Part shown: in pieces, positions 1 through 64,000 of the stretch
How the letters are laid out: the number at the start of each line of letters is the position of its first letter
Position numbering within the stretch: position 1 is the stretch's first letter
Source of the DNA: Fundidesulfovibrio magnetotacticus
Lineage (GTDB): Bacteria > Desulfobacterota > Desulfovibrionia > Desulfovibrionales > Desulfovibrionaceae
DNA length: 64,000 nucleotides
Assembly: GCF_013019105.1 (NCBI RefSeq)
Contig: NZ_BLTE01000007.1
Location: forward strand, 124,001-188,000
Direction of reading: 5' to 3'
Made by a program: the position numbers and the translations under genes
The notes under the pieces: generated by a model
The model's database searches: none
The model's input: only the letters and a program-made list of their open reading frames with translations
Told to the model about the DNA's origin: nothing

Positions 1-1
1 G

Positions 2-217
2 CCCGAGGAGGTGCTGGCCAAGCTGGCCCAGGTTCGCCCCGCCTTCAGCGTGCCCGTCGCGCTGGGCTTCGGCATCTCGCGGCCCGCGCAGGTGGCCCCG
101 TTCGGGGACCTGATCGACGCGGCGGTGGTGGGCTCGGCGCTCATCAAGCGCCTGCGCGAGGGCGGCGACGGCGCAGGCTTCATGAAGGACTGGCGGGAGG
201 GGGCCTCTCTGGGATAA
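2..217 (+). CDS. trpA: Tryptophan synthase alpha subunit, C-terminal part (cut by window edge)
   Basis: This is the last 71 codons of a reading frame open at the window start. The visible end matches the C-terminus of TrpA, which cleaves indole-3-glycerol phosphate to indole inside the alpha2beta2 tryptophan synthase complex. The stretch VPVALGFGIS followed by a conserved VVGSALIKRL is the phosphate-binding end of its (beta/alpha)8 barrel. The gene ends 12 bp before the next start, so it probably closes a trp operon lying to the left. The catalytic residues lie outside the window. Confidence 0.9.
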   Translation, partial: PEEVLAKLAQVRPAFSVPVALGFGISRPAQVAPFGDLIDAAVVGSALIKRLREGGDGAGFMKDWREGASLG

Positions 218-229
218 AGGCCCATCCCC

Positions 230-1096
230 ATGTGGATCGTGCTCATGCTCGTGGCGGCGCTGTGCCAGGCGTTGAAGGATCTCTACCTCAAGCGCAGCGT
301 GAAGGGCGTGGAGCCGGTGGCGGTCACGTGGGCCTACTGCCTGGGCACCACGCTCTTTCTGACCGTGCCCGTGCTGGCCGAACCGATGCCCACGCTGCGG
401 CCCGGATTCTGGACTGCCATCGGGGTGATGGGGCCGCTGGCGGCGCTGACGCTCTATCTCTACGTGAAGGCGCTGGAGTCCTCGGACCTGTCGCTGGCCG
501 CGCCCATGCTCACGGCCACGCCGCTCTTTCTGCTGATCACCTCGCCGCTGATCCTGGGCGAGTTTCCGGACCCGGCGGGAATCGTGGGCATCGCGTGCAT
601 CGTGGGGGGCTCCTACGTGCTGAACCTGGCCAAGGCCCGGCGGGGCAGCCCCCTGGAGCCCTTCCGGGCGCTGATGCGCGACAAGGGCGCGCGGCTGATG
701 CTCCTGGTGGCGTTCTTGTGGTCGGTGTCGGCCAACATCGACAAGGTGGGGCTGCGCAACGCCTCGCCCATGTTCTGGATCCTGTGCGCGTTCGGGGTCA
801 CCACGGCGTGGCTGACGCCCATGGTCTGGCGCCTGAGCAGCCGGGGCTTCGGCCAGGTGCGCGCCCGTCCCGCGGAGCTGGCGGCAGCGGGATTCCTTGA
901 AGCCGTGACCTGCTGGTGCCAGATGCAGGCCCTGACCATGGCCATCGTGCCCTACGTGATCTCGGTGAAGCGCATGAGCGCGGTGTTCGCGGTGCTCCTG
1001 GGCTGGCTGGTGCTGCGCGAGGGCAACGTGCGCGAGCGGCTGGCTGGGGCGGCGCTCATGGTGGTGGGGGTTTTTCTCATCGCGTTTTTGGGGTAG
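230..1096 (+). CDS. EamA/DMT-superfamily membrane transporter
   Basis: A 288-aa, very hydrophobic protein with about ten predicted membrane segments in two similar halves, the usual plan of EamA drug/metabolite transporters. The N-terminus (MWIVLMLVAALCQALKDLYL) is already a membrane helix. The C-terminal half has the typical tail, in which conserved segments around KRMSAVFAVLLGWLVLREG precede a final helix. The substrate cannot be read from sequence; amino acids or small metabolites are usual for the family. The ATG lies 12 bp after the trpA stop, so it may be read with the trp genes. Confidence 0.85.
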   Translation: MWIVLMLVAALCQALKDLYLKRSVKGVEPVAVTWAYCLGTTLFLTVPVLAEPMPTLRPGFWTAIGVMGPLAALTLYLYVKALESSDLSLAAPMLTATPLFLLITSPLILGEFPDPAGIVGIACIVGGSYVLNLAKARRGSPLEPFRALMRDKGARLMLLVAFLWSVSANIDKVGLRNASPMFWILCAFGVTTAWLTPMVWRLSSRGFGQVRARPAELAAAGFLEAVTCWCQMQALTMAIVPYVISVKRMSAVFAVLLGWLVLREGNVRERLAGAALMVVGVFLIAFLG

Positions 1097-1104
1097 GTAT
1101 CGCC

Positions 1105-2409
1105 ATGTCGCAAGAGCACCGTTTCCTTCCCTCCCTCTCCGAGGACGAACTGGCCTCCGTCCAGGCGGCCGGGCTCAACTGGACCGTCGAGCACGCCTAC
1201 CGGGGCTCTCCCGCCTACCGCGAGAAGCTCGCGGGCGCGGGCTGGGCGCCGGGCCAGAAGCTCTCCCTGGAGGACCTGGCCCGCCTGCCCCTGACCTCCG
1301 TGGAAGACCTGCGCCAGGGCTACCCCCTGCCCCTGCTCTCCGTGCCCGAGGAGCGCGTGGCGCGCATCCACGCCTCGTCCGGCACCACGGGCAAGCGCAA
1401 GGTGCTGGCCTACACCCAGGCCGACATCGACACCTGGAAGCTCATGTTCGCCCGCTGCTACGAACTGGCCGGGCTCACCACCCTGGACCGCGTGCAGATC
1501 GCCGTGGGCTACGGCCTGTGGACCGCCGGGGCCGGCTTCCAACTGGGCTGCGAGCACTTCGGGGCCATGGCCGTGCCCGTCGGGCCGGGCAACATGGAAA
1601 TCCACCTCCAGCTCCTGGAGGACATGGGCTCCACGGTGCTCTGCTCCACGGCCTCCATGGCCCTGCTCATGGCCGAGGAGGTCACGAAGCGCCGACTCAA
1701 GGACAAGATCCGGCTGAAGAAGGCCGTGTTCGGAGCCGAGACCCACAGCCCCAAGATGCGCGAGCGCTTCCAGGACATGCTGGGCCTGGAAGACTCCTTC
1801 GACATCGTGGGCATGACCGAACTCTACGGCCCGGGCACGGGCCTGGAGTGCGCCGCCCACCAGGGCGTGCACTACTGGGCGGACCTCTACATCCTGGAAA
1901 TCCTCGATCCCGAGACGCTCGCGCCCGTGGCCCCGGGCGAGGTGGGCGAGATGGTGGTGACCACGCTGCGCAAGGAGGCCGCGCCGCTCATCCGCTACCG
2001 CACGCGCGACCTCACGCGGCTCATCCCCGGCGAGTGCCCCTGCGGCGTGAAAACCCCCCGGCACGACAAGATCCTCGGCCGCTCCGACGACATGATCATC
2101 TTCCGGGGCGTGAACATCTACCCCGGCCAGATCGCCTCGGTGCTGGAGCACTTCCCCGAGGTGGGCAGCGAGTTCCGCATCCATCTCTTCCGCAAGGCCG
2201 GAAAGGACCAGATGGTGCTCCAGGTGGAGCGCCGCCCCGGCGCGGACCCCGCCATGGACCAGAACCTCTCCGAGGCCGTGAGCGAGGAGTTGCGCAAGCA
2301 GGTGCTCGTGCGCGCCTGGGTGGAGGTGATGGGCCAGGGCGAGCTGCCGCGCAGCTTCGCCAAGACCAGACGCGTGGTGGACGACCGCGAGGTCTCCGAA
2401 CAGGGCTAG
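1105..2409 (+). CDS. Phenylacetate-CoA ligase-like (PaaK family) AMP-forming enzyme
   Basis: A 434-aa adenylate-forming enzyme, the normal size for PaaK-type ligases that activate aryl acids to CoA thioesters with ATP. The phosphate-binding loop HASSGTTGKRK lies near residue 90, the A5-like motif GMTELYGPGTGLEC near residue 240, and the hinge with LGRSDDMIIFRGVNIYP near residue 330. I chose the ATG at 1105 rather than longer upstream in-frame codons because those run through the transporter gene. It follows that gene by 8 bp, so co-transcription is likely. The true acid substrate is unknown: sulfate reducers commonly carry several PaaK-like paralogues. Confidence 0.88.
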   Translation: MSQEHRFLPSLSEDELASVQAAGLNWTVEHAYRGSPAYREKLAGAGWAPGQKLSLEDLARLPLTSVEDLRQGYPLPLLSVPEERVARIHASSGTTGKRKVLAYTQADIDTWKLMFARCYELAGLTTLDRVQIAVGYGLWTAGAGFQLGCEHFGAMAVPVGPGNMEIHLQLLEDMGSTVLCSTASMALLMAEEVTKRRLKDKIRLKKAVFGAETHSPKMRERFQDMLGLEDSFDIVGMTELYGPGTGLECAAHQGVHYWADLYILEILDPETLAPVAPGEVGEMVVTTLRKEAAPLIRYRTRDLTRLIPGECPCGVKTPRHDKILGRSDDMIIFRGVNIYPGQIASVLEHFPEVGSEFRIHLFRKAGKDQMVLQVERRPGADPAMDQNLSEAVSEELRKQVLVRAWVEVMGQGELPRSFAKTRRVVDDREVSEQG

Positions 2410-2451
2410 ACGCGCACGCGCGCACGCATCTTTGAGGGATGTCGTCAAGTC

Positions 2452-2473
2452 AAGGCCGCCTCCGGGCGGCCTT
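2452..2473. terminator. Possible bidirectional terminator hairpin
   Basis: A 9-bp perfect inverted repeat, AAGGCCGCC/GGCGGCCTT with a 4-nt loop, lies between the convergent ligase and membrane glycosyltransferase genes. No clear T-run follows, so this is a weak prediction based on stem and position. Confidence 0.45.
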
Positions 2474-2503
2474 CGGCGTTCCGGTCGATCGGCCTGGGCC
2501 GTC

Positions 2504-4390
2504 TCAGGGCAGCGAAAGCACGCGCCGGTAGACCCGGGCTGCTCGCACCGTGTCGGACCAGACCCGGCCCTGGGGATCGGGCTCCTCGGCCACGGAGACC
2601 GCGCCCACGCGGGCGAACGTGTTGGCGGCCACGTACACCGAGGCCTTGCGGCTGGCGTAAACCCAGCCGTCGGCCGTGCGCGAGGCCAGGAGCAGCGCCC
2701 CGTATTCCTTCATCACGGCGGGGGGGTTCTCGAAGCGCACGAAGGCGTAGGAGGAAGGCCGGGCCAGGGAGAAGTTGTGGTGGTGGCCCGTGGCGGGGTC
2801 GAAGACGTGGGTGACGGCCACGTCGGGGACCTCCTCCACCACGGCGAAGACGAGCGCCGTCGCCAGGGCCAGGGCCTGGAGCGCCGCCCCGGCGCGCGGC
2901 GCGCGACGCCCCGCCAGGAGCATCTGCCCGGCCGCGAAGCAGCAGACCACAGCGAACACCGGCACGGCAAAGGCCATGGGGGCGTTGTCCAGGGTGTCGG
3001 AGAGGTCGCGGAAGTCCCAGGGCAGGAAGTAGGCCAGGTTGAGCCAGGGCACGTCCCGGAACAGGGCGTCCAGGGCCGTGGAGTGCATGCGCCCGTCCAG
3101 GAACAGGCTGGGGGTGCGCAGCCCCAGGCAGAAGAGGGCCATGGAGAGCGCGAGTAGCGGCAAAGCCCAGAGGCGGTTGGCCTCCCCCGCCCACTGGGCC
3201 CAGTAGGCGAAGCCGAAGGCCAGGAAGGGACAGGCCGCCACCCACGGGCGGCAGGCATAGGCCTCCGCGCCGTTGGCCCAGAGAATGGTGAAGAAGTAGG
3301 CCCCGAAGAACGCGCCAAGAAGCCCGAAGGGCCGCTCGCCGCGCGCGAGCGCCAGGGCGAAGCCCGCCAGGGCCAGGAGCATGTGGGGCGCGTTGGGCAG
3401 CAGGCCGTGGTGGTGGTCCAGGAGGTTCACCAGGATGCGGTTGGGCACGATCCAGAGGCTCGTGGCGAAGGCCGGGCTGGCCCCGCCCACGGCGCGCCCG
3501 AAGAGCATCTGGTTGTAGACGAAATAGAGCGCGCACATCCCGGCCGCCGTCAGGACCAGCAGGGCCAGGAGCCGCGAGCCCCACCCCCGCCGAAGGCACT
3601 GGAAGAACACCGTCAGGCACCCGGCGACGGCCACCAGGGCCAGCTTCAGGTGCACGAAGGGCAGCAGGCAGCAGAACACCACCAGGGGCAGGGCGTTGCG
3701 CCGCTCGCGGTGCGCCCCGGTTGTCAGGGCCCACACCAGCAACGCGTTCAGCGTGAAGAGCAGGATCTCCGAGAAGAACAGGCGCATGTAGAAGGCCAGA
3801 GGGGCCGAAAAGGCCACGGCCGCCAGGCCCGCCAGGCTCGGTCCGGGTCCGAAGCGCGCGCGCAGGGCCGCATGGAGGACGAAGAGCCCCGCCGCGCCCA
3901 CCAGGAAGGAGAACCAGCGCGCGCCGTCCAGCCCCCCCAGCCACAAGGGCACGGCCCCCAGCAGCGGATAGACCACCGAATGGATCAGCGCCAGGCCGGG
4001 CCGGGCCGGGCTCCGCGCGCCCGGGTCGTCGCCCATGTCCGCGCGGCGCAGCATCTCCTGCCAGGAGGCGTCCGAGGCGTGGAACCCTTCGCCCTTGATC
4101 AGGCCCAGCCCATAGGCCGCGTAGCGCACCTCGTCGCCGGTGAGGTTGAACTGCCGGTAGAAGAAGACGTGCAGGCAGGCCAGGGCGAGCACCACGCAGA
4201 GCACTGGGAAGAGCCCGCCCTTTCCCCCGGGGGCCGGAGGCGCGCAGGCACGGGCCCCCGTCACGCCGGAAGCGCCGCCGGGACGGGACAGGCCGGACGT
4301 GGCGGGCGCATCCGCGACGCCGGGCGCGCCCTCCCGCATGGGCGCCCGCGCGGCCCCCTCGGGACCCGTGGGGCCGTTACCGGTCGCCAT
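2504..4390 (-). CDS. GT-C type membrane glycosyltransferase (GT39/ArnT-like)
   Basis: A 628-aa integral membrane protein. After a Pro/Ala-rich N-terminal stretch of about 50 residues comes a first helix, then a periplasmic loop starting NLTGDEVRYAAYGLGL. An acidic DE pair directly after the first helix is the hallmark of polyprenyl-phosphate-sugar-using GT-C enzymes. About ten further helices and a C-terminal soluble domain of about 140 residues follow. I set the start at the ATG at 4390, which overlaps the stop of the upstream SGNH-hydrolase gene by 14 bp, because codons further upstream lie deep inside that gene. The overlap argues for translational coupling and a shared role in decorating a surface glycan or lipid. 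Acceptor and donor are unknown. Confidence 0.75.
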   Translation of the reverse strand: MATGNGPTGPEGAARAPMREGAPGVADAPATSGLSRPGGASGVTGARACAPPAPGGKGGLFPVLCVVLALACLHVFFYRQFNLTGDEVRYAAYGLGLIKGEGFHASDASWQEMLRRADMGDDPGARSPARPGLALIHSVVYPLLGAVPLWLGGLDGARWFSFLVGAAGLFVLHAALRARFGPGPSLAGLAAVAFSAPLAFYMRLFFSEILLFTLNALLVWALTTGAHRERRNALPLVVFCCLLPFVHLKLALVAVAGCLTVFFQCLRRGWGSRLLALLVLTAAGMCALYFVYNQMLFGRAVGGASPAFATSLWIVPNRILVNLLDHHHGLLPNAPHMLLALAGFALALARGERPFGLLGAFFGAYFFTILWANGAEAYACRPWVAACPFLAFGFAYWAQWAGEANRLWALPLLALSMALFCLGLRTPSLFLDGRMHSTALDALFRDVPWLNLAYFLPWDFRDLSDTLDNAPMAFAVPVFAVVCCFAAGQMLLAGRRAPRAGAALQALALATALVFAVVEEVPDVAVTHVFDPATGHHHNFSLARPSSYAFVRFENPPAVMKEYGALLLASRTADGWVYASRKASVYVAANTFARVGAVSVAEEPDPQGRVWSDTVRAARVYRRVLSLP

Positions 4391-5402
4391 GCCCCTCCTG
4401 GACCGCCTTGAGCTTTGCCGCCAGCATCTCGCCCACCTCGCGGTGCAGGGCGAGGCTCGGGTGGGCGTCCAGGGCGTTGACCACCAGCCCCGGGACGGGC
4501 CTTCCGCGCAGCACGGGGGCCAGGTCCACGGTCTCGAAGCCAAGGGCCGTGAGTTGCTCGGCCACCTTGGCCGTGAGGGGCGCGCTCGCGTCCACGGCCT
4601 GGAGCATGGGGAAGACCACGGCCAGGGGTTTTGCCCCGCGCTCGCGCACGGCCTGGGCCAGGTCGGCCAGTTCGGCGGCGTGCGCTCCCCAGACCTTGGG
4701 ATCGGCATAGGCCCCCTTGAGGGAATCCCAGAAGGTGCTGGCCCCGCCCGCGAGGTTGCCGCCGCGCGCGAAGCGCCAGTAGACGAAATCGAAGAGCGCG
4801 GAGTTCTCGGTGAGGGTCTTGGTGAAGCCGCGCGGAAGGTTCACGGAGAAGGTGAGGGGATAGTCCGCCTTGGCGGCGGCGTTGAAGATGTCGTTGAGGT
4901 AGTAGACCAGCACCACGGCTTCGGGGGCCACGGGGAAGGCGCGCAGGCCCTTGGCCTCGTCCACGGAGTCCCAGCCGTTTCTGGCCAGGTTGTAGACCTT
5001 CCAGCCAGGCCCCAGGGCGCGCGCGGCCACGTCGGTGAAGCGGTCCTCTGGGCGCTCCACGCCGTGTCCGGCCACGAAGGAGTCGCCCAGGAAGGCCACG
5101 GATCGCTGCCCGGGCGCGGGGGGCGTTACTTCGGCGTCGCGGTATCCCAGGGAGTTGACGGGCTTCCAGTGCCTGGCCATCCAGGCCTTGCCCGCCCAGG
5201 TGAGGGCGAAGCCGTCGGACTGGTCGTGCACGGCGCGGAAATAGACCTCCATGGCCAGCACGCCCGCCAGGAGCGAGTCGGCCACCAGGAGCACGGAGAG
5301 GATGGCCCCGCGCAGCCGGGGCATGCGCCGCTTCAGGGGGCCTGCCAGCACGGCGGCGTGCAGGCAAAGGAATGCGAGGGCGCAGACGATGGTCAGGGCC
5401 AT
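4377..5402 (-). CDS. Membrane-anchored SGNH/GDSL-like hydrolase
   Basis: A 341-aa protein with two N-terminal hydrophobic segments (residues about 1-20 and 30-55), then a soluble domain. The SGNH blocks are visible: FLGDSFVAGHGV (block I with nucleophilic Ser, near residue 108), a Gly/Asn in the NLARNGWDS segment, YYLNDIF (block III Asn), and DAHPSLALH near the end (block V Asp/His). Family members esterify or deacetylate surface carbohydrates. Its 3' end overlaps the membrane glycosyltransferase gene, which supports a glycan-modifying role. Whether it adds or removes an acyl group is not decided by the sequence. Confidence 0.75.
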   Translation of the reverse strand: MALTIVCALAFLCLHAAVLAGPLKRRMPRLRGAILSVLLVADSLLAGVLAMEVYFRAVHDQSDGFALTWAGKAWMARHWKPVNSLGYRDAEVTPPAPGQRSVAFLGDSFVAGHGVERPEDRFTDVAARALGPGWKVYNLARNGWDSVDEAKGLRAFPVAPEAVVLVYYLNDIFNAAAKADYPLTFSVNLPRGFTKTLTENSALFDFVYWRFARGGNLAGGASTFWDSLKGAYADPKVWGAHAAELADLAQAVRERGAKPLAVVFPMLQAVDASAPLTAKVAEQLTALGFETVDLAPVLRGRPVPGLVVNALDAHPSLALHREVGEMLAAKLKAVQEGHGDR

Positions 5403-5426
5403 GGTTCGGTCGGTCCGGGTTCGGGT

Positions 5427-6734
5427 TCAGGCTTTTCGGGCGGACGGCGGGTCGTGCCGGATGTCTCGAACCAGGTCGCCCGCGAAGCGCAGGGCGTCGG
5501 CGTGCAGGGCCGAGGCGGTGGGTCCGGGCATGTGCAGCCCGTCCAGTACCTGGCGGGCCGCCTGCCAGTCGGCGGATTCCAGGTCCTTGGCCAGGGTGAG
5601 CAGTTCCCGGGCCTGGTTGTCGCCGCCGCGCAGGGCGTCGGCCAGGGCGGGGGGCAGGGGCAGGTCCTTGAGCAGTTCATCCATGGGTTGCCCCAGCAGG
5701 GCGTCCAGCAGGGAGAACAGACCCAGGACGAAGAGGGCGTCGGGCCGAGCGGGCGGATCGGCGAGCATGCGCCCCACCAGCTCCAGGAACTTGGCGCGGC
5801 GCACGGAGAGGAACACCAGCTCCTTGCCCTTGGCCGTGGGGTTGAGGTCGGACATGAGCACGGCCTGGAGCCACTTGGCCAGGTTGCGCTGCCCGAGGAT
5901 CATGATGGCCTGGCGGATGGACTCGATGCTCTCGCGCCGCCCGAAGGCCGCCGAGTTGATGTAGCGCAGCAGGCGGTAGGAGAGGGAGATGTCGCCCTCG
6001 ATGATCTTGCTGACCACGCCGGGGTCGAAGTCTTCGTCGGCCAGCTCCTTGAGGAGCTTCACCTTGCTCATCTCCGAGCTGGAGAGCTTTCGCCCCCTCA
6101 CGATCTCGGGTTTCCGGAAGAAATAGCCCTGGAAGAAGGAGAAGCCCAACTCCAGGGTTTTCTGATGGGTGCGCGCGTCCTCCACCTTTTCGGCCAGGAG
6201 CATCCGCCTGCCCCCGCCCAGGCGCGCGGCCAGGCCGGGCAGTTGGGCCTCGGGCAGGGCCAGCACGTCCACCTTGATGATGTCGGCCAGTTCCAGGAAC
6301 GGGGCGTGCTGCGGCTGGCCCACGAAGTCGTCCAGGGCCAGGGTGTAGCCCGCGCGCTTGAGCCTTCGCAGGGCCTCCAGCACCTCTGGCGTGGGCTCCA
6401 CGGTCTCCAGGATCTCGATCACGCAGCTTTCCGGGGGCAGCGCGAAGCCGAAACCATCCAGGATGAGGTTCATGGGGAAGTTGACCAGCGTCTTTTCGTG
6501 GGGTTCGAGCCCGGTGCGCCCCAGCGTCACCCCGTCGGCGATGACCTTGGAGGTCGCGTGGTCGCCGTCCACGAACATGGCCTGCCCCGCCTCCGCGCCG
6601 TGGCGGTAGAGCAGTTCGTAGCCCCAGACCTTCATGTTCCGGTCGAAAATGGGCTGTCTGGCGACGAAGACGTTTTCCAGAAGGTCTTCGTCGCCGCCGC
6701 TCGTGCGCGAAGTGTCGTGGCGCTGGCCTGTCAT
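5427..6734 (-). CDS. EAL-HDOD signalling protein (YuxH-like)
   Basis: A 435-aa two-domain protein. Residues about 15-215 form an EAL-like domain starting ENVFVARQPIFDRN with the YELLYR segment. EILETVE, the DDF of ALDDFVGQ, IKVDVL and LAEKVE follow in family order. Residues about 220-430 form an HDOD domain (SYRLLRYINSAAFG, IRQAIMILG). In most YuxH-type proteins the EAL part binds or no longer hydrolyses cyclic-di-GMP. Here several metal-site residues remain, but the typical DDFG reads DDFV, so activity is uncertain. The start at 6734 was chosen because longer forms lack similarity and run into argC. It lies 44 bp downstream of argC. Confidence 0.85.
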   Translation of the reverse strand: MTGQRHDTSRTSGGDEDLLENVFVARQPIFDRNMKVWGYELLYRHGAEAGQAMFVDGDHATSKVIADGVTLGRTGLEPHEKTLVNFPMNLILDGFGFALPPESCVIEILETVEPTPEVLEALRRLKRAGYTLALDDFVGQPQHAPFLELADIIKVDVLALPEAQLPGLAARLGGGRRMLLAEKVEDARTHQKTLELGFSFFQGYFFRKPEIVRGRKLSSSEMSKVKLLKELADEDFDPGVVSKIIEGDISLSYRLLRYINSAAFGRRESIESIRQAIMILGQRNLAKWLQAVLMSDLNPTAKGKELVFLSVRRAKFLELVGRMLADPPARPDALFVLGLFSLLDALLGQPMDELLKDLPLPPALADALRGGDNQARELLTLAKDLESADWQAARQVLDGLHMPGPTASALHADALRFAGDLVRDIRHDPPSARKA

Positions 6735-6778
6735 GTTCGCTTTTTGAGCCTGATTCCGTCGTGAAGTCAACAACTCCG

Positions 6779-7831
6779 TCAGGGCATGAGGGGGGCCAGC
6801 CGCAGGCCCTCGTCCACGTCCAGGCCGAGCATGAGGTTGGCGCAGGCCAGGGCCTGGCCAGACGCGCCCCGGCAGAGGTTGTCGATCACCGAGCAGACGA
6901 TGAGCCGCCCGGTGCGCGGGTCCACCACCACGCCGATGTCGCAGTACATCGTGCCGCGCACATGGCGCGTCTCGGGGAGTTTGCCCGGGGGCAGCACGCG
7001 CACCCAGGGATGCCCGGCGTAGTGTTCGGCGTAGAGCTTCGCGGCGCCCTCCTGGGTGATGGCGCCCTTGAGCCGCGTGTAGATGGTGGAGTGAATGCCC
7101 CGGTCGATGGGCAGGATGTGCGGGTTGAAGGAGACGGTCATGTCCTGCCCGGCCAGGAAGCCCAGCTCCTGTTCGATCTCGGGGGTGTGGCGGTGCGTGC
7201 CCAGGCCATAGGCCCGGAAGGTGTCGTGGATTTCGCAGAAGAGCGTGGCCACGCCCGCCTTGCGACCGGCCCCGGACGTGCCGGACTTGGAGTCGCAGAC
7301 GATGCCCGCGGGCTCCACGATGCCCGCCTCCAGGGCGGGCCACAGGCCCAGGATCACCGAGGTGGGGTAGCATCCGGGGTTGGCGATGAGCCGGGCCTTG
7401 GCGATGTCCGGGGCGTAGCGCTCGGGCAGGCCGTAGACCGCGTCACCGATGAGCCCGGGATGGCGGTGCTCCAGGCCGTACCACTGGGCGTAGACGCCGG
7501 GGTCGCGCAGGCGGAAGTCGGCAGAGAGGTCCACAACCTTGAGGCCCTGGGCCAGGAGCTCCGCCGCCGTGTCCATGGCCGCGCCGTGGGGCACGGCCAG
7601 GAAAACCAGCTCGCAGGCCCGCGCCAGGTCCTGGGGGTCGGGCTCGGTGAGGACGAGCCCGTCGAGCTTCGTACTGCGCACGAAGGGGTAGATTTCCTGG
7701 AGGGGCTTGCCCTTGTCGGTGCGCGAGGTGGCGCGCACGAGATCGAGGCGCGGGTGGAAGGCCAGAAGCCGCGCCAGTTCCATGCCGGTGTAGCCGGTGA
7801 CGCCAACGAGCCCCACGGGTATCCGAGACAT
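6779..7831 (-). CDS. argC: N-acetyl-gamma-glutamyl-phosphate reductase
   Basis: A 350-aa enzyme of arginine synthesis that reduces N-acetylglutamyl-5-phosphate to the semialdehyde with NADPH. The N-terminal Rossmann signature VGLVGVTGYTGMELARLL, the catalytic-cysteine motif LIANPGCYPTS near residue 150 and the downstream SGAGRKA loop are all present. Length and ends agree with the long (type 1) ArgC family. No other arg genes lie next to it. It sits in a co-directional minus-strand series after the DUF1844 gene, with a 110-bp gap that could hold its own promoter. Confidence 0.95.
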   Translation of the reverse strand: MSRIPVGLVGVTGYTGMELARLLAFHPRLDLVRATSRTDKGKPLQEIYPFVRSTKLDGLVLTEPDPQDLARACELVFLAVPHGAAMDTAAELLAQGLKVVDLSADFRLRDPGVYAQWYGLEHRHPGLIGDAVYGLPERYAPDIAKARLIANPGCYPTSVILGLWPALEAGIVEPAGIVCDSKSGTSGAGRKAGVATLFCEIHDTFRAYGLGTHRHTPEIEQELGFLAGQDMTVSFNPHILPIDRGIHSTIYTRLKGAITQEGAAKLYAEHYAGHPWVRVLPPGKLPETRHVRGTMYCDIGVVVDPRTGRLIVCSVIDNLCRGASGQALACANLMLGLDVDEGLRLAPLMP

Positions 7832-7941
7832 CGCATTCTCCTCGCTGCGGGCGCGCGCCGAAGCGCCACGCCCTGTTGACCGTTCAGTGCGGCGCGACGA
7901 CCCGCCGGGCGGGCCGTTTCAAAGACCGTAGCCGGTGCGGA

Positions 7942-8250
7942 TCAGGCGTTGCGTCGCACGTAGAGCATGCGCAGGTGGCCCAGCACGTCGGCCAGTTGCC
8001 GTGCCTCGGCGTCGCTTAAGTTGCCGCGCGTCTTTTCCTCGAGCATGGCCAGCGTGTCGATGGAGTGCTTGGCCAGGGGCAGGCTCGCGGCCATGCGCCC
8101 GGACTCGGGCTCGGGCATTTCGCCCAGGTGCACCATGGCCGCCGAGGCCAGGGAGATCATGAAGGTGGTGAAGTCCACCTGGGGCAGGCACATGCCCGCG
8201 TAGTCGGCATGCCCCTCGGGGCAGGAATCGCACGTCTTGTCCTGGTTCAT
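7942..8250 (-). CDS. DUF1844 family protein
   Basis: A 102-aa soluble protein. The body from VDFTTFMISLASAAMVHLGE through LPLAKHSIDTLAMLEEKT to LSDAEARQLADVLGHLRMLY is the conserved DUF1844 helical region, whose function is not known. A short N-terminal extension holds a C-x2-C pair and one more Cys (residues about 7-21), which may bind a metal or be incidental. The start is the ATG at 8250, 17 bp below the aminotransferase stop, so the two are probably one transcript. Confidence 0.8.
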   Translation of the reverse strand: MNQDKTCDSCPEGHADYAGMCLPQVDFTTFMISLASAAMVHLGEMPEPESGRMAASLPLAKHSIDTLAMLEEKTRGNLSDAEARQLADVLGHLRMLYVRRNA

Positions 8251-8267
8251 GATGGTCGGTCCTCGTT

Positions 8268-9434
8268 TCAGTTGGCGGGGGGGCCCTGGCGAAGGGCCTC
8301 GCCGTAGGCGTCCATGGCCTGTTCCAGGGCGTCGGGGCAGCCGATGTAGCCGCCCGCTCCGGTGAAGGCCTGGCGCAGGGCGGCCAGTCCGGCCAGCACG
8401 TCGCCGAAGTCCACGTGGCCCATGTGGCCCAGGCGCACCACCCGGTCCTTCATGTGGCCCTGGCCCGTGGCCAGCACCACGCCGTGGTCGGCCGAGGCGC
8501 GTTTGGCCACCTCGGAGGCGCTCACGCCCAGGGGCATGCGGATGGACGTGAGCCCCCAGGTGAAGTTCTCGGGGGCCAGCAGCTCCAGGCCCATGGCGCT
8601 TGCTCCGGCGCGGGCCATCATGGTCAAGGCCCACTGCTTGGCGTGGAGGCGTTCCAGGCCGAACTCCCGGAAGAGGCGCAGCGACTCGCGCAGCCCGATC
8701 AGCAGCCCCACCGGGGAGGTGAACATGGTCTGGTTGGCCTTGATCTTGGCGTGTTCGCCCTGGAGCTGGAAATAGAAGTTGGAGGGCCGCACCTGGGCGC
8801 ACTTGGCCCAGCCCTTCTCCGAGCAGGCGATGAAGGCCAGGCCCGGCGGGAGCATGAGCCCCTTCTGGGAGCCCGTGAGCAGGCAGTCCACGCCCCAGGC
8901 GTCCATGGGGCAGGGCGAGATGCCCACGGCCGAGATGCCGTCGGCCACCAGCAGGGCCTCGCGCCCGGCCGTGACGCGGCCCAGTTCCCCGATGGGGTGC
9001 AACACGCCCGTGGAGGTCTCCGAGGCCTGCACCAGCACGCCTCGGATGGACGGGTCGGCGTCCAGGGCGCGGGCCACGTCGGCGGGGTCCACGGCCCGTC
9101 CCCATTCCACGGGCAGGCGCACGGGGATCTGCCCGTGCATCTCGCAGATTTCGCCCCAGCGCTCGCCGAACTTGCCGCCTTCCACGCACAGAAGCTTTTC
9201 GCCCGGCGTGAAGAGGTTGGTGACGGCCGCGGCCATGGCCCCGGTGCCGGAGCACGCCAGGGGGATGACCTCCTGGCTGGTCTGGAAAAGGTATTTGAGG
9301 CCCGCGCGCACGTCTTCCATCACGGGGAGGAAGGCGGGCTTGCGGTGGTGGAGCATGTCCCGGGCCATGGCCAGGCGCACTTCCTCGGGAAGCGGCGTGG
9401 GGCCGGGGGTGAGCAGGCGGGTCTTGTTGAGCAT
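8268..9434 (-). CDS. Class V aminotransferase, alanine/serine-glyoxylate type
   Basis: A 388-aa PLP enzyme of the alanine-glyoxylate/serine-pyruvate aminotransferase family. It opens with the diagnostic RLLTPGPTPLPEEV, has a GTGAM phosphate-binding stretch near residue 65, the cofactor Asp in LLVADGISAVG and the Schiff-base lysine in LLTGSQKGLMLPPG near residue 200. Such enzymes move amino groups between alanine or serine and glyoxylate or pyruvate. The gene follows a GntR regulator by 65 bp on the same strand, which suggests regulation by a metabolite. Exact substrates are inferred only from family. Confidence 0.9.
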   Translation of the reverse strand: MLNKTRLLTPGPTPLPEEVRLAMARDMLHHRKPAFLPVMEDVRAGLKYLFQTSQEVIPLACSGTGAMAAAVTNLFTPGEKLLCVEGGKFGERWGEICEMHGQIPVRLPVEWGRAVDPADVARALDADPSIRGVLVQASETSTGVLHPIGELGRVTAGREALLVADGISAVGISPCPMDAWGVDCLLTGSQKGLMLPPGLAFIACSEKGWAKCAQVRPSNFYFQLQGEHAKIKANQTMFTSPVGLLIGLRESLRLFREFGLERLHAKQWALTMMARAGASAMGLELLAPENFTWGLTSIRMPLGVSASEVAKRASADHGVVLATGQGHMKDRVVRLGHMGHVDFGDVLAGLAALRQAFTGAGGYIGCPDALEQAMDAYGEALRQGPPAN

Positions 9435-9499
9435 GGAATCCTCGCTGCGGGTCCTTTACACCAAACCGGCGCGGCCCGCATCCCCCCCCGCCCCGGGTT

Positions 9500-10192
9500 T
9501 CAGGGATGGGCGGCCCCTCGCGCGCCGTAGGCCCGGGTGAGGGCGCGGCCCATGGCCTGCTCCACGTTGGCGCGTCCGTGGCGGATGTTGCGCTCCAGCT
9601 GGGCGCGGATGGCGGCCGCGTCCCCCGAGAGGATGGCCCGCACCAGGTCGCGGTGGATGGCGTAGCTGGCGTCCAGGGTGTCCTGCTCCATGGCCCGCTC
9701 GAAACCCATGACCCGGAACACGAAGAGCCGCTCGTCCACGCGGCGCAGGGCCTCCAGGAGCTTCTCGTTGCCCGCCAGCGCCGCCAGCGACTCGTGGAAG
9801 GCCTCGTCGCGCCGGGCGATTGCCTGGGCGTCCCCGTCCTTAGGGGGCGGACCGTCCCAAACCCGCCCCAGGCGCTCCACCTCGGCGTGAAGCGCGGGCA
9901 TGCGGGCCAGCTTCTCCAGGGCGAAAATCTCCAGGGCCAGGCGCACCTCGTAGAGGTCGGCCACCTCGGAGGGGCGCACCTGGCGCACGAAGTAGCCACG
10001 GTTGGGCACGCGACGCACGTAGCCGTCGGCCTCCAGCATGCGCAGGGCCTCGCGCACGGGGCTTCGGCTCACGCCGAATCCGGCGGCGAGGGCCTCCTCG
10101 CCCAGGGGGTGTTCGGGCGGGTAGTCCCATTGGAGTATGCGCCGCCTGATCTCGGCGGCCACGCCTTCGCTGGTCTGTCCCGGGCGTTTCAT
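9500..10192 (-). CDS. GntR-family regulator with FCD ligand domain
   Basis: A 230-aa transcription factor. The winged-helix DNA-binding domain covers residues about 8-75, with the GntR signature from EIRRRILQWDYPPEHPLGE through FGVSRSPVREALRML. The all-helical FCD domain fills residues about 85-215 and carries the metal/effector His and Asp positions typical of FadR-like proteins, such as RRDEAFHESL. Regulators of this class sense organic acids. It is co-directional with the aminotransferase, its likely target. Two inverted repeats just upstream (10253-10281) are candidate operators for autoregulation. Confidence 0.9.
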   Translation of the reverse strand: MKRPGQTSEGVAAEIRRRILQWDYPPEHPLGEEALAAGFGVSRSPVREALRMLEADGYVRRVPNRGYFVRQVRPSEVADLYEVRLALEIFALEKLARMPALHAEVERLGRVWDGPPPKDGDAQAIARRDEAFHESLAALAGNEKLLEALRRVDERLFVFRVMGFERAMEQDTLDASYAIHRDLVRAILSGDAAAIRAQLERNIRHGRANVEQAMGRALTRAYGARGAAHP

Positions 10193-10252
10193 GGGCTCTT
10201 CCTCCTAGGTTCGAGCCGGGAGCATACACCGGACGCTGGCCCGTGTCCAGAT

Positions 10253-10281
10253 TGTATACACATAAGAATGCAACTTTGCAT
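10253..10281. promoter_or_regulatory. Paired palindromes, candidate GntR operator
   Basis: Between the divergent GntR gene and the small membrane protein gene lie an 8-bp palindrome TGTATACA (10253-10260) and the inverted repeat ATGCAA-CT-TTGCAT (10268-10281), centred 18 bp apart in an AT-rich patch. FCD-type GntR proteins commonly bind short GT-N-AC palindromes, so autoregulation is plausible. Binding is inferred. Confidence 0.45.
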
Positions 10282-10355
10282 TGACAAGCGCCCTACCGAG
10301 GCGCACCTTCTCCACGTGGCCGGCCGCACCGGACCCGACGCCCCCGGAGACGCTC

Positions 10356-10811
10356 ATGGACCCTTCCCTCTACCTCTGCCTGATCCTCGGCTTCTTCATG
10401 CTCTCGCTCTCGGCCCGCCAGTCGCTGGCCACCGACGCCCACTGCCTGCGCCTGAGCGACGTGCCCGTCCGGGTGCGCCTGGCCATGCGCCGGGCCTTGC
10501 CGGGCTTTTGCGTGCGCAAGGTCCGCGTGACCCTGCGCGAGGGCGCTCCAGCCTACTGGTTCACCGGCAGCACCCCGCGCGAGGCCGACCTGGCGCTGCT
10601 GGTGCTCGATTCCGGCGAGGCGAGCCTTCTGCCCGGGGGCTGGTCGAGGCTCATCGAGGACGAAGGGACCGCTCCGCCCGAGGCCCCCTGGCTGCGCCCC
10701 GGCGCGGCGCGCCAGCCCTCCCCCGGCCTGGCCGGACCGGCCTGCGCCTGGAGCGTGGCCCCTCCGGGCGCCGCCGGGCGCGGGGCCGGGCGTCACTCCG
10801 TGCTGCGCTGA
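10356..10811 (+). CDS. Small membrane-anchored hypothetical protein
   Basis: A 151-aa protein that I do not recognise. Residues 1-20 form one hydrophobic segment (DPSLYLCLILGFFMLSLSA), followed by a mixed soluble region to about residue 100 and a Pro/Gly/Ala-rich tail. I chose the ATG at 10356 because GGAGA lies 6 bp upstream and the protein then begins with its membrane segment. It is transcribed away from the GntR gene and stops 94 bp before pyk. Confidence 0.55.
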   Translation: MDPSLYLCLILGFFMLSLSARQSLATDAHCLRLSDVPVRVRLAMRRALPGFCVRKVRVTLREGAPAYWFTGSTPREADLALLVLDSGEASLLPGGWSRLIEDEGTAPPEAPWLRPGAARQPSPGLAGPACAWSVAPPGAAGRGAGRHSVLR

Positions 10812-10905
10812 GGCGAAACCGTCTGGGGCGGCGCGCGCTCTTTTCGGTACACAAGCGCCAGGGCTTCCGGTATAGCCACCCTTGAACCCTTACCGGAGCA
10901 CAGCC

Positions 10906-12327
10906 ATGACCACCAAGATCATCGCCACCCTGGGACCGGCCTCCCTCTCCCGCGAGCGCATCAAGGCCCTGGCCCTGGCCGGGGCGCGCATCTTCCGGCT
11001 CAACTTCTCCCACTCCGTGGCCGCGGACTTCGAGCCCGTCGTGCGCATCATCCGCGACGTGGAGTCCGAGCTGGGCAAGCCCCTCACCGCGCTGGGCGAC
11101 CTCTGCGGCCCCAAGACCCGCATCGGCGAGATCAAGAACGCCCCGCGCCAGGTGGGCAAGGGCGAGACGCTGCTCCTGGGCCTGCCCGAGGAGGACCCCG
11201 GCGAAGACGAACGCGCCTTCGTGCCCCTGGACGTGCCCGGGCTCCTGGCCGGGCTCCAGCCCGGCATGCCCGTGAACCTCTCCGACGGCATGCTCCAGTT
11301 CGACGTGACCCGCACCCTCAAGCAGGACCGGCTCTACGAGATGGTCGCCCACAACGCCGGGGTGCTCTCCTCGCGCAAGGGCATCGCCTTCCCCGGCAAG
11401 CACCACGCCCTGCCCGCCCTCACCGCGAAGGACATCAAGGACCTCCACGAGGGCCTGGACATCGGCCTGGACGCCGTGGCCATCTCCTTCGTGCAGAACG
11501 CGGGCGACATCCGCCACATCAAGGACGAGATCAAGCGCCACGACACCTGGGTTCCCGTGGTGGCCAAGCTAGAGCGCCAGAACGCCGTGGACAACCTGGA
11601 GGAGATCCTGGCCGTCACCGACGTGGTGATGGTGGCCCGGGGCGACCTGGGCACCGAGTGCCCCATCTCCGAGCTGCCCATCATCCAGAAGCGCATCATC
11701 CGCGCCTGCCGCCACGCCCAGAAGCCCGCCATCGTGGCCACGCAGATGCTGCTCTCCATGGTGAAGAACCCCATCCCCACCCGGGCCGAGTCCACCGACG
11801 TGGCCAACGCCATCCTGGACGGGGCCGACTGCGTGATGCTCTCCGAGGAGACCGCCGTGGGCGACTTCCCCGTTGAAGCCGTGGCCTACATGCGCGAAAT
11901 CTCCGACAACGCGGTGAAGTACTACCTGGAGCGCATCCAGGGGCCCTACGCCCCCAAGAAGGAGAAGAACCCGGCCAAGTACCTAGCCTACTCCGCCTGC
12001 ATCCTGGCCGACAACGCCGAGTCCAAGGCCCTGGTGAGCCACTCCCTGGCGGGAACCACCGCCCGGCTGATCTCCTCGCGCCGCCCCGAGCTGCCCATCT
12101 ACGCCCTCACCCTGGACCCGCGCGTGATCCACCACATGAACTTCGTCTGGGGCGTGCAGCCGCGCCTGGTGGACAAGACCGACGAGACCCACATGAAACG
12201 CGCCGAGCGCTTCGTGGCCGAATCGCCCGACTTCGCCCCCGGCGACTCCGTGGTGATCACCGCCGGTCAGCCCACCCCGGGCCAGACCACGCGTTTCACC
12301 AACCAGATCAAGCTCTACCACAAATAG
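10906..12327 (+). CDS. pyk: Pyruvate kinase
   Basis: A 473-aa glycolytic enzyme converting phosphoenolpyruvate and ADP to pyruvate and ATP. The N-terminal TKIIATLGPAS, substrate-site RLNFSHS, LGDLCGPKTRIGEI, metal/substrate motif MVARGDLGTE and the PTRAESTDVANAILDG segment followed by VMLSEETAVG are in family order. The C-terminal domain is present. The ATG at 10906 was preferred over a TTG at 10882 because a CCGGAG ribosome site lies about 9 bp upstream and the protein then starts like known pyruvate kinases. It is followed by a phosphatase gene after 9 bp. Confidence 0.95.
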   Translation: MTTKIIATLGPASLSRERIKALALAGARIFRLNFSHSVAADFEPVVRIIRDVESELGKPLTALGDLCGPKTRIGEIKNAPRQVGKGETLLLGLPEEDPGEDERAFVPLDVPGLLAGLQPGMPVNLSDGMLQFDVTRTLKQDRLYEMVAHNAGVLSSRKGIAFPGKHHALPALTAKDIKDLHEGLDIGLDAVAISFVQNAGDIRHIKDEIKRHDTWVPVVAKLERQNAVDNLEEILAVTDVVMVARGDLGTECPISELPIIQKRIIRACRHAQKPAIVATQMLLSMVKNPIPTRAESTDVANAILDGADCVMLSEETAVGDFPVEAVAYMREISDNAVKYYLERIQGPYAPKKEKNPAKYLAYSACILADNAESKALVSHSLAGTTARLISSRRPELPIYALTLDPRVIHHMNFVWGVQPRLVDKTDETHMKRAERFVAESPDFAPGDSVVITAGQPTPGQTTRFTNQIKLYHK

Positions 12328-12336
12328 AGAGGACCC

Positions 12337-12981
12337 ATGCCCCGCGCCGTGCTCTTCGACCTGGACGGGACCCTCCTGGACACCCTGGAGGATCTGGCCG
12401 ACGCAGGCAACGCCACCCTGGCCGCACTGGGCCACCCCACGCACCCCGTGGAGCGCTACAAGCAGTTCGTGGGCGACGGCGTGGCCATGCTCGTGCGCCG
12501 CGCCCTGCCCCCGGGCGCGGGCGACGAGGAGTTCGGCCGCGCCCTGTCCGTCATGCGCGGGGAGTACGAAGCGCGTCTGGCGGGCAAGACCCGGCCCTAC
12601 CCAGGCATCCCGGAGCTCCTGGACGCGCTGACGGCCCGGGGCGTGCCCATGGCCGTGGTCTCCAACAAGCCCGACCCCTTCTGCCAGACCACCGTGTGCG
12701 ACTACTTCGGGGCCTGGACCTGGGGCGCGGTGCTGGGCGAGACGGAGCGCTTCCCGCGCAAGCCCGACCCGGCCGGGGCGCTCCACGTGGCCTCGGCGCT
12801 GGGGGTGGCCCCGGCGGACTGCCTCTTCCTGGGCGACTCGCCCATGGACGTGCGCTGCGCCCTGAACGCGGGCATGACCCCCGTGGGGGCCACCTGGGGG
12901 TTCCGCGAGCGGCACACCCTGGAGGCCGAGGGCGGCAGGCTCTTCATCGACAGGCCGGAGGAGTTACTGCGTTTCTTTTGA
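12337..12981 (+). CDS. gph: HAD-family phosphatase, phosphoglycolate phosphatase-like
   Basis: A 214-aa haloacid dehalogenase-fold hydrolase. The nucleophile motif I is LFDLDGTLLDTLEDL, motif II is AVVSNKPD, and motifs III/IV appear as KPDPAG and FLGDSPMDVRCALNAG. The helical cap between motifs I and II and the overall size match Gph, which removes 2-phosphoglycolate. Substrate assignment in this family is loose, so another small phosphate ester is possible. It begins 9 bp after pyk with a GAGAGGA ribosome site and is likely co-transcribed. Confidence 0.8.
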   Translation: MPRAVLFDLDGTLLDTLEDLADAGNATLAALGHPTHPVERYKQFVGDGVAMLVRRALPPGAGDEEFGRALSVMRGEYEARLAGKTRPYPGIPELLDALTARGVPMAVVSNKPDPFCQTTVCDYFGAWTWGAVLGETERFPRKPDPAGALHVASALGVAPADCLFLGDSPMDVRCALNAGMTPVGATWGFRERHTLEAEGGRLFIDRPEELLRFF

Positions 12982-12984
12982 CGC

Positions 12985-13260
12985 CTACTCTTCGCGCAGC
13001 TGCTCCCACTCCACGCCCAGCGCCTTGGCAATCTTCCAGAGAGTGGCCACTCGGGGCCGCACGCCGGGAGCTTCCATCTGGGCATAGGCAGGGCGGGAGA
13101 CATCCATGCGCCGGGCCACTTCCTCCTGGGTCAGGCCCAGGTGTTCGCGCCAGGCGCGGACCAGACTCAGACCCTGCACAGCGTGCAGCCCAACCACCTC
13201 GTGAAGGATCAGGACTGCCTCGTCGGGCCTGACGGTTGAGGGGGCGTCCAAAGCGTTCAC
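12985..13260 (-). CDS. XRE-type helix-turn-helix protein, antitoxin-like
   Basis: A 91-aa DNA-binding protein. Residues about 45-90 form an HTH_3 domain (LGLTQEEVARRMDVSRPAYA, then TLWKIAKALGVEWEQL). The preceding region resembles the dimerising part of small antitoxins. I chose the GTG at 13260, which has GGGGAG 7 bp upstream; the longer open frame overlaps the neighbouring zinc-ribbon gene in another frame. No RelE/HigB-like toxin is visible on either side, so it may be an orphan. It ends 3 bp from the convergent phosphatase gene. Confidence 0.75.
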   Translation of the reverse strand: MNALDAPSTVRPDEAVLILHEVVGLHAVQGLSLVRAWREHLGLTQEEVARRMDVSRPAYAQMEAPGVRPRVATLWKIAKALGVEWEQLREE

Positions 13261-13277
13261 TGGTGCACTCCCCGCAT

Positions 13278-13592
13278 TCAATCCCTCCAGCCGATGCCGC
13301 GCAGCAGGGCCCAGGCGGCGGCCAGCGCGCCCAGGGCCAAGACCGGCCAGACCATCTCCGCCAGGGAGAAGCCCAGCCAGCCCAGGGCCACGGCCAGGGC
13401 CACGGCCCAGGCCTCGCGCAGGCGGGCGGCGCGGCGCGCGTCCAGGGGGTCTCGTCCGGTGAGCAGGGGAAGCGGCTCCAGGCCACGCGCGCCCGGCCCG
13501 CCGGGGGCGCGGCCGGACTGGAGCTTGTGCCCGCACGCCTGGCAGGCGAGGGCCTCGTCGGGGTTTTCCCGGCCGCATTTGTTGCAGATCAT
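13278..13592 (-). CDS. Zinc-ribbon membrane protein
   Basis: A 104-aa protein. It starts with a four-cysteine ribbon, MICNKCGRENPDEALACQAC (Cys 3, 6, 17 and 20), then a basic, Pro/Gly-rich linker and two hydrophobic segments near residues 62-80 and 82-98. This layout of an N-terminal zinc ribbon and a C-terminal membrane hairpin is common in small bacterial proteins of unknown role. It is immediately upstream of the HTH gene (17 bp) on the same strand. Confidence 0.7.
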   Translation of the reverse strand: MICNKCGRENPDEALACQACGHKLQSGRAPGGPGARGLEPLPLLTGRDPLDARRAARLREAWAVALAVALGWLGFSLAEMVWPVLALGALAAAWALLRGIGWRD

Positions 13593-13694
13593 GGATGGCC
13601 GCGCGTTGACAGGGGTTGCGACGGGTCTTACTCCTCGCCGGTCAGCCCGTCATAGCCCCCGCCCGATGGGCGGGCAACCGCAAAGCGAGCCCCC

Positions 13695-13901
13695 ATGAGC
13701 GACAAGCCCCTGATCCCAGTCTACCTGGACCTCGTGCCCTGCCACGGCTGCGGGGCCTGCGCCGAGGTCGCGCCGGACCTCTTCGGCATGGACCAGAGCG
13801 TGGAGCGCCCCTTCCTCAAGGCCGACGAAGGCCCGGAGAACGAAGTCCGCCAGGCCATCGCCTACTGCCCCAACGACTGCATCACCACCGACGAGGAGTG
13901 A
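13695..13901 (+). CDS. Single-cluster 4Fe-4S ferredoxin
   Basis: A 68-aa acidic electron carrier. Cysteines 17, 20 and 23 form C-x2-C-x2-C (LVPCHGCGACAEVAPDLFGM), and the YCPNDC near residue 59 supplies the fourth ligand, as in mono-cluster ferredoxins of Desulfovibrio and Thermotoga. It is transcribed alone, divergent from the zinc-ribbon gene, so its redox partner is not shown by context. Confidence 0.88.
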   Translation: MSDKPLIPVYLDLVPCHGCGACAEVAPDLFGMDQSVERPFLKADEGPENEVRQAIAYCPNDCITTDEE

Positions 13902-14010
13902 CCCCGCGCGGCCGAAGGGCCGCCCTCCCCGCCCCACCCTCGCCCTGGCGGAAGGCCGTCACTCCTGGACCTGCCCGCCTACGGCCGCCAACGGCCGCTC
14001 GGACGGCACG

Positions 14011-14087
14011 CAACGGCCGGACCGGGGGCGAGGCGTCGGACCCTGCCCGTCCACGGCCGCAACGGCCGGACCGGGCGCGAGGCGTCG
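14011..14087. repeat. Intergenic direct repeat of 28 bp, two copies
   Basis: Copies at 14011-14038 and 14060-14087 begin CAACGGCCGGACCGGG and end GCGAGGCGTCG. They differ at one base and are spaced 49 bp apart. Looser similarity extends left to about 13970, so the gap between the ferredoxin and the nitroreductase gene consists largely of this degenerate repeat. Confidence 0.7.
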
Positions 14088-14111
14088 TCCCGGCCGCCTT
14101 GCCGTGCCCGT

Positions 14112-14801
14112 CTACCCCTTGGGCCATCCCACGCTCTGGGCCATGATCACCCGCTGGGTCGCGCCCAGGCCCATGGCCTTGGCCAGCGCCTCGCGGTCCA
14201 CACTGGCGCGCACCACCGTGCCCAGGCCCATGGCCGCGCAGTAGAGGTAGACGTTCTGGCTCACGAAGCCGGTGTCGGCCCAGGCGTAGTTCAGCTTCTC
14301 CTCGTCCGTTTTGCCCGCCGCCTTCTCCACGTCGGCCACGTAGACAAGGTTCAGCGGCGCCTTGGCCGCGAAGGACTGCGTGCCCGTGAGAGCGCGCAGG
14401 TCCCCGCCGGCCTTGCGGACCAGGGCGTTGGCCTTGGGGTCGTACAGGAAGAGGCCGTCGGCCTTGGCCGCCCACACCGAGACCTCCTGGCGGTTGTGGG
14501 CGCTTGGCGCGGTGCGCCTGCCCGAGTCCGGGCGGTTCACGCCGCAGGCGGCCCAGAGAATCCCGGCCAGGATGTCCGGGGCGATGTCCTTGTCCGCGTA
14601 TTCGCGCACGCTCTGGCGGGCGCGCAGGGCCGCCTCCAGAGTCTTGCCGCCGGGAAGGGCCGGGGCGGGCAGGGCCGCGCCCCCCTGCTGGGCCAGGGCC
14701 GGGGCGGGCAGGGCCGCGCCCCCCTGCTGGGCCAGGGCCGGAGCCGCCCCCAGGCCCAGGGCCAGGGTTCCCGCCGCCGCGATGAAGCCGCGTCTTTTCA
14801 T
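14112..14801 (-). CDS. Tat-exported nitroreductase-like (SagB-type) oxidoreductase
   Basis: A 229-aa protein. The N-terminus MKRRGFIAAAGTLALGLG followed by ALA is a twin-arginine-like signal. Residues about 20-47 hold two exact copies of the 13-residue unit ALAQQGGAALPAP. The catalytic domain from about residue 50 is nitroreductase-fold: RARQSVREY, ILWAACGVN, APSAHNRQEVSVW and WADTGFVSQNVYLYCAAMGLG match SagB/nitroreductase FMN-binding blocks. Substrate is unknown. The duplicated linker comes from a 39-bp DNA tandem repeat described separately. Confidence 0.8.
   Translation of the reverse strand: MKRRGFIAAAGTLALGLGAAPALAQQGGAALPAPALAQQGGAALPAPALPGGKTLEAALRARQSVREYADKDIAPDILAGILWAACGVNRPDSGRRTAPSAHNRQEVSVWAAKADGLFLYDPKANALVRKAGGDLRALTGTQSFAAKAPLNLVYVADVEKAAGKTDEEKLNYAWADTGFVSQNVYLYCAAMGLGTVVRASVDREALAKAMGLGATQRVIMAQSVGWPKG
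14656..14741. repeat. 39-bp perfect tandem duplication inside the nitroreductase gene
   Basis: Two identical 39-bp units occupy 14656-14694 and 14695-14733, followed by 8 matching bases of a third. Because 39 is divisible by three, the frame is kept and 13 residues are duplicated just after the signal peptide. It looks like a recent replication-slippage event. Confidence 0.95.
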
Positions 14802-15111
14802 GCCGTACTCCTCAAGGGGCCGCCCGGCCCCGCGTTGACGTTGCGCACGCCCGGCGCGCCGCCTTTCCGGCAGGAGCGGACCGGGCCGATCGATCCTCCC
14901 TGCGTCAACGCGTGGTGGATGGCAAGGGGCAATCGCATCGCGTCTCGAAGGGTTTTCGGACTTTCCGCGCCTGGGCGCGCTCGGGACCAGGCCGCCTTTC
15001 CCGTCCTCGAACGCCCCGGCAAGCGGGACCAGAGACTTGACGCGCGCCCGGTCGGACCTACCTCATGAGAACAATCAAGACCTTTTCAGTCTACATTATA
15101 AGGAAGCCGCA
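14802..15111. other. 310-bp gap between divergent genes
   Basis: No coding frame convincing by composition is seen here. The right end (15060-15105) becomes AT-rich, ending with ACATTATAAGG, and probably contains the promoter and ribosome site of the 99-aa gene. A TTGACG at 15035-15040 may be part of a promoter, but no well-spaced -10 box follows. Confidence 0.5.
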
Positions 15112-15411
15112 ATGTTCACCAACCATACATTCAACGCCCTGACGGTGCTGAGAGCCATGCTCAAGGGCTACGCCGTAGAGATCCTCGGCGACCGCTACGC
15201 CTATGACGAGGAGACGCGCCGCGTGGGCGTGCTGCGCAAGGAGGGCGCGGACGAGTTCCTCGTCTACGCCGACATCGACCTCAACCGGTTCCTCTCCATG
15301 TGCGAGCAGGTGGACGAGGACAAGATCCATGAGATGCTCGCCGTGCTCAACCATGACCCGGAAGAGTTGCGCCCCGCACCCGATGTCGTGCGGGGCGAGC
15401 GTTTCCATTAG
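15112..15411 (+). CDS. Small conserved-looking hypothetical protein
   Basis: A 99-aa soluble acidic protein without a recognised domain. It begins MFTNHTFNALTVLRAMLKGY and alternates predicted helices and a beta pair around GDRYAYDEETRRVGVLRKEG. I chose the ATG at 15112 because AAGGAAG lies 7 bp upstream in an AT-rich leader. It is isolated between a divergent nitroreductase and a possible terminator at 15460-15502. Confidence 0.6.
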   Translation: MFTNHTFNALTVLRAMLKGYAVEILGDRYAYDEETRRVGVLRKEGADEFLVYADIDLNRFLSMCEQVDEDKIHEMLAVLNHDPEELRPAPDVVRGERFH

Positions 15412-15459
15412 CCCGCCCCGAATCCCGGGCAGGTGACGACGCCTGCCTGTTGCTTTTCG

Positions 15460-15502
15460 CGCCCGCCGCCGGTCCCCATCAAGGACGGTCGGCGGGCGTT
15501 TC
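15460..15502 (+). terminator. Probable rho-independent terminator
   Basis: The inverted repeat CGCCCGCCG (15460-15468) and CGGCGGGCG (15490-15498) is followed by TTT, directly downstream of the 99-aa gene. The loop is long (21 nt) but includes a further GGTCC/GGACC pair. Confidence 0.55.
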
Positions 15503-15548
15503 ATCTGTTGGACCCGGCGGGTGCTTCACGATTGAGGGAGGTGGGGCG

Positions 15549-15635
15549 GTCGGGGAATATGCCTCCGCCGGGCAATGGGCTATCGCCCTCCGCACTCCCT
15601 TCACCGTTTCGCGGGCTTCACCGGACACAGCGCAG
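15549..15635 (+). repeat. Dispersed extragenic repeat, copy 1
   Basis: The segment starting GGGGAATATGCCTCCGCCGG, through GCCCTCCGCACTCCCTTCAC to TTTCGCGGGCTTCACCGG, matches a reverse-strand copy at 30331-30425 and a more diverged copy at 17397-17470. It is intergenic and does not encode a plausible protein. Confidence 0.7.
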
Positions 15636-15658
15636 TAGGGCGCGGCTGCCCGCATCCG

Positions 15659-16174
15659 TCACTGCCCGCAAGGCGGGCCGGGGGCGGCCAGCGTGGCCTG
15701 GTAGCACGACCAGGACTTGTCTGCCAGCCAGGAAGACCTCATCCTGACGAGCACCGCATGCCAGGAGTCCAGCAACTCCTTGTCGCAGGACACGTTCACC
15801 CCTCCGGACTTATGAATGTCCCAGAGGACGCGGGAAACGATTAGGATTTCCTTGTCGTCGCGCACCTGAGGAATCTTCCACTTGAGAACCTCAACGGTTT
15901 CCTGCGGCTTCGAGAGAAAGTATTCCAAGGAAGGTGGCGCGTGATGATCATACAACGTACCACACATATACGCCTCGTAATAGATGGCTATCGGTGCCTT
16001 TTCACCTCTAAGCTGAGATTTTGCCGTAGCAAAATTTAAATACGATTGAAATTCTTTGCATCTCTTATCCATGCTTGGATTGGGATAAAAAATACACGAC
16101 GACAAACCGATACATACAACAGCTGAAACCGCCATAAGTTGCGACCAATTGTTTGCCACTTCGCACTTCCTCAT
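15659..16174 (-). CDS. AT-rich putative lipoprotein, candidate partner of the upstream zincin-like gene
   Basis: A 171-aa protein not recognised as any family. Its N-terminus has a hydrophobic stretch ending in VVCIGLSSC, a plausible lipobox with the cysteine at residue 27. The mature part contains four more cysteines. Codon use is strikingly AT-rich around 15950-16150 against a background near 70% GC, a sign of recent transfer. It lies 105 bp downstream of the 310-aa gene on the same strand. The order (possible toxin or enzyme first, small lipoprotein second) resembles effector-immunity pairs, but no toxic activity is shown by sequence. Confidence 0.55.
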   Translation of the reverse strand: MRKCEVANNWSQLMAVSAVVCIGLSSCIFYPNPSMDKRCKEFQSYLNFATAKSQLRGEKAPIAIYYEAYMCGTLYDHHAPPSLEYFLSKPQETVEVLKWKIPQVRDDKEILIVSRVLWDIHKSGGVNVSCDKELLDSWHAVLVRMRSSWLADKSWSCYQATLAAPGPPCGQ

Positions 16175-16279
16175 GCAGAGGGTGAACGTCTTCGCCAGTA
16201 AAGACCCGTCCTCGCATCATTTCCCGGAAACGCCCGAAGGCGGCGTGATCCACCGCCATCGGGCTTCCTATCGACCAAA

Positions 16280-17212
16280 CTACCTGTTGTAACCCTCGTC
16301 CGACGACGGCCGCAGGCCGCTCGCCTCGCCGGAGGACTTTTCCGGTTCTTTGTATCCAATCCGCTCCGGCCAACCAGGATAGGCAATGTCCCAGGCTTCA
16401 TGCTCATACGTGCTGTGCTTGTATCCGCCCCGGCGGGCGATGTCCCAGAGGTACCCGGCGCGGGTCATGCCGGACTGGTACTGGCCCGAATGGATGACCT
16501 CCTCAAGCAGGACGTCGAAGTCCTCCTGCCTTCTAAGAGGATCGAACTTATTCCCCTCGAACCCGCTCGGATCGATGTAGATGTGGTTCTCTAGGGCCAT
16601 CCCCCGTGCAGACCCCGGCATGTACCAGGGCTTTTCCGAGTCGTGGATTTTCTGCCTGTCCAGGGGCATCCCCTCGAAGCGCGTGCCCTGGATGCGCTCC
16701 CGGATCCGTCCGGCCAGGTCCGGGTCCAGGCGTTTCCACTTGCCGCCGCGAACGGCGTCGGAGTTCGGGTCGTAGGGCTCGTTGAAGGGGCCGGGCTCGG
16801 CGTCGCCTCCGTACATCCCGCGCTCGCGGCGCTGGACGGGCTCGAAGCGGATGTCGTGCTTGAGTTGCATCTTCTCGGGATCGACCTCCGAGGGATGCAC
16901 GCCCATCATGCGGGCGTAGGCCCGCACCGTCTGATCCTGCGTGAGCGGCGGCCTGCCGTGGGGGAACTCTTCCAGGGGCCGGGCGATGTCGTCCTCCTGG
17001 TCAGGAGCCTCCGCTCGCCCGTCGGACCAGGCAGGCTGCGGCGTTGCCGCCCGCGTCACTGGAGCGGCCAGCCTCGCCCCGCCGCCAAGGGCCGTGAAAT
17101 CCGTTCCGCCCAACAACGATCTACCCGGCGACAGGAGCCCGCCGGGCTCATTCCAGCCCTCCGGCTGGGTCGAACCCAGAAGACTACTCCCAAAAGGTTT
17201 GAACAATGACAT
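16280..17212 (-). CDS. Protein with degenerate zincin-like C-terminal domain
   Basis: A 310-aa protein without a signal peptide. The first 90 residues are Gly/Pro/Ser-rich and look unstructured. The second half has a compact domain with HIYIDPSGFEGNKFDP, then LLEEVIHSGQYQSGM and, after about 25 residues, STYEHEAWDIAYPGW. The arrangement E-E-x-x-H plus a later E-x-E-A resembles DUF4157-like metallopeptidase domains that accompany polymorphic toxins, but the first His of HExxH is Glu here. The ATG at 17212 was chosen because AGGAGG lies 5 bp upstream. Function is unknown. Confidence 0.6.
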   Translation of the reverse strand: MSLFKPFGSSLLGSTQPEGWNEPGGLLSPGRSLLGGTDFTALGGGARLAAPVTRAATPQPAWSDGRAEAPDQEDDIARPLEEFPHGRPPLTQDQTVRAYARMMGVHPSEVDPEKMQLKHDIRFEPVQRRERGMYGGDAEPGPFNEPYDPNSDAVRGGKWKRLDPDLAGRIRERIQGTRFEGMPLDRQKIHDSEKPWYMPGSARGMALENHIYIDPSGFEGNKFDPLRRQEDFDVLLEEVIHSGQYQSGMTRAGYLWDIARRGGYKHSTYEHEAWDIAYPGWPERIGYKEPEKSSGEASGLRPSSDEGYNR

Positions 17213-17396
17213 AGACACCTCCTATTTGTTTTGGGGTATTCTATGCAAGCAAAAACAAATTTCATCACGCATTGCGCTATGCTGGTAACTTTCTCAAAAT
17301 AGTTTTCGCTACCATGGTCATACCCACGGGCGGACAAACGGCGGGATGAGGGTTCCAATTAGAGCTGGTGGGGGGATGGCGGATAGGGGCGGCAGG

Positions 17397-17470
17397 GCGG
17401 ACGGGAATATGCCCCCGGCTGGCAAGGCCTTAACGCCTGCGCCGCCTGTCGCGCGGGAATTCGCGCAAAG
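17397..17470 (+). repeat. Dispersed extragenic repeat, diverged copy 2
   Basis: The stretch beginning ACGGGAATATGCCCCCGGC and continuing to CGCGCGGGAATTCGCG aligns with the start of the copy at 15549-15635 with several substitutions. It is intergenic. Confidence 0.5.
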
Positions 17471-17498
17471 CCGCGAATCCCCCTGCGGGTCCAGCGGG

Positions 17499-17519
17499 GT
17501 GCGGGGCCGAGCCCCGCAC
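17499..17519. terminator. Strong GC hairpin in non-coding DNA
   Basis: A perfect 9-bp inverted repeat GTGCGGGGC/GCCCCGCAC with a 3-nt loop. It has no T-run, so it may be a repeat-element stem rather than a terminator. Confidence 0.35.
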
Positions 17520-17710
17520 AGCTCGAAGCGCCGCAAATTCCCAATATCCAGCGAATCGGCCTACTGTCTCGTTCTGGTCGGGAATCACCATCCCGACCCA
17601 CACGCCCGGCAGCCACCCCGCTCGACATTTTGCGCCGTGGAAACCCTTCATTTTCGTCACGAATGTTCATTTTTGAAAAGAACATCCGGGCGACCCCTTG
17701 CGAGCTACAT

Positions 17711-17720
17711 ACAATATTGT
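17711..17720. promoter_or_regulatory. Palindrome upstream of amt
   Basis: A perfect 10-bp palindrome ACAATATTGT sits in an AT-rich island about 207 bp before the amt start. Operator function is a guess from symmetry and position. Confidence 0.3.
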
Positions 17721-17926
17721 TAAGAACGCGCCTGCGGATTCTTGCGGCAACAAATTTGTCATCCTGCAAACCGCTGATTCCACGGCAATCCACGGACCAT
17801 GGCCCCTCTGGAGCGCACTTTCCGGGCGTCCAGGCGGAAAAGAAGGGCGGAGACCGCGCATCGGGCGCGTTTTCCGGCGCGCGTGCGGCCCTTCCGGCCC
17901 TGCCGACAGACTCGGGAGGCGTTTCC

Positions 17927-19147
17927 ATGATCCAGGCGGGCGACACCGCGTTCATCCTCGTCAGCGCGGCCCTGGTGCTCCTCATGACGCCGGGGCTGGC
18001 CCTTTTCTACGGCGGCATGGTCCGGCGCAAGAACGTGCTGGGCACCATCATGCAGAGCTTCATGATGATCTCGCTCATCTCCATCGAGTGGGTCTACCTG
18101 GGCTATTCCATGAGCTTCGGCCCCGACGTGGCGGGCGTGACCGGCAGCCTCGCCTGGGCGGGCCTTGCGGGAGTGGGCGCGGCCCCCTCGGAGTACGCCC
18201 CCACCATCCCCCACTCGGTGTTCATGATCTACCAGTGCATGTTCGCGGTGATCACCCCGGCGCTGATCACCGGGGCCTTCGCGGAGCGCGTGCGCTTCGC
18301 GCCCTTCGCCGTGTTCAGCGTGGCCTGGGCCGTGCTGGTGTACAACCCGGTGTGCCACTGGGTGTGGGGCCAGGGCGGCTTCCTCAAGGAGATGGGCGTG
18401 CTGGACTTCGCCGGCGGCCTGGTGGTGCACCTCACCTGCGGCGCGGCGGCCCTGGCCTCCGTGATGGTGATCGGCGCGCGCCAGGACCACGGGCGCAGGC
18501 AGTTCTTCCCCCACAACCTGCCCATGACGCTCCTTGGCACGGGCCTGCTCTGGTTCGGCTGGTTCGGCTTCAACGGCGGCTCGGCCCTGGCGGCCGACGC
18601 CCTGGCGGGCACGGCCTTCGTCTCGACCCACCTGGGCGGCATGGCGGGCATGGCCATGTGGGTGGCCGTGGAATGGCTCTACCAGGGCAAGCCCACCACC
18701 CTGGGAGCGGCCTCGGGCGCGGTGGCGGGCCTGGCCACCATCACCCCGGCGGCCGGGTTCGTGGGGCCCAACCACGCCGTGCTCATCGGGCTCATCGCCG
18801 GGCTGTGCTGCTACTTCGCCGTGGTGCTCAAGGCGCGCCTGCGCTTCGACGACTCCCTGGACGTGGTGGGCATCCACGGCCTGGGCGGGCTGATCGGCAC
18901 GCTCATGGCCGGGCTCTTCGCCAGCAAGGCCGTGAACCCCGCCGGGGCCGACGGCCTCTTTTTCGGCAATGCGGCGCAACTTGGCGTGCAGGGCCTTGGC
19001 ATCCTGGTCGTGGGAGGCTATGCCTTCGTGGTGAGCTTCGCCCTGCTCAAGGCCGTGGACGCCTTCCTGGGCCTGCGCATGCAGCCCGAGGCCGAGGGCC
19101 TGGGCATGGACGTGGCCGAGCACAACGAAGCCGCCTACAACGAATAA
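17927..19147 (+). CDS. amt: Ammonium transporter
   Basis: A 406-aa membrane protein with about eleven helices, the trimeric Amt channel that takes up ammonium. Family landmarks include the pore-lining histidines in DVVGIHGLGGLIGT (second His) and the WFGWFGFNGGSALAAD segment, with LALFYGGMVRRKNVLG near the N-terminus. The ATG at 17927 has GGGAGG 7 bp upstream; the longer open frame upstream has no similarity. It is 15 bp from glnK, giving the classical amt-glnK operon in which the PII protein plugs the channel when nitrogen is ample. Confidence 0.95.
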   Translation: MIQAGDTAFILVSAALVLLMTPGLALFYGGMVRRKNVLGTIMQSFMMISLISIEWVYLGYSMSFGPDVAGVTGSLAWAGLAGVGAAPSEYAPTIPHSVFMIYQCMFAVITPALITGAFAERVRFAPFAVFSVAWAVLVYNPVCHWVWGQGGFLKEMGVLDFAGGLVVHLTCGAAALASVMVIGARQDHGRRQFFPHNLPMTLLGTGLLWFGWFGFNGGSALAADALAGTAFVSTHLGGMAGMAMWVAVEWLYQGKPTTLGAASGAVAGLATITPAAGFVGPNHAVLIGLIAGLCCYFAVVLKARLRFDDSLDVVGIHGLGGLIGTLMAGLFASKAVNPAGADGLFFGNAAQLGVQGLGILVVGGYAFVVSFALLKAVDAFLGLRMQPEAEGLGMDVAEHNEAAYNE

Positions 19148-19501
<354 letters not shown>

Positions 19502-19527
19502 AGCGCCCCCCCCTCCCCGAATGCGAA

Positions 19528-19560
19528 GGCCGGATGCCCCTGGGCGTCCGGCCTTTTTTT
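19528..19560 (+). terminator. Rho-independent terminator of amt-glnK
   Basis: The stem GGCCGGA...TCCGGCC with an inner extension is followed by seven T. It lies 27 bp after the glnK stop. Confidence 0.85.
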
Positions 19561-19610
19561 GGCGCCCCCGCCCCGCGCGGCGGGCGGCTCTGCCCTGCGT
19601 TCCGCCGGGG

Positions 19611-20183
19611 TCAGCCCCTGCCGCCGGGGCGGGCCTTGGGGCGGCAGGCCCCCTGGCAGCAGCCGCCGGAGAGCATCTCGGAATAGGCGTAGAGGATGCG
19701 CCGCTCGCGCTCCAGGCGGTCCTCGGCCACGGCCGCGACGGGGTGCGCCCGGGCCAGGGTCTCCAGGTCGTCGTAGCGGGGCACGGCGGCCATGCCCGAG
19801 CCCAGCACCTCGCCCGAGGCCGCGGCGGCCAGCACTGCGCTGCGAGTGTCCGTGACCAGGGCCAGGGGCGCGGGCGGCGCGTGCAGGCGCGCGGCGGCCA
19901 GGGCCTCGCGCAGGTAGGAGCCGGGCTCGCCCGAGCAGAAGATCACCAAGAGCAGGGGCTCGCCCCCTGCCCCGCTGGCCAGGAGGTCCACCATGCGGGT
20001 GTAGTCCTTCCCGTCCACGGGGAAGCAGACCCCGATCTTGGCCTCCAGCCGTCCCCGGGGGTAGCCCCGTTCCTCCACCAGCAGACGGGCGAGGGCCTGG
20101 CGGAACTCCTCGTAGGAGGTTTCCTCCAGTTCCTCGCCCGTAAGGTAGTCACGGATCACCGTGCCCAGCGATTCCTCGTGCAT
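19611..20183 (-). CDS. HSDR_N-like domain protein lacking the usual catalytic lysine motif
   Basis: A 190-aa protein whose middle part resembles the N-terminal nuclease domain of type I restriction HsdR subunits, which also occurs alone in many genomes: ALARLLVEERGYPRGRLEAK, TRMVDLLA and PLLLVIFCSGEPGS. In active family members the last segment usually reads like VIECK; here it reads VIFCS, so the ExK pair is missing. No HsdM or HsdS gene is nearby, so this is probably not a working restriction enzyme. A Cys-rich, basic tail follows (GGCCQGAC). Confidence 0.65.
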   Translation of the reverse strand: MHEESLGTVIRDYLTGEELEETSYEEFRQALARLLVEERGYPRGRLEAKIGVCFPVDGKDYTRMVDLLASGAGGEPLLLVIFCSGEPGSYLREALAAARLHAPPAPLALVTDTRSAVLAAAASGEVLGSGMAAVPRYDDLETLARAHPVAAVAEDRLERERRILYAYSEMLSGGCCQGACRPKARPGGRG

Positions 20184-20229
20184 GCGCCGCCCTCCTTGGA
20201 GCGGACATGGTAGCGCCGCCGGGCCGAAC

Positions 20230-22038
20230 CTACAAGCCGCAGTCGCCCAGCTTTTTCCTCAGGACCTCTTCGCCGTAGGCGACCACCTTGTCGTACACCT
20301 TCTTCTCCAACAGCCACTTCACGGCCCAGCGCCCGATGCCCGGCATAGGCGCCCTGGAGACGTACAACTCGGCCAGGGCCTTGAGGCGTGCGCGCGCCTT
20401 GTCCAGAAGTTCGGGCATTTTGTCGCGCTCGTAGGCCAGGGTCTCCCAGGCGAAGCCATCCATCTCGGCCCTCTCCTGGGCGCGGCCGAGCACCGGCAGG
20501 ATGGGGATCACGGCCTCCGTACCGCCGCCTTTCGCCTCTCGATGGACCACGAAGTTTTCCAAATGCTTATGATTGGCGGCAAAGAGGGGGTTTACCCGGG
20601 CCTCTCCCAGGGGGATGCAGAAGTGCTGTTCCAGGAAGCGCTGGCAGTTGCGCCTGCCCAGCATGAAGTCGTGCTGACGGAACTTGAGCGACAGGAAGCC
20701 CCCGAAACCGCCCAGGCTGCCGCAGGCGATGGGGGCCTCGTCGGCGTGGGGGCCTACGCGCGAAGGGGCCACGAGGAAGCGGCTGTAGACGTCGCAGTCC
20801 ATGGCCAGCTGCAGTTCCTCGGGTTTGAAGCGGGCCTGCATCTTGACCGCCGTGATCACCTTGCCCGCCAACCAGTGGATCTCCTTGTTCTCGTAGGCAT
20901 CGATGTCGTCGTTGGCGTCGCCGCCCACCACGGGGAAGGGGTCCACCATCAGCACGGCTCGCCGGACCTCCCGGGGATCGCGGGGATTGAACTTGTCCGG
21001 CCCGGCCACGCAACGCCGCGCCAGTTCGAAGGGCTCGTTGTTCATGAGCCCGCCGTCCACGAGGAGCGTCTTGTACTTGTAGCCGGGGGCCGTGTTCCAG
21101 CCCAGCCGGTCCCAGTGGGGGATGAGTTGATCCTCCTTCTTTTCGAAGTACTTCACCTTTCCCACGGGATCGTAGCGCTGGCTGCTGACCATGTCCCACT
21201 TTCTGACAGTGTAGTCCGCGTATTCGCGGGCGTAGGTCTGGTAGCGCAGCACCAGGGGGATGGCGCTGGTCGCCTGGGCGGCGGTGCGGAAGGCGTCCCA
21301 GGTCCAGTCGCGGGGTTCCTTGGGGTCCAGTCGCAGCCAGTTTTCGCCCAGCGCGGAGTCCGGGTCGGGGCGGCTCTCGCCCAGGACGAACTGGAGGTAG
21401 TCGGCGTGGAGCATCATTTCGTGCCCTTCGACCCTCCCTCCGGCGAATTTCACCGTGTAGGGCACGCCGCGCATGTTGGACACGGCCAGGAACAGGTGCA
21501 GGGGGTCGGCCAGGTAGGGCCTGCGCCGCGCGCCCTTGCGGGGCGTCAGGTTGTCGCGGATGAACCCCGTGAGCCACGTGCAGTCCAGGGCGGAACGCAC
21601 GAGGCCGCCGGAAAGGTCCTTGGTGTCGAGGAAGTAGAGGATGTCGGGGCCGAGCACCCAGCAGTCATAGAGCATGTTGCCGGTGGGGGCTGTGTCTCCA
21701 GGAGAGGCCCGGCGCACGGGGGCGAACTGGTCCATGAGGGAGGCCGCCACCACGGCGGCCGTGAGCCCGCCCGCCGAGGCCCCCGTGAGCGCCTTGAGGC
21801 GCACCGAGTGCATGAGCACCTGCTCCGGCGCATCGGGCCGCCAGTTCCACTTCTCCGGGTCCGGCTCGTCGGGGTTGGTCACGTAGGCCGCTTTGACCTC
21901 GTGCCATTCGTTGAGCGCCTCCAGCAGGAAATCCACCACCCCCGCCGTATACGCCCCGGCCGAGATGGCCCCGGCCATGCAAAGCCCCAGTTCGAAAACA
22001 CCTGCGCCTGCCGCGTTTGTCGCGCCGCCGTTGCCCAT
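20230..22038 (-). CDS. Patatin-like phospholipase
   Basis: A 602-aa patatin-fold protein. The oxyanion-hole region LGLCMAGAISAGAYTAGVVD is near residue 20, the nucleophile elbow LTGASAGGL (G-x-S-x-G) near residue 80, and the catalytic Asp in LLVDGGLMNNEPFELA near residue 325, giving a complete Ser-Asp dyad. The long insert and C-terminal half resemble a proteobacterial/cyanobacterial patatin subfamily of large size. No signal peptide is seen, so it may act in the cytoplasm or be exported by a dedicated machine. It is the second gene of an operon with a lipoprotein gene 169 bp upstream. Confidence 0.8.
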   Translation of the reverse strand: MGNGGATNAAGAGVFELGLCMAGAISAGAYTAGVVDFLLEALNEWHEVKAAYVTNPDEPDPEKWNWRPDAPEQVLMHSVRLKALTGASAGGLTAAVVAASLMDQFAPVRRASPGDTAPTGNMLYDCWVLGPDILYFLDTKDLSGGLVRSALDCTWLTGFIRDNLTPRKGARRRPYLADPLHLFLAVSNMRGVPYTVKFAGGRVEGHEMMLHADYLQFVLGESRPDPDSALGENWLRLDPKEPRDWTWDAFRTAAQATSAIPLVLRYQTYAREYADYTVRKWDMVSSQRYDPVGKVKYFEKKEDQLIPHWDRLGWNTAPGYKYKTLLVDGGLMNNEPFELARRCVAGPDKFNPRDPREVRRAVLMVDPFPVVGGDANDDIDAYENKEIHWLAGKVITAVKMQARFKPEELQLAMDCDVYSRFLVAPSRVGPHADEAPIACGSLGGFGGFLSLKFRQHDFMLGRRNCQRFLEQHFCIPLGEARVNPLFAANHKHLENFVVHREAKGGGTEAVIPILPVLGRAQERAEMDGFAWETLAYERDKMPELLDKARARLKALAELYVSRAPMPGIGRWAVKWLLEKKVYDKVVAYGEEVLRKKLGDCGL

Positions 22039-22207
22039 GGAATCGACCTCCGAGGTTTGGCCACCCGCCCGTATCCGCGCATGGCGGCCGGTTCACGGCG
22101 TTCGCCCGGGCCTTGCGGGCCGGGCGGGGTCCATCGTTCGCTCAATGCCGCCGGAGCGGTCGGCTCGGGTTCCGCCCCCGGCCTTGGGCCGGGGGCGGGG
22201 CCTGTCG

Positions 22208-23626
22208 TCATGGCGTCTTCCGGTCCGTGGGGATGAGCTGGCTGCGCAGCGTCGCCATCTGCGTCTCGGACGAGAAACTCGCGGGCGTCACCCGGATCGT
22301 CTTCCCCATGGCCGCGAGGTGGCGGTTCAAGGCCTGGGACAGCTCCGCGAGGGCGTCCGTGGCCAGGCAGGGGGCTGGGTTGGCCGCGGCCTTGGCGGGA
22401 TCGGCCTTGGCTGCCTCCGCCGCGGCCTTCCTGCATGCGGTTTCTTCACCCGCCAGCCCGGAGAGGATGCCCAGGAGGTCGTCCGTCCAGGCGGTGCGAG
22501 CGGCGACTTGATCCAGCGGCGTGACGGTGAGGGAGTTGATCTCGTTCCTGGCCCGTTCCACGCGCCGCGCGGAATCGATCTGGCCGGTCATGGAGTCGAT
22601 CAGGCTGCTGAAGTAGGCGGATCGCTGGACGTAGGTCTTGCGCAGTTTGTCGAGGTATTGGCCGAAAGTGGTCTCCTGGAAGGCGTCCGGGGCGGCCTTG
22701 AGACCCTTCACCACGTCGAACACCAGATAGGTGTCGTCGTGGAAGGAGTTGGCGCTTTTGGGGGTCGTGACCGCGTCGCAGGATTCGCCGGATCCGGGAG
22801 GGCAGCGGTAGAGGTCTCCGTGGGCGTCGAAGCCCAGGTTGCGGTCGAGCATGCTTCGCGGGTCGCGGTGCTCGTCGCGGACCAGGGCGAAGCGTCCGGC
22901 CTTGAGCACGGGCATGTCGTGCCGGGCGTCCACGCCCACGGGCATGAAGGCCATGGTGAAGCTGAAGATCACGTCGTCGTGACGGTCCTTGATGAGCGCG
23001 GCCCCCAGGGTGTCCAGGAGCTTGAGGCCCACGGCGGCCTCTGGCGCGGCGGCGGCCCCGAGGGTGGTCGCGCCGTGCAGCAGGGGCTTGAGCCAGGGGG
23101 GCGTGCCGTCGAGCTCGAAGACGTAGGCCTGGAGCAGCAGGGGGTTGCCCGTGTAGAGCCTTGGCAGGCGCACGGGCACGTTCCTGAGGTTGAGCACCTG
23201 GCCCTGGGCCACGTCGTCACTGTAGTAGACCAGACGGCCGGACTCAGGCGCGGTCTCGGTGTAGTCCACGTCGCCGCCGGAGCCGAGTTCGAGGATGCGG
23301 GCCACCACCGCGATCTCCCCGCGTTTGGAGCGTTTGTTCAGGCTCATTTCGGGGAATCCGTAGACGAAGGCCTTGCGCAGGAAGATGGCCACCGTGTCCC
23401 TGTCCGGGATCACGAACGCGCCGGCCTCCAGCTCCGCCGTCGTCCCGACGGCGACCAGCGTGGCGTTGCGCCCGGGGCTCAGGGCGGTCGCCCTGGCGCT
23501 CCAGGCCTTGTCCTCCACATAGGTCACCGCGCCGTGGTTCTTACGGGCGCAGCCCCACGCGCTCGCCAACAGGACCAGCGCGCAACAGACCAGGCGCACG
23601 TCGCAATTCCTTTGGAATTTCGCCAT
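22208..23626 (-). CDS. Large putative lipoprotein linked to the patatin-like gene
   Basis: A 472-aa protein with a signal peptide and lipobox (LVLLASAWGC, Cys near residue 26). The mature part is mostly beta-rich with no recognised domain. A helical C-terminal third runs from about residue 320 (SLIDSMTGQIDSARRVERAR). The gene precedes the patatin gene on the same strand, so the two products probably work together, for instance as envelope anchor and enzyme. The start was taken at 23626 because the signal peptide follows directly. Confidence 0.6.
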   Translation of the reverse strand: MAKFQRNCDVRLVCCALVLLASAWGCARKNHGAVTYVEDKAWSARATALSPGRNATLVAVGTTAELEAGAFVIPDRDTVAIFLRKAFVYGFPEMSLNKRSKRGEIAVVARILELGSGGDVDYTETAPESGRLVYYSDDVAQGQVLNLRNVPVRLPRLYTGNPLLLQAYVFELDGTPPWLKPLLHGATTLGAAAAPEAAVGLKLLDTLGAALIKDRHDDVIFSFTMAFMPVGVDARHDMPVLKAGRFALVRDEHRDPRSMLDRNLGFDAHGDLYRCPPGSGESCDAVTTPKSANSFHDDTYLVFDVVKGLKAAPDAFQETTFGQYLDKLRKTYVQRSAYFSSLIDSMTGQIDSARRVERARNEINSLTVTPLDQVAARTAWTDDLLGILSGLAGEETACRKAAAEAAKADPAKAAANPAPCLATDALAELSQALNRHLAAMGKTIRVTPASFSSETQMATLRSQLIPTDRKTP

Positions 23627-23826
23627 ATTCCCTCCCGCCTACAATCGTTTAATCGATTACATTACACCACTTCCTGCCAATTGTTCTTGATAAAACCAAC
23701 CATATCGATACACATTCCATGCAGTCGATATACACCACGGAAAATCAGCGCAAGCATTTTCCAGGCAGACCCGCTTGACCCCTTTCCTGCTCCGCGCGTA
23801 TGTGCCCGATTCCCAAGGAGCATCCC

Positions 23827-24975
23827 ATGCCGAACCCAGCCTGCGATCAGATATCCTCCTTCATCGTCATGGACATCCTGGAGCGCGCCTGCGCCCTGGA
23901 GCGCCAGGGCAAGCACGTGATCCACCTCCAGATCGGCGAGCCCGACTTCGACACCCCCGAGCCGGTCAAGGAGGCCGCCGTCAAGGCCATCCGCGACGGC
24001 AAGACCCACTACACCCACTCCCTGGGCCTGCCCGCCCTGCGCGAGGCCATCGCCGGGCACTACCGGCGAGCCCACGGCGTGGAGGTAAGCCCCGAGCGCA
24101 TCGTGGTCACCTCGGGCACGTCTCCGGCCATGCTCCTCACGTTCTCCGCGCTCGTCCACCAGGGCGAGGAGGTCCTGCTCACGGACCCGCACTACGCCTG
24201 CTACCCCAACTTCATCACCTACGCCGGGGGCAGGCCCAGGCGCGTGCCCACCCGCCCCGAGGACGGCTTCCAGTTCACCCCGGCGGCGCTGGAGCAGGCC
24301 CTGGCCCAGACACCGGCCCGCGCCGTAGTGCTCAACTCCCCCTCCAACCCCACGGGGACCCTCATCCCCGCCGGACACCTGGAGGCCATGTGCCGCATGG
24401 GGGCCATGGTGGTCTCCGACGAAATCTACCACGGCCTCACCTACGACGGGGAACAGGCCCGCTCGGCCCTGGAGTTCACGGACGACTGCTTCGTCCTCAA
24501 CGGCTTCTCCAAGCTCTGGGCCATGACGGGCTGGCGGCTGGGCTGGGTGATCGCGGCCCGGCGCTACATTCCGGCCATGCAGCGACTGCAGCAGAACTTC
24601 TTCATCAGCGCGGGCAGCGTGGCGCAGTGGGCGGGCATCTCGGCATTGAACGACTGCGGGGTCGAGGTGGCCCGCATGGTGGAGGAGTACGGACGGCGCA
24701 GGCGGGTGCTCATCGACGGACTGGCGAGGCTCGGGCTCAAGGCCCGGGTGGAGCCCAAGGGCGCGTTCTACGTGCTGGTGGACGCGAGGCACATCGACCC
24801 CGACAGCCTGCGCCTGGCCCGGGACATCCTGGAGAAGGCCCTGGTGGGCGTGACCCCGGGCGTGGACTTCGGTCCCGGCGCCGAGGGCTACCTGCGCTTC
24901 TCCTACGCCAACTCGGTGGAGAACATCGAGGAAGGGCTCTCCCGCCTGGGGCGCTACCTGGAGGCGAGGGGCTAG
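23827..24975 (+). CDS. Class I/II aminotransferase, aspartate aminotransferase-like
   Basis: A 382-aa PLP enzyme of fold type I. Signatures include LQIGEPDFDTPEPV near residue 35, NSPSNPTGTL near residue 170, the cofactor Asp-Glu in VVSDEIYHGLTY and the Schiff-base lysine in NGFSKLWAMTGWRLGW near residue 225. The ATG at 23827 is preceded by AAGGAG at ideal distance. It most likely transaminates aspartate or other amino acids with 2-oxoglutarate; substrate is not fixed by the motifs. It converges with glk. Confidence 0.9.
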   Translation: MPNPACDQISSFIVMDILERACALERQGKHVIHLQIGEPDFDTPEPVKEAAVKAIRDGKTHYTHSLGLPALREAIAGHYRRAHGVEVSPERIVVTSGTSPAMLLTFSALVHQGEEVLLTDPHYACYPNFITYAGGRPRRVPTRPEDGFQFTPAALEQALAQTPARAVVLNSPSNPTGTLIPAGHLEAMCRMGAMVVSDEIYHGLTYDGEQARSALEFTDDCFVLNGFSKLWAMTGWRLGWVIAARRYIPAMQRLQQNFFISAGSVAQWAGISALNDCGVEVARMVEEYGRRRRVLIDGLARLGLKARVEPKGAFYVLVDARHIDPDSLRLARDILEKALVGVTPGVDFGPGAEGYLRFSYANSVENIEEGLSRLGRYLEARG

Positions 24976-24981
24976 GCGGAA

Positions 24982-25938
24982 TCAGGCGGCTGCCAGCCCC
25001 CGCGCCAGGGCCGCAGCGCCCCACAGGCCCACGGCCTGATCCGTGACCAGGCGCACCGCCACTCCGGCCAGCAGCTCCGCCATGGTGGGGCTCGCCAGGA
25101 ACTCCTCGCGGAAGGCCGGGTGCTCCAGCAGAAGCGGGTTGCGCGCCGCCACGCCGCCAGACACGAAGAGCCCGCCGCGCGCCGCCGTCTCCAGCACGTA
25201 GTCGCGGCAGGCGCGGCCCAGGAAGCGCGCGAACCACCGAGTCACCGGGCTCTCCGGGGTCATCCGGGCGGCGGCCTCGTGCACGGGGAGAGCCTCCCCG
25301 GTCAGGAATTGGTGGAGCAGCGCCAGGCCAGGCCCCGACACCACTGCCTCGCGGCGCAGGTGCGGCTCGCCCAGACGCTCCAGCACGAAGGCCCGGAAGC
25401 GCCATTCCTCGTCCGCGTCGCAGGGGAACAGGGCATGCCCGCCCTCGGAGGCGCACACCACGTAGCCGCCCCGTCCGTCCGGGACCAGCGCCGCCTTGCC
25501 CAGCCCGGTGCCGGGCCCCAGCACGGCCTGGGTCAGCCCGGGGTCCATGCGCCCGGGCAGGACCCCAAGGGAGCGCTCCTCGCCCAGGATGCGGCAGCCG
25601 TGGGCCTGGGCCGCGAAATCGTTGACCATGAGCGCGCGCGCGGGCAAAAGCCCCTCCGGCAGGGCGTCCAGGTCCAGCAGGTAGGGGATGTTGGGCGCGC
25701 GGCAGAAGCGACCCCGCACCACGGGCCCCGCCGCGGCCAGCACGGCCGAGGCCGCGCCGCGCGCGTCCAGGGCCTCCACGGCCTGTCCCGCCAGGGACGC
25801 GAAGCCCTCCTGCCCCCGCGTGGGGAGCGTCACCTGCGCCGCGAGCGCCAGGGCCTCCCCGGAGGCATCGAACAGGGCGAAGCGGGCGTTGGTGCCCCCG
25901 ATATCCGCGACAAGAAATGTGTTGGTCTGCCCGTGCAT
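24982..25938 (-). CDS. glk: Glucokinase
   Basis: A 318-aa ROK-unrelated glucokinase (Glk family) that phosphorylates glucose with ATP. The phosphate-1 motif LVADIGGTNARFALFD is at the N-terminus, the glucose-binding MVNDFAAQAHG near residue 100, the adenosine region VLGPGTGLGKAALV near 130 and ASEGGHALFP near 155, with LFVSGGVAARN near 265. I used the ATG at 25938; the open frame extends 78 bp further but that part has no similarity. Together with zwf, pgl and pyk it gives a glucose-utilisation set in the window. Confidence 0.9.
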   Translation of the reverse strand: MHGQTNTFLVADIGGTNARFALFDASGEALALAAQVTLPTRGQEGFASLAGQAVEALDARGAASAVLAAAGPVVRGRFCRAPNIPYLLDLDALPEGLLPARALMVNDFAAQAHGCRILGEERSLGVLPGRMDPGLTQAVLGPGTGLGKAALVPDGRGGYVVCASEGGHALFPCDADEEWRFRAFVLERLGEPHLRREAVVSGPGLALLHQFLTGEALPVHEAAARMTPESPVTRWFARFLGRACRDYVLETAARGGLFVSGGVAARNPLLLEHPAFREEFLASPTMAELLAGVAVRLVTDQAVGLWGAAALARGLAAA

Positions 25939-26036
25939 GGTCGTCTCGTAGAGCGAATCCCGGTGCGGGGCAAGGGCACGGTTGAATTCGCCGCCGCTTT
26001 CTGGGATGGTCCGCACGAACCCAAACCGGAGGCCCC

Positions 26037-26528
26037 ATGCGCAGATCCCTCCCCGCCGCCCTCGCCCTCTGCCTTTTCCTGGCCGGGGCGGCCCTGGCCG
26101 AACCCGTGCACTTCAAGTCGCTCCTCCCCATCGTGGCCGTGACGCTGCCGGGCTGGACGGCCGGAACGCCCTCGGGCTCCACGGTGAAGCAGCCCCTGGA
26201 GGCCAGCGAGGCCTCGGTGGAGTTCTCCAAGGGCGACCTGCGCCTGGAGATCGCCGTGTACGACGGCGGCCCGGCCATGGCCGCGGCCTTCGCCGCCGTG
26301 AGCCAGGTGGAGATGGAAACCACCGAGGAGAGCGTGAAGCCCGCTGGCGTGAAAGGCTACAGGGGCTCGCTCTTCACCCGGACAAACGACAAGGAAGTGG
26401 ACCTGGTGCTCATGGTGGCTCCGCGCTTCGCGGTGTCGCTGCACATGACGGGCTCCGCCGACGCCGCCCTGGTGCTGGAGGCCGCCAACAGGCTGGACCT
26501 GGACAAACTGGCCGCCCTAAGCAAGTGA
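26037..26528 (+). CDS. Exported protein of unknown function
   Basis: A 163-aa protein with a clear Sec signal peptide (RRSLPAALALCLFLAGAALA, cleavage after AEP-proximal Ala). The mature domain is a small alpha/beta protein with no recognised motif. Similar size and layout are seen in periplasmic proteins that accompany other genes, but no name can be given. It is divergent from glk across 98 bp and is followed after 97 bp by the phosphatase-like gene. Confidence 0.7.
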   Translation: MRRSLPAALALCLFLAGAALAEPVHFKSLLPIVAVTLPGWTAGTPSGSTVKQPLEASEASVEFSKGDLRLEIAVYDGGPAMAAAFAAVSQVEMETTEESVKPAGVKGYRGSLFTRTNDKEVDLVLMVAPRFAVSLHMTGSADAALVLEAANRLDLDKLAALSK

Positions 26529-26625
26529 GCCCCGGCCCGCTCGGAAGCCTCCCCATGAAAACGCCGGACGCCCCGCCCGGAGCGCCTTCCCGACCGGCCG
26601 ACGGCCCCGGGGAAAGGACCGGCCC

Positions 26626-27093
26626 ATGACCGACCCGGACATCCTGAACTTCGTGCGCCTGGACGACCGGCTGGCCTGCGCGGGCCAGCCGCTGCCCGGG
26701 CACTTCCCCCTGCTGGCGGCGCGCGGCTTCCGGGCCGTGGTGAACCTGGCCACCGAGGCCTCCACCGGCCACCTGCCCGGCGAGGCGGCCCTCTGCCGGG
26801 CCGAAGGGCTCGATTTCTCCTGGATTCCCGTCCCCTGGGACGCCCCCACGTCCGGCGACTTCCAGGCCTTCGAGGCCTGGCTCGCGCCACGGCGCGCGGG
26901 GCACGTCCTGGTGCATTGCGCCAAGAACTGGCGCGCCTCGCTGTTTTGCGCGCTCTACCGCGTGCTGCACGAGGGCCGCGACCCCGAAAAGGCCCGCGAG
27001 GACGTGCTGGAAGTCTGGGAGCCGGACGCCGCGTGGTCGGCCCTGGCGCGGGAAGTGCTCGCCTCGCGGGGCCGCGATCCCTTCCTGCCCTGA
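26626..27093 (+). CDS. Dual-specificity/tyrosine phosphatase-like protein with CX4R loop
   Basis: A 155-aa protein similar to bacterial cysteine phosphatases. An N-terminal VRLDDRLACAGQPLPGHFPL leads to the P-loop VLVHCAKNWRASLF near residue 100. The general signature is HCX5R; here there are only four residues between Cys and Arg. A subfamily with such a short loop exists, so activity is possible but unproven. The Asp of SWIPVPWDAPT may be the general acid. Confidence 0.7.
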   Translation: MTDPDILNFVRLDDRLACAGQPLPGHFPLLAARGFRAVVNLATEASTGHLPGEAALCRAEGLDFSWIPVPWDAPTSGDFQAFEAWLAPRRAGHVLVHCAKNWRASLFCALYRVLHEGRDPEKAREDVLEVWEPDAAWSALAREVLASRGRDPFLP

Positions 27094-27172
27094 CCGCGCA
27101 CCCAGCCCCAAAGCGCCCTGGCGTCATGCAACGCCGGACAACGGGATACGCCCTCCGCGTCCGTGCGCCCCG

Positions 27173-27205
27173 CCCCGTCCGTGCCGCCCCGTCCGTGCCG
27201 CCCCG
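27173..27205. repeat. 14-bp tandem repeat
   Basis: The unit CCCCGTCCGTGCCG occurs twice in a row (27173-27186 and 27187-27200) with five matching bases of a third. It is intergenic, between the phosphatase-like gene and the MscS gene. Confidence 0.9.
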
Positions 27206-27252
27206 CTTGGCCGTGCGGCAGCGTCCGTCGCGAGGTGCCGGCCGACGCCCGC

Positions 27253-28572
27253 TCAGTCCGGGTCTTCCCCCGGGAGAGGGCGGTCCACCACCACGCGCAG
27301 GGGAGAGTGCATATGCAGGTCGCGCTGGGGGAAGGGGAACTCCACGCCGCGTGCCTTGAACGCCTCCCAGATGCCCAGCTGCACCGCGCTGGACACCTTG
27401 GCCAGGCCGCGCTCCGGGTGGTCCACCCACATGCGCAGCTCCAGAAGCACGGCGTTGTCCCCGAACTCCCGCAGGAGCACCATGGGCTTGGGGTTGGTGA
27501 GCACGCGGTCCTGGCCCTCGCAGGCCTTGAGCATCAGCTCCGAGGCAAGCTTGAGGTCCGTGGCGTAGGCCACCCCCACGGGGATGCGCACCCGCACGCT
27601 GGACCCCGTGTAGGACCAGTTGACCACCTTGTTGGCGACGAGCTCGTCGTTGGGGATCAGGAAGGCCTTGCCGTCGCGCGTGACCATGGAGGCGTAGCGC
27701 GCGTTCATGGAGTCCACCCAGCCGTAGACGCCGCCCACCTCGATCACGTCGCCGGGCTTGATGGAGTTGTCCAGCAGCAGGATCACCCCGCTCACCAGGT
27801 TGGAGACCACCTTCTGCAGGCCGAAGCCGATGCCCAGGCCCGCCGCGCCGCTGAACACCGTGAGCATGTGCACGTTGATGCCCACCAGATCCAGCGCCGA
27901 GATGATGGACACCGAGTAGAGCCCGATCTTGGTGAGCTTGGACACAAGCACCCGCACCCGGGGCTTCACGTCCGCCATACGCTCCAGGGCCGCTTCCAGG
28001 AAGGCGCAGAGTTTGTTGATGAGCGGCAGCATGATGGCCAGAAGGATCATGGCCTTCACCACTTCCAGCAGCGAGAGACGCTCGTTGTCGAAGCTGAGCG
28101 CCATGCCGTCCAGGTAGTTCACCAACGGGTCCAGCGCGCCCGCGCCTTCCAGGGCGTAGAGGCCCACCACCAGCACCGTCACCAGGCGCGTCCAGCCGTG
28201 CGGCAGCAGAAGCGACGCGAAGAACTGGATCACCAGCCACGCCTCGGCCACCTTGAGCCCGATCCCCGTGACCACGGAGGGCCAGCCCCAGGCCTCCGAG
28301 ACCGACAGCACCACCCGCAGCGCCAAAAGCATCGCCAGCGGGGCCAGAAAGCCCGGCAGCCGCTGCGACACCCACAGGCGCAACTGCTCGCGACCCTGCA
28401 CCTTGGAGGACAGGATGCGCCCCAACGCCCGCGCCGCGAAAATCCCGAGCGCCAGGGCCGCCAGACAGACCAGGGCCTGGACAAGGCCGCTCTCGTGGAG
28501 CACGTGCTCGTTCAGCCAGCCCTGGACGCCACGCCAGCCGAACGCCAGCGGTTTCACGGTGGTCTGGTCCAT
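27253..28572 (-). CDS. MscS-family mechanosensitive channel
   Basis: A 439-aa membrane protein. Several N-terminal helices precede the conserved pore helix and beta domain: AAGLGIGFGLQKVVSNLVSG near residue 200, LDNSIKPGDVIEVGGVYGWV and RDGKAFLIPNDELVANKVVN. This is the MscS channel core, which opens under hypo-osmotic membrane tension. The ATG at 28572 was chosen over a GTG 15 bp upstream because GGGAGAGGG lies just before it. Confidence 0.9.
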   Translation of the reverse strand: MDQTTVKPLAFGWRGVQGWLNEHVLHESGLVQALVCLAALALGIFAARALGRILSSKVQGREQLRLWVSQRLPGFLAPLAMLLALRVVLSVSEAWGWPSVVTGIGLKVAEAWLVIQFFASLLLPHGWTRLVTVLVVGLYALEGAGALDPLVNYLDGMALSFDNERLSLLEVVKAMILLAIMLPLINKLCAFLEAALERMADVKPRVRVLVSKLTKIGLYSVSIISALDLVGINVHMLTVFSGAAGLGIGFGLQKVVSNLVSGVILLLDNSIKPGDVIEVGGVYGWVDSMNARYASMVTRDGKAFLIPNDELVANKVVNWSYTGSSVRVRIPVGVAYATDLKLASELMLKACEGQDRVLTNPKPMVLLREFGDNAVLLELRMWVDHPERGLAKVSSAVQLGIWEAFKARGVEFPFPQRDLHMHSPLRVVVDRPLPGEDPD

Positions 28573-28646
28573 GCCCTCTCCCTTCACGTCGGGTGCGCCC
28601 TTGACAAGCGGCGTCCGGTGCTGTCTTTAACACCTCCCGTTCCGGG

Positions 28647-29285
28647 ATGAAACCGCCCATGCACGACATCCTCGCTTTCCTTGCCGCTGGCGCGGCGCTG
28701 GGCCTGGCCGCCGGACTCACGCCCGGTCCGCTCCAGGCGCTCATCTGCCTGCAGACCATCACCCACGGTCCCCGTGAGGGGGCCAAGGTGGGCATGGCCC
28801 CCCTGTTCTCGGACCTGCCCGTGATGCTGGCCTGCATCCTTGCCCTGGACGCCCTCTCGGGCCAGCCGTGGGTGATGGGCGTCATGTCCCTGGCGGGCGC
28901 GCTGGTGGTGCTGCGCTTCGGCCTGGGCGCGCTGCGCAGCGGCCCCGCAAGCCTGGACGTGGACCCCGGCACGGCCCGCTCCTGGCGCAAGGGCGTGGCC
29001 ACCAACATCCTCAACCCCAAGATGATCCTCTTCTGGGCCACCGTGGGCGCGCCCACCACCCTCTCGGCCTGGCAGGCCTCCGGCGCGGCCTGCGCGGCCT
29101 TCCTGGGCGCGTTCTACGCCCTGCTCCTGGGCGCCAACCTGGCCGTGGCCTGGCTCTCGGGGCGCTTCGCCCGATTCCTCTCGGGGCCGGGCTACGTGTG
29201 GACCATGCGCGTGCTGGGCGCGCTGCTCGTCCTGGTGGCCGCCCGACTGGCCTGGGACGGCCTGGCGCGCCTCGGCCTTGCCTAG
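28647..29285 (+). CDS. LysE/RhtB-family exporter
   Basis: A 212-aa membrane protein with about six helices. The N-terminal AGLTPGPLQALICLQTITHG segment and the KGVATNILNPKMILFW motif near residue 118 are characteristic of LysE-type exporters of amino acids or related compounds. The start could also be an ATG four codons downstream. It lies 53 bp before the aguB start. Given the neighbouring putrescine genes, export of an amino acid or polyamine is conceivable but inferred. Confidence 0.82.
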   Translation: MKPPMHDILAFLAAGAALGLAAGLTPGPLQALICLQTITHGPREGAKVGMAPLFSDLPVMLACILALDALSGQPWVMGVMSLAGALVVLRFGLGALRSGPASLDVDPGTARSWRKGVATNILNPKMILFWATVGAPTTLSAWQASGAACAAFLGAFYALLLGANLAVAWLSGRFARFLSGPGYVWTMRVLGALLVLVAARLAWDGLARLGLA

Positions 29286-29338
29286 CCGCGCGCCCCACGC
29301 TACACCGCACGCCTCAAGACCCAACTAAGGACACCGCC

Positions 29339-30235
29339 ATGCACGCTCACAAGCCCTACACCCTGGCCCTGGTCCAGATGGCCCCGGCCGAAACGACCCG
29401 GGCCTCCGTCGAGAAGGCCGCCGACCTCGTGCGCGAGGCCGGCAAACAGGGCGCGTCCCTGGTCTGCCTGCCCGAACTCTTCGCCACGCCCTACTTCTGC
29501 CAGACCGAAGACCACGCCCACTTCGCCCTGGCCGAGCCCATCCCAGGCCCCACCACGCAGGCCCTGGCCCTGGCCGCCAAGGACGCCAAGGCCACCGTGG
29601 TCATCCCGCTCTTCGAGCGGCGCGCCTCCGGGCTCTACCACAACTCCCTGGCCGTGGCCGGGCCCGACGGGAACCTCCTCGGCGTCTACCGCAAGATGCA
29701 CATCCCCGACGACCCGCTCTTCTACGAGAAGTTCTACTTCACCCCCGGCGACCTGGGCTTCAAACGCTTCGACACCCCCGTGGGCCCCATCGGAACACTC
29801 ATCTGCTGGGACCAGTGGTACCCCGAGGCCGCGCGCCTCACCGCACTGCGCGGCGCGGACATCCTCTTCTACCCCACCGCCATCGGCTGGCACCCCTCCG
29901 AGAAGGCCCAGTACGGCACGGAACAGCGCGAGGCCTGGATGACCATCCAGCGCTCCCACGCCATCGCCAACGGCTGCTACGTGGCCAGCGTCAACCGCGT
30001 GGGCCACGAAATCCCCCCCTCCGGCGGCGACGGCCTGGAATTCTGGGGATCGAGCTTCGTCTGCGGCCCCATGGGAACCATCATCGCGGAAGCCTCCACC
30101 GTGCTCGAAGAGATCATCCTGGCCGAGATCGACCCCCAAAAGGTGGACACCACCCGCACCCACTGGCCCTTCCTGCGCGACCGCAGGATCGACGCCTACG
30201 GCGACATCGTGCGCCGGTATATCGACGAAGAGTAA
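29339..30235 (+). CDS. aguB: N-carbamoylputrescine amidase
   Basis: A 298-aa nitrilase-superfamily hydrolase releasing putrescine, CO2 and ammonia from N-carbamoylputrescine. The Glu-Lys-Cys triad is visible: Glu in LVCLPELFATPYF near residue 45, Lys in YRKMHIPDDPLFYEKFYF near 118 and Cys in IGTLICWDQWYPEAARL near 155. The FYEKFYFTPGD stretch is typical of AguB/Nlp1 rather than generic nitrilases. It is followed by a repeat-filled 188-bp gap and aguA, its pathway partner. Start ATG with TAAGGA 7 bp upstream. Confidence 0.93.
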   Translation: MHAHKPYTLALVQMAPAETTRASVEKAADLVREAGKQGASLVCLPELFATPYFCQTEDHAHFALAEPIPGPTTQALALAAKDAKATVVIPLFERRASGLYHNSLAVAGPDGNLLGVYRKMHIPDDPLFYEKFYFTPGDLGFKRFDTPVGPIGTLICWDQWYPEAARLTALRGADILFYPTAIGWHPSEKAQYGTEQREAWMTIQRSHAIANGCYVASVNRVGHEIPPSGGDGLEFWGSSFVCGPMGTIIAEASTVLEEIILAEIDPQKVDTTRTHWPFLRDRRIDAYGDIVRRYIDEE

Positions 30236-30258
30236 GAGTGAGAGGGGAGAGAAGAGAA

Positions 30259-30302
30259 CCGGGGGAAACCCCTTTTTGTGAACAAAAAGGGGTTTCCCCC
30301 GG
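30259..30302 (+). repeat. Perfect 21-bp inverted repeat between aguB and aguA
   Basis: The arms CCGGGGGAAACCCCTTTTTGT and its reverse complement flank a 2-nt loop. It is followed by a C-rich stretch and AAAAAAAC, then by dispersed-repeat copy 3. The stem is far longer than a normal terminator; in RNA it would be very stable. It may attenuate transcription from aguB into aguA or belong to the mobile repeat. Confidence 0.85.
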
Positions 30303-30330
30303 ACCCCCTTCCCCAAAAAAACTTTAGTGG

Positions 30331-30425
30331 GCTTCGCGGGCTGCACCGGCGGCGTCGGTGAAGGACGCGAAGCGACAAGGGAGTGCAGAGGGCGAAGCCC
30401 TTTGCCCGCCGGAGGCTTCTTCCAT
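30331..30425 (-). repeat. Dispersed extragenic repeat, copy 3 (reverse orientation)
   Basis: Read on the minus strand this stretch begins near GAAGAAGCCTCCGGCGGGC and runs through GCCCTCTGCACTCCCTTGTC to GCAGCCCGCGAAGC, aligning with the copy at 15549-15635. The last bases form the ribosome site region of aguA, so the repeat sits right up to a coding start. Confidence 0.7.
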
Positions 30426-31518
30426 GACCACGCCCGCACCCGAGACCGACGCCCCACGCCTGCCCGCCGAGTGGGAGCCCCACGCCGCCACCTGGCTGGC
30501 CTGGCCCAAGAACCCGCGCGACTGGCCGGGCAAGTTCCATCCCATCCCCTGGGTGTTCGGGGAGATCGTGCGCAGGATCGCCCAGTTCGAGACCGTGCGC
30601 CTCCTGGTGGACGACGCCGCCTGGGAGGACAAGGCCCGGCGCGTGCTGGGCAAGGCCGGGGCCGACCTCGAACGCGTGCGCTTCCACCACGTGCCCACCG
30701 ACCGGGGCTGGTGCCGGGACATGCTCCCGGCCTTCACCCTGCGCCGCGCCTCGCCCCGGGTGCGGGCCGTGCGCTTCGGCTTCACCGGCTGGGCCAAGTA
30801 CCCGGACCACCTCCTGGACGCGGAAGCGCCCGAGCACGTGGCCCGCGCGCTCAAGATGCCCATGGTGCGGGCCGCGGCCCAGGGCCGCCCCCTGGTGCTG
30901 GAGGGCGGCGGCATCGACGGCAACGGACGGGGGACGCTCTTGACCACCGAGGAATGCTTCCTCGACCCCATCACCCAGGTGCGCAACCCCGGCCTCACCG
31001 CCCGGGATTACGAGGACGCCTTCCGGGAATTTTTGGGCGTCGAGCAGGTGATCTGGCTGGGCAAGGGCATCGCCGGGGACGACACCCACGGCCACGTGGA
31101 CGACCTCTGCCGCTTCGTGGCCCCCGACGCCGTGGTGCTCTGCCGCGAGAAGGACCCCTCCGACGAGAACTACCGCGTCCTGGAGGAGAACCGCGAGCGT
31201 CTGGAGGGCGTGCGCCTGCACGGCGGAGGGAAGCTCCAGGTGATCGACCTGCCCATGCCCGAGCCCCTGTTCTTCGACGGCGTGCGCCTGCCCGCCAGCT
31301 ACGCCAACTTCTACATCGCCAACGGCACGGTGCTCGTGCCCACCTTCAACGACCCCCGGGACCGCATCGCCCTGGGCATCCTGGCCGAATGCTTCCCCGA
31401 CCGCATCGTCACGGGCGTCCACGCGGTCGATCTTGTCTGGGGTTTCGGAACCCTGCACTGCCTGACGCACGAACAGCCCTCCGCCGGGAAGGCCCTGGAT
31501 ATCGTACACACGTCATAG
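30424..31518 (+). CDS. aguA: Agmatine deiminase
   Basis: A 364-aa enzyme of the guanidino-group modifying family that converts agmatine to N-carbamoylputrescine. Visible are LPAEWEPHAATWLAWP at the N-terminus, EGGGIDGNGRGTLLTTEECF near residue 160, HGHVDDLCRF near 222 (catalytic His) and the catalytic Cys in GTLHCLTHEQPSA near the end. The ATG at 30424 was chosen because upstream in-frame codons lie in the repeat. With aguB it makes the two-step route from agmatine to putrescine. Confidence 0.95.
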   Translation: MTTPAPETDAPRLPAEWEPHAATWLAWPKNPRDWPGKFHPIPWVFGEIVRRIAQFETVRLLVDDAAWEDKARRVLGKAGADLERVRFHHVPTDRGWCRDMLPAFTLRRASPRVRAVRFGFTGWAKYPDHLLDAEAPEHVARALKMPMVRAAAQGRPLVLEGGGIDGNGRGTLLTTEECFLDPITQVRNPGLTARDYEDAFREFLGVEQVIWLGKGIAGDDTHGHVDDLCRFVAPDAVVLCREKDPSDENYRVLEENRERLEGVRLHGGGKLQVIDLPMPEPLFFDGVRLPASYANFYIANGTVLVPTFNDPRDRIALGILAECFPDRIVTGVHAVDLVWGFGTLHCLTHEQPSAGKALDIVHTS

Positions 31519-31596
31519 CAAGACCAGTTATTATCGTACATCATCCCCGAAGTGGCCTGCGACGCATACAAGTAAAGCAGAACAAACCATCTTGAC

Positions 31597-31630
31597 CCTC
31601 CGGAGCGGCAGCCCGCGCCTGCTCCGGAGG
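31597..31630. terminator. Hairpin after aguA
   Basis: A perfect 10-bp inverted repeat CCTCCGGAGC/GCTCCGGAGG with a 14-nt loop, 78 bp beyond the aguA stop. There is no T-run, so termination is uncertain. Confidence 0.4.
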
Positions 31631-31726
31631 CCGAACGCCCGGTTCGGTCCGCCCCAACCCAGGGATACCGGGCTTTCCGGCGGCCCTGCCCTTCTGTACA
31701 CGTCCTGGAACGCAGGTCAGAAACGC

Positions 31727-31755
31727 TTGACAAGGGACGTCGCCTGGGGCATGGC
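31727..31755 (+). promoter_or_regulatory. Candidate promoter for the S24-type regulator
   Basis: TTGACA at 31727-31732 is followed after 17 bp by CATGGC, a poor -10 match, 31 bp before the start codon. The -35 box and position are the only support. Confidence 0.35.
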
Positions 31756-31785
31756 AACGGAAAATCCAGCCAGCGGGACACGACC

Positions 31786-32505
31786 ATGAAGCGAGCCACT
31801 CCACAGCCCATCGTCAAAGGCTTTTCCGCCGAGTCCGTCCTGTCGCGCATCATGGCCTCCACGGGCATCCGTTCGCAGTCCGAGCTGGCCCGGGCGCTGG
31901 GAATCGGCCGCCAGGCCGTCACCGACGCCAAGAAGCGCTCCCACATCCCGGCGGACTGGTACCTCTTCTTGTGCCGCAAGTACGGGCTCAACCCCCAGTG
32001 GCTGGAGTCGGGCATGGGCCCCATGTACGTGGCCGGCAACAGCGACGCTCCTGCCGCGCTGGGCTCGGGGACTCCGGGGGCGCATCCCGAGGAGTTCTCC
32101 TACGTGCCCAAGGTGCGCGCCCGTCTCTCGGCCGGGGGCGGCAGCCTCGTGGTGGAGGAGGCCATCGACTCCTACTACGCCTTCCGCCACGCCTGGCTCA
32201 AGCGCAAGGGCCAGATCAGCCAGATGCGGCTCATGCGCGTCTCGGGCGACTCCATGGAGCCCACCCTGCGCGACGAGGACGTGGTGCTCATCGACCTTTC
32301 CCAGACCGAGGTCTACACGGGCAAGATCTACGCCGTGGGCATCGACGAGGAGATCGTGGTCAAGCGCCTGGACAAGAAGCCCGGCAAGCTCGTGCTCGTG
32401 AGCGACAACCGCCAGTTCTACCCGCCCCTGGAAGTGACCCTCCACGAGGGCTCCAACGTGCGCCTGCTGGGCCGCGTGATCTGGATGGGGCGGGAAGTCT
32501 TGTAA
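31786..32505 (+). CDS. CI/LexA-like repressor with S24 peptidase domain
   Basis: A 239-aa regulator. Residues about 15-80 form a helix-turn-helix (SQSELARALGIGRQAVTDAK) and residues about 105-235 an S24/LexA-type domain. The self-cleavage serine lies in VSGDSMEPTLRDEDVVLID and the lysine in EEIVVKRLDKK. Family members are cleaved with RecA during DNA damage or control stress genes and prophages. No phage genes are adjacent, so it is probably a host stress regulator or relic. Its targets are unknown. Confidence 0.85.
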   Translation: MKRATPQPIVKGFSAESVLSRIMASTGIRSQSELARALGIGRQAVTDAKKRSHIPADWYLFLCRKYGLNPQWLESGMGPMYVAGNSDAPAALGSGTPGAHPEEFSYVPKVRARLSAGGGSLVVEEAIDSYYAFRHAWLKRKGQISQMRLMRVSGDSMEPTLRDEDVVLIDLSQTEVYTGKIYAVGIDEEIVVKRLDKKPGKLVLVSDNRQFYPPLEVTLHEGSNVRLLGRVIWMGREVL

Positions 32506-32552
32506 TCATCCCTTCATTTGCCCTCGGGACGCGAAGCGGATAGGTCTTGCCC

Positions 32553-33887
32553 ATGCCGCGCTCCCGGCCCCTGGCCGCCTGGGCCCTCTACGATTTCGCC
32601 GCCTCCGCCTACGCCACCTGCGTGGCCACGGCGCTTCTGCCCGCTTATTTCGCCGCCGTGATCGCCCCGGAGGGGCTGCAGGTGCTGGGCCACCGCGTGG
32701 GCGCGGTGAGCCTGTGGGGCTACGCCTCCAGCCTGTGCGCCCTCACGGTGTTCGTGCTGGCCCCCGTGGCCGGGGCCGCCGCCGGGCTCGCCGGGCTGCG
32801 CCGCGTCTTTCTCGCGGCCGCGTGCGCCGCGGGCGGCGCGGCTGCCCTGGCCGTGAGCGCCCAGGGGCCGGGCGACGTGCTTCCCGCCCTGGGCCTCTTC
32901 GTGCTGGCCCAGGCCGCCTACAACACCGGCAACGCCTTCTATGACGCCTACCTGCCCCAGCTGTCCGCCGGGCGCGAGCGCGACCGCGTTTCGGGCCTGG
33001 GCTACGCCTGCGGCTACGCGGGCGGCGGCCTGGGGCTGGCGCTTGCCCTGGCCCTGGTGTCCGGGCGGGAAACGCTGGGGCTGGACGAGGCCCGCGCCGT
33101 GCAGTGGGGCATGGCCCTGTGCGGGGCGTGGTGGCTGGCGCTGGGCCTCGCGGCCGTGGCCGGGCTGCCCGGGGCCGACGCGAACGGAGCGGCAGACGCT
33201 TCGGCATCCGGGCTGAAGGGGGCGCGGACATCCGGCGAGGCCCGTATCGGCCGGGGCCTGAGCCTTCCGGCGCTGGCCGCCGGGGGCTTCCGCGAGGCCT
33301 GGCGCGCCGCGTCGGCCGCACGGCGCACTCCGGGCCTGGGGCGTTTCCTGCTGGCCTATCTATTCTACAATGACGGCGTGCAGACCGTGATCGCCATGGC
33401 GGCCATCTACGGCCGTGCGGAGATCGGGCTCCCCCAGGGCACGCTCCTGGTCACGCTGCTGGCCATCCAGGGCGTGGCCCTGGCGGGGGCCGTGGGATTC
33501 GCCCGGCTGGCCGGACGAATCGGAGCCCGGAAGTCTCTCATGGCCGCCCTGGCGGCTTGGTCGGCGGTGGCCGTCCTGGCCCGGGGCGTGACCACGGCCG
33601 GGGAGTATTTCGCCCTGGGCCTGGGCGTGGGTGTGGCCCTGGGCGGCTCCCAGGCCCTTTCCCGCTCGGTGTTCAGCCGCCTGGTGCCACCCGGGGAGGA
33701 GCCCACGGTGTATTACGGATTCTTCTCGGTGCTCTCAAAGCTTTCGGCGGTGCTCGGGCCGCTGGTCTTCGCGGCCATCGCCCAGGCCACGGGGTCGGCG
33801 CGGCCCGCCATCGTCTCGCTCACGCTCTTTTTCGCCGTGGGGCTGGTCCTGCTGGCGCGGCTCCCGGAGGCGGACACCCGTGCGTAG
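32553..33887 (+). CDS. MFS permease of the UMF1/Atg22-like family
   Basis: A 444-aa membrane protein with about eleven or twelve helices. The N-terminus PLAAWALYDFAASAYATCVA and the later AQAAYNTGNAFYDAYLPQLS and GLGYACGYAGGGLGLAL are the conserved pieces of the UMF1/Atg22 branch of the major facilitator superfamily. Substrate is unknown; amino-acid efflux is known for the yeast relative. Its stop overlaps the GTG start of the SPOR protein gene by 8 bp, suggesting translational coupling. Confidence 0.82.
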   Translation: MPRSRPLAAWALYDFAASAYATCVATALLPAYFAAVIAPEGLQVLGHRVGAVSLWGYASSLCALTVFVLAPVAGAAAGLAGLRRVFLAAACAAGGAAALAVSAQGPGDVLPALGLFVLAQAAYNTGNAFYDAYLPQLSAGRERDRVSGLGYACGYAGGGLGLALALALVSGRETLGLDEARAVQWGMALCGAWWLALGLAAVAGLPGADANGAADASASGLKGARTSGEARIGRGLSLPALAAGGFREAWRAASAARRTPGLGRFLLAYLFYNDGVQTVIAMAAIYGRAEIGLPQGTLLVTLLAIQGVALAGAVGFARLAGRIGARKSLMAALAAWSAVAVLARGVTTAGEYFALGLGVGVALGGSQALSRSVFSRLVPPGEEPTVYYGFFSVLSKLSAVLGPLVFAAIAQATGSARPAIVSLTLFFAVGLVLLARLPEADTRA

Positions 33888-34869
33888 CCTGGCGTTCCTG
33901 CTGGCGGCCCTGGCCCTGGCCATCCACCTCCCGGCCGCCCCCTTCCCGCCGTGCCAGTCGGCGCTGGCCGCCGACGCGCCCCGGCCCGCCGGACCGCAAG
34001 CTTCCCCGCCGGAGACGGTCGCGCCGGACTCCCCCCCCAAACCCGTGGTCGCCGCGCCCGGCACGCGGCTCACCCTCGGGTTCGTCGCCCCTGCGGGGAG
34101 CGACCCGCTGCTCCTGGACGCCGAGCTCGCGCGCCCGGGCGAAGCCCCCCCCGCGCGCTGGATCATCCCGGCCGTGCCCGGCGCGCCGGGCCAGGCCGCC
34201 TGGGAGTTCGCCTTTCCCTGGGAGATCGTGCCGGGGCGCTGGCGGCTCAGCGTCTCCAGCGAGGGGCGGGAGCTGGCCCGGGCCGAATTCGAGGTGACGG
34301 CCGCGCCCGCGCCGCCGCCCCAGGCCGCGCCGGACCCCAAGACCGAGGGGAAACGCCCCGCGAAATCCGGTCAGGAACGCGACGGCGCGACCAAAGCCGC
34401 CACGGCGCCCAGGCCTGGGAAACCCGGCCAGGAGAAGCCGGATGCGGCCCCCGCCGCGCAACGGCCTGAGAACGGGAAGGCCTTGCCGCGGACAGAGTCC
34501 GGCAAGGACGCGCAACGGCCTGAATCCGGCAAAGACGCGCAGCGGCAGCCCTCCCCCCCCAAATCGCCCGCCGCGCAGCGGCCCATGGGGGGCGACCCCT
34601 CCCGCCAGGTCCATGCCCTCATCGCAGGCAGCTACTCCGAGCAGGCCCGCGCCCTCTGGGTGGCCTCCTTCCTGCGCGAATCCGGGCGCAAGGCCTGCGT
34701 GCGGCCCGAGCCCTCCCGGGGCCGCACGCTCTGGGTGGTGGTAGCCGGATGGCGCGAAAGCGCCCAGGAGGCGGCCTCCGAACGCGAGGCCCTGGCGCGC
34801 CTCACCGGCGACGCCCTCGTGCGCCCCATGCGCGCGGGAGACCTGGAAAGAGGGCTGGACTGCCGTTGA
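33880..34869 (+). CDS. Exported SPOR-domain protein
   Basis: A 329-aa protein starting at a GTG with GGAGG 10 bp upstream. Residues 1-30 are a signal sequence. A beta-rich domain near residues 55-145 is followed by a Pro/Lys/Glu-rich linker with two copies of ESGKDAQR. A C-terminal SPOR-like domain (residues about 245-325) starts VHALIAGSYSEQARALWVAS. SPOR domains bind denuded peptidoglycan at division sites, so a cell-envelope role is likely. Long linkers of this sort span the periplasm. Confidence 0.75.
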   Translation: MRSLAFLLAALALAIHLPAAPFPPCQSALAADAPRPAGPQASPPETVAPDSPPKPVVAAPGTRLTLGFVAPAGSDPLLLDAELARPGEAPPARWIIPAVPGAPGQAAWEFAFPWEIVPGRWRLSVSSEGRELARAEFEVTAAPAPPPQAAPDPKTEGKRPAKSGQERDGATKAATAPRPGKPGQEKPDAAPAAQRPENGKALPRTESGKDAQRPESGKDAQRQPSPPKSPAAQRPMGGDPSRQVHALIAGSYSEQARALWVASFLRESGRKACVRPEPSRGRTLWVVVAGWRESAQEAASEREALARLTGDALVRPMRAGDLERGLDCR

Positions 34870-34919
34870 GGCAACACCGGCCCGCGAGCGCCCGCCGGAA
34901 ACGGCCGCGCGGCGGCCGG

Positions 34920-35429
34920 TTATTGCTGAACGCGACGCGCGCCGATGTAGGTGCGCACCCAGTAGCGTTCGGCGAGGCTCTCCTCGCGCACGTGCGCGCC
35001 CGGCGTGGGGCTGTGGATGAAGCGCCCGCGCCCGGTGTAGATGCCCACGTGCAGTCCCCAGCGTTTGCGGGTGACGTTGAAGAAGACCAGATCCCCGGGC
35101 TTGAGGTCGGCCTTGTCCACGGGGCGGCCCACCTTGAGCATGTCCTCGGTGCGCCGGGGCAGTTTGTGGCCCTGCACGGCGTAACACCACTGCACCAGGC
35201 CCGAGCAGTCGAAGCCGGAGCGGGGGGAGTCGCCTCCCGCGCGGTAGGGCGCGCCCAGTTGCCCGCGCGCCGTTTCGACCACGCTGGCCTTGGGCGGCGG
35301 CAAAGGCTCGGGCGTCACGGGGAGGGTTGTCCCGCAACCGGCGAGCAGGGACAACGCCAGGAAGGCCGCGCACAGGCGGCGGGTCAGCCCCGGGCCGAAG
35401 GCTCTCGCGGACGCGCGGATCATGCGCAT
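34920..35429 (-). CDS. NlpC/P60-family lipoprotein peptidase
   Basis: A 169-aa cell-wall hydrolase. The signal sequence ends in LSLLAGCGT, a lipobox. The NlpC/P60 domain carries the catalytic Cys in SGFDCSGLVQWCY near residue 75, the His in RWGLHVGIYTG near 125 and a third polar residue in GRFIHSPTPG. Such enzymes cut the D-Glu to diaminopimelate bond in peptide stems. The start at 35429 could shift two codons to 35423. It is flanked by SPOR and MltB genes, forming an envelope cluster. Confidence 0.85.
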   Translation of the reverse strand: MRMIRASARAFGPGLTRRLCAAFLALSLLAGCGTTLPVTPEPLPPPKASVVETARGQLGAPYRAGGDSPRSGFDCSGLVQWCYAVQGHKLPRRTEDMLKVGRPVDKADLKPGDLVFFNVTRKRWGLHVGIYTGRGRFIHSPTPGAHVREESLAERYWVRTYIGARRVQQ

Positions 35430-35530
35430 GGAGATAGTTCCGCCCGGCCGCCGGGTCAATGCGTGAACCGGCCCGGGCGCGGCGTCGCGTAATGGTGGAC
35501 AGCGGAGGCGGGCTGGGTAATAATCAGCGG

Positions 35531-36472
35531 ATGCGATGTTCCACAAAGCTCCGCCTTCCGGCCCTCCTGGCCCTGCTGACGCTCCTGGCCCTGCCCTCCC
35601 TGGCCCGCGCGGCGGACCCGGCCTGGAACCGCCTGCTGGACCGCCTGGCCTCCGACGGGCTGCCCCGCGCGGAACTGGCCCCCCTCTTCGACGCACCGGG
35701 CATGTCCTTCGACCCCTCCATCATGGCCCACAAAGTGGACCGCATGGTGCGCAAGCAGTTCGACCCCGCGCCACCTCCGGGCCGCAAGGCCCTCATGCAG
35801 AGCAACTACGCCGCCTACCTCAAACCCTGGACCCTGGCCTGGGCCGGGGACTACTCCCGGACCTACGCGGACGCTTTCTCCCGCGCCGAGGCTGCCTACG
35901 GCGTGCCCCGGGAGGTGATCCTGGCGCTGCTGCTGGTGGAAACCAAGCTGGGCTCCTTCCTGGGCAAGGACCAGGCCTTCCAGGTGCTGGCCTCCATGGC
36001 GGCCAGCGACGGGCTGGAGCCCATCCGCCCCTACCTGAAGACCGTGGGGAGCAACGCCGAGCGCGCCGCCTACGCCGACGCCAGCGCCAAGGACCGCTCC
36101 CAGTGGGCCTACCAGGAGCTCAAGGCGCTCATCCTCTACACGCGCGCACTGGGGCAGAGCCCGTCCGCCGTGCCCGGCTCCATCTACGGGGCCATCGGCA
36201 TCTGCCAGTTCATGCCCACCAACGCCCTGCGCTTCGGCGTGGACGGCAACGGCGACGGCCGCGTGGACCTCTTCGACCCCGCCGACGCCATCCCCAGCAT
36301 CGCCAACTATCTGGTGGGCCACGGCTGGAAGCAGGGCCTCACATGGGACCAGCAGCGCACCGTGGTCTACGCCTACAACCACTCCGACCTCTACTCGCTG
36401 GCCGTGATGACCATCGCCGACAGGCTGCGCCAGCCCCCCGCCGCACCCGTGGCCGCCCGCCCCACGCCCTGA
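35531..36472 (+). CDS. Lytic murein transglycosylase, MltB type
   Basis: A 313-aa exported enzyme that cleaves glycan strands of peptidoglycan to 1,6-anhydro products. After a signal peptide (residues 1-26) come YGVPREVILALLLVETKLGS with the catalytic Glu near residue 140, and GSIYGAIGICQFMPTNALRF near 220. DGNGDGRVDLFDP may bind calcium as in MltB. The upstream ribosome site is weak. It is divergent from the NlpC/P60 gene. Confidence 0.88.
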   Translation: MRCSTKLRLPALLALLTLLALPSLARAADPAWNRLLDRLASDGLPRAELAPLFDAPGMSFDPSIMAHKVDRMVRKQFDPAPPPGRKALMQSNYAAYLKPWTLAWAGDYSRTYADAFSRAEAAYGVPREVILALLLVETKLGSFLGKDQAFQVLASMAASDGLEPIRPYLKTVGSNAERAAYADASAKDRSQWAYQELKALILYTRALGQSPSAVPGSIYGAIGICQFMPTNALRFGVDGNGDGRVDLFDPADAIPSIANYLVGHGWKQGLTWDQQRTVVYAYNHSDLYSLAVMTIADRLRQPPAAPVAARPTP

Positions 36473-36631
36473 CGGGCAACGCCCTTCGGACAGACCCGAA
36501 GCGCGGGCGCGACCGGCGGGAATCGTCCGTCCCCCCCCGGGCGCGCCAGAGCCGCCCCCTTGCCGTGGGGCCACGCCGGACGCCCGCCTCCTAAGACAAG
36601 CGATGCGCCCGGGGCGTGCTCCCTGAGCCCG

Positions 36632-36658
36632 GCGGCCCGGCCGGAAGGGCCGGGCCGC
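36632..36658. terminator. Bidirectional terminator-like hairpin
   Basis: A perfect 11-bp inverted repeat GCGGCCCGGCC/GGCCGGGCCGC with a 5-nt loop lies between the convergent mltB-like and zinc-ribbon genes. No T-run is present on either side. Confidence 0.5.
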
Positions 36659-36670
36659 GAGCAACGGGAT

Positions 36671-36868
36671 CTAGAGCTGGAGGAAGTAGTCGCTGCCGCA
36701 CACGGGACAGCAGGTTTCCTTGCCCGCCAGGAAGCCGCAGGAGGCGCACTTCTTCTCGGGCTTGGGCACGGCTGGATTGTGCTCGCCGCACATGCGACAA
36801 TGGGTGAAGTCGGGATCGTTGGACGCCTTGCACTTGGGACAGGTCCATTCCTGGCGGTCGCTGGTCAT
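36671..36868 (-). CDS. Small double zinc-ribbon protein
   Basis: A 65-aa protein with four C-x2-C knuckles: CPKC, CRMC, CASC and CPVC, enough to bind two zinc ions. Residues QEWTCPKCKASNDPDFTHCR resemble a RanBP2-type zinc finger. The start is the ATG at 36868; the longer open frame has no similarity. The role is unknown; such ribbons often bind nucleic acid or protein. Confidence 0.7.
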   Translation of the reverse strand: MTSDRQEWTCPKCKASNDPDFTHCRMCGEHNPAVPKPEKKCASCGFLAGKETCCPVCGSDYFLQL

Positions 36869-37079
36869 GGGGGCTCCGTGCGGATCGGGTTTGGGACTTG
36901 CCCATCCCCTAGCACGCTTCCCGCCCGCGAGACAATCGCCCCGCCGCCGGGCCGCCCGCCCTGGCGGCCATCCGCAAACAATCCGCCCGGCAGGACCGGG
37001 CGTCGGAGGGGGGGACATCGACCCCGGAGGCGTGGTAAGACACCGGCCGCCGCCCGCAGGGCGTCGGCCAGGGGGACGT

Positions 37080-38030
37080 TCAGCTGGCGGAGGCTCCGGC
37101 CATGGGACCGGCGGGGATGTAGCGGCGAAGGGTGAGGCCCTTCAGGCGGGCCTGCTCGGCGCGCCACAGGTCCTGGAGGTGCTGCCACACGAAGTCCAGG
37201 GGCACGTGGGAGCGCAGGTACTGCTCGCACTTGGCGAAGCTGTAGTGGTGCGCCAGGGCGCGGCTCACCACGGCGTTGCGCCAGTGGTTGGCGGCCAGCA
37301 CCCGGTTGATGGCCGCCTCGTCGGAGAGGGGCGCGTCGGTTTCCTTGCGCACGGGCAGCGGCAGCACGGCCTCCAGGAGCCTGCGGTCGTAGACAACGCA
37401 GTTGATGGTGGCGAAGTCCGGGTAGAAGTAGGGGGGCTGCCCGCTGGCGAGCCACGCGCCCACCAGGTCCTCGTGGACCACCTTCTCCCACATCCAGCGG
37501 TGGTACACCCAGTTCTCCTCCACCACCGCGCCCTCGTACATGGCGCGCTCGGCGGGGTAGGCGGCCTTGAGGAAGCGGTTCATGGCGAAGCGTCCCGGAG
37601 GGCTCACGGGGGCCAGGGCGCTCACGATGGGGATGTCGGCGCGCATGCGGTGCGCCCGGTAGGCCTCCAGCAGGTGCTCCAGCCAGAGGGGCGTCACGAA
37701 CACGTCCTCATCCATCTTCACCACCACGTCGTCCAGGTGGTTGGAGAGGATTTCGTTCTGCACGGCGTTCACGGCGGGCACGAGCCCGCGCGGCGAGCAG
37801 TGGATCACCTCCACGCCCGGGGTGGTGTGCATGAAGCGGTGGAGAATGGCCGCGTGGTCGGGCTCCACGGCGTTGGCCACGATGTAGATCTTCTTGAACC
37901 GCCCGAGGTTTGTGAAGCGCTGCAGGCTGCGCATACTGAGCAGGAGGCAGTCGAGGCGGTGCGACGTCAACAGCATCAGCACCGGGCGTATGGGGTCGCG
38001 GCCTGGCCGCAGGGGGACGATCTTGCTCAT
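37080..38030 (-). CDS. GT-A fold glycosyltransferase-like protein
   Basis: A 316-aa soluble protein. The N-terminal PVLMLLTSHRLDCLLLSMRS and the DDVVVKMDEDVFVTPLWLEH stretch near residue 100, with its DED in place of DxD, are features of family-2-like nucleotide-sugar transferases. Acceptor and sugar are unknown. It stands alone, with a non-coding gap of 314 bp before the divergent ferredoxin gene. Confidence 0.7.
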   Translation of the reverse strand: MSKIVPLRPGRDPIRPVLMLLTSHRLDCLLLSMRSLQRFTNLGRFKKIYIVANAVEPDHAAILHRFMHTTPGVEVIHCSPRGLVPAVNAVQNEILSNHLDDVVVKMDEDVFVTPLWLEHLLEAYRAHRMRADIPIVSALAPVSPPGRFAMNRFLKAAYPAERAMYEGAVVEENWVYHRWMWEKVVHEDLVGAWLASGQPPYFYPDFATINCVVYDRRLLEAVLPLPVRKETDAPLSDEAAINRVLAANHWRNAVVSRALAHHYSFAKCEQYLRSHVPLDFVWQHLQDLWRAEQARLKGLTLRRYIPAGPMAGASAS

Positions 38031-38344
38031 GACACAGCCTTCCTTGGCCGCAGGTTCTATTCAGGGTGACTCCGCATTTCTTATCGGACCAACAGGGCTG
38101 ATCTTTAGCCCACGTTCCTACTTTTTTTCACCGCGGCGGTCCGGAGAACCTTTTGCTCCAGACCCTGGCTGGCTGCTTGACAGCCCATCACGTCCGAGGC
38201 TAAGGCTTTCACAGCTGGCCCGCGCGGCTTGACCTCGGTGGCCAACTTCTTGATTTTACATGGCATTTGGGCCCGTCCATTGCAAACAGGAACGGGCTTT
38301 TCCGAGCACGAAACAAACCAAACCAGAGAGTGGAGGTTAGGAGC
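38031..38344. other. 314-bp divergent promoter region
   Basis: No gene is seen. The region drops in GC and contains TTGACA at 38177-38182 followed after 18 bp by TAAGGC, and a second TTGACC at 38229. At least one promoter for the ferredoxin gene is expected here. A GGAGG-like site stands just before 38345. Confidence 0.55.
38177..38206 (+). promoter_or_regulatory. Candidate sigma-70 promoter of the ferredoxin gene
   Basis: TTGACA, an 18-bp spacer and TAAGGC. The -35 box is perfect but the -10 box is weak; the resulting leader would be about 130 nt. Confidence 0.35.
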
Positions 38345-38533
38345 ATGGGCTACAAGGTCACTGTCGACGAAGAAAAGTGCACCGGCGACGGCGAATGCGT
38401 GGACGTCTGCCCCGTTGAAGTCTACGAAATGCAGGACGGCAAGTCCGTCGTGGTCAACGAGGAAGAGTGCCTGGGCTGCGAATCCTGCGTCGAAGTCTGC
38501 GACCAGGACGCCATCACCGTCGAGGAAGAATAA
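38345..38533 (+). CDS. Ferredoxin of the FdIII type with an Asp cluster ligand
   Basis: A 62-aa, very acidic two-cluster ferredoxin. The first motif reads CTGDGECVDVCPVEVYE: the second of the usual four cysteines is Asp, giving C-x2-D-x2-C-x3-CP. The second motif, CLGCESCVEVCDQD, has all four cysteines. This is the pattern of Desulfovibrio africanus ferredoxin III, where the Asp site holds a 3Fe-4S cluster that can take up a fourth metal. It is monocistronic with a strong terminator, which fits a highly expressed electron carrier. Start ATG preceded by GGAGG and AGGAG. Confidence 0.95.
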   Translation: MGYKVTVDEEKCTGDGECVDVCPVEVYEMQDGKSVVVNEEECLGCESCVEVCDQDAITVEEE

Positions 38534-38555
38534 TCCCTTTCCCGATTGAGTCTCC

Positions 38556-38602
38556 AACAGGCGGGAGCGGCCACAAAGGCCCGCTCCCGCCTGTTCTTTC
38601 CC
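38556..38602 (+). terminator. Rho-independent terminator of the ferredoxin gene
   Basis: A perfect 15-bp inverted repeat AACAGGCGGGAGCGG/CCGCTCCCGCCTGTT with a 10-nt loop, followed by CTTTCCCCC. It is 22 bp past the stop. Confidence 0.8.
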
Positions 38603-38665
38603 CCTTGCCGGTCGGGAAATCGTGACCATAATCGAGCGTGCCGCGCCCGGCGGCCAGGAGTTCCC

Positions 38666-39337
38666 GTGATCGACGCCGACTTTTCCGACATCTTCGAGCG
38701 CTACGAGGCTCTGTGCGCCGAAGTGGACGCCGTGTTCCAGAAGGTCAAGGCCGCCTGCCCCGAGCAGGTGCGGTGCGAAGTGTCCTGTTCGGACTGCTGC
38801 CACGCCCCTTTCGACGTCACCCTCGTCGAGGCCCTCTACCTCAACAAGCGCTTCAACGAACTTTTCCCCAAGGGTGACGAGCGCTACCGCATCACCGTGG
38901 CCGCCAACCGCTCCGACCGCGAGCACTACCGCCTCAAACACAAGGCCTGGAAGGCCCACGGCGCGGGCGTCCCCGACGAGCGCATCGTCGAGTCCTTCGC
39001 CGCCGAGCGCATCCGCTGCGCCCTGCTCTCCCAGGACGAGCGCTGCGAATTCTACGACGTGCGCCCCGTCACCTGCCGCCTCTACGGCGCGCCCCTCAAC
39101 GTGGGCGGCAAGCTGCGCGTGTGCGGCAAGTCCGGCTTCCAGCCCGGCGGCAAATACCCCGCCGTGAACATCGCCCGCATCCAGGAGCGCCTCTTCGAGC
39201 TTTCCAGGGAAATCGTGGAGCGCGTGGGCGGCAGATTCGACTACCTCCAGGACATGCTCGTCCCCGTCTCCATGGCCGTGCTCACCGACTACAACGACGA
39301 GTTCTTCGGCCTGGGAGCCCCAAAGAAGGAGGACTAG
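38666..39337 (+). CDS. YkgJ-family cysteine cluster protein
   Basis: A 223-aa protein starting at a GTG with CAGGAG 5 bp upstream. The YkgJ/FliB-like cysteine cluster is visible: CEVSCSDCCHAPFDVT near residue 35, then RCALLSQDERCEFYDVRPVTC near 110-130 (written here only for position; the Cys spacing is C-x9-C-x9-C) and a final LRVCGKSGF near 152. Such proteins probably bind a zinc or iron-sulfur site. It heads a three-gene cassette with the 127-aa and TPR genes. Confidence 0.8.
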   Translation: MIDADFSDIFERYEALCAEVDAVFQKVKAACPEQVRCEVSCSDCCHAPFDVTLVEALYLNKRFNELFPKGDERYRITVAANRSDREHYRLKHKAWKAHGAGVPDERIVESFAAERIRCALLSQDERCEFYDVRPVTCRLYGAPLNVGGKLRVCGKSGFQPGGKYPAVNIARIQERLFELSREIVERVGGRFDYLQDMLVPVSMAVLTDYNDEFFGLGAPKKED

Positions 39338-39339
39338 CC

Positions 39340-39723
39340 GTGTTCACCAAGTTCCTCACCCCCGAGGAGGAGGCCCAGAAAAAGGCCATCTACGAGCGCA
39401 TCTCAGACAAACGGCGCAAGTTCATCGACAGGATGGGCTACGACAACTGGGACCCCTTCCAGAAGCCCTTCGACCCCATCGACATCCGCATCGACACCTC
39501 CAAGCGCACCTCCCAGCAGCTCATGCGCGAGTTCATGCAGTCGCTCCCCGTGGGCACGCCTGTCCCCACCGACTACGCACAGGGCGCGTGGGAGCTCTGC
39601 GTGGGCGTCATCAACGGATCGCTGCGCTTCAAAGGCATGTTCGATTTCGTCCAGTGGTACGCCAAACTCCTCGATGAGGAAGGGCGCATCGAGGAATTCA
39701 AGCAATCCAAAGGACTTGGGTGA
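39340..39723 (+). CDS. Conserved-looking hypothetical protein in the YkgJ-TPR cassette
   Basis: A 127-aa soluble helical protein, unrecognised. It starts at a GTG, 2 bp after the previous stop and with AAGGAGGA 7 bp upstream, and its stop overlaps the next gene's leader. The segment RISDKRRKFIDRMGYDNWDP and a later YAQGAWELCVGVINGSLRF are the best candidates for conserved cores. Tight packing suggests one function with its neighbours. Confidence 0.75.
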   Translation: MFTKFLTPEEEAQKKAIYERISDKRRKFIDRMGYDNWDPFQKPFDPIDIRIDTSKRTSQQLMREFMQSLPVGTPVPTDYAQGAWELCVGVINGSLRFKGMFDFVQWYAKLLDEEGRIEEFKQSKGLG

Positions 39724-39728
39724 TCACC

Positions 39729-40358
39729 ATGGCCATGACCCACGAAAACGTCGACGACTACATCGCAGAGCTCGAAACCAAGCTGGCCAAGAACGACCAG
39801 TGCGCCACCTCCCACTACAACCTGGGCGTGGCCTACCTGCACAAGCGCCGCTTCGAGGAAGCCAAGACCAGCTTCCTGCGAGCCATCGAACGCTCCCCCG
39901 CCATGGCGGAAGGCTACGTCCAGCTGGGCGGCCTGGCCATGAACGACGGCGACATCGATAGCTGCCTGCGTTTCAACCAGGCCGCCGTGAAGGCCCGCCA
40001 CCGCTTCGCCGTGCCCCACGCCAACATCGGCTTCTGCCTGCTCCAGATGGGCCAGGTGGACGAGGCCATCAAGTCGCTGCGCAAGGCCGTCAAGCTGGAC
40101 TCCCAGTTCGTGCAGGCCTTCGGCACCCTGGGCAGCGCCCTCTACATGGCCGGGCAGACCGACGAATCCATCGAGATGAGCAAGCGCGCCGTGGAACTCC
40201 ACCCCAAGTTCGGCCCCGCCTGGAACAACCTGGCCCTGGCCTACCTGGAGAAAGGCGACGCCCAACAGGCCATGAGCTGCATCCGCCAGGCCCAGGAGTG
40301 CAACTACGACGTGCACCCCAACCTCGTCAGGGACATCGAGGCCAAGCTGGCCGGATAG
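39729..40358 (+). CDS. Tetratricopeptide-repeat protein
   Basis: A 209-aa protein built almost wholly of about five TPR units, e.g. SHYNLGVAYLHKRRFEEAKT near residue 30, AEGYVQLGGLAMNDGDID near 60 and AWNNLALAYLEKGDAQQAM near 170. No signal or membrane segment is seen, so it is a cytoplasmic adaptor. It is the last gene of the YkgJ/127-aa/TPR cassette, overlapping the leader of the preceding gene's end, and a terminator lies at 40438-40484. Confidence 0.88.
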   Translation: MAMTHENVDDYIAELETKLAKNDQCATSHYNLGVAYLHKRRFEEAKTSFLRAIERSPAMAEGYVQLGGLAMNDGDIDSCLRFNQAAVKARHRFAVPHANIGFCLLQMGQVDEAIKSLRKAVKLDSQFVQAFGTLGSALYMAGQTDESIEMSKRAVELHPKFGPAWNNLALAYLEKGDAQQAMSCIRQAQECNYDVHPNLVRDIEAKLAG

Positions 40359-40361
40359 CCT

Positions 40362-40478
40362 GCGGGGCTCCGCCCCGGGCCGCTGCTAGGCATTGCCCCG
40401 CGCCCGCCGGGGCGATGCTCCCACACCCCGCACCATGCTTCGCGGGATTCACCGGCGCCGCCGATGAATCCCGCGAAG
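40362..40478 (+). repeat. Dispersed extragenic repeat, copy 4
   Basis: It starts GCGGGGCTCCGCCCCGGG, passes CCCGCCGGGGCGATGC and ends GCTTCGCGGGATTCACCGG. Order and sequence parallel the copy at 56650-56755. The last module also resembles TTTCGCGGGCTTCACCGG of copy 1. Confidence 0.7.
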
Positions 40479-40484
40479 TTTTTC
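40438..40484 (+). terminator. Rho-independent terminator after the TPR gene
   Basis: A perfect 14-bp inverted repeat CTTCGCGGGATTCA/TGAATCCCGCGAAG with a 13-nt loop is followed by TTTTTCTTT. The left arm is the end module of the dispersed repeat, so the repeat seems to provide the terminator. Confidence 0.8.
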
Positions 40485-40695
40485 TTTGATCACGTGGATG
40501 GCAGGCGCGGAAAGCTTTTGCCGCGCACGAGATCGCTCCACCGCCCGGAGGCGTGGCCCGGATGCGAGGCGCGCGCGACTGCCGGGAGGCATGGCCGCCC
40601 CGCTCCATCGCCGCATTGCTGGTGGCTCGCCGCACCCTCCCCGGGAAGGGCGACGCGGGCTGCCCCGGAACTCCCCCGGGCGGCCCGCCGTCGGG

Positions 40696-40878
40696 CTACT
40701 TGCTTCCGATCGCGCCCTTGATGGACTCCACGTCCTTCTTGATCTCGCTCAGGGACTGCTCCAGAGCGTGCATCTGGTCCATCATCACCTGGAGACGGTT
40801 GAAAATTTTGTTGAACTCGTAGCTGTCGCGGGTTTCTTTGATCAGATGCTTCTGGGCAATGTCGGCATCGTGGGCCAT
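40696..40878 (-). CDS. Small coiled-coil protein
   Basis: A 60-aa helical protein. The whole length from KETRDSYEFNKIFNRLQVMM through MHALEQSLSEIKKDVESIKG fits one amphipathic helix able to form a coiled coil. The ATG at 40878 has AAGGAG 9 bp upstream, which supports translation. Function is unknown. Confidence 0.65.
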   Translation of the reverse strand: MAHDADIAQKHLIKETRDSYEFNKIFNRLQVMMDQMHALEQSLSEIKKDVESIKGAIGSK

Positions 40879-40990
40879 GGAAGCGCTCCTTGCGCCGCCC
40901 GCCGGGGCGGGCCGTTGCGGGTTGGGGTCGTGCTCTGCGGAAAATGACCAGAGAGCGGCACAAAAGTCCATCCCTTGACAGGCATCCGGG

Positions 40991-42931
40991 CTAGGGCGTG
41001 CCCCCGACCACCTCCAGCGAGGCCGTCACGCCGTGGAATCGCGCCTGCGTGGCGGGCTCGTACATGGTGAAGGCCGAACGCCCCCCGAACACCAGGACCA
41101 CCTTCACGTCCACCGCGTGCCGCCCCAGGGGCAAGGGCACTTGCCCGCCCAAACGATGCTCGCCCAAATGCCGCGCGCTCCCCAGCACCTGCCACGCCCC
41201 GGAGTCCACCCGGTAGAGCATCTCCATGGAATTGCCCTCCCGCAGCAGGGAGCCCCGCGCCTCCACCGCCAGAGCCGTACCCGGGGCCGCCGCCTCGCTG
41301 TCAAAGCGGAACACGCACTCCCCGGGGATCAGGGCTTGGGACGGAGAGAGATAGAACGTCTTGCCGTTCGGCCCCAGGCCCGCTCCCTCCAGAATCACGC
41401 TCAAACCCCTGAAATCCAGGGCGCGCACCAGCACGTTGTCCGGGTTGGCGGTGACTGATGCGGCGCCATCCCCCGCTCGCAAAACGATCACGGGCTCACG
41501 CCGGTACTTGCGGAAGTAGAGGTCTAGGCTCCCCACGCGGCCCTGGTGCAAAAAAGGAAGGTCCAGGCCGGACTGCTTATGCACAATGCAGCAGTCTGTT
41601 GCCCGCCAGTTCGTTGGTTTGGCGAAATAACACAACAGGGCTTCGGGATCGCGCTCCGTGAGTTCCCCGAGGACGCGCCCGCCCCCGTTGAGCCGCTCCC
41701 CGTACCAGAGGACCGCCGAGGCGTCGGTCTGGTCGTCGAAGGCGGGAACCACGCCCGGAGCCTGGAGACCCGCCAGGAAACCGGCCATGGCCCGGTAGCG
41801 GTCGGCCGGGCCGTAGAGGTCGGCGGGGCTGCGCTCCGGGGAGTAGAAGATGCGGGCATCCATGACCAGGAAGGCCGTCAAGAGCGCGACCGGGACGGCC
41901 GCGGTCACGCGGGCCGCGCCAGCGCGCTCCAGGAAGCGGTGCGCGGCGTAGGCCGCCAGGACCGTGGATGCAGGGAGCAAGAAGGAGAGGTGCGTACAGG
42001 TGAGGTGCGCCGCGTAGCCGCCCAGAATGAGCAGGGCGAACACCCCGCCCGCCAGGCAGGCCGACATGATCGCGGCGCGCCGCCCGCCGCGCAGGGCCAG
42101 CAAAGCCCCCGCCAGGACCAGGCCGCCCTGCGCCATCCAAAGGGCGTCCACGCCCTGGTAGCCCAGGAACAGATAATCCTTGAGCACGGGATAGACCTTG
42201 GCTGCGGAATCCGCGACGCTCGGCTTGTTGGAAATCCAGCGATCCGCCCGGACGAAGCGGGCGTGCAGGAAATAAACGGCTGACGGGGCGATGCAGGCGA
42301 GGCTCCAGAACGCATAGCGCGCAAGGCCCCGCCAGTCCGCGCGCGCGAGCCTGTTCAGGCTCATCAGGGCCAGGGCGGCCAGCTGCGCCCCAAGGAACAG
42401 GATGCCCGTGAAGTGCATCGAGGCGAACAACCCGTTCCAGGCCACGGCCGAGGCCCGGAACACCGGGGACTGCCCCCTGGCCCAGCGCGCCAGGTGCAGG
42501 GTCAGGGCCATGGCCGCCAGGGCTATGAGCCCGTAGGGCCTGGTCTGCCGGGAGACCCAGACATGCAGGGGGTTGAAGGCCAGCATGGCCATGGCCAGAT
42601 GCCCCATGCGTCTGTCCTCTGCCAGGGTCATGCCGAGGCGGTAGGCCAGGGGCAGGCAGAGGAGGCCCGCCAGGGCCGAGGGCAGGCGCAGCCAGACGTC
42701 GCTCGCGCCCAGCTGCAGCTGGAAATGCTTGAAGAGGTAGTAGCCTGGCGGGTGGACCTCGATGTTCCAGCAGAGGTCCAGGATGTAGCCCGGAGACAGG
42801 GAGGCGTTGAGGGTCGAGAGCATCTCATCCACCCACTGGGACTGAGTGCCCAGCCCGGCGAACCTGAGGCCCCCCCCTGCGACCAGGATCAACAGATAAA
42901 CCGCGTCAAACCGAGAGAGCTTCCCGTGCAT
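40991..42931 (-). CDS. Second GT-C membrane glycosyltransferase (GT39/83-like)
   Basis: A 646-aa membrane protein. The first periplasmic loop has LGTQSQWVDEMLSTLNASL with the acidic DE pair of ArnT/PMT-like enzymes, then NIEVHPPGYYLFKHF. The HPPGYY segment is a strong mark of this family. About eleven helices and a C-terminal beta-rich domain of about 190 residues follow. The ATG at 42931 was chosen; the open frame to 43678 overlaps the AraC gene and lacks similarity. Acceptor is unknown. Confidence 0.8.
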   Translation of the reverse strand: MHGKLSRFDAVYLLILVAGGGLRFAGLGTQSQWVDEMLSTLNASLSPGYILDLCWNIEVHPPGYYLFKHFQLQLGASDVWLRLPSALAGLLCLPLAYRLGMTLAEDRRMGHLAMAMLAFNPLHVWVSRQTRPYGLIALAAMALTLHLARWARGQSPVFRASAVAWNGLFASMHFTGILFLGAQLAALALMSLNRLARADWRGLARYAFWSLACIAPSAVYFLHARFVRADRWISNKPSVADSAAKVYPVLKDYLFLGYQGVDALWMAQGGLVLAGALLALRGGRRAAIMSACLAGGVFALLILGGYAAHLTCTHLSFLLPASTVLAAYAAHRFLERAGAARVTAAVPVALLTAFLVMDARIFYSPERSPADLYGPADRYRAMAGFLAGLQAPGVVPAFDDQTDASAVLWYGERLNGGGRVLGELTERDPEALLCYFAKPTNWRATDCCIVHKQSGLDLPFLHQGRVGSLDLYFRKYRREPVIVLRAGDGAASVTANPDNVLVRALDFRGLSVILEGAGLGPNGKTFYLSPSQALIPGECVFRFDSEAAAPGTALAVEARGSLLREGNSMEMLYRVDSGAWQVLGSARHLGEHRLGGQVPLPLGRHAVDVKVVLVFGGRSAFTMYEPATQARFHGVTASLEVVGGTP

Positions 42932-43142
42932 TGTCCCTTCCGGTGATGGCGTAGGGGAGCAAGACAGCAAAGATGCCGGAAAAAGTCCACCCGAAAACCG
43001 ACCCGGGCCTGGTCGCCGTGACGGGCAGGCCCGGGTCGGAGCCAACGCGCCATCCACGCGGGCTGGAAGCTCGCGCCCTGTTCCGGGCGCTACGGGAAGG
43101 CGGTCCTTGACATTCCCCCATCGGACCGGGATAGCCCACGCC

Positions 43143-44048
43143 ATGCCCCCAGGAACGCCCCACTCCGCCCCGGCCCGGCCCGCGGCGCGCCACGCCTTTC
43201 CGGGCGGGGCGCTCTTCGCCTGCGTGGACAGGATCTGGTCCTGGGAGCTGGGCGCGGACGGCCCCTGGCCCCCCGCCCTGGTGCTCCCGGGGAGCGGCGA
43301 CGAGCTGTTCCTCCACCTGGGCGCGCCCTTCCGGGTCGGGCTGGGCGGCGAACCACCCGCCCCCGTGCCGCGCTGCCACATCATGTCCCTGCGCTCCGTG
43401 CCCGCCCGCATCGACCTCGCGGGGAGCGTGGGGTTCGTCTGCGTGCGCTTCCGGGCCGGAGGGCTCGCGCGGTTCCATCGCCTGCCGCCCGCTCTCCTCA
43501 CGGACTCCCTGGCCGACGCCCGCGAGGCGCTGGGCCCCGGCGTGGAAACCCTGGCCGAACGCGTGGCCGAGGCCCGCTCCTTCGCCGAACGCGCCGGACT
43601 GATGGAGGCCTGGCTCCTGGACGCCCTGCACGCTGGAAGGCCCGGACGCCGCGACGTGGAGTGGGCCGTGCGCCGCATGTACTACCACAGCGCGGACGTG
43701 CGCCTGGACGACCTGCTCGCCCGGCTGGGCATCACCGCGCGTCATCTCCAGCGGCTGGTCAAGGAGACCCTGGGCGTCGGCCCCAAGCGGCACATCAGGC
43801 TTTCGCGCTTCCAACGCCTCGCCCGGCCCGCCGCGCTGGGCTTCCGGGGCCTGGACCTGGACGCCGCCCTGGCCGGGGGCTACTTCGACCAGTCCCACTT
43901 CATCAAGGACTTCCGGGAGTTCGCCGGAATGCCCCCGGGGGACTATCTGCGCGGGGGACTCGACATGTCGCATTTCTACTATCCCAGCAGGCCGGACAAC
44001 GTCATGCTCGGGTCATCCGTCATCCACCAGAAAGGAGGTTCGAGATGA
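43143..44048 (+). CDS. AraC-family transcriptional regulator
   Basis: A 301-aa protein. The N-terminal half (residues about 20-150) is a ligand-type beta domain. The C-terminal part has the double helix-turn-helix: VRLDDLLARLGITARHLQRL near residue 195 and GYFDQSHFIKDFREFAGMPP near 248. The stop overlaps the start of the small monooxygenase gene by 4 bp (ATGA), so that gene is a probable co-translated target or partner. Confidence 0.85.
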   Translation: MPPGTPHSAPARPAARHAFPGGALFACVDRIWSWELGADGPWPPALVLPGSGDELFLHLGAPFRVGLGGEPPAPVPRCHIMSLRSVPARIDLAGSVGFVCVRFRAGGLARFHRLPPALLTDSLADAREALGPGVETLAERVAEARSFAERAGLMEAWLLDALHAGRPGRRDVEWAVRRMYYHSADVRLDDLLARLGITARHLQRLVKETLGVGPKRHIRLSRFQRLARPAALGFRGLDLDAALAGGYFDQSHFIKDFREFAGMPPGDYLRGGLDMSHFYYPSRPDNVMLGSSVIHQKGGSR

Positions 44049-44356
44049 TCTTCATGACCGCCGCCTTCACGCCCGCCCAGGACAAGGAACACGAACTGGA
44101 AGCGCTCCTCCGGGGGCTGGTCGGGGAGACCGCCCGGGAGCCCGGCGCCCTGGAATACATGCTCCACCGCACGCGCCAGCAGCCCCCGCGCTTCGTCTTC
44201 TACGAACGCTTCGCCGACCAGGCGGCCCTGGACTCCCACATGGCCGAGCCCTTCTTCCAGAAGGCCAAGGCCCGCTTCGCGGATCTGCTGGCCGGGCCGC
44301 CCGAAGTTGCCTTTTTCGACCTCGTGGCCGGCTTCGCCCGCCCCTTCGAGGGCTGA
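44045..44356 (+). CDS. Antibiotic biosynthesis monooxygenase (ABM)-like protein
   Basis: A 103-aa dimeric ferredoxin-like-fold protein. FMTAAFTPAQDKEHELEALL, REPGALEYMLHRTRQQPPRF and VFYERFADQAALDSHMAEPF match the ABM family, whose members act as small cofactor-free monooxygenases or as stress proteins. Translation is coupled to the AraC regulator by a 4-bp overlap. A ribosome site AAAGGAGG stands 8 bp upstream. Confidence 0.88.
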   Translation: MIFMTAAFTPAQDKEHELEALLRGLVGETAREPGALEYMLHRTRQQPPRFVFYERFADQAALDSHMAEPFFQKAKARFADLLAGPPEVAFFDLVAGFARPFEG

Positions 44357-44534
44357 AGGCCCCCTCCGGGCCGCCCCGCCCCGCTCCCTCGCCGGACCGG
44401 CCGCCCCCACGGGCGGGCCGGTCCCGGCGCTCCTCCCGCCCCGCCCGCGTTCCCCTCATCGAAACGCCTTGCCAACCGGCCGCGCCGGTACTATGGAACC
44501 TTGCTTTCCCATCACTCGCCGCAGGTACCCTTCC

Positions 44535-47500
44535 ATGCCAGAGAAGAATCCCCATATATCGATACCGGCCGAGCGCCTCGTGCCGCGCCTGCTGGGCATC
44601 TCCGAAGCCGAGCTCAAGGGCTGGCCCGAAGACGTGCAGGAAACCGCCGTGGCCCTGGCCAGCGAGCTGTTCCTGGTGCGCTACAACCCCTTCATCGACG
44701 CCTCCGACGCGCGCGAATCCGTGGAGAAGCGCCTGGCGCAGTCCGCCACCATGCTCACGCCGGAGTACTTCAGCCAGCTCACCCGCGCCGTGCGCGCCTT
44801 CTGGGAGGGCTTCGACAAGGACACGGCCTTCCGCGCCGAGCTCAAGGCCAAGGTCTCCGAGTTCCTGGACGACAAGGCCATCCTCGACGGCCCCCACAAC
44901 CTCGTGGAATGCTCCACCGACGCCACCGACCTGCGCATGGAACTGCCCCTGATGGTGCTCGCCCCCGAGCGCACGGAAGACGTGCAGCGCATCGTGCGCC
45001 TGGCGGGCGAGATGGGCTTCAGCCTCATCCCGCGCGGCGGGGCCTCGGGCTGCACGGGCGGCGCGGTGCCCGCCAGGCGGCGCACCGTGGTGCTCTCGCT
45101 CACGCGGCTCAAGCGCATCCTCTCGGCAGACCCCGAAACCATGACCCTCTGCGTGCAGGCGGGCGTCATCACCCTCCAGGCCATCCGCGCCGCCTCCGAG
45201 AAGGGCATGCTCTTCACCGTGGACCCGGCCTCCAAGGCCGCAAGCTCCATCGGCGGCAACATCTCCGAGAACGCGGGCGGCCCCTACGCCTTCGAGTACG
45301 GCACCACCCTGGACAACCTGCTCTCCTACAAGATGGTCATGCCCTCGGGCCAGCTCATCGAAGTGGTGCGCGAGAACCACCCGCGCCACAAGATACTGCC
45401 CCACGAGAAGGCCGTGTTCCACATCCTGAACGAGGCCGGGAAGCGCATCGACGCCGTGGAGCTCGACGGCGGCGAGATCAGGGGACCGGGCCTGGGCAAG
45501 GACGTGTCCAACAAGTACCTGGGCGGCCTGCCCGGCATGCAGAAGGAAGGCGTGGACGGCGTCATCACCGAAGCCTGCTTCATCTGCCACGACAAGCTCA
45601 AATATTCCAAGGTGATCGTCCTGGAGTTCTTCGGGCGCTCCATGCACAACGCCATGCTCGCCATCCAGGCCGTGGTGGCCATGCGCGACCGCATCCGCCA
45701 GGACGGCGACCTGGTGAAGATCTCCGCCCTGGAGGAGTTCAACGCCAAATACGTGCGGGCCATCGAATACCAGAAGAAGTCCAAGCTCTACGAGGGCGAC
45801 CCCATCAGCGTGCTCGTGCTCCAGCTCGACGGCAACGACCTGGAGGCCCTGGACCGCGAAGTGGCCGAAGTGGTCACCATCGCCCAGCGCCACGACGGCG
45901 TGGACGCCTTCGTGGCCCGCGACGACAAAGAGGCCGAACTCTTCTGGGAGGACCGCCACAAGCTCTCGGCCATCGCCAAGCGCACCTCGGGCTTCAAGAT
46001 CAACGAGGACGTGGTGATCCCCATGGAGGTGATCCCCGAATTCTCGGACTTCCTGGAGCAGCTGAACCTCACCTGCCTGGCCCGGGCCTACCGCAAGGCC
46101 CTCCAGGAGGTCACCCGCCTGCCCGGCTTCCCGGACTCCGACGGCTTCGTCTCCATGGAGATGCAGTTCGCGGCCGAGATCCTGCGCGGCGTGCGCACCA
46201 CCGCCGAGCTCAACGACCAGGAGCTGGAGGTCCAGGCCTACTACTTCTTCACCGACCTGAAGACCCGCTACCCCAAGCTCTACGGCGAGATCGAGGCCAT
46301 CCACGCCGACATGCTGGCCAGGCGCGTGGAGGTGGCCAGCCACATGCACGCGGGCGACGGCAACTGCCACGTGAACCTGCCCGTGAACTCCAACGACCCC
46401 GAAATGCTCGCCCAGGCCCACGAGGCCGCAGACAAGGTGTTCGCCAAGGTCATGGAGCTGGGCGGCGCCGTCTCGGGCGAGCACGGCATCGGCATCACCA
46501 AGATCGCCTTCCTGCCCGAGGACAAGATCACGGCCCTCAAGGCCTACAAGGAGCAGGTGGACCCCGGGAACATCTTCAACCCGGGCAAGCTGGTGACCCG
46601 CCAGCTCGACTGCGACCCCTACACCTTCTCCTTCAACCGGCTCATCAAGGACATCCGCAAGACCGCGCTGCCCGACAAGGACAAGCTCATCAAGCTGCTC
46701 ACGGACATCCAGGTCTGCACCCGCTGCGGCAAGTGCAAGCAGGTGTGCCCCATGTACCAGCCGGAGCGCGGCCTCATCTACCATCCGCGCAACAAGAACA
46801 TCAGCCTGGGCTCCATCATCGAGGCCATCTACTATTCCCAGGTGCACCACGGCAGGCCCTCGGCCAAGCTCCTGGAGAGCCTGCGCAAGATGACGGAGCG
46901 CTGCACCACCTGCGGCAAGTGCACCGCCGCCTGCCCCGTGAAGATCAAGACCGCCGGGGCCATGCTGGATATGCGCGCCTTCATTGAAGAAAAAGGCGCG
47001 GGCGGACACCCCGTGAAATCCAAGGTGCTGCACTTCGTGGCCGAGAAGCCCGAGGAGCGCGCTCCGGCCGCCGCCAAGGCCGCCGCCTGGGGCCAGGCCC
47101 TGGGCAACCGCGTGGTGGGCCTGCTGCCCGGGCCGTGGCGCTCGCGCTTCGCCTCGCCCATGCTCCACGGCTCCGGTCCGGTTACGGGCTTCAAGAACCT
47201 GGCCGACGCCCTGGACCTCTCCAAAGGCGGCATCTTCATCCCCGAGCGCCCCAGCGGCGAGGCCGTGTTCTACTTCCCCGGCTGCGGCGCGGCCCTCTTC
47301 TGGCGTCAGATCGGCCTGGCCGCCATCCACCTCATGCTGCGCGCGGGCGTGAGCGTCGTGATCCCCGAGCGCCACATGTGCTGCGGCTACCCGCTGCTCT
47401 CCTCGGGCTTCCAGGACGCCTACCGCAAGAACCGCGCCCGCAACATCGAGACCCTGGGCGAGATCTTCGTCAAGGCCGCCAACGAGGGCGTGAAGCCCCA

Positions 47501-48110
47501 GGCCGTGCTCACGGCCTGCGGCACCTGCCGCGAATCCCTGGACGGCTACGAGACCGAGGTGATCGCCGGCAGCCGCATCCCCCACTACGACGTGGCCCAG
47601 TACCTCATGGAGCGCCTGCCCGCTCGCGACGAGCGCGCCCGGCCCCTGGACGTGCGCCTGGTCTACCACGCGGCCTGCCACGCCGAGTGGGCGGGCGTGC
47701 CCCTGGCCAAGGCCCCGGAGCTCTACCGCCAGGCCCTGGGCGAACTGACCGGCTCGCGCGTGGACCTCTCCCCCGGCTGCTGCGGCGAATCGGGCCTGGG
47801 GGCCATCACCAGCCCGGACCTCTTCAACCGCATCCGCCTGCGCAAGCAGGAGCAGCTTCACAAGGACCTGGGCGACGCCAAGAGCGAGACCCAGCCCATC
47901 CTGGTGGGCTGCCCCTCCTGCAAGATCGGCGTGAAGCGCTGCCTGTTGCGCATGGGCCGCAAGCAGCACGTGCTCCACGTGCTGGAATACCTGGTCCAGG
48001 CCCAGGAAGGCCCCAAATGGCGCAAGGGGTTCCTCAAGGCCCTGGCCAAGGCCCGCCAGGAGGGACGCAAGCGCGTGGTGGCCTACCCGGGAGGCGCGGC
48101 CAGGGGCTAG
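44535..48110 (+). CDS. Fused FAD-linked oxidase, 4Fe-4S and CCG-domain oxidoreductase
   Basis: A 1191-aa redox enzyme. Residues about 130-290 form a PCMH-type FAD domain (GFSLIPRGGASGCTGGAVPA). Residues about 400-700 form the FAD-oxidase C-terminal domain (SHMHAGDGNCHVNLPV, SGEHGIGITK). Two ferredoxin motifs follow: CTRCGKCKQVCP (Cys728 onward) and CTTCGKCTAACP (Cys790 onward). Two CCG domains with Cys-Cys-Gly clusters (near 917-960 and 1082) end the protein. Related systems split these parts over two or three subunits of D-lactate or glycolate dehydrogenase. Lactate is the key electron donor of sulfate reducers, but the substrate here is inferred. Confidence 0.88.
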   Translation: MPEKNPHISIPAERLVPRLLGISEAELKGWPEDVQETAVALASELFLVRYNPFIDASDARESVEKRLAQSATMLTPEYFSQLTRAVRAFWEGFDKDTAFRAELKAKVSEFLDDKAILDGPHNLVECSTDATDLRMELPLMVLAPERTEDVQRIVRLAGEMGFSLIPRGGASGCTGGAVPARRRTVVLSLTRLKRILSADPETMTLCVQAGVITLQAIRAASEKGMLFTVDPASKAASSIGGNISENAGGPYAFEYGTTLDNLLSYKMVMPSGQLIEVVRENHPRHKILPHEKAVFHILNEAGKRIDAVELDGGEIRGPGLGKDVSNKYLGGLPGMQKEGVDGVITEACFICHDKLKYSKVIVLEFFGRSMHNAMLAIQAVVAMRDRIRQDGDLVKISALEEFNAKYVRAIEYQKKSKLYEGDPISVLVLQLDGNDLEALDREVAEVVTIAQRHDGVDAFVARDDKEAELFWEDRHKLSAIAKRTSGFKINEDVVIPMEVIPEFSDFLEQLNLTCLARAYRKALQEVTRLPGFPDSDGFVSMEMQFAAEILRGVRTTAELNDQELEVQAYYFFTDLKTRYPKLYGEIEAIHADMLARRVEVASHMHAGDGNCHVNLPVNSNDPEMLAQAHEAADKVFAKVMELGGAVSGEHGIGITKIAFLPEDKITALKAYKEQVDPGNIFNPGKLVTRQLDCDPYTFSFNRLIKDIRKTALPDKDKLIKLLTDIQVCTRCGKCKQVCPMYQPERGLIYHPRNKNISLGSIIEAIYYSQVHHGRPSAKLLESLRKMTERCTTCGKCTAACPVKIKTAGAMLDMRAFIEEKGAGGHPVKSKVLHFVAEKPEERAPAAAKAAAWGQALGNRVVGLLPGPWRSRFASPMLHGSGPVTGFKNLADALDLSKGGIFIPERPSGEAVFYFPGCGAALFWRQIGLAAIHLMLRAGVSVVIPERHMCCGYPLLSSGFQDAYRKNRARNIETLGEIFVKAANEGVKPQAVLTACGTCRESLDGYETEVIAGSRIPHYDVAQYLMERLPARDERARPLDVRLVYHAACHAEWAGVPLAKAPELYRQALGELTGSRVDLSPGCCGESGLGAITSPDLFNRIRLRKQEQLHKDLGDAKSETQPILVGCPSCKIGVKRCLLRMGRKQHVLHVLEYLVQAQEGPKWRKGFLKALAKARQEGRKRVVAYPGGAARG

Positions 48111-48124
48111 CCCGGCCTGCTGAC

Positions 48125-48583
48125 ATGAAGACCCTCTGCATCGACTACGGCCTCAAGCGCGTGGGCCTGGCCGTCTCCGACCCCGGGGGCGCCATGGCCT
48201 TCGCCCTGGACACCCTGCCCGGGCCGGACCAGGGCGGGCGCGACGCCCTCTTCGCCGCCCTGGCCCGCGTGATCGCGGAGCAATGCGCGGAGGAAATCGT
48301 GGTGGGCTATCCCGAACCGGCCGAAGGGCGCTACAGCCTCTCGGCGCGCCGCGCCGCCAACTTCGCCGCCAGCCTGGCCCGGCGCACCGCCCTGCCCGTG
48401 AAGCTTATGGACGAAACCCTCTCCAGCGAGGAGGCCCTGGAGCGCCTGCGCCAGGCCGGGGTGAAGCCCGGCCGCGTCAAGGAACTGCTGGACAGGCAGG
48501 CCGCCGCGCTGATCCTCGAAACCTATCTGGCCGCCCCCGCCTCCGCCCGCGCCGTGGCGGCCACCTTCGGGAGCACCCCATGA
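48125..48583 (+). CDS. ruvX: Putative Holliday-junction resolvase / pre-16S rRNA nuclease
   Basis: A 152-aa YqgF-family protein. The RNase-H-like fold shows CIDYGLKRVGLAVSD at the N-terminus (catalytic Asp), EEIVVGYPEPAEG near residue 58, and LMDETLSSEEA near 95, with the final Asp in LLDRQAAALILETYL. Family members process 16S rRNA ends and act on junctions. The start lies 14 bp after the oxidoreductase stop, and its own stop overlaps the start of mltG. Confidence 0.88.
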   Translation: MKTLCIDYGLKRVGLAVSDPGGAMAFALDTLPGPDQGGRDALFAALARVIAEQCAEEIVVGYPEPAEGRYSLSARRAANFAASLARRTALPVKLMDETLSSEEALERLRQAGVKPGRVKELLDRQAAALILETYLAAPASARAVAATFGSTP

Positions 48584-49593
48584 TCCGGCGCGTCCTGGCC
48601 GCCTTCGTCCTCCTGGTCCTGGCCGCCTCGGGCTACGTGGCCTGGCGGGCGCACCAGTTCCTCACCGTGCCCCCGGAGACCCCGGGGCGCGAGCTGACCG
48701 TGACCATCGAACCCGGCTCCGGCTTCGAACAGATCGCCGGGCAGCTCTACAAGCAGGGCGTGGTCACGGACCCGCTGGCCTTCAAGCTCCTGGCCCGCTA
48801 CACCGGGCAGGATTCCAAGCTCAAGGCCGGGGAATACCTGCTCTCCACGGGACTCACGCCCCAGAAGGTGCTGGACCTCCTGGCGAGCGGCCAGGCCGTG
48901 CTCTACAAGCTCTCCGTGCCCGAGGGCCTCACCATGGTCCAGATCGCCCGGCTGGCCGAGCAGGCGGGCCTGGGCACGGCGGCCAGCTTCGACAAGGCCG
49001 CGCGCGACAAGGAGCTCCTGGCCCGCTACGGCGTGCCCGCCGACACCGCCGAGGGCTACCTCTTCCCCGAGACCTATCGCTTCACCCGCAAGCCCGGCAA
49101 CGACGCCCGCCAGGTGGTGGAGGCCATGCTCGCCCAGTTCCGCAAGGCCGCGGCCAAAGTCTGGCCCCAGGACCCGCCCCAGGGCAAGGCCCTGCACGAG
49201 GCCGTGATCCTGGCCTCCATCGTGGAAAAGGAGACCGGCCAGGGCAGCGAGCGCGCCCGCATCGCCGGTGTCTTCACCAACCGCCTGAACAGGAAGATGC
49301 TCCTCCAGACCGACCCCACCATCATCTACGGCCTGGGCGAGAAGTTCGACGGCAATCTGAAGCGCGTCCACCTGGACGACCCCAGGAATCCCTACAACAC
49401 CTACCAGCACCCGGGGCTGCCGCCGGGCCCCATCTGCAACCCGGGCCTGGAGGCCCTCAAGGCCGCCGCCAGCCCCGAAACCACGGACTTCCTCTACTTC
49501 GTGGCCAAGAACGACGGCTCCCACCAGTTCTCGAAGACCCTGGACGAGCACAACGCCGCCGTGGCCAGGTACCAGCTGAGAAAAGGCAAGTAG
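48580..49593 (+). CDS. mltG: Endolytic transglycosylase MltG
   Basis: A 337-aa inner-membrane protein with one N-terminal helix (residues 4-24). The YceG/MltG domain includes TVTIEPGSGFEQIAGQLYKQ, a LysM-like EGLTMVQIARLAEQAG, EGYLFPETYRF near residue 165, and the catalytic Glu in LASIVEKETGQGSERARIAG near 215. The end motif LKAAASPETTDFLYFVA is typical. It terminates nascent glycan strands. The ATG overlaps the ruvX stop by 4 bp. Confidence 0.95.
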   Translation: MIRRVLAAFVLLVLAASGYVAWRAHQFLTVPPETPGRELTVTIEPGSGFEQIAGQLYKQGVVTDPLAFKLLARYTGQDSKLKAGEYLLSTGLTPQKVLDLLASGQAVLYKLSVPEGLTMVQIARLAEQAGLGTAASFDKAARDKELLARYGVPADTAEGYLFPETYRFTRKPGNDARQVVEAMLAQFRKAAAKVWPQDPPQGKALHEAVILASIVEKETGQGSERARIAGVFTNRLNRKMLLQTDPTIIYGLGEKFDGNLKRVHLDDPRNPYNTYQHPGLPPGPICNPGLEALKAAASPETTDFLYFVAKNDGSHQFSKTLDEHNAAVARYQLRKGK

Positions 49594-50017
49594 GGCGCAG
49601 CGGCCGGACCGCCGCTCCGCCCTCCCCCGGCACGGGTTCCGGCCCAGGCCCGCCTTAGTGGAGAAGCTGCGTGACGCCTCCTGTGCAGGGGATGCGGCCA
49701 TGCGCCTCACGCGTTCGGCAGGGCCATGCTCGCGAGCGCATGTCCGTCGCATAGCACGGCTCACCTGAGACTGACGGCTCATGGAATATTTACGGCGGGA
49801 TACACGGCCAAGCGTGTGATCCCTTGCGGGCGTCTGCTTCTTCCCACTGGCATCGCGACGTAAATTTCCGTATGGAGAGTCAGGATTCCCCGCAGGGGGC
49901 CCCCGTGCGGAGCGGCCTGGCAGTTCCCGTCAGGCCGGACGGCGGCCGCCGCCCCGGCGCATCGAACAAGAAACCTGGCGGTTTGGCCGACAGGCCGCCC
50001 AGCGCAAGGAGAACCGC
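49594..50017. other. 424-bp gap before zwf
   Basis: No gene is supported. Around 49740-49880 the GC content falls and the 8-mer ACGGCTCA occurs twice 17 bp apart (49756 and 49773), just before GGAATATTTACG. This is a reasonable place for a regulated zwf promoter, but no defined operator is recognised. Confidence 0.5.
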
Positions 50018-51565
50018 GTGAACCCTTTCCAGCCCGGCGTTTCCCCCGACGTGATGGAGTGCAGGCTCCCCGAACGGCCGCAGCCCTGCGCCGTGGTGAT
50101 CTTCGGGGCCTCGGGCGACCTCACCTCCCGCAAGCTCATCCCGGCCCTGGCCCGCATCTACCGCGCGGGCGACCTGCCCGACAATTTCGCCATCGTGGGC
50201 GCGGCGCGCACCCCCATGACCACCGAGGCCTTCCGCGAGAAGGCCCGCGAGTGGCTTGCCGCCGCCGGACATCTGGACGGCCTGGACTGGGAGGGACTGG
50301 CCCGCAGGCTTTTCTATCACTCCATGGACTACGCCGACCTGGAGGGCTACCGGGGCCTGGGCAAGGCCCTGGCCGACGCCGAAGCCCAGCTGGGCCTGCC
50401 CGGCAACCGCATGTTCTACCTGGCCATCCCCCCCACGCTCTACGAGGCCGTGGCCGTGAACCTGGGGGAGGCAGGGCTCGCCGGGCAGGACACCCCCGAG
50501 GGCTGGACGCGCATCGTGGTGGAAAAACCCTTCGGGCGCGACCTGGAATCCTCCCGCAAGCTCGACCGGGCCATGCACCAGCACTTCCAGGAAGGCCAGA
50601 TCTTCCGCATCGACCACTACCTGGCCAAGGAGACCGTGCAGAACGTCCTGCTGTTCCGCTTCGCCAACGCCGTGTTCGAGCCGGTGTGGAACCGCAACTA
50701 CGTGGACTACGTCTCCATCCTCGCCGCCGAGTCCCTGGGCGTGGAGCACCGCGCGGGCTACTACGAGGAAGCCGGGGTGCTGCGCGACATGTTCCAGAAT
50801 CACATGATGCAGCTCCTTTCTCTGGCGGCCATGGAGCCGCCCTCGGTGTTTCGCGCGCGCGAGGTGCTCGACGAGAAGACCAAGCTCTACCGCAGCCTGC
50901 GCCCCTTCGATCCCGAGAAGGGCTTCGGCCATCTGGTGCTGGGCCAGTACGGCCCCTCGGCCGACGGCTCGCTCCCGGCCTACCGCCAGGAGCCGGGCGT
51001 CTCGCCCTCGTCGCTCACGCCCACCTTCGCCATGCTCAAGGCCTACGTGGACAACTGGCGCTGGCAGGGCGTGCCCTTCTACATCTGCTCGGGCAAGCGC
51101 CTGGCCGGCAAGATCACGCGCATGGTGGTTCAGTTCAAGGAAGTGCCCCACTCCATCTACCGCAACGTGGTGGGTGAGCACGTCTCGGCCAACCGGCTGA
51201 TCATGGAGGTCTACCCCAACGAGACCATCCACCTGAGCCTCCAGGCCAAGCAGTCCGGCGAGGGCTTCTGCCTGCGCACGGCCTCCATGAGCTTCGACTT
51301 CAAGGGAGGCTACGCCGGGCCGCCCGTGGACTCCTACGAGAAGGTCATCCTGGACTGCATGCTGGGCGACCACATGCTCTTCTGGCGTCAGGACGGCGTG
51401 GAACTCTCCTGGGCCTACCTGACCCCCATCCTGGAGCTGTGCGAGCAGCAGGTGGAGATGGAGAAGAACCTCTTCCTCTACCCGGCGGGCAGCTGGGGTC
51501 CGCGCGACGCCAGCATGGTGCACCTGAACTACCTCAAGGACCTCACCGGCAATGTACGCGCCTGA
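50018..51565 (+). CDS. zwf: Glucose-6-phosphate 1-dehydrogenase
   Basis: A 515-aa enzyme of the oxidative pentose-phosphate route. The nucleotide-binding VVIFGASGDLTSRKLIPAL is at residues 25-45, the active-site motif RIDHYLAKETVQN near 200, and the later KRLAGKITRMVVQFK is also conserved. It starts at a GTG with AAGGAG 6 bp upstream, which fits the protein's family start. The end overlaps pgl by 14 bp, which suggests coupled production of the first two pathway enzymes. Confidence 0.96.
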   Translation: MNPFQPGVSPDVMECRLPERPQPCAVVIFGASGDLTSRKLIPALARIYRAGDLPDNFAIVGAARTPMTTEAFREKAREWLAAAGHLDGLDWEGLARRLFYHSMDYADLEGYRGLGKALADAEAQLGLPGNRMFYLAIPPTLYEAVAVNLGEAGLAGQDTPEGWTRIVVEKPFGRDLESSRKLDRAMHQHFQEGQIFRIDHYLAKETVQNVLLFRFANAVFEPVWNRNYVDYVSILAAESLGVEHRAGYYEEAGVLRDMFQNHMMQLLSLAAMEPPSVFRAREVLDEKTKLYRSLRPFDPEKGFGHLVLGQYGPSADGSLPAYRQEPGVSPSSLTPTFAMLKAYVDNWRWQGVPFYICSGKRLAGKITRMVVQFKEVPHSIYRNVVGEHVSANRLIMEVYPNETIHLSLQAKQSGEGFCLRTASMSFDFKGGYAGPPVDSYEKVILDCMLGDHMLFWRQDGVELSWAYLTPILELCEQQVEMEKNLFLYPAGSWGPRDASMVHLNYLKDLTGNVRA

Positions 51566-52295
51566 CCTGCGATCCTTCCCGGACGCCGAGGCGGCCGCCA
51601 GGGCCGCCGCGCTCCTGGTGTCCGAGGCGGCGGCAAGGGCCGTGGCGGAGCGGGGGCGCTTCACCCTGGCCCTCTCGGGCGGCTCCACGCCCGGGCGCTT
51701 CTTCGAGCTCCTGGCCCAGGAGCCCATGGACTGGGACAGGACCCACGTCTTCTGGGCGGACGAGCGCCTCGTGCCCGCCGACTCGCCCGAGAGCAACCAG
51801 CGCCTGGCCCGGGAGCGCCTGATCGGCCGCGTGTCCCTGCCCCCCGGCAACGTCCACCCCATGCCCTCCCCGGACATCCCCCTGGAAGACGCCGAGGCCC
51901 AGGCCCAGGCCCACGAGGCGGCCCTGCGCGCTTTCTTCGGCAAGGAAGGGTCCGGCCACCCGGCGGGGGGGCTGGTGGCTGGCTTCCCCCGCTTCGACGC
52001 GGTGCACCTGGGCGTGGGCGGCGACGGCCACACGGCCTCGCTCTTCCCGGGGCAGGCCTCCCTGGGGGAGCGCCTGCGCTGGGTGCTGCCGGTGCGCTAC
52101 GCGGTGGCCAGCCCCCCGGTGGCGCGGCTCACGCTCACGCTGCCGGTGCTGGACGCGGCGCGCGAGGTGTTCTTCCTGGTGTCGGGGGCGGACAAGCTGG
52201 CGCTGGCGCGGGCCATCGCGGCGGGAGAGCGCCCGGACTGCCCCGCCTCGCGGGTGCGCCCGGCGTCGGGGAGTCTCTGCTGGCTGGCGGGCTAG
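51552..52295 (+). CDS. pgl: 6-phosphogluconolactonase
   Basis: A 247-aa member of the DevB/SOL branch. Motifs LALSGGSTPGRFFELLAQ near residue 38, HVFWADERLVPADSPESNQR near 65 and VHLGVGGDGHTASLFPG near 152 are all present. It hydrolyses the lactone made by Zwf. The stop lies at the outer edge of the 126-bp inverted repeat. Confidence 0.93.
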   Translation: MYAPDLRSFPDAEAAARAAALLVSEAAARAVAERGRFTLALSGGSTPGRFFELLAQEPMDWDRTHVFWADERLVPADSPESNQRLARERLIGRVSLPPGNVHPMPSPDIPLEDAEAQAQAHEAALRAFFGKEGSGHPAGGLVAGFPRFDAVHLGVGGDGHTASLFPGQASLGERLRWVLPVRYAVASPPVARLTLTLPVLDAAREVFFLVSGADKLALARAIAAGERPDCPASRVRPASGSLCWLAG

Positions 52296-52420
52296 CAGCC
52301 TGTTGATAAATCCTCGCTGGCTGCGTTGCAGGGAAAAAGCCAAACCCTCACGTATTGGAAATACGCTTCGGGCTTGGCTTTTTCCCCGCGCCTTGCCAGC
52401 GAGTTTTCTGAACAGGCTGC
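52295..52420. repeat. 126-bp imperfect inverted repeat, MITE-like element
   Basis: The ends GCAGCCTGTT and AACAGGCTGC are exact complements. Inside, CTCGCTGGC pairs with GCCAGCGAG, GGGAAAAAGCC with GGCTTTTTCCC and GTATT with AATAC around a short centre. The sequence could fold into one long hairpin and encodes no protein. Similar GTTGATAAA...CAGGCTG hairpins are scattered in delta-proteobacterial genomes. Confidence 0.85.
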
Positions 52421-52445
52421 AAAAATCGACTTTTTCAACGGTCTG

Positions 52446-53099
52446 CTACCGCTCGCCTGAGCCGGAGGAGGCGGCCTTGTCGGCCTCTTCCCGAGCCTTC
52501 GCGGCCTTCGCGGCCTCCACGCGCTCCGGCCCCAGGTGCATGGGGGCCGAGACGATCACGTCGTCGGGGGTGCTGGCCACGCCGTCGGGACCCGGGGAGC
52601 CGATGTCGTCGTGAGGGCACCAGTCGCCAACCATCCCGCAAAGGATCTCGCCGGTGTTGAGCAGGTAGGGCGATCCCCACGGGTCGCGCCGCAGCTTCTC
52701 GGGGATGAGCGGAGCGTGGGGGCCGTAGGCCGCCTCCCAGACCTTCTCCAGGGAGGCCTCCCAGAGCGCCCGGCAGGGGGCGTCCGGGGGCAGCCCGCGC
52801 AGGTCTCCGGCTTCGATGCAGGGCGTGAGCACGTCGCGCGTGCCGATCACGTCGGCCAGAAGCCCGTTTTGCGCCACCTTGGCCGTGTAGGCCGCGTGGG
52901 TGAGCATCTTGAGGCGAGTGCGCAGGGCCGCCGTGCGCTCCCTGGCCAGCTCGGCGTCCAGGGCGCGCGGCAGCCTGGCCTCGCGCCAGCCCAGCCACGC
53001 CCCGCACACCAGGAGGATCGCCAGCAGCGCCCATCCGGCCAGACGCGCGCGCGCAAGCGCCGTGCGGCGGCGCTCCACGATCCAGGCCCGCACGTCCAT
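52446..53099 (-). CDS. Membrane-anchored protein with GspG-like C-terminal motif
   Basis: A 217-aa protein with one N-terminal helix (residues about 18-42), then a helical segment and the motif RRDPWGSPYLLNTGE followed by DIGSPGPDGVASTPDDVIV. DPWG-x-PY plus SxGxDG-x-DDI is the calcium-binding C-terminal signature of major pseudopilin GspG. The prepilin N-terminus (GFTLIE) is absent, so it is not a normal pseudopilin. It begins 2 bp after the thiolase-like gene stop and is the third gene of that operon. Confidence 0.6.
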   Translation of the reverse strand: MDVRAWIVERRRTALARARLAGWALLAILLVCGAWLGWREARLPRALDAELARERTAALRTRLKMLTHAAYTAKVAQNGLLADVIGTRDVLTPCIEAGDLRGLPPDAPCRALWEASLEKVWEAAYGPHAPLIPEKLRRDPWGSPYLLNTGEILCGMVGDWCPHDDIGSPGPDGVASTPDDVIVSAPMHLGPERVEAAKAAKAREEADKAASSGSGER

Positions 53100-53101
53100 G
53101 C

Positions 53102-53998
53102 TCAGGCCTCCAGCCGCTCCCGGATGCGGCACACCCCGCACACGTCCTGCGACGTGGGGTAGCCGCAGCCCGTGCACGCGTTGAGCGGCGGGGCGTCCTG
53201 GGCCTGGGCCTTGAAGGCAGGGCGGCCCGAGCGCAGGAAGTGCTCGTAGAACTGCATCTTCATGCCGGGGCTGCGCTCCTCCAGGTCGGCCAGGAGGCGC
53301 TTGTGGCCGGTGAAGCTCGCGCCCCCCGAGTAGGGGCAAGGGGCCAGCACGTGCTCGATGCCCTTGAGGAAGCACCATACGGCCGTCTCGTATTCCGTCA
53401 GGCGGCACAGGGGCTTCACCTTGCGCACGAAGCGGCCCGAGGCCTCGTTCACGGGGCCTTGCCCGGCCAAGTAGGCCTGGTCCCAGCGCAGGGTGTTGGC
53501 GAAGAGCCTGGCCACCTCGTCGTCCAGGTTGTGGCCCGTGGCCAGCACGTCGAAGCCCTGCTCGTAGGCGTAGCGGTTGAACCAGTGACGCTTGATCTTG
53601 CCGCACACAGAGCAGATGGGGCGCTTCACGCGCGCCTTCACGTCCGGGATGGCCAGGCCGTCCCTGGCCGTCTCGATCACGCGCAGCTCCACGCCGTGGG
53701 CGGCGCAGTAGGCCTCCACGGTGCTCCTGGCGCTCTCGGAGGAGACGGGGATGGCCAGGTCGATGTGCAGGGCCGTCACCTTGAAGCCCAGCTCCTTCAG
53801 GGCCAGGAGCAGGCCCAGGGAGTCCTTGCCGCCCGACACGGCCAGGAGCACGGAGTCCTCCCGGGTGAACTGGCGGTGTTCGTGGATGCCGCGCTCCACC
53901 TGGCGCAGGAAGTAGGTCTCGAAGCAGGGGGCGCAGAATCCAGTGTGGTGGCTGGGCAGGGCCACCTGGGCCTGGGCCTTGCAGCGTCTGCACTTCAC
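53102..53998 (-). CDS. TtuA/Ncs6-like tRNA thiolase (TIGR00269-type)
   Basis: A 298-aa ATP-dependent sulfur-transfer enzyme. An N-terminal zinc ribbon (KCRRCKAQAQ ... FCAPCF), the PP-loop AVSGGKDSLGLLLAL near residue 52, the cluster/catalytic pair PICSVCGKIKR near 128, a third Cys in LAPCPYSGGASF near 222 and a C-terminal four-Cys ribbon (ACTGCGYPTSQDVCGVC) match TtuA-type enzymes that thiolate U54 of tRNA. The ubiquitin-like gene next to it is the expected sulfur carrier. The exact tRNA position is inferred. Confidence 0.8.
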   Translation of the reverse strand: MKCRRCKAQAQVALPSHHTGFCAPCFETYFLRQVERGIHEHRQFTREDSVLLAVSGGKDSLGLLLALKELGFKVTALHIDLAIPVSSESARSTVEAYCAAHGVELRVIETARDGLAIPDVKARVKRPICSVCGKIKRHWFNRYAYEQGFDVLATGHNLDDEVARLFANTLRWDQAYLAGQGPVNEASGRFVRKVKPLCRLTEYETAVWCFLKGIEHVLAPCPYSGGASFTGHKRLLADLEERSPGMKMQFYEHFLRSGRPAFKAQAQDAPPLNACTGCGYPTSQDVCGVCRIRERLEA

Positions 53999-54002
53999 GG
54001 CG

Positions 54003-54200
54003 CTACCCCCTGGAGACCACGTGGCGGATGCGGATCTCGCCCTCGTGGCCTATGGCCCGGTCCGGGGTGAGCAGTTCGCGCCCCCGGATGACCAGCACTT
54101 CGGTTGATTTGAGCCCGAGTTTCCCGAGCAGCTGCAGGACGGTGTTCAGGCTGCGGAACGTGTGCCGCTCGCCCGTGGCTTCGATGATGACGTCGACCAT
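54003..54200 (-). CDS. Ubiquitin-like sulfur carrier (ThiS/MoaD/TtuB-like)
   Basis: A 65-aa beta-grasp protein. EATGERHTFRSLNTVLQLLG and LLTPDRAIGHEGEIRIRHVV fit the ThiS/MoaD fold. These carriers normally end in Gly-Gly, where sulfur is bound as thiocarboxylate; this one ends SRG. It is the first gene of the operon and ends 4 bp before the thiolase gene, which supports a carrier role for tRNA thiolation. Confidence 0.7.
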   Translation of the reverse strand: MVDVIIEATGERHTFRSLNTVLQLLGKLGLKSTEVLVIRGRELLTPDRAIGHEGEIRIRHVVSRG

Positions 54201-54328
54201 GGGCGCGCTCTACCCCGACCCGACCCGGAGAGCAAGCGCCCGCCTGCCTGGAAAGCGGTTGACCCGGCCGGGGTTTTTGAGCATAGGCTAGTGCCGTGGA
54301 CGCGCTGCGCGCCATCACGGAGGTTTCC

Positions 54329-54706
54329 ATGAGTTCGAAAAAGGTCCTGGTCGTGGACGACGAGAAGCACATCCGGATGCTCTATCAAGAAGAGCTGGAG
54401 AGCGATGGGTACGAGGTCGCCACTTCCGACGGCGAGGAACCCATCCTGGCCGTGCTGGAGCGCGAGAAACCCGCCGTGGTGGTGCTCGACATCAAGCTCG
54501 GCCCCAACCGCTCCGGGCTGGACCTGCTCCAGGAGATCCGAGGCAAGGACCAGGTCATCCCCGTGATCCTCTCCACCGCCTACGACTCCTTCCAGCACGA
54601 CCTCAAGTCCATCGCGGCCGACTACTACGTGGTCAAGTCCGTGGACCTCTCGGAGCTCAAGTCCAAGGTGACCCTGGCCCTGGCCAAGGCCGCCCCGGCC
54701 GCCTGA
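54329..54706 (+). CDS. CheY-like response regulator
   Basis: A 125-aa stand-alone receiver domain. VLVVDDEKHIRMLYQEELES provides the acidic pair, VVVLDIKLGPNRSGLDLL the phosphorylated Asp near residue 54, STAYDSFQHD the switch Thr and YYVVKSVDLSEL the conserved Lys. There is no output domain, and its kinase is not adjacent. The ATG at 54329 has CGGAGG 6 bp upstream. Confidence 0.9.
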   Translation: MSSKKVLVVDDEKHIRMLYQEELESDGYEVATSDGEEPILAVLEREKPAVVVLDIKLGPNRSGLDLLQEIRGKDQVIPVILSTAYDSFQHDLKSIAADYYVVKSVDLSELKSKVTLALAKAAPAA

Positions 54707-54887
54707 GCTTCCGGCCTCCGGGCGGGCCGCCTCCGCGGCCGCATGACCGCCGGGTCCCGGCCGCTTGCCCTCGCCCGGGCTTCGTGCTAGCCAACTCGCG
54801 CCCCGAGCCGCCTTGCGGCCCGGGGCGCTCGATCGTTCCGGGGCGGCGGCAGGCGTCTCCCCATCATCCCACGGCGGCGTTCCATCC

Positions 54888-55535
54888 ATGTTCGAGGACT
54901 TCAGCCGGTTCCTGGTGAACCTGGCCATCTACGCGCCCCCCATGCTCATGGCGGTCACGGTGCACGAGGTTTCCCACGGGGCCATGGCAGCCCTCCTGGG
55001 CGACCCCACCGCGCGCCTTGCCGGGCGGCTTTCGCTCAATCCCTTCAAGCACCTGGACCCGCTGGGCCTGCTGGCCTTCGTGCTCACCCAGATGATCGGC
55101 TGGGCCAAGCCCGTGCCCGTGGACGGCCGCTACTTCCGCAATCCCCGCCTGGGCATGTCCCTGGTCTCGGCCGCCGGGCCGCTCTCCAATTTCGTCCTGG
55201 CCGCGCTCTCGGCCCTGGGCCTGGACGCGCTGCGCGCCCTGGCACCCTCCCTGGACCCGGGCGGCCCCTTCGCGGCCTACGTCCTCGCGCCCTTGTGGTA
55301 CATGACCAAGGCCAGCGTCCAGGTGAACCTGGCCCTGGGCGTGTTCAACCTGCTGCCCATCCCGCCCCTGGACGGCGGGCACCTGCTCATGGGCGTGCTG
55401 CCCAGGCGCTGGGCCTATGAGCTTTCCCGGCTGGAGCGCTGGGGCTTCGTCATCGTGATCCTTCTGGCCCTCACGGGCGTGCTGGGAAGATTTCTCGGAC
55501 CCGTGACGGCCGCGCTCTACAACCTCCTGATCTAG
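54888..55535 (+). CDS. Site-2 protease family (M50) membrane metalloprotease
   Basis: A 215-aa protein with about six helices. The zinc motif is VTVHEVSHGAMAALLGD near residue 25 (HExxH) and the second ligand block is FNLLPIPPLDGGHLLMG near 165. The short form lacks a PDZ domain, as in the YdiL/FtsH-independent branch of rhomboid-unrelated site-2 proteases. It is followed by trpS after 9 bp, so the two are likely one transcript. Substrate is unknown. Confidence 0.9.
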   Translation: MFEDFSRFLVNLAIYAPPMLMAVTVHEVSHGAMAALLGDPTARLAGRLSLNPFKHLDPLGLLAFVLTQMIGWAKPVPVDGRYFRNPRLGMSLVSAAGPLSNFVLAALSALGLDALRALAPSLDPGGPFAAYVLAPLWYMTKASVQVNLALGVFNLLPIPPLDGGHLLMGVLPRRWAYELSRLERWGFVIVILLALTGVLGRFLGPVTAALYNLLI

Positions 55536-55544
55536 CGAGACGCC

Positions 55545-56540
55545 ATGACCGCCAACAACCGCATCGTCTCGGGCATGCGCCCCACCGGCCCCCTGCACCT
55601 CGGGCACTATTTCGGAGTGCTCGACAACTGGGTGGAACTCCACAAGGACCACCAGTGCTTCTTCTTCGTGGCCGACTGGCACGCCCTGACCACCGAATAC
55701 GCCGACCCCACGCGCATCAAGGGCTTCGTGCCGGGCCTCGTGCAGGACTGGGTGGCCGCCGGGCTCGACCCCGCCCGCTGCGTGATGTTCCAGCAGTCCG
55801 AGGTGAAGGAGCACGCCGAGCTCTCGCTCCTGCTCTCCATGATCACCCCCGTGAGCTGGCTGGAGCGCAACCCCACCTACAAGGACGTGCGCGACCAGCT
55901 CGACGAGGCCAAGGACCTCTCCACCTTCGGCTTCCTGGGCTACCCCGTGCTCATGGCCTCGGACATCCTCATCTACCGGCCCAAGTGGGTGCCCGTGGGC
56001 CAGGACCAGCTGCCCCACCTGGAGCTGACCCGCGAGATCGCCCGGCGCGCCAACCACCTCTGGGGCGACTTCTTCCCCGAACCCGAGGCCAAGCTCACCC
56101 GCGCCCCCAAGCTCCCCGGCCTGGACGGACGCAAGATGTCCAAGAGCTACGGCAACGCCATCTCCCTGGGGGAGGATCTCGACGGCGTGCGCGCCAAGAT
56201 CAAGCCCATGCTCACCTGCACCAAGCGCGTGCGCCTCAAGGACCCCGGCGAGCCCGACGAGTGCAACCTCTACCCCTACCACCTGCTCTTCACGCCCCAG
56301 GAAAAATGCCTGGAGATCGCCAAGGCCTGCCGCGAGGCAAGCATCGGCTGCGGCGAATGCAAGAAGATCATGGGCGACAACCTCACGGCCTTCCTGGAAC
56401 CCTTCCAGGAGCGCCGCAAGGCCTTCGACGCCAACCCCGACCTGGCCTGGGACATCCTGCGCGACGGCAACGACCGCGCCCGCGCCGCCGCCCGACAGGT
56501 GATCGGCGAACTGCGCGAGAAGCTGAACTTCAACTTCTAG
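55545..56540 (+). CDS. trpS: Tryptophanyl-tRNA synthetase
   Basis: A 331-aa class I aminoacyl-tRNA synthetase. The HIGH-like motif is in GPLHLGHYFGVLDNW near residue 14 and the KMSKS loop in GLDGRKMSKSYGNAISLG near 200. YLGYPVLMASDI-like and VPVGQDQLPHLELTREIARR segments are diagnostic of TrpRS. It charges tRNA-Trp. A strong terminator follows within 24 bp. Confidence 0.96.
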   Translation: MTANNRIVSGMRPTGPLHLGHYFGVLDNWVELHKDHQCFFFVADWHALTTEYADPTRIKGFVPGLVQDWVAAGLDPARCVMFQQSEVKEHAELSLLLSMITPVSWLERNPTYKDVRDQLDEAKDLSTFGFLGYPVLMASDILIYRPKWVPVGQDQLPHLELTREIARRANHLWGDFFPEPEAKLTRAPKLPGLDGRKMSKSYGNAISLGEDLDGVRAKIKPMLTCTKRVRLKDPGEPDECNLYPYHLLFTPQEKCLEIAKACREASIGCGECKKIMGDNLTAFLEPFQERRKAFDANPDLAWDILRDGNDRARAAARQVIGELREKLNFNF

Positions 56541-56563
56541 ACGCGCGCGACGAGACGAGACGG

Positions 56564-56600
56564 AAAGCGCCCGGCACGCGAGACGTGCCGGGCGCTTTTT
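56564..56600 (+). terminator. Rho-independent terminator of trpS
   Basis: A perfect 15-bp inverted repeat AAAGCGCCCGGCACG/CGTGCCGGGCGCTTT with a 5-nt loop, running into five T. Confidence 0.9.
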
Positions 56601-56649
56601 GCATGCGGGGGCGGGGACTTCGGCCTCGGGTGCTCGGCTGCTGCCCGAG

Positions 56650-56755
56650 AACGGGGCTCCGCCCCGCGCCCCGGCAGGGCTCCGCCCTGCACCCGCCGGG
56701 GGGCGAGCCTCCCCCCGGACCCCGGCAATTGCTTCGCGGGATTCACCCGACACGC
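56650..56755 (+). repeat. Dispersed extragenic repeat, copy 5
   Basis: It runs from GAACGGGGCTCCGCCCCGCG through CCGCCGGGGGGCGAGCC to TTGCTTCGCGGGATTCACC. It shares module order with the copy at 40362-40478. Confidence 0.7.
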
Positions 56756-56784
56756 CTGCAATACCATAACGGTATGATTTGATT

Positions 56785-56849
56785 GTGCAATGCACGCCGT
56801 GCAACCCGGCGCGCGCGGCGTGCAGCAACTTGCACATCCTGGGTTGCAC
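56785..56849. promoter_or_regulatory. Symmetric GTGCAA/TTGCAC operator-like cluster
   Basis: GTGCAA occurs at 56785 and 56799, and its complement TTGCAC at 56830 and 56844. Each pair is spaced 14 bp and both pairs share one centre of symmetry at 56817. The inner left and outer right sites extend to GTGCAACCC/GGGTTGCAC. It lies 122-186 bp before the ZraP-like gene. The symmetry strongly suggests a dimer-of-dimers binding site, possibly metal-responsive; no binding protein is known. Confidence 0.6.
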
Positions 56850-56970
56850 CCCGGCAAGACGCACCGGGACAACATATCATTCCAGTAGGTTAGCGTGGCG
56901 CTTCGCCCTGGCACGGTCGATGCTAATTCCCCCCCAGACCCGGGCGTCCACCCGGACAAGGAGGATCATC

Positions 56971-57366
56971 ATGAAGAGATTCGTCGCCATCTGCTGTCTG
57001 TGCCTGCTTGCCGCATTCGTCGCGCTTCCCGCCCAGGCGGCCAAGAACGCCCCGCAGCAGGCCCAGGTCGTGCAGGACCCCGCCGCGCACCAGAAATTCC
57101 TGGCCGACACCGCCGCCACCAGGCAGGAACTGGCCGTCAAGCGGGCCGAATACCAGGCCCTCATGCAGGGCCAGAACCCTGACCGGGCCGCCGCCGCTGC
57201 CCTGGCCAAGGACATCTTCACCCTGCGCGAGAAGCTGCGCGCCCAGGCCGTGGACCAGGGCTTCGGCCCCGGAAACTGCCCCGGATACGGCGGTCGCGGC
57301 GCGGGCGGCTGCGGTGGCGGCGGCTGCGGAGGCGGCATGGGCATGGGACGCGGCATGGGCTGGTAG
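56971..57366 (+). CDS. ZraP/Spy/CpxP-like periplasmic metal-associated protein
   Basis: A 131-aa exported protein. Residues 1-23 are a signal peptide (RFVAICCLCLLAAFVALPAQ). The mature helical core (KFLADTAATRQELAVKRAEY, IFTLREKLRAQA) matches the ZraP zinc-resistance-associated family. The C-terminal 30 residues are Gly/Cys/Met-rich (GGCGGGGCGGGMGMG), suited to binding metal. AAGGAGG stands 7 bp upstream. A terminator follows at 57390-57415. Confidence 0.8.
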   Translation: MKRFVAICCLCLLAAFVALPAQAAKNAPQQAQVVQDPAAHQKFLADTAATRQELAVKRAEYQALMQGQNPDRAAAAALAKDIFTLREKLRAQAVDQGFGPGNCPGYGGRGAGGCGGGGCGGGMGMGRGMGW

Positions 57367-57389
57367 CGGCCACGCCGACACGGACGAGG

Positions 57390-57415
57390 AAAGCCGGGGA
57401 CAGCCCCGGCTTTTT
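57390..57415 (+). terminator. Rho-independent terminator of the ZraP-like gene
   Basis: A perfect 10-bp inverted repeat AAAGCCGGGG/CCCCGGCTTT with a 4-nt loop, followed by two more T. Confidence 0.85.
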
Positions 57416-57580
57416 CGTTTTGCCCGGTCCAAACGTCCACGCCGCCAGGAATCCGGTTGCGCCTCGCCCGCCGCGTCGGCATATTCCCTGAATCCGGCAC
57501 AGGCCCCTGCCCGGGATGGACATCCCGCGCAACCGCGCCATGCACCCCGCGCCGCGCACCGCCGCAACCAAGGAGCGCCC

Positions 57581-58303
57581 ATGCCCCAGTGGTTCACCAC
57601 CAAGCTCCGGCAGGCCGCCGAGGCCCTGGACAACATCGACGACCCCGAGGCCGTCCTGGACGTGCTGGGCATCCTGGAGGCCCCGCCCATGGAGCTCAAC
57701 TCCGTGGCCCGCATGCAACTCTACGCCGAGACACTGCCCAAGGCCCAGGAGTTCCCCCTGACCCCGGGACAGCGCCACCTGCATTTTCTCTGGGATTATT
57801 TCGACAGGCTGCCCTTGTCGCTCATCGTCCCCTTCTCCATACCGTTCCGGCGCATGGTGGCCAGGAAACTGTTCGGCGCGTGCGGAACGGCCTTCATGGC
57901 CGAGGAGAACGTGCGCTTCAACTTCGGCCGACTGCTCTCGGTGGGCGACAACGTGTTCATCAACCGCAACACGTTCCTGGACACCAAGGGCGGCGTGACC
58001 CTGGGCAACGGCGTGGCCCTGGCCGAGGACGTGCGCATCATCACCCACACCCACGGCGAATCCTCGCACATCGAACGCGAATACAGGCCCGTGGTCATCC
58101 AGGAGTACGCCAAGGTCTATTCCGGGGCCATGATCTTCCCCGGCGTCACCGTGGGTCGTCAGGCCATCGTGGCCGCCGGGGCCCTGGTCACCCACGACGT
58201 GCCCGACAACATGGTCGCGGCCGGACGCCCGGCCAAGGTGCTCCGGGAACGGCGCACCGAAGGCAAAGAGGGCGAGGCCCTGGACCACATCTGGCTGTTC
58301 TGA
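57581..58303 (+). CDS. Left-handed beta-helix acyltransferase
   Basis: A 240-aa trimeric transferase of the maltose/galactoside O-acetyltransferase type. A helical N-terminal half precedes hexapeptide repeats from about residue 115 (LLSVGDNVFINRNTFLDTKG, VTLGNGVALAEDVRIITHTH). The catalytic His is probably in ITHTHGESSH. The end MIFPGVTVGRQAIVAAGALV is typical. Start ATG with AAGGAG 6 bp upstream. Acceptor sugar is unknown. Confidence 0.85.
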   Translation: MPQWFTTKLRQAAEALDNIDDPEAVLDVLGILEAPPMELNSVARMQLYAETLPKAQEFPLTPGQRHLHFLWDYFDRLPLSLIVPFSIPFRRMVARKLFGACGTAFMAEENVRFNFGRLLSVGDNVFINRNTFLDTKGGVTLGNGVALAEDVRIITHTHGESSHIEREYRPVVIQEYAKVYSGAMIFPGVTVGRQAIVAAGALVTHDVPDNMVAAGRPAKVLRERRTEGKEGEALDHIWLF

Positions 58304-58340
58304 GCCCCCGGGTGCTTCTAGCGAAGCAGGCCCTTGAGAG

Positions 58341-58490
58341 TCACCGTGCGGCCCCTCCCACACGGTAGCGCGCGTCGTCGACCACCCAGCGCCCGCCCTC
58401 CTCCACCAGGAGAAATTCGTAGGGTTCCGCGCCTTTGAAGCCGTTGCTCACCTTCAGCGCGTAGCCCGCGCCGTCGGCGGGCGGGACGCC
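58341..58490 (-). pseudogene. Remnant of a small exported protein gene
   Basis: Translating the minus strand up to the TGA at 58343 gives a tail reading GYALKVSNGFKGAEPYEFLL and then EGGRWVVDDARYRVGG, which looks like the C-terminus of a DUF3828/NTF2-like protein. No start or N-terminal half lies upstream: the frame runs into the AraC-GyrI gene in another register. It appears to be a gene fragment left by deletion. Confidence 0.45.
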
Positions 58491-58518
58491 CTCGCCCCGC
58501 CCGGGGTTTCGGCCTGGC

Positions 58519-59409
58519 CTACCTGTCCGCCAGGGGCACGTTGATCTCGGTGAGCAGCTCCGCCGGGGGCGTGGTCTCGGGGCTGTTCAGGTACTCCTCG
58601 TAGCCGGGGCGCGGCGCGGGCTCGCGGCCGGACTGCGGCAGCCACACGCCGTAGAGCCACATGTAGACCTTCTCCGCCTCCTCGTACGGCCCCTTGTGGA
58701 GCACCACGGCGTACTCGCCGCCGGGCAGGTCCATCACGGCCAACTCGCCCTCGGGCTGGAACTCCGGCCCCACGGTGACGCAGGCGTCGTAGCGGATCAG
58801 CTCCGGCGCGGTGGAGGAGGGGTCGTCGTGCCCCACGCCCAGGTAGCGCGCCCCGGGTCGGAAGAGGCCCTTGGGCCCGGCCAGGGCCATGAGTCTGTTC
58901 CAGGCCTCCGTGGCCGACTGCCGGTAGGGTCCGGTGGCGCGGGCATAGGCCACGCGCAAAGGCTCTTTGCGCACGATGGTCACGTCCATGTCGATGGCTC
59001 CCGTGAGATGGTAGTTGAGGAAGTCTTCCGGAAAGGGGAAGAGCCGGGCCACATGTTCCTGGCGGCGGCGGCGCGCCAGACGGCGGAAGCCGCTGGGCGA
59101 CTCCCCGTACTGGGTCCGGAAGGCCCGGCTGAAGGCCTCCGGGGCCTCGTAGCCCGCCTCCAGGGCGGCCTCGGTGACGCTCATGCCGGAGAACTCCAGG
59201 CGGATGGCCGCCCGGGTCAGGCGCAGGCGGCGGATGTGCGCCCCGATGGTCTCGCCCGTCATGCCCAGGAAGATGCGGTGGAAATGGAAGGGCGAAAACC
59301 CCGCGACCCGGGCCAGCCCCCCCAGGGTAAGCTCCTCGTCCAGGTGCTCCTGGATGTGGGCGAGCACCGCCAGCAGGCGGCGACGGTATCCGGTGCGGGT
59401 CGCGTTCAT
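58519..59409 (-). CDS. AraC-family regulator with GyrI-like effector domain
   Basis: A 296-aa protein in the Rob/SoxS-like plan reversed from SbmC: an N-terminal double HTH (ELTLGGLARVAGFSPFHFHR near residue 30 and GYEAPEAFSRAFRTQYGESP near 88) and a C-terminal GyrI-like domain from about 140 (DVTIVRKEPLRVAYARATGP). Such regulators sense small amphipathic compounds. The ATG at 59409 has AGGAGG 7 bp upstream. It is divergent from the CDF transporter gene, a plausible target. Confidence 0.88.
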   Translation of the reverse strand: MNATRTGYRRRLLAVLAHIQEHLDEELTLGGLARVAGFSPFHFHRIFLGMTGETIGAHIRRLRLTRAAIRLEFSGMSVTEAALEAGYEAPEAFSRAFRTQYGESPSGFRRLARRRRQEHVARLFPFPEDFLNYHLTGAIDMDVTIVRKEPLRVAYARATGPYRQSATEAWNRLMALAGPKGLFRPGARYLGVGHDDPSSTAPELIRYDACVTVGPEFQPEGELAVMDLPGGEYAVVLHKGPYEEAEKVYMWLYGVWLPQSGREPAPRPGYEEYLNSPETTPPAELLTEINVPLADR

Positions 59410-59541
59410 GAGGACGCCTCCTAGCACGACCGTCCGGAGCCTGCCTGACTTTTTTTGCCCCGCCCGACGACGCCGTGAAATCGGGAGCGAAAATCATCAT
59501 CACGCCTTCCCATGCTCCCCGTCAGGGGCTATGCGTCCGGC

Positions 59542-60996
59542 ATGGACGAAAAGCACCTCGCAGACCGGGAAAAGGCCTCGGCCGCCCTCTCCTCCGTGGC
59601 GGCCGCCGTGTTTCTCACGGCCATGAAGATCGTGGTGGGGCTCTCCACCAACTCCCTGGGCATCCTCTCCGAGGCCGCCCACTCAGGGCTGGACCTGGTG
59701 GCCGCCGCCCTCACCTACTTCGCCGTGCGCTACTCCTCCCTGCCCGCCGACGAGCGCCACCCCTACGGCCACGGCAAGGCCGAAAACCTCTCGGCCCTGG
59801 TGGAGACGCTGTTGCTGCTGGTCACGTGCATCTGGATCGTGCGGGAATCGGTGGAACGGCTCTTCTACCACCCCGAGGCGGTGGAGGTGACCTGGTGGAG
59901 CTTCGGGGTGATGGCCGTGTCCATCGTCATCGACATCACGCGCTCCCGGATGCTGGCGCGCATGGCCGAAAAGCACAAAAGCCAGGCCCTGGAGGCCGAC
60001 GCCCTGCACTTCGCCACGGACGTGTGGTCCTCGGCCGTGGTGCTCCTGGGCCTTGGGCTGGTGTGGCTGGCCGGGCAACTGCCGGAGGGCTCTGCCTGGA
60101 GGCCCTTCCTGGAGCGCGGCGACGCCGTGGCGGCCCTGGGCGTGTGCGTCATCGTGGTGCGCGTGAGCGTGAAGCTCGGGCGTGAGGCCGTGGACGTGCT
60201 CCTGGACGGCGGCTCCCAGGCCCTGGTGGAGGACATCCGCGCCGCCCTGCGAGACATCCCCGGGGTGCGCGGCGTGCCCCAGGTGCGCGCCCGGCTCTCG
60301 GGGCCGTCGACCTTCGTGGACCTTACCCTGGACGTGGCCCGCCAGGACAGCTTCGAGGAGGCCCACCGCATCGGGGCCAGGGCCGAGGAGGCCGTGAAGC
60401 AGACCCTGCCCGGGGCCGACGTGGTGGTGCACCTCAAGCCCGCCGCCGCCGAGGAGCAGGGCCTGCACGAGGCCGTGCGCTCGCTCGCCGCGCGCCACGC
60501 CGTGGGCGTGCACGGCCTGCGCATCTGGCGCTCTCCCGGCGGGCTGCAGATGGAGATGCACGTGGAGGTGCCCGACGGGCTCTCCCTGGCCAAGGCCCAC
60601 GAGATGGTCACGGACTTCGAGAACGCCGTGCGCGCGGCCCTGCCCGACCCCGTGCGCATCACCAGCCACATCGAGCCCGTGGCGGACGCCGCGCTGGAGA
60701 AGCGCGTGAAGCCCTGCCGCGAGGAGGCCATCCGCCGCAAGGTGGAGGAGCTCATGGCGGGCCTGGACGGCGTCACCGACTGCCACGGCCTGGCCGTGCA
60801 GCGCCTGGGCGACAAGTATTCCGTGAGCTTCCACTGCCGCATGGACCCGGCAACCCCCATCGGCCAGGCCCACGACATGACCGCGCGCATGGAGGACATG
60901 GTGCGCGCCGCCGTGCAGGACGTGGGCCGCGTGGTGATCCACGCGGAGCCCGAGCCGGGCGCGTTCGTGAAGGGCTATCCGGCCGCCGGGCCGTAG
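59542..60996 (+). CDS. Cation diffusion facilitator with three tandem C-terminal modules
   Basis: A 484-aa CDF transporter. Six helices fill residues about 15-215. The metal-site motifs are SEAAHSGLDLVAAALTYF (HxxxD) near residue 45 and DALHFATDVWSSAV near 155. The C-terminal part holds three ZT_dimer-like units, residues about 225-305, 310-390 and 398-475, instead of one. An ATG 30 bp upstream is also possible. Zinc, iron or manganese export is likely for the family; metal is not fixed by sequence. Confidence 0.85.
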   Translation: MDEKHLADREKASAALSSVAAAVFLTAMKIVVGLSTNSLGILSEAAHSGLDLVAAALTYFAVRYSSLPADERHPYGHGKAENLSALVETLLLLVTCIWIVRESVERLFYHPEAVEVTWWSFGVMAVSIVIDITRSRMLARMAEKHKSQALEADALHFATDVWSSAVVLLGLGLVWLAGQLPEGSAWRPFLERGDAVAALGVCVIVVRVSVKLGREAVDVLLDGGSQALVEDIRAALRDIPGVRGVPQVRARLSGPSTFVDLTLDVARQDSFEEAHRIGARAEEAVKQTLPGADVVVHLKPAAAEEQGLHEAVRSLAARHAVGVHGLRIWRSPGGLQMEMHVEVPDGLSLAKAHEMVTDFENAVRAALPDPVRITSHIEPVADAALEKRVKPCREEAIRRKVEELMAGLDGVTDCHGLAVQRLGDKYSVSFHCRMDPATPIGQAHDMTARMEDMVRAAVQDVGRVVIHAEPEPGAFVKGYPAAGP

Positions 60997-61009
60997 GCCG
61001 GCTGCCGCG

Positions 61010-62041
61010 TCAGGCCGGATCGGGGCAGGTCGCCCCGGCCGCGCCCTCCCTCCCCTTGCCCACGCCCGCGAAGCATCCCTCGCGCACCAGTATCAGGAAG
61101 GAGTCGAAGCATTCGGCGTGGAACTGCGTGCCGCGGCCGCCGCTCATGATGGTCAGGGTTTCCTCCAGGGGCAGGCCCCTGCGGTAGGGCCGGTCGCTCA
61201 TGAGGGCCTCGAAGACGTCGGCGATGGAGAGGATGTGCGCCAGGAAGTGGATCTCCCCGCCCGAGAGGCCCCGGGGGTAGCCTTTGCCGTCGGGGCGCTC
61301 GTGGTGGCAGTGGATGATCTCGGCGGCCTCGCGCAGGCTGGGGATGGGCGCGAGGATGCGCGCCCCGGCCTGGGGGTGGGTCTTGATGACGGCGAATTCC
61401 TCCTCGGTGAGCCGCGCGGGCTTCTGGAGGATGGCGTCGGGGATGCCGATCTTGCCGATGTCGTGGAGCTTACCCGCGATGAAGAGCTGCCTGATGTCCG
61501 CCCTGGGGATGCCCATGCGCGCGGCGATCTTCACGGCCACGCGCGCGGCGGCCACGGAGTGGGTGCGCGTGCAGTTGTCGCGCGCGTCCAGGGCCTGGGC
61601 CAGGCTCACGATGCTGCGCACCAGCAGGTTCTTCTCCAGCCTCACCAGCCTGCGTTCGGAAAGCTCCTGGAGCCGGGCCTCCTCCTGGAGCCGGGAGAGC
61701 ACAATGAACAGCTGCTCGGGCTTGAAGGGCTTGGTGAGAAACGCCGCGGCCTGAAGCTCGCGCATGGCGTTGAAGTTCTCGGCGGTGTCGTGGGCGCTCA
61801 TGGCCACGAAGGGGATGCGGCTGTAGCGGCCGTGGGCCATGAGCTTGCGCCGCAGCTTCTTGCCGTCCATCTCGGGCATCTGGAGGTCGCACAGGATCAC
61901 GTCCACGGGGCGGGACTTGATCACCTCCACGGCCTCGCGGCCGTTGTACGCCGTGTGGACGTGGTAGCGCGCGGCCGAAAGGGCCGTCTTCAGGTAGTGG
62001 ACGAGCGAGGGAGAATCGTCGACCACCAGAATGCTCGGCAT
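61010..62041 (-). CDS. Response regulator with HD-GYP output domain
   Basis: A 343-aa two-domain protein. The receiver (residues 3-120) has SILVVDDSPSL, the phospho-acceptor Asp in VDVILCDLQMPEMDGKK and FLTKPFKPEQ. The HD-GYP domain (about 145-320) carries GKLHDIGKIGIPDAIL near residue 190 and HCHHERPDGKGYPRGLSGGE near 245, all ligands of a cyclic-di-GMP phosphodiesterase. It is read together with comEC downstream of it on the minus strand only if a 128-bp gap is crossed. Confidence 0.92.
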   Translation of the reverse strand: MPSILVVDDSPSLVHYLKTALSAARYHVHTAYNGREAVEVIKSRPVDVILCDLQMPEMDGKKLRRKLMAHGRYSRIPFVAMSAHDTAENFNAMRELQAAAFLTKPFKPEQLFIVLSRLQEEARLQELSERRLVRLEKNLLVRSIVSLAQALDARDNCTRTHSVAAARVAVKIAARMGIPRADIRQLFIAGKLHDIGKIGIPDAILQKPARLTEEEFAVIKTHPQAGARILAPIPSLREAAEIIHCHHERPDGKGYPRGLSGGEIHFLAHILSIADVFEALMSDRPYRRGLPLEETLTIMSGGRGTQFHAECFDSFLILVREGCFAGVGKGREGAAGATCPDPA

Positions 62042-62169
62042 TGACGCGAATGACACGCTCACCCCCACGAGGTTCCGGCTCCGCGTAGGTCCCCGGAAAA
62101 GGCTTAATCCACCATACGCAAGAATCGTCCCCCATGAAAGAGGTTTCCCTCTGCCGACGACCGCGCGCG

Positions 62170-64000
62170 TCAGCGACCCCGCACGCCCCGGACAATCGCC
62201 GGGGCTTCCGCGGAGGCCCAGCGCGCCGTGACCGCTCCCTCGCGCGCCGTCTCGAGAACCCGCATCCCCGCTTCGCCCAAGGCACGCGACACCTCCGCCG
62301 CCGGGAACCCGAAGGCGTTCCCCCGGCCGCAACTTATCAAGCCCCACTTCGCCCCCGCCGCCCCGTAGAACCCCGGCGCCAGGGCCGAGCGGCTGCCGTG
62401 GTGCGCCACCACGAGCACCTCGGCCGAAAGATCGCGCCCCGAAGCCGCCAACCCCTCCAGCACCGCGCTCCCGGCGTCGCCCGGGAGCAGCGCCAGGCCC
62501 CTGCCGCGCCAGACCAGACGCAGCACCAGTGAGGCGTCGTTTCCCGTAAGCGCCGTGCCCGCCGGGGGGCCGAGCACCTCCAGCTCCAGGCCCTCGGCCA
62601 GGACGATGCGCTCCCCGGCGCGCCACGCGCGGGGTTCGAGCCCGCTTTGGGCCACGGCGCGCGCGAAATCCGAGGACCCCGGCCAGAAGCCGTTGCCCGC
62701 CAGGAAGCCCACGCGGTAGTTGGAGAGCAGGTAGGCCGCCCCGGCCGTGTGGTCCTTGTCGGGATGGGAGAGCGCGATGCCCTCCAGCGCCGGAAAGCGC
62801 CCCCAGGTGAGCGCGGGCGAGAGCACCGCGCGCCCGGGATCGAACGACGGCGACGCCGTGCCGCCCGCGTCCACCAGCCAGCGCCGCCCGCCCCGGGCCT
62901 CCACCACCAGGGCCTGGCCCTGGCCCACGTCGAGCATGGTCAGCGACACGGCGTCGCGGCTCTGCTCCCAGGCGCGCCACAGCCAGGGGCCGCCCAGAAG
63001 GCACAGGCAAAGCGCGCACCACGCCACCGCGCGCCGCGCCCCCATGCGCCGCGCATAGGCCAGCCCGCCCAGCAGGAGCCAGTAGCCCAGCGCCTCCGGG
63101 GACCACGGGCGGTACACCGGATGCACCGCCAGCCAGCCCCTGGCGTCCATGAAGCGCAGGCTCTCGAAAAGCAGCGCGCACAACCCCGCCGAGGCGCGCA
63201 GCAGGGCGTCGCCCATGGCCGGCCACCACGTGGCGCAGAGCGCCCCCAGGTAGGCCAGGGGCTGGGCCGCCCACTCCACCACCGGGGTCCAGAGCAGGTT
63301 CAAATAGAGATGCGCCCCGGCCTCCCCGAACACCGAGGCCTGGATGGGCAGCACGGCCAGCTGCGCCGCCAGCGTCACGGCGATCCAGCCCGGCAGGACA
63401 AGGGCCGCCAGACGCCAGGCCCCCCCGCCCCGCAGCGCGTCCGCCACGGGCAGGGCCAGGGGGGCCAGGAGCACCAGCCCGGCCACGGCCGCCGCCGAAA
63501 GCTGGAGCCCCACGTCGAACACGCAGAGCGGATCGAGCGCGAACATGACAGCCAGGGCGAAGAACAGCCCGTCCAGCAGCACCCCCGTGCGCCCCAGCAG
63601 CAGAAGCCAGCCCCACGCCCCGAACATGAGCGCCGCGCGCACCAGGGACGGCTCGAAGCGGCCCAGCCAGAGATACCCCGCCACCAGCGGCGCGCCAAGC
63701 AGCACCGCCAGCCGGGGCCGGGGAACGCGCAGGAGAAGCCCGGGCCAGGCCGCCCCCGCCAGCCAGGCCAGGGCCCAGCCCATGGCCGCCACGGCCGCAA
63801 GGTTCATGCCCGAGACGGCCAGCAGGTGGGCCAGGGAAGCGCGGCGCACGCGGTCCAGGTCGGACGGGTCCACGCCGGATCGGTCGCCCGTGACGAGCCC
63901 CAGCACCATGCCCCCGGCCGAATCGCCCCCCGCGCCCCTCAGGATGGCCTCGCGCAGCCGCCCGCGCCAGGCCTCCAGGGCTGAGGGGTCGGCCTGCCGG
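62170..64000 (-). CDS. comEC: ComEC/Rec2 DNA-uptake channel, 3' part (cut by window edge)
   Basis: At least 609 residues are visible; the frame stays open to the window edge (WRGRLREAILRGAGGDSAGG precedes the first internal ATG). The competence domain has VRRASLAHLLAVSGMNLAAV and many helices. The C-terminal metallo-beta-lactamase-like domain has ALSHPDKDHTAGAAYLLSNY and VVAHHGSRSALAPG. ComEC transports single-stranded DNA across the inner membrane in natural transformation. No other com gene is in the window. Confidence 0.92.
   Translation of the reverse strand, partial: RQADPSALEAWRGRLREAILRGAGGDSAGGMVLGLVTGDRSGVDPSDLDRVRRASLAHLLAVSGMNLAAVAAMGWALAWLAGAAWPGLLLRVPRPRLAVLLGAPLVAGYLWLGRFEPSLVRAALMFGAWGWLLLLGRTGVLLDGLFFALAVMFALDPLCVFDVGLQLSAAAVAGLVLLAPLALPVADALRGGGAWRLAALVLPGWIAVTLAAQLAVLPIQASVFGEAGAHLYLNLLWTPVVEWAAQPLAYLGALCATWWPAMGDALLRASAGLCALLFESLRFMDARGWLAVHPVYRPWSPEALGYWLLLGGLAYARRMGARRAVAWCALCLCLLGGPWLWRAWEQSRDAVSLTMLDVGQGQALVVEARGGRRWLVDAGGTASPSFDPGRAVLSPALTWGRFPALEGIALSHPDKDHTAGAAYLLSNYRVGFLAGNGFWPGSSDFARAVAQSGLEPRAWRAGERIVLAEGLELEVLGPPAGTALTGNDASLVLRLVWRGRGLALLPGDAGSAVLEGLAASGRDLSAEVLVVAHHGSRSALAPGFYGAAGAKWGLISCGRGNAFGFPAAEVSRALGEAGMRVLETAREGAVTARWASAEAPAIVRGVRGR

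Follow-up and report, generated by a model that had tools for sequence, protein, structure and literature searches.

A candidate sigma-54 enhancer upstream of a ZraP-like gene: an inverted-repeat dyad that co-varies with a ZraR-like regulator

The locus described here lies in a window of 64 kb (the whole stretch of DNA analysed) and comprises a short gene for a ZraP-like periplasmic protein, a sigma-54 promoter and, further upstream, a cluster of short inverted words (Table 1). The upstream neighbour encodes a tRNA synthetase of the Trp/Tyr class and is closed by a strong terminator hairpin (56562-56603). A terminator-like hairpin also stands behind the ZraP-like gene, so that this gene is probably transcribed alone; the hairpin is not listed by a terminator pattern scan. 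Against the NCBIfam ZraP model the protein scores 56.1 bits (E 4.6e-15), where the cut-off is 200, and against Pfam Metal_resist (PF13801) it scores 24.7 bits, below the cut-off of 29.2. Because this protein and those of the C19 operon (see below) fall under the curated equivalog cut-offs, we name them ZraP-like and ZraR-like only.

The sigma-54 consensus is a GG-N10-GC element close to TGGCACG-N4-TTGCW. The element of the window fits 11 of the 12 positions of this consensus, and no sigma-70 promoter was found in 56530-57000. This near-consensus promoter, which lies downstream of the hexamers, is absent from the preliminary description of the locus.

Table 1. Features of the ZraP-like locus, in window coordinates.
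Feature	Position	Strand	Basis or remark
Satellite half-sites GTGCAA (56785, 56799), with TGCAC (56791-56795) between	56785..56804	+	Sequence
Central dyad GTGCAGCAACTTGCAC, candidate activator-binding unit	56820..56835	+	Recurs in the genome and in relatives
Satellite half-site TTGCAC	56844..56849	-	Sequence; no left arm to match it at the spacing of the dyad
Sigma-54 promoter TGGCACGGTCGATGCT (-24/-12 element)	56909..56924	+	Only exact TGGCACRN5TGCW match in the 64-kb window
Ribosome-binding site AAGGAGG	56958..56964	+	Sequence, by eye
ZraP-like periplasmic protein gene, 131 aa, Cys/Gly/Met tail	56971..57366	+	Signal peptide judged by eye; ATG at 56971
Intrinsic terminator, probable, after the gene	57386..57424	+	Hairpin -20.8 kcal/mol, z -3.95, then a T run

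The preliminary description had drawn attention to four hexamers: GTGCAA starting at 56785 and 56799, and TTGCAC starting at 56830 and 56844, with 14 bp within each pair and a mirror centre at 56817. Positions, spacing and centre were all re-found, and the view that chance placement is unlikely is borne out: neither four such hexamers within 65 bp nor their mirror arrangement appeared in any of 400 first-order Markov versions of the window. Counting both strands, the window has 10 copies of GTGCAA where 23.8 would be expected, and four of the ten fall inside the 65 bp of the cluster. The exact string GTGCAA-N8-GTGCAA (no mismatch) is present twice in the 4.46-Mb genome, both times at the cluster; with up to two mismatches allowed there is no enrichment, either in the genome (60 + 59 against 61 + 56 in the reversed control) or in the window (2 against 3.6 expected). 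The exact dyad GTGCARN4TTGCAC arose in 2 of the 400 simulated windows, and a dyad suitably spaced from a sigma-54 element in none. The four hexamers are a real, non-chance cluster. The spacer is GC-rich and the strong hairpin of the tRNA synthetase gene does lie upstream, from which it might be supposed that the words are a product of base composition, or a structural or terminator remnant of that gene; we give this negligible credence, given the simulations, the recurrence of the words before sister genes and in relatives, and the separation of the terminator from the cluster.

Two half-sites were missing from the preliminary description: TGCAC between the first two hexamers, and GTGCAG at 56820-56825. 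The latter, joined with the hexamer at 56830, defines a dyad, GTGCAR-N4-TTGCAC, that is not centred on the mirror axis. Exact copies of the dyad occupy three distinct sites in the genome (reversed control, 1): C7:180820, which is position 56820 of the window, C12:44746 and C19:34376. Each precedes a sigma-54 promoter and a ZraP-like gene, and a search for the dyad-plus-promoter pattern returned the same three promoters and no other (reversed control, 0). The exact dyad is therefore not scattered through the genome; random scatter of the motif was what the preliminary description had held would speak against it.

The mirror layout, which had been proposed as the unit, fares differently. Among 145 sequence sources it was found at no other locus (12 matches are copies of the window locus), and the sister promoters on C12 and C19 have the dyad without it. 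Relatives commonly have additional half-sites next to the dyad, but at other spacings, often 10-12 or 20-25 bp off; a 14-bp pair on either side sets the window promoter apart. The proposal of a mirror-symmetric operator for a tetrameric repressor or activator draws on the exactness of the layout in the window, which is unexpected by chance, but what recurs elsewhere is GTGCA-N6-TGCAC: the two sister promoters and 21 of 30 ZraP loci (C19 included) keep the 16-bp dyad at 10 or more of 12 positions without the layout, and the dyad itself lies off the mirror axis. Judged by this comparison the 14-bp layout is probably not the functional unit, and we regard a tetramer seated on it as very unlikely. 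As to the choice left between repressor and activator, activation through sigma-54 is indicated and a repressor operator is not. The broader expectation, namely a specific regulator site before the ZraP-like gene, probably linked to stress or metal, was right.

Three further Metal_resist matches with E below 0.001 are encoded in the genome, on C6, C12 and C19. Directly upstream of the C12 and C19 genes are GTGCAA/TTGCAC words and a sigma-54 promoter. The C6 gene (L013, C6:40807-41193), the best Metal_resist hit of the genome, lacks both elements in its upstream region, dyad as well as sigma-54 promoter, and is therefore probably under other control; within this genome the association of half-sites and gene holds for the C12 and C19 genes and fails for C6. 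On C12 a ZraP-like gene, a multicopper oxidase and an outer-membrane efflux protein stand in a row (L032 8868-12335) behind two dyads and a sigma-54 promoter, in what looks like a copper-handling operon.

On C19 the order is zraP-like gene, weak DUF4405 gene, histidine kinase and response regulator, and the dyad and promoter at C19:34376 precede this kinase/regulator operon itself. The regulator combines a sigma-54 activation domain with a Fis-type helix-turn-helix. It scores 388.2 bits against the NCBIfam ZraR equivalog, below the cut-off of 760 and with three other models scoring higher; the kinase is likewise below the ZraS equivalog cut-off. The C19 ZraP-like copy reaches 61.2 bits against NCBIfam ZraP (cut-off 200) and passes Metal_resist with 46.4 bits (cut-off 29.2). 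Between the zraP-like and kinase genes lies a 409-residue Pro/Ala-rich protein with a weak DUF4405 match (L034 6282-7508), and several relatives have such a protein in the corresponding position.

As a query for relatives the window protein performs poorly, matching in three of seven same-genus genomes, its own included; the C19 copy was therefore used as the query for the bacterial family. Relatives of it were present in 98 of 119 family genomes, and exact dyads in 61 of the 119. The bare exact dyad is not enriched across the family: about 145 occurrences against about 141 in the reversed control (strand-counted, hand tally). Its placement is another matter. ZraP matches numbered at least 150 (94 genomes), and those listed were compared with the dyads: of the 112 distinct exact dyads, 23 stand no more than 1 kb upstream of a listed match (22 of 150 matches; 19 genomes), none is within 1 kb downstream of one, and the other 89 are not near any listed match. 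The dyad is special by position, not by bare frequency.

At the 30 ZraP loci (C19 included) a sigma-54-like site is found upstream in 27, and nine lack a dyad at the level of 10 of 12 positions. The suggestion that related ZraP-like loci would share the motif thus stands for the half-sites, which many have, and falls for the layout. The dyad-plus-promoter pattern gave 80 matches in 45 genomes against 32 in the reversed control (our own tally). By tblastn a ZraP-like protein was present at 16 of 30 returned loci, in one of them weakly; among the others are secreted-looking small proteins and promoters without a clear open reading frame. A scan of named genomes for relatives of the window protein returned two loci, in Desulfopila and Trabulsiella; neither gene is preceded by a GTGCAA word, though both have a sigma-54-like site.

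Some loci with dyad and sigma-54 promoter deserve mention in their own right. Two (L121 and L134) have, behind these elements, small glycine-rich or other low-complexity secreted-looking proteins. In genus g38 dyad and promoter are conserved (L122, L123 and L125), but in L122 and L125 no protein gene clearly follows; this promoter possibly serves a small RNA. A small RNA is reported among the targets of the Desulfovibrio vulgaris regulator DVU1419 (PMC4641369).

Measured from dyad start to the TGG of the sigma-54 element, the spacings of 47 distinct promoters (part of them from a pattern limiting spacing to 61-91) fall into bands of 67-71 (16 promoters), 76-81 (24) and 89-92 (4); three promoters lie outside the bands, at 61, 113 and 124. 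The window belongs to the third band: its dyad starts 89 bp upstream of the promoter, which begins 73 bp past the dyad. The observed phase coherence was unmatched in 5000 draws of a smoothed null, in a test that is post hoc and whose p-values are descriptive, and helical periods from 9.5 to 12 all fit the spacings. Many of the 47 promoters have a second conserved box (about AACATnnTGnAATA) some 17-30 bp upstream of the TGG. In many relatives its distance from the sigma-54 element is fixed, and a similar string in the window lies about 8 bp further upstream; the box could reflect IHF, an alpha-CTD contact or something else.

If the dyad is read by the C19 regulator, its presence might be expected to follow that of close homologues of this protein. 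A first set of 22 regions (C19, C12 and 20 neighbourhoods) has GTGC-N8-GCAC upstream of zraP in all 15 loci whose regulator is at least 63% identical to that of C19 and in none of three with a regulator of 45-47% identity; four regions have the dyad without such a regulator in the region. In a second set of 20 further neighbourhoods the dyad is found in 8 of 11 loci with a regulator of at least 63% and in none of five with a distant one (45-48%), while the four regions lacking a regulator divide into one with a GTGC dyad, two with a GTAT dyad and one with neither. The three misses beside a close regulator have degenerate dyads (8-9 of 10 positions). Pooled, this 4+4 dyad accompanies 23 of 26 close and none of 8 distant regulators (Fisher p 9e-6, for related genomes and a non-blind selection); as background, 33 of 926 600-nt tiles of the 40 regions have such a dyad, zraP promoters included. 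Both groups of 20 neighbourhoods were picked mostly by ZraP score with the dyad list already seen, G016 and G048 (first set) and G093 and G032 (second set) in knowledge of a dyad. The second set is for that reason not a blind hold-out.

The recognition helix follows the same division. It reads SRR(T/S)LQYKL in all 15 close regulators of the first set and TRATLHxKL in the three of the distant clade; in the second set SRRTLQYKL is present in 9 of 11 close regulators, the other two being unrecognised by the helix pattern (24 of 26 read in total), and the five distant regulators have INRKTLHLKL, ITRATLHNKL (two), ISRKTLHTKL and INRKTLLAKL. Whole-genome searches were made in twelve genomes, picked either because a dyad stood there with no regulator close by or because they had the other site, and all twelve encode, in the same locus, a regulator of 61-71% identity with the helix SRRTLQYKL. 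This includes G014, G016 and G033, where zraP bears the dyad and no regulator lies nearby. In G022 a 61% regulator with that helix is encoded, yet there is no exact dyad and no dyad-plus-promoter match. Across the loci compared, the dyad co-varies with regulator clade and recognition helix.

A different dyad, GTATA-N5-TATAC, was seen upstream of zraP in L145, L146, L153 and L158, and in L153 and L158 it adjoins a distant-clade regulator with the helix ITRATLHNKL. It is perhaps a second operator type.

Together the above analyses implicate the cluster, with high probability, as the upstream enhancer of the sigma-54 promoter, bound by the C19 ZraR-like regulator and driving the ZraP-like gene. 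Dyad, promoter, gene order, the one-to-one pattern in the genome and the co-variation with regulator clade and helix are all present in the sequence. From homology to the enterobacterial ZraSR we infer binding, activation and signal; a part for the satellites we infer as well. The regulator would be phosphorylated under metal or envelope stress and would bind the dyad GTGCAG-N4-TTGCAC, probably along with the satellite half-sites; once bound it would loop to the sigma-54 polymerase held at the -24/-12 element, and its hydrolysis of ATP would open the promoter, leading to synthesis of the ZraP-like periplasmic protein. We have counted against this reading the missing family-wide enrichment of the dyad, the 89 dyads not near a listed ZraP match, the three loci with a close regulator and degenerate dyads, the nine ZraP loci without a dyad, G022, the C6 gene, the scores of the window protein below the ZraP and Metal_resist cut-offs, and the sigma-54 activation domains that the genome encodes in about 30 further proteins. 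Any of these last might in principle bind the site in place of the C19 regulator, all the more as no regulator gene of such kind lies beside the window gene. However, the next best full-length regulators of the genome are 45-47% identical to that of C19, related loci with regulators that distant lack the dyad, and the C19 operon has this dyad in front of it too; another activator is thus improbable.

Beyond enhancement by the C19 regulator, a more elaborate arrangement is conceivable, and on balance we doubt it: two insulated ZraR-like systems might exist side by side in the family, the SRRTLQYK clade reading GTGCA-N6-TGCAC, and other helices (e.g. TRATLHNK) going at some loci with GTATA-N5-TATAC. 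In the first system the window promoter would then serve as an unlinked output of raised sensitivity, its satellites forming a larger activator assembly, with the copper-type efflux operon of C12 under the same control.

Read as a sigma-54 enhancer, an odd repeat becomes a testable regulon in which one regulator, one helix and one dyad may serve three promoters of the genome. Across a bacterial family the dyad offers a concrete operator candidate for a ZraR-like clade, a copper-type efflux operon is suggested to share it, and the two ZraR-like clades offer a natural comparison of helix and operator. This dyad was not met for a ZraR-like regulator in our literature search; the motifs of PMC3333781 and PMC4641369 are set out in figures and supplements, and it may already be in print.

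The ZraPSR system of Escherichia coli and Salmonella consists of the periplasmic ZraP, a kinase and a sigma-54 regulator, with zraP transcribed from a sigma-54 promoter under ZraR (PMC4987338, PMC7657598, PMC8249747). The system described here is like it in joining a periplasmic ZraP-like protein, a kinase and a sigma-54 response regulator. In the enterobacteria, however, zraP and zraSR diverge from one spacer, whereas here a zraP-like gene heads the C19 operon and two more copies are unlinked; and unlike those of ZraPSR proper, the proteins here miss the equivalog cut-offs for ZraP, ZraR and ZraS. The Salmonella ZraR site is entered as NK in the table of PMC4987338, giving no basis for a comparison of sites. 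The enterobacterial ZraSR responds to zinc and envelope stress (PMC7657598, PMC4987338). At 15 uM copper, no gene of Desulfovibrio alaskensis G20 was lowered further than a zraP gene (PMC8836040), and the sign of a copper response is therefore not to be assumed.

The C19 regulator also resembles DVU3381 and DVU1419 of D. vulgaris Hildenborough, which are likewise sigma-54 response regulators and have few targets. The D. vulgaris gene DVU3384 we take to be ZraP-like. It is called hypothetical in PMC3333781, and is, together with DVU3382-DVU3381, a target of DVU3381 (PMC4641369, PMC3333781); a second regulator, DVU0621, is also reported to target DVU3384 (PMC3333781), which we count against the reading with the C19 regulator. 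DVU1419 belongs to a three-gene operon and has an 18-bp motif (PMC4641369, PMC3333781), and both DVU3381 and DVU1419 are labelled envelope stress response (PMC4641369). Most D. vulgaris sites are described as inverted repeats of 4-6 bp, 3-8 bp apart, a form that the dyad fits (PMC3333781).

Most likely, to judge from the sequences, the element is an ordinary sigma-54 enhancer array of a ZraSR-like two-component system, and knowledge of sigma-54 control is unchanged by it. NtrC-type enhancers consist of inverted repeats placed about 60-150 bp ahead of a -24/-12 promoter. The arrangement here is the same; the sequence and spacing of the half-sites go with the clade of C19-type regulators.
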